Below the pieces are notes generated by a model that saw nothing but the letters and a program-made list of their open reading frames with translations, was not told the DNA's origin and did no database searches. The translations under genes were made by a program, and so were the position numbers. A DNA stretch of 6,504 nt from a bacterium (GTDB lineage: Bacteria > JAMCPX01): NCBI GenBank assembly GCA_021789095.1, contig JAJYJX010000130.1, positions 1-6,504 of the forward strand, given 5' to 3'. This document shows, piece after piece, positions 1 to 6,504 of this stretch; the first letter of the stretch is position 1; each line of letters begins with the position of its first letter.

Positions 1-257
1 TTGTCCACACCGATAACAAGTATGGGCTTATCAAGCATGTCCGATGTTACATGCGGCAGCGCTATGTTGCAGCCTATGGCCGTTGACATCACGTTCTCCC
101 TGTCTATGAACCTGGACAGCAATATTTCCCTTGTTTCGAACTGGTTTACAGACACAAGCATGTCTATAAGCGTTTTCAAAACCTCGTCTCTCTGCCTTAT
201 GTCAAAACCAATCCTTACGAGCCTTTCATCCGTGATATCAATAAGTCTTAGTGTCAT
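1..257 (-). CDS. ptsN: PTS EIIA type-2 / PtsN-like phosphocarrier protein, N-terminal part (runs off left edge)
   Basis: Reading the minus strand from the ATG at 257 gives 85 codons, with the 3' end outside the window. The protein begins MTLRLIDITDERLVRIGFDI and contains RDEVLKTLIDML and then the phospho-histidine site GCNIALPHV (residues 62-70, His69), preceded by the family's usual 'REN..S..IG' stretch. This is the pattern of the EIIA domain of the fructose/mannitol/nitrogen PTS family (PtsN, EIIA-Ntr), which accepts phosphate from NPr/HPr on that His and acts in the cytoplasm, usually as a regulator rather than in sugar uptake. A full domain is about 150 residues, so roughly half is present. 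The start is supported by AGGAA eight bases upstream. It lies 95 bp downstream of the protein kinase gene on the same strand, with no clear terminator between them, so cotranscription is plausible. A transport EIIA-fructose domain cannot be excluded because the C-terminus and further neighbours are missing. Confidence 0.85.
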   Translation of the reverse strand, partial: MTLRLIDITDERLVRIGFDIRQRDEVLKTLIDMLVSVNQFETREILLSRFIDRENVMSTAIGCNIALPHVTSDMLDKPILVIGVD

Positions 258-352
258 AAATACCGTTCCTAATATATGTCGGGGTTTGTTACAATAAAGA
301 ACTTAATAAATGCACACACCATACCGCCATTTTCGCAGTGCTGCACAGACTG

Positions 353-2716
353 CTATACTTTCAAGGAAACTATCATCGATAACAACTCGGATGTGCTTGT
401 AAAACGCCTTTCTGGTTCCTTCTGCAGGCATTTCATTACTATGTAGTTAAGCCTGTCGGGCATATCCGGTGCGACACTCTTTGCCTGGACAGGTGGTGTA
501 TGCACATGATGATAATATATGTCTCCCTTTGTGAACGGAGGTGAACCTGTAAGCATCTCGTAGAGAATTGCACCAAATGAGTATATGTCTGTCTCGAAGT
601 TTAATTTGTCGCCCTTGATCTGCTCGGGAGACATGTAGAACGGTGTTCCCATGATCTTTGTTGTGTGTTGCGTGGTGTCATGGATGATCTTGGCAAGTCC
701 GAAGTCCATAAGCTTGACAGATCCGTCAGCCGTTATCATGATGTTGCCCGGTTTGATGTCCCTGTGAATAATGTTATTGCCATGGGCGTATACGAGCGCC
801 CTTATGAGTTGTTCCGAGATCTTGAGTGACTCCTGGGGGGGCAGCTTGCCCTTTTCATGCAGTATGTCCTTCAGTGTTTTGCCGTGTATCAGCTCCATTG
901 CTATGTAATAATCAGAACCCTGTTTACCGGCATCATAAACGATTACTATATTGGGATGATTCAGTGCTGCTGCTGATTTTGCTTCCCGTAAGAAGTCATT
1001 TACAAGTTCAGGATGATGGGTAAGATCCAGACTTGGTACTTTATAAGCTACATTGCGCTCGAGAACATTATCATAGGCTTCATACACCTTACCCATGTTA
1101 CCCCTGCCGATTTCCTTTACAATACTGTACCGCGTACCCTCGTCCTTTTTTACCTGATCGGCTTTTTTAGGCTGTTTCTTGAGATTTTCTATCCTTGTAT
1201 GAGTGTCTTTGTAATTGTAATCCTCTGCGAGTATCTTCTCATATATTGTAAGTACTTTTGATGTCTCACCGGAGCCCTCCATCGCCGTTGCTATGCCGTA
1301 ATATGCGTCTATCGTTGCCCTGGTAAGAGGTTTACTTCCTATCGCCCTTCTGTATTTTTCTATGGCCTGGACAAGCATGTTTTTGCCGGCAAAAAGGTCA
1401 CCGAGCATAACACATGCGCGATAGTACTCATTCTCGTCTTCGGCGGTGACCATCTGCAGTGCCTGTATTGCATTGTCAAGATCACCAAACTTCAGGTACT
1501 GTTCTGCAGCTTCTATGAATTTTTTTTCTTTAAACAGTGTGCCTATAAGGTTCCTTTCATCCCCTATATACTTGTAGAAGTATTTTGCCCTCTCGAGGTT
1601 TCCTGCCTTTTCATAGAGTTCTGCTGCCTTTTGGGGCCTGTTTGCGGTTTCATACATCTGCGCCGAGAGATCATACTCCCTCGCCTTTTCAAACATCGCC
1701 CCTGCTTTGGCGTAGTTTGCCGCACTGCTGTACAGCTCCGCGGCATTCATGAATTCATCTATGGCTTCATAACTCTCAGCCGCTTTTTCCAGCTCGCCAA
1801 TTCCCCTGTAATATTCTGCCCTGACGGTATTTGCCCTGATAAGGTCGCCGGCCTGGTCGAAAAGATGTGCTGCTTCTATAGGCTTGTTTGCCTTTGTAAA
1901 GTACTCGCCTGCATCCAGAAGCTTGCCGGCTGCCTTAAAAGACTCCGCGGCCATTTCATCAAGCTTCATGGCTGCGTACACCTTTGCGGCCTTTTCGTGC
2001 ATTCCCACCTTTGTAAGCAATACCCCCGTCTTTTTTGCAAGGTCTGTCATCCTTGCTGTGTACTCGCTGTCGATCTCCATCTTCTCCCTTGAAAAATCAT
2101 TGTTGAACGCCTTTAAGTAGCATTGGGCCGCTCTGGTTGTATCATTCATCTTAACGTACAGTTCGGCAGCAGGCATGAACATCTCCGCATGTTCGTACAT
2201 CTGTGCGGCATTAAGGTATTCTTTTGCCTGTTCATAGGCAGATGCGGCCTCTGTATAGCTCTTTATGGAAGTATAGATGTCGCCGGCTTTTTTGAAGTTA
2301 TTGTTTGTTTTCGCAAGCCTTGCTGCTGACATTGCATCGCCGGCTTCAAGCAAAAGGCGGATAGCAGCATCAAGGTTGTTCATCCTCAGGGCAACTTCTG
2401 ACGCTTTTCTCTTCGCACCAGCCTTGATGTAAAGGTCATAGGCCTTTGACAGCTTGCCGTCGTATGCATAAAAATCAGCTGCCGCAACATAATCCCTGTG
2501 TTTCAATGCATCCCTTGCAGAATCTGAAAAGTTCGTCTTTTTTGCTTCCCCGATACCGAGAGACTTTTTGGCAATAACGATAACAATATAGAGCAATATA
2601 ATTGCACCAGCGATCTTGATAACAGTACTGTAGGGATCTGTATTGTAGAGATACACCAGGGTATTTAAAAGCCTGTCAAACCATGAAGATGCTATATCGG
2701 CAATATTGTCATTCAT
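353..2716 (-). CDS. Membrane-anchored Ser/Thr protein kinase with 13-residue helical repeats, TPRs and C-terminal kinase domain
   Basis: This is a 787-residue protein counted from the ATG at 2716. The order is: a short N-terminal segment; one hydrophobic helix (about 32-50, followed by KK..., so the bulk should be cytoplasmic); a long alanine-rich helical repeat region (about 66-428); two ordinary TPR-like repeats (about 434-507); a charged linker; and a Hanks-type kinase domain (about 528-787). The kinase motifs are complete: glycine loop GRGNMGKV, VAYK lysine (K559), FLREAK glutamate (E578), HRDIKPGN (D653, N658), DFGLA (D671), SPE, TDIYSFG and the late Arg in PERRF. It should therefore be an active kinase phosphorylating Ser/Thr, with the activation loop carrying several Thr. 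Typical PknB kinases have the kinase at the N-terminus and an extracellular sensor; here the order is reversed and sensing is probably intracellular, through the solenoid. The frame is open from a TTG at 2740 (795 aa), but that TTG lies against a putative -10 box and neither start has a good ribosome site, so the ATG is preferred. Substrates are unknown; the downstream PtsN-like gene is a possible partner by position only. Confidence 0.9.
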   Translation of the reverse strand: MNDNIADIASSWFDRLLNTLVYLYNTDPYSTVIKIAGAIILLYIVIVIAKKSLGIGEAKKTNFSDSARDALKHRDYVAAADFYAYDGKLSKAYDLYIKAGAKRKASEVALRMNNLDAAIRLLLEAGDAMSAARLAKTNNNFKKAGDIYTSIKSYTEAASAYEQAKEYLNAAQMYEHAEMFMPAAELYVKMNDTTRAAQCYLKAFNNDFSREKMEIDSEYTARMTDLAKKTGVLLTKVGMHEKAAKVYAAMKLDEMAAESFKAAGKLLDAGEYFTKANKPIEAAHLFDQAGDLIRANTVRAEYYRGIGELEKAAESYEAIDEFMNAAELYSSAANYAKAGAMFEKAREYDLSAQMYETANRPQKAAELYEKAGNLERAKYFYKYIGDERNLIGTLFKEKKFIEAAEQYLKFGDLDNAIQALQMVTAEDENEYYRACVMLGDLFAGKNMLVQAIEKYRRAIGSKPLTRATIDAYYGIATAMEGSGETSKVLTIYEKILAEDYNYKDTHTRIENLKKQPKKADQVKKDEGTRYSIVKEIGRGNMGKVYEAYDNVLERNVAYKVPSLDLTHHPELVNDFLREAKSAAALNHPNIVIVYDAGKQGSDYYIAMELIHGKTLKDILHEKGKLPPQESLKISEQLIRALVYAHGNNIIHRDIKPGNIMITADGSVKLMDFGLAKIIHDTTQHTTKIMGTPFYMSPEQIKGDKLNFETDIYSFGAILYEMLTGSPPFTKGDIYYHHVHTPPVQAKSVAPDMPDRLNYIVMKCLQKEPERRFTSTSELLSMIVSLKV

Positions 2717-2731
2717 ACTTTTATGTAAAAT

Positions 2732-2761
2732 TTTATACAATGCTGGCTATCAAAAAGTCAA
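2732..2761 (-). promoter_or_regulatory. Putative sigma70-type promoter of the kinase gene
   Basis: On the minus strand, TTGACT (2761-2756) and TATAAA (2737-2732) are separated by 18 bases, a good match to a housekeeping promoter. Transcription would start around 2725, only about 8 bases before the ATG at 2716. The message would then be nearly leaderless, which fits the absence of a Shine-Dalgarno sequence there. If correct, the upstream TTG at 2740 cannot be the start. Prediction from sequence only. Confidence 0.5.
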
Positions 2762-2803
2762 TCTATATAAAGCACGGATTATTGTTTTGTCCACTCAAAT
2801 GTA

Positions 2804-2819
2804 TTTTTTTTGGGGGGGG
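2804..2819. repeat. T8G8 double homopolymer tract in the divergent intergenic region
   Basis: Eight T followed directly by eight G lie between the kinase and purC genes. The tract is about 43 bp upstream of the predicted kinase -35 box and about 35 bp upstream of the predicted purC -35 box. Mononucleotide runs of this length are prone to slipped-strand changes and are also frequent sites of sequencing error. The rest of the 2741-2910 gap is AT-rich; besides the two predicted promoters it holds a weak inverted pair, TTGTCC (2787-2792) and GGACAA (2821-2826), that flanks the tract. I see no gene or structured RNA in it. Confidence 0.8.
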
Positions 2820-2853
2820 AGGACAAGTGTAAGCTCAAACATCTTTATTTCAT

Positions 2854-2880
2854 TTGACCTGCTGATTAAAAGTTTATAAC
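2854..2880 (+). promoter_or_regulatory. Possible promoter of the purC operon
   Basis: TTGACC (2854-2859) resembles a -35 box and TATAAC (2875-2880) a -10 box, but the spacer is only 15 bases, shorter than the usual 16-18. The AT-rich stretch TTTATATAAA at 2881-2890 offers alternative -10 boxes without a good partner. A promoter is expected somewhere here because the upstream gene is divergent. No purine riboswitch can be accommodated in the short leader that would result. Confidence 0.35.
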
Positions 2881-2900
2881 TTTATATAAAATCTTGTATA

Positions 2901-2906
2901 GAGGAG
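2901..2906 (+). promoter_or_regulatory. Ribosome binding site of purC
   Basis: GAGGAG precedes a tandem ATGATG. It is 4 bases from the first ATG (2911) and 7 from the second (2914). The second has the more usual spacing, so the true start may be 2914, a one-residue difference. Confidence 0.75.
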
Positions 2907-2910
2907 AAAC

Positions 2911-3810
2911 ATGATGACAGGAGAGGTTGTATTAAAAACAGACATAAAAAGTATAGCGTTAAAGGGCAGGGGCAAGGTAAGGGATATATATGATCTTGGA
3001 GACAAATTGCTTATCATAGCAACTGACAGGATTTCAGCTTTCGATTATATTATGCCCAACGGTATTCCTGATAAAGGCAGGATACTGAACGGACTTTCCC
3101 TGTTCTGGTTTAATTATACAAAAGATATTATAAAAAACCATGTGATAACTGCCGATGTAAAAGAGTATCCTTCCGAACTTAAAGCATACTTAAATATGCT
3201 GAAGGAAAGGTCCATGATTGTGAGGAAGGCAAAGCCCTTTGCAGCAGAATGTGTTGTCAGAGGGTATCTCTCAGGTTCCGGCTGGAAAGAATACAAAGAA
3301 ACAGGAAAGATATGCGGTATAAAAATCAAACCAGGCCTGGTGGAGTCAGATAAACTGCCGGAGCCGATCTTTACGCCCTCTACGAAAGCATCCGCGGGTC
3401 ATGACGAAAACATCGATTTGAAGAAATTCGAAGATATCGTCGGCAAAAAATATGCTTCAACTATAATTGATAAAACCATAGCCATCTATAAAAAGACTTA
3501 TGAATATGCATATACAAAGGGTATAATAATATCAGATACAAAATTTGAATTTGGATTAACGGTGCAGGATGAGCTTATCATTATAGATGAAATGCTTACC
3601 CCCGACTCTTCAAGGCTCTGGTCGATTGCGGATTATAAGCCCGGTGGACCACAGAAAAGCTTTGATAAGCAGTTTTTGAGGGACTGGCTCGAATCAATAC
3701 ACTGGAACAAAAAACCGCCAACGCCATTGTTGCCTGATGATATAGTGACTAAAACACGGGAGAAATACCTTGAGGCGTATACCCGCATAACAGGAAAGAA
3801 CCTGCAATGA
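2911..3810 (+). CDS. purC: Phosphoribosylaminoimidazole-succinocarboxamide synthase (SAICAR synthetase)
   Basis: This cytoplasmic enzyme of de novo purine synthesis joins CAIR and aspartate using ATP to give SAICAR. The 299-residue product has the family motifs in order: [10 protein letters not shown] (18-27, ATP-binding region), ATDRISAFD (37-45), [13 protein letters not shown] (113-125), the PurC signature [11 protein letters not shown] (150-160), SDTKFEFG (208-215), [10 protein letters not shown] (226-235) and KQFLRDWL (253-260). Its length matches the long form of PurC (about 290-305 residues, as in yeast Ade1) rather than the short form of about 240 residues in E. coli and Bacillus. All recognisable catalytic motifs are intact. 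It is the first gene of a compact plus-strand operon, and its stop is 4 bp before the DegT homologue. I see no other purine gene in the window. Confidence 0.97.
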
Positions 3811-3814
3811 TTGC

Positions 3815-4984
3815 ATGAGCAGCAAAACAATAAGAAATATTCCGTTTTTTAGGTCCGATGTCACAGACAATGACATAAACAGTGCAGCTGATAGAGTAAA
3901 AAGTGCATTAACAGATCCTTTTCAGCTGGTAAGTAAACATGAGCAAGAGTTTTCAAAGCTGGCAAAATTCTCTTATACAGTCTCAGTGGATACGCTCCTG
4001 TCGGCGATCGCCCTGTCTTTGAAAGCACTTGGGGTAAAGCAGGGGGACGAGGTTATAGCACCGGCTTATACCGTACCTGAAATAGGAGAAGCTGTTGAGC
4101 ATTCAGGCGCTTCAATGGTGTTTGCAGATATAGACCCTGTTACACTGAACCTGTCTGTTGCTTCGGCGGAGGCGAAGATCAGCCATAAAACAAAGGCTGT
4201 CATCCTATTTGATACTGCCGGTTTGTGTGCTGATGTTGATGCCGTGATGAAAATGGCATCCTCAAACGGTATTTATGTCATTCACTGCACATACTGCAGT
4301 ATTGCACAGCAGTACAACAGGGAACCCGCAGGTTCGAAGCCGCATATTGTTATATTCTTTAACAACGAACCGTTCATCGGTGGCGCCAATATATCAACGA
4401 ACATGGAAAATACCGTGTCTTTGATAAGGAGTTTAGGCGGGCACGGGATAAAACCGGCAAATAAAGGTCAACCGGGGGGTGCGGACGGCGATAACTGGTA
4501 TTATGAAATTGTAAGCCCCGGGTTTGACTGCATGATGACAGGTATTCAGGCGGCCCTTCATTCGGTTTACGCGAACAATGCGGGACGTTATTTAGAGGGA
4601 CGCAGGCGTATCGCAAAGCTGTATAACAGTTTGCTGCAGCCCATGAAGGACATGATATTACTCCCGTTTCCCGGCGCCTCCGACGTATCGCATGCATGGC
4701 AATTGTATATCGTAAGGCTTATCAAAGGTGCTCTGGGCACATCGCGGGATGAATTTATAAAGGAGCTGGGGTACAACGGCATTAAGGCATCCGTTCATTA
4801 TATACCGCTCAACATCCATCCATATTACTCAAAAAAATACAGGTACACCTATAACACGCTTCCCAATACATACGAGGCCTATACATCGGCTGTGAGCCTT
4901 CCTCTGTATGCCTCCTTGAGCGAGGATGATGCACGGTATGTTGCGCAAACCGTTGCGGATATAGTAAAAAGGTATTCACTATAG
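3815..4984 (+). CDS. DegT/DnrJ/EryC1/StrS aminotransferase homologue lacking the PLP-binding residues (probable pseudoenzyme)
   Basis: The 389-residue product has the length and fold markers of the sugar-aminotransferase family (ArnB, PseC and relatives): IPFFRSD at the start, GDEVIAPAYT (77-86), ADIDPVTLNL (104-113), KTKAVILFDTAG (125-136), TGIQAALH (242-249), HAWQLYIVRL (293-302), SVHYIPLNIHPYY (326-338) and SLPLYASLSEDD (361-372). Active members use a lysine-bound PLP to aminate nucleotide-linked ketosugars. Here the SGT phosphate loop is TLL (60-62), the EDAA ring-stacking motif is HCTYC (157-161), the SFxxxK region reads FFNNEPFIGG (181-190) with no Lys, and NYR is DCM (238-240). The frame is uninterrupted and the C-terminal third is well conserved, so this is not simple decay. 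It starts 4 bp after purC with no good ribosome site, suggesting translational coupling, and is followed after 3 bp by a ligase-like gene. A surface-polysaccharide or regulatory role is inferred from context only; ordinary transaminase activity is unlikely. Confidence 0.85.
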   Translation: MSSKTIRNIPFFRSDVTDNDINSAADRVKSALTDPFQLVSKHEQEFSKLAKFSYTVSVDTLLSAIALSLKALGVKQGDEVIAPAYTVPEIGEAVEHSGASMVFADIDPVTLNLSVASAEAKISHKTKAVILFDTAGLCADVDAVMKMASSNGIYVIHCTYCSIAQQYNREPAGSKPHIVIFFNNEPFIGGANISTNMENTVSLIRSLGGHGIKPANKGQPGGADGDNWYYEIVSPGFDCMMTGIQAALHSVYANNAGRYLEGRRRIAKLYNSLLQPMKDMILLPFPGASDVSHAWQLYIVRLIKGALGTSRDEFIKELGYNGIKASVHYIPLNIHPYYSKKYRYTYNTLPNTYEAYTSAVSLPLYASLSEDDARYVAQTVADIVKRYSL

Positions 4985-4987
4985 CCT

Positions 4988-6193
4988 ATGAATAGCCCTG
5001 ACAGGATCGCGAGTAGCATTGGCGTTACAGGCCTTTATATTTTTGTTGTATCCATGCCTTACTCCCCTGCGTTATCCGAAACAGGATTTGCCATAAGTCT
5101 ACTTGCAGCCTTGTTCCTGGCTGTTTCAAACAGACATATTTCCCTGCCTTCCCGTACTTACAACATTGCCCTGGCTGTATTTTTAATATTGGTCATTAGT
5201 ACAATCCCTTTTTCAATGGATCCGGAACTCAGCATACGAAAGTTCGGCATTGTAAGATGGCTGTTTTTCCCTTACATCATATTGAACCTCAATCCTGATA
5301 TTAAAACGTCCGGGAATTTGATAAAAACCCTTATGGTTGCCTCCGGTATATTCTCTGTTTATCTCTTAGTACAGCATTTTTCCGGTAAACCGGTCATCCC
5401 TTATAAATTTGATGTCTATCAGACAGTAAATCCCGGCAATACGGAAGAATCGGCAAGGATTGCACTGAGGTTTGGCCAGTACTATGCAATGCTGGCAGTG
5501 TTTGCTGTTGTGCTTATTATTTATGCAAACAGGCAGCTTAAGCTGATCATGGTGAGCGTTTTATCAGGTGTATTGTCTGCAGCTTCAACCTATTTTGCCT
5601 ATGCGCGCAGCGGCGCAGTAGGTATGTGGGTGTCGCTGACAACGTGGGGTCTGCTGCGGGCAAGAACGGTTTTTTATAGTATGCTTGCAGTTACACTCAT
5701 AAGCATATTTTTGGTTTTTCTGTTTCCAAAGACGGAGTTTTCAGAGCTGTTTTACAGCACGATCCATCCTACAGCAGCTTCCGGAGCAAGGTACGGCTCG
5801 AATATGGCAAGAATACACATGTTTGATAATACCTTGAAGATAGTAAGACAACACCCTTTTACAGGAGCCGGGTTCAATTGTTACGGGGAATGGACGCGTA
5901 TCTATGAACCCGCTGATGCAGGATGGGAAAGGACTTTCAGCGATCCTGCGGAATTTCTTGCTACGACAGGGGTAACAGGGTTTCTGGGATTCCTTATACT
6001 TTATGTAAGTATATTCTCTGTATTGTTCAAATGCAGCGGTGCTTTATCAGATGCAGTGCTTGCCGCGTTTTTGGTCTTTGCTGCAGGGGGTGTGTTTGAA
6101 CCGATGTTCTTTAATACGGTATTATTGCGGGGTATTATGTTCCTGATCGGGCTGTGCATGCTGTATAATAAAAATAAAGGGACGAGGGTATAG
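4988..6193 (+). CDS. O-antigen ligase/polymerase-like (WaaL/Wzy_C family) integral membrane protein
   Basis: This 401-residue, very hydrophobic protein has about 11-12 predicted membrane helices (around 11-29, 33-47, 58-75, 86-100, 110-129, 165-180, 185-206, 208-222, 229-246, 329-347, 352-370, 376-393). One large hydrophilic loop (about 247-328) comes before the last three helices, the usual layout of O-antigen ligases. Family marks include YARSGAVGMW (205-214, with the conserved Arg207), Arg275 in NMARIHMF, and HPFTGAGFN (289-297), matching the HxxxGxG segment. WaaL enzymes transfer undecaprenyl-linked polysaccharide to lipid A-core on the periplasmic side of the inner membrane. The family motif H[NSQ]x9GxxG aligns gap-free to residues 320-334, but His-Asn is Pro320-Ala321, so the residue thought essential in WaaL is missing. 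The gene starts 3 bp after the DegT homologue with no clear ribosome site (coupled). It could be a divergent polymerase or transferase rather than a true ligase. Confidence 0.8.
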   Translation: MNSPDRIASSIGVTGLYIFVVSMPYSPALSETGFAISLLAALFLAVSNRHISLPSRTYNIALAVFLILVISTIPFSMDPELSIRKFGIVRWLFFPYIILNLNPDIKTSGNLIKTLMVASGIFSVYLLVQHFSGKPVIPYKFDVYQTVNPGNTEESARIALRFGQYYAMLAVFAVVLIIYANRQLKLIMVSVLSGVLSAASTYFAYARSGAVGMWVSLTTWGLLRARTVFYSMLAVTLISIFLVFLFPKTEFSELFYSTIHPTAASGARYGSNMARIHMFDNTLKIVRQHPFTGAGFNCYGEWTRIYEPADAGWERTFSDPAEFLATTGVTGFLGFLILYVSIFSVLFKCSGALSDAVLAAFLVFAAGGVFEPMFFNTVLLRGIMFLIGLCMLYNKNKGTRV

Positions 6194-6239
6194 GCCAGGA
6201 ACTGATGAAATGAGGGGAGAGATACATAACAGCCGGAGG

Positions 6240-6504
6240 ATGATGACAAAACAAATTAAAATACTCCTTGAGATGATCAAGTTTGAACATACCCTGTTTG
6301 CCATACCCTTTGCGATCATCGCCATGATGCTTGCGGCAGGCGGCGTTCCAACACTGTACCAGCTGTTCTGGATCCTTGTTGCTTTAACGTTTGCGAGAAC
6401 AGTGGCAATGCTGTGGAACAGGATAGTCGATGCAAAGATAGATGCAAGGAATCCGAGAACAATGAACAGGGCGATACCAAAGGGGCTTGTTTCGGTAAGG
6501 TCCG
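6240..6504 (+). CDS. UbiA-family polyprenyltransferase (MqnP/UbiA type), N-terminal part (runs off right edge)
   Basis: The first 88 codons are present. The product begins MMTKQIKILLEMIKFEHTLF, has a first membrane helix (about 19-34) and a second (about 42-58), then the prenyl-diphosphate/Mg-binding motif NRIVDAKIDARNPRT (60-74), followed by NRAIPKG (76-82). This Nx3Dx3D pattern with NPRT and R..P.G is diagnostic of UbiA-family membrane enzymes that attach a polyprenyl chain to an aromatic acid. The NPRT form resembles proteins annotated as 4-hydroxybenzoate polyprenyltransferase or MqnP of the futalosine menaquinone route; which one cannot be decided from this fragment. The family's full length is about 290 residues. 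The start is uncertain: GGAGG (6235-6239) sits directly before ATG 6240 and 3 bases before ATG 6243, whereas an in-frame ATG at 6210 has AGGAA at an ideal 8 bases and would add MRGEIHNSRR. I chose 6240 because family members usually have about 15 residues before the KFEHT motif. The gene is in line with the upstream operon. Confidence 0.88.
   Translation, partial: MMTKQIKILLEMIKFEHTLFAIPFAIIAMMLAAGGVPTLYQLFWILVALTFARTVAMLWNRIVDAKIDARNPRTMNRAIPKGLVSVRS

Follow-up and report, generated by a model that had tools for sequence, protein, structure and literature searches.

A Conserved DegT-Family Clade Predicted to Have Lost Its PLP Site, Encoded Beside an O-Antigen Ligase-Like Gene

Introduction

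The DegT-family gene described here most plausibly encodes a PLP-less pseudo-aminotransferase that descends from the ArnB/PseC/perosamine-synthase branch and acts as an accessory in surface-glycan assembly (probability roughly 0.55). The parts of this reading differ in strength. Judged from the sequences, PLP use has very probably been lost, and the best description is that of a conserved pseudo-enzyme, predicted to work without PLP and kept by selection. The binding of a glycan precursor or other sugar ligand and a functional link to the neighboring Wzy_C gene are speculative, with about even chances. The evidence base consists of a few orthologues from a single lineage.

PLP-dependent aminotransferase is the routine annotation of PF01041 members; a clade lacking the cofactor site demonstrates that this label can mislead. 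The clade also provides a clean case in which the aminotransferase fold is retained after cofactor loss, with a testable tie to surface-glycan assembly. If its pocket has acquired a new ligand or a new chemistry, it would show the repurposing of a very old cofactor site.

The Gene and Its Neighbors

The window, that is, the whole stretch of DNA analyzed, corresponds to an entire contig of 6504 bases (G000:C66). The DegT-family gene sits in it with the following neighbors:

353-2740, minus strand: TPR-Ser/Thr kinase gene, 795 aa
2911..3810, plus strand: purC, the 5' neighbor of the DegT gene in every locus extending that far
3815..4984, plus strand: DegT-family pseudo-aminotransferase gene, 389 aa, full-length PF01041, with an AlphaFold2 (AF2) model and orthologues in five other genomes
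4988..6193, plus strand: Wzy_C (O-antigen ligase-like) gene, identified by profile match, co-occurring with the DegT gene
6210..6503, plus strand: 5' part of a UbiA-type prenyltransferase gene, leaving the contig end; its full-length orthologue (L036:10403-11302) is a PF01040 protein

Four bases separate the purC stop from the DegT start, and three bases separate the DegT stop from the Wzy_C start; purC, DegT, and Wzy_C are therefore likely to be co-expressed. The order purC - DegT - Wzy_C is repeated in those contigs that extend to the neighbors. The kinase gene is divergent from purC and its position is kept in several genomes of the family. It encodes a protein whose long N-terminal part is rich in TPRs and whose C-terminal domain is a Ser/Thr protein kinase, with 72% identity to L036. 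A PTS EIIA-type protein is encoded beside it (window 3-257, minus strand; L036:3871-4362, minus strand, PF00359 being found on the L036 copy).

Family Assignment and Predicted Fold

The 389-aa protein matches PF01041 with 204.8 bits (cut-off 19.8) over profile positions 15-359 of 360. It reaches none of the NCBIfam equivalog cut-offs for PseC (178 vs. 423.5), ArnB (157.1 vs. 631), or WecE (model NF008687, 124.8 vs. 375). By homology, it is a member of the DegT/DnrJ/EryC1/StrS family standing outside every PLP-dependent functional class.

AF2 run with an alignment named A2 gave a model with a pLDDT of 92.6 and a pTM of 0.91, the fold being favored by an input made up of six clade sequences and 50 intact homologues. 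With the six clade sequences and no intact homologue, the model was poor (pLDDT 46.4). The A2 model adopts the fold type I aminotransferase architecture of ArnB and PseC. Its closest matches are GDP-perosamine synthase (3bn1, Z = 46.5), ArnB (Z = 46.3 and, for 1mdo, 45.8), PseC (Z = 45.5), and Spr1654 (Z = 44.8), with about 360-370 residues superposed, an rmsd of about 2 Å, and 18-27% identity in the structure alignments. The protein and its orthologues form a monophyletic clade (100/100) whose stem is 1.84 changes per site long, and the nearest intact relatives are ArnB/PseC-like. Within the DegT family, its most plausible origin is the ArnB/PseC/perosamine-synthase branch.

Dismantling of the Cofactor Site

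In the homologue Spr1654, eight PLP contacts are described, namely Thr59, Tyr84, Asp170, His173, Ser194, Lys199, Glu205, and Gly206 (PMC5936713). These contacts were mapped on the clade through the 6ewj alignment and A2, the numbering of the paper being the chain index minus six. Seven of the eight are lost, Gly206 being the one kept. In the column of the catalytic Lys199, each of the five clade members that can be read there has Asn vs. Lys in 50/50 intact homologues. At Asp170, which contacts the pyridine N1, the clade has Cys, Tyr, Ser, or Phe vs. Asp in 50/50 intact homologues. The losses go beyond chance, because Lys and the N1 Asp are present in every intact homologue and in no clade member. 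The aromatic residue that packs against the PLP ring (Tyr84; F/Y/H/W, mostly F, in the 50 intact homologues) is replaced by Val, Gly, or Ser, the phosphate-binding Thr59 by Leu or Met, His173 by Cys, Tyr, or Phe, and Glu205, the Glu of GEGG, by Gly, Lys, or Arg. The phosphate-binding Ser194 has become Phe or Ala, with Ser retained in one orthologue. Moreover, the Lys loop is 3-4 residues shorter, reading FSFYATKNLTTGEGG in homologues vs. IFANNDPFTKGA in orthologues. In the window, the former cofactor site and the former uracil-contact loop correspond to the following segments, to which one of the remaining Lys residues is added:

3902..3925, plus strand: residues 30-37, former SGW.TTGP loop, lost and variable (alignment; roles from PMC5936713)
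3992..4000, plus strand: residues 60-62, former SGT/SCT phosphate loop, now TLL (alignment)
4073..4075, plus strand: V87, position of the PLP-ring aromatic (V/G/S in the clade)
4211..4213, plus strand: D133, fixed in the clade (alignment)
4283..4300, plus strand: residues 157-162, former EDAAHA, now HCTYCS; H157 and T159 are clade-fixed (alignment)
4355..4387, plus strand: residues 181-191, former catalytic-Lys loop, shortened, FFNNEPFIGGA (Asn in the Lys column; deleted columns)
4451..4453, plus strand: K213, one of three clade-invariant Lys, at the base of the flexible substrate loop (alignment)
4526..4534, plus strand: residues 238-240, former KYN/NYR, now DCM (alignment)

The first-pass annotation of this DNA had reported all PLP-binding sites of the protein as altered. 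The residues that it quoted are all in place: T60-L61-L62 (3992-4000), D133 (4211-4213), H157-C158-T159-Y160-C161 (4283-4297), F181-G190 without a Lys (4355-4384), D238-C239-M240 (4526-4534), and the HYIPL and SLPLY segments. The loss is even larger than it described, since the Lys loop is shortened and the ring aromatic, the phosphate Ser, the Glu of GEGG, and the SGW.TTGP loop have also gone. Two details need revision. Asp133, listed there among the substitutions, is also found as Asp in 7/50 Lys-bearing homologues and is not diagnostic. The motif said to be NYR is indeed lost and reads DCM here, but in this subgroup the family motif is mostly KYN.

With these groups missing, no internal aldimine would form and PMP would not be holdable in any known way. 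PLP use is very unlikely because both the usual aldimine and the PMP mode of ColD-type enzymes need groups that are absent (PMC8987622). A residual use of PLP or PMP, through non-standard binding or another Lys, is nevertheless conceivable on paper: K213, K340, and K341 are the only invariant Lys of the clade, and the first of them, placed at the flexible loop's base, is close to the old site. As replacements for the catalytic residue the three were rejected, all of them lying outside the old Lys column, in which no clade member has a Lys. The N1 Asp, the phosphate Thr, mostly the Ser, the aromatic cap, the His, and the Glu are all substituted, and even ColD and E1, in which His replaces Lys, retain PMP (PMC8987622), which leaves residual PLP use very improbable. 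The distinction from ColD dehydratases drawn in the first-pass annotation is therefore borne out, and a ColD-like 3-dehydratase role is ruled out by the motifs, the loop having Asn and no His and the PMP-holding residues having gone.

A Gene Maintained by Selection

Another five genomes belonging to this family encode an orthologue. The orthologues are 46-57% identical, and two are cut by contig ends. Every one has an open frame and shares the losses wherever the sequence is readable; an intact motif occurs in none, and the recurrence of the same substitutions was the check that had been set beforehand. When 386 genomes were searched with a profile, the clade scored 277-785 bits, followed by a drop to 243 bits for an intact homologue. 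Across about 85,000 species genomes, a scan bounded by peptide-pattern seeds retrieved close relatives from the same lineage alone. Within the nine-genome phylum, the DegT gene occurs in genera g1 and g2.

Pairwise dN/dS of the DegT gene, where dS is unsaturated, ranges from 0.07 to 0.22, with 0.22 for the close pair L007/L008. The values are similar to those of the Wzy_C gene (0.09-0.25) and higher than those of purC (0.02-0.03). The gene is under purifying selection, as judged from these ratios. Cofactor-site loss accompanied by constraint elsewhere had been taken as the mark of a non-PLP protein, and this proposal is strengthened by the shared losses, the open frames, and the selection acting on them.

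A decaying gene, or an error of assembly or binning, could be suspected from the long stem branch and from genera g3 and g4 of the family, where the DegT gene was not found. Against it stand the open frames and common losses of the orthologues in other assemblies, the dN/dS values, the conserved neighbors (purC is 88-93% identical), and 145 clade-invariant columns. Decay or a single-genome error is contradicted by the five other genomes, because their orthologues share losses, gene order, and an open frame under purifying selection; its probability is close to negligible.

What Remains of the Cleft

The sugar side of the cleft has been kept, as seen in two elements:

4502..4504, plus strand: Y230, equivalent of the substrate-binding Tyr249* of Spr1654, kept (alignment)
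4790..4816, plus strand: residues 326-334, SVHYIPLNI, segment retained on the sugar side, containing the His-Tyr pair (89% identity within the clade)

H328-Y329, the equivalents of His344-Tyr345 of Spr1654, are retained in the clade. On the cofactor side, columns are conserved at the average rate within the clade (0.54 vs. 0.58 for a shift control), while in intact homologues active-site columns are far more conserved than the others (0.58 vs. 0.35). At the old active site, 11/45 columns hold a residue that is both new and fixed in the clade, an enrichment over the 22/332 columns elsewhere (Fisher p = 6e-4, in a test that uses hand-chosen segments and favors columns conserved in the family). 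The 11 residues are D34, P88, F132, D133, H157, T159, N183, P186, F187, D238, and G243. This pattern may reflect a rebuilt pocket rather than a merely relaxed one; it is suggestive only, because the overall rate at the old site is average.

We read the cleft as freed of PLP and partly rebuilt, its cofactor half having been dismantled. The aminotransferase fold and the sugar-side cleft would be kept while the PLP-anchoring and PLP-activating residues have gone. The floor would be reshaped by D133, H157, T159, N183-N184-E/D185-P186-F187, and D238, with the HYIPLH/Tyr230 side retained.

A stronger version makes the protein a new, PLP-free enzyme in which the rebuilt pocket (H157, D133, T159, N183, and D238 with H328-Y329) acts on a sugar substrate. 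The clustering of new clade-fixed residues at the old site and the conservation in the clade of NN[DE]PF, which replaces the Lys loop, speak for such an enzyme; the average rate of the cofactor-side columns and the lack of any visible partner pathway enzyme beside the DegT gene speak against it, and we consider it quite unlikely.

A Probable Surface-Glycan Context

Of the six genomes carrying the DegT gene, five also have the Wzy_C gene, and the contig of the sixth stops within the DegT gene; none of the three family genomes without a DegT gene has this Wzy_C gene. In G004, Wzy_C is at the edge of a separate contig and the DegT contig stops right after the DegT gene, so that adjacency is plausible there too. 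Because of this co-occurrence, a surface glycan is the best functional context for the DegT gene.

The interval between purC and ubiA resembles a surface-glycan slot of changing content set within a housekeeping operon. Its polysaccharide genes differ by genus, as can be observed in the purC regions of genera g3 and g4 (L080, L081, and L082). DegT and Wzy_C occupy it in g1 and g2; in g3, a different and weakly Wzy_C-like gene stands without a DegT gene; in g4, genes for two glycosyltransferases and one bacterial sugar transferase come after purC.

In the accessory role preferred here, the old cleft would bind a glycan precursor or other sugar ligand, and the DegT protein would assist or regulate the adjacent, probably co-expressed Wzy_C ligase/polymerase. 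Several observations count against it. In the Spr1654-UDP-sugar model, the loop equivalent to SGW.TTGP contacts uracil through Gly28*/Ile30* (PMC5936713); in the clade this loop has gone and its columns vary (0.29), which makes an ArnB-like binding of nucleotide sugars less likely and also weakens the sugar-nucleotide-binding role of the first-pass annotation. The g3 ligase-like gene stands without a DegT gene, hence the ligase there does not need one. Finally, the neighbors purC and ubiA are non-glycan genes.

The protein could instead be a non-catalytic subunit that pairs, as a heterodimer, with an intact DegT aminotransferase present in its cell, which it would stabilize or regulate, by analogy with serine palmitoyltransferase, which has a Lys-less subunit. 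An intact L001-type DegT gene is indeed present in G000, G001, G004, G006, and G008, and the fold is predicted to be retained. In the dimeric DegT enzymes, the active sites are located where the two subunits meet (PMC5936713). However, the elements donated to the site of the other subunit, the TTGP loop and KYN, are lost, so that the site of a normal partner could not be completed. L001-type genes are likewise encoded by G002 and G003, both devoid of the window gene; the operon is not shared, and no intact DegT gene was found to track the distribution of the window gene. The partner role, already raised in the first-pass annotation, is weakened accordingly and appears unlikely.

A Second Lys-Poor DegT Group

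Another DegT homologue of the comparison set, L027 (gene at L027:1501-2634, plus strand), also lacks the catalytic Lys. Its relatives L138-L149 have Ser, Ala, Arg, Gly, or Thr in the Lys column, Lys being present in L142 only, and the group (L027, L138-L149) shares a conserved motif of the CSVNCHP..PE.IRH type. The gene lies between nadE and lpxK in L027, L142, and L148, and lpxK also follows it in L144. The profile of the group matches 89/150 genomes of its bacterial class at 1e-70, the Lys column having been read in few of these. The literature searched, which left most subscription journals outside, yielded no description of a nadE-DegT-lpxK group.

This group resembles the window clade in the loss from the Lys column and in an adjoining envelope gene. 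In contrast to the window clade, most of its members retain the EDA Asp and an SGT-like loop, and the bacterial class differs. A single origin of the two is not supported: the sister support of 92 in a quick tree fell to 44/67 without the active-site columns. A broader proposal is that the pocket was rebuilt into a PLP-free ligand-binding or catalytic site serving O-antigen/exopolysaccharide ligation, and that DegT proteins lost PLP more than once beside envelope-glycan genes (Wzy_C here, lpxK elsewhere). We hold this only tentatively and rate it as somewhat improbable.

Comparison With Known Systems

The fold, the family, and Lys-less DegT enzymes (ColD, E1) are known. In the literature searched, which left most subscription journals outside, no DegT pseudo-enzyme was found described, nor a conserved DegT clade having lost its entire cofactor site.

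ArnB, PseC, GDP-perosamine synthase, and Spr1654 share with the clade the predicted fold (Z 44.8-46.5), the HY.PLH segment, and the Tyr249* equivalent. They differ from it in that the clade is devoid of the catalytic Lys, the N1 Asp, the phosphate Thr, the aromatic cap, His173, Glu205, and the uracil-contact loop, Ser194 being mostly gone. The NDP-sugar 3-dehydratases ColD, E1, and SpnQ likewise combine a DegT fold with the absence of the catalytic Lys. They carry His at that position and retain PMP (PMC8987622); in the clade, however, the Lys loop is shortened, Asn and not His is present, and the PMP-holding residues are lost. Finally, ScAlt2 is, like the protein described here, a conserved transaminase paralogue that has lost its ancestral role. 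ScAlt2 retains its catalytic residues and makes a Schiff base with PLP (PMC5960717), whereas in the clade the PLP site itself is gone.
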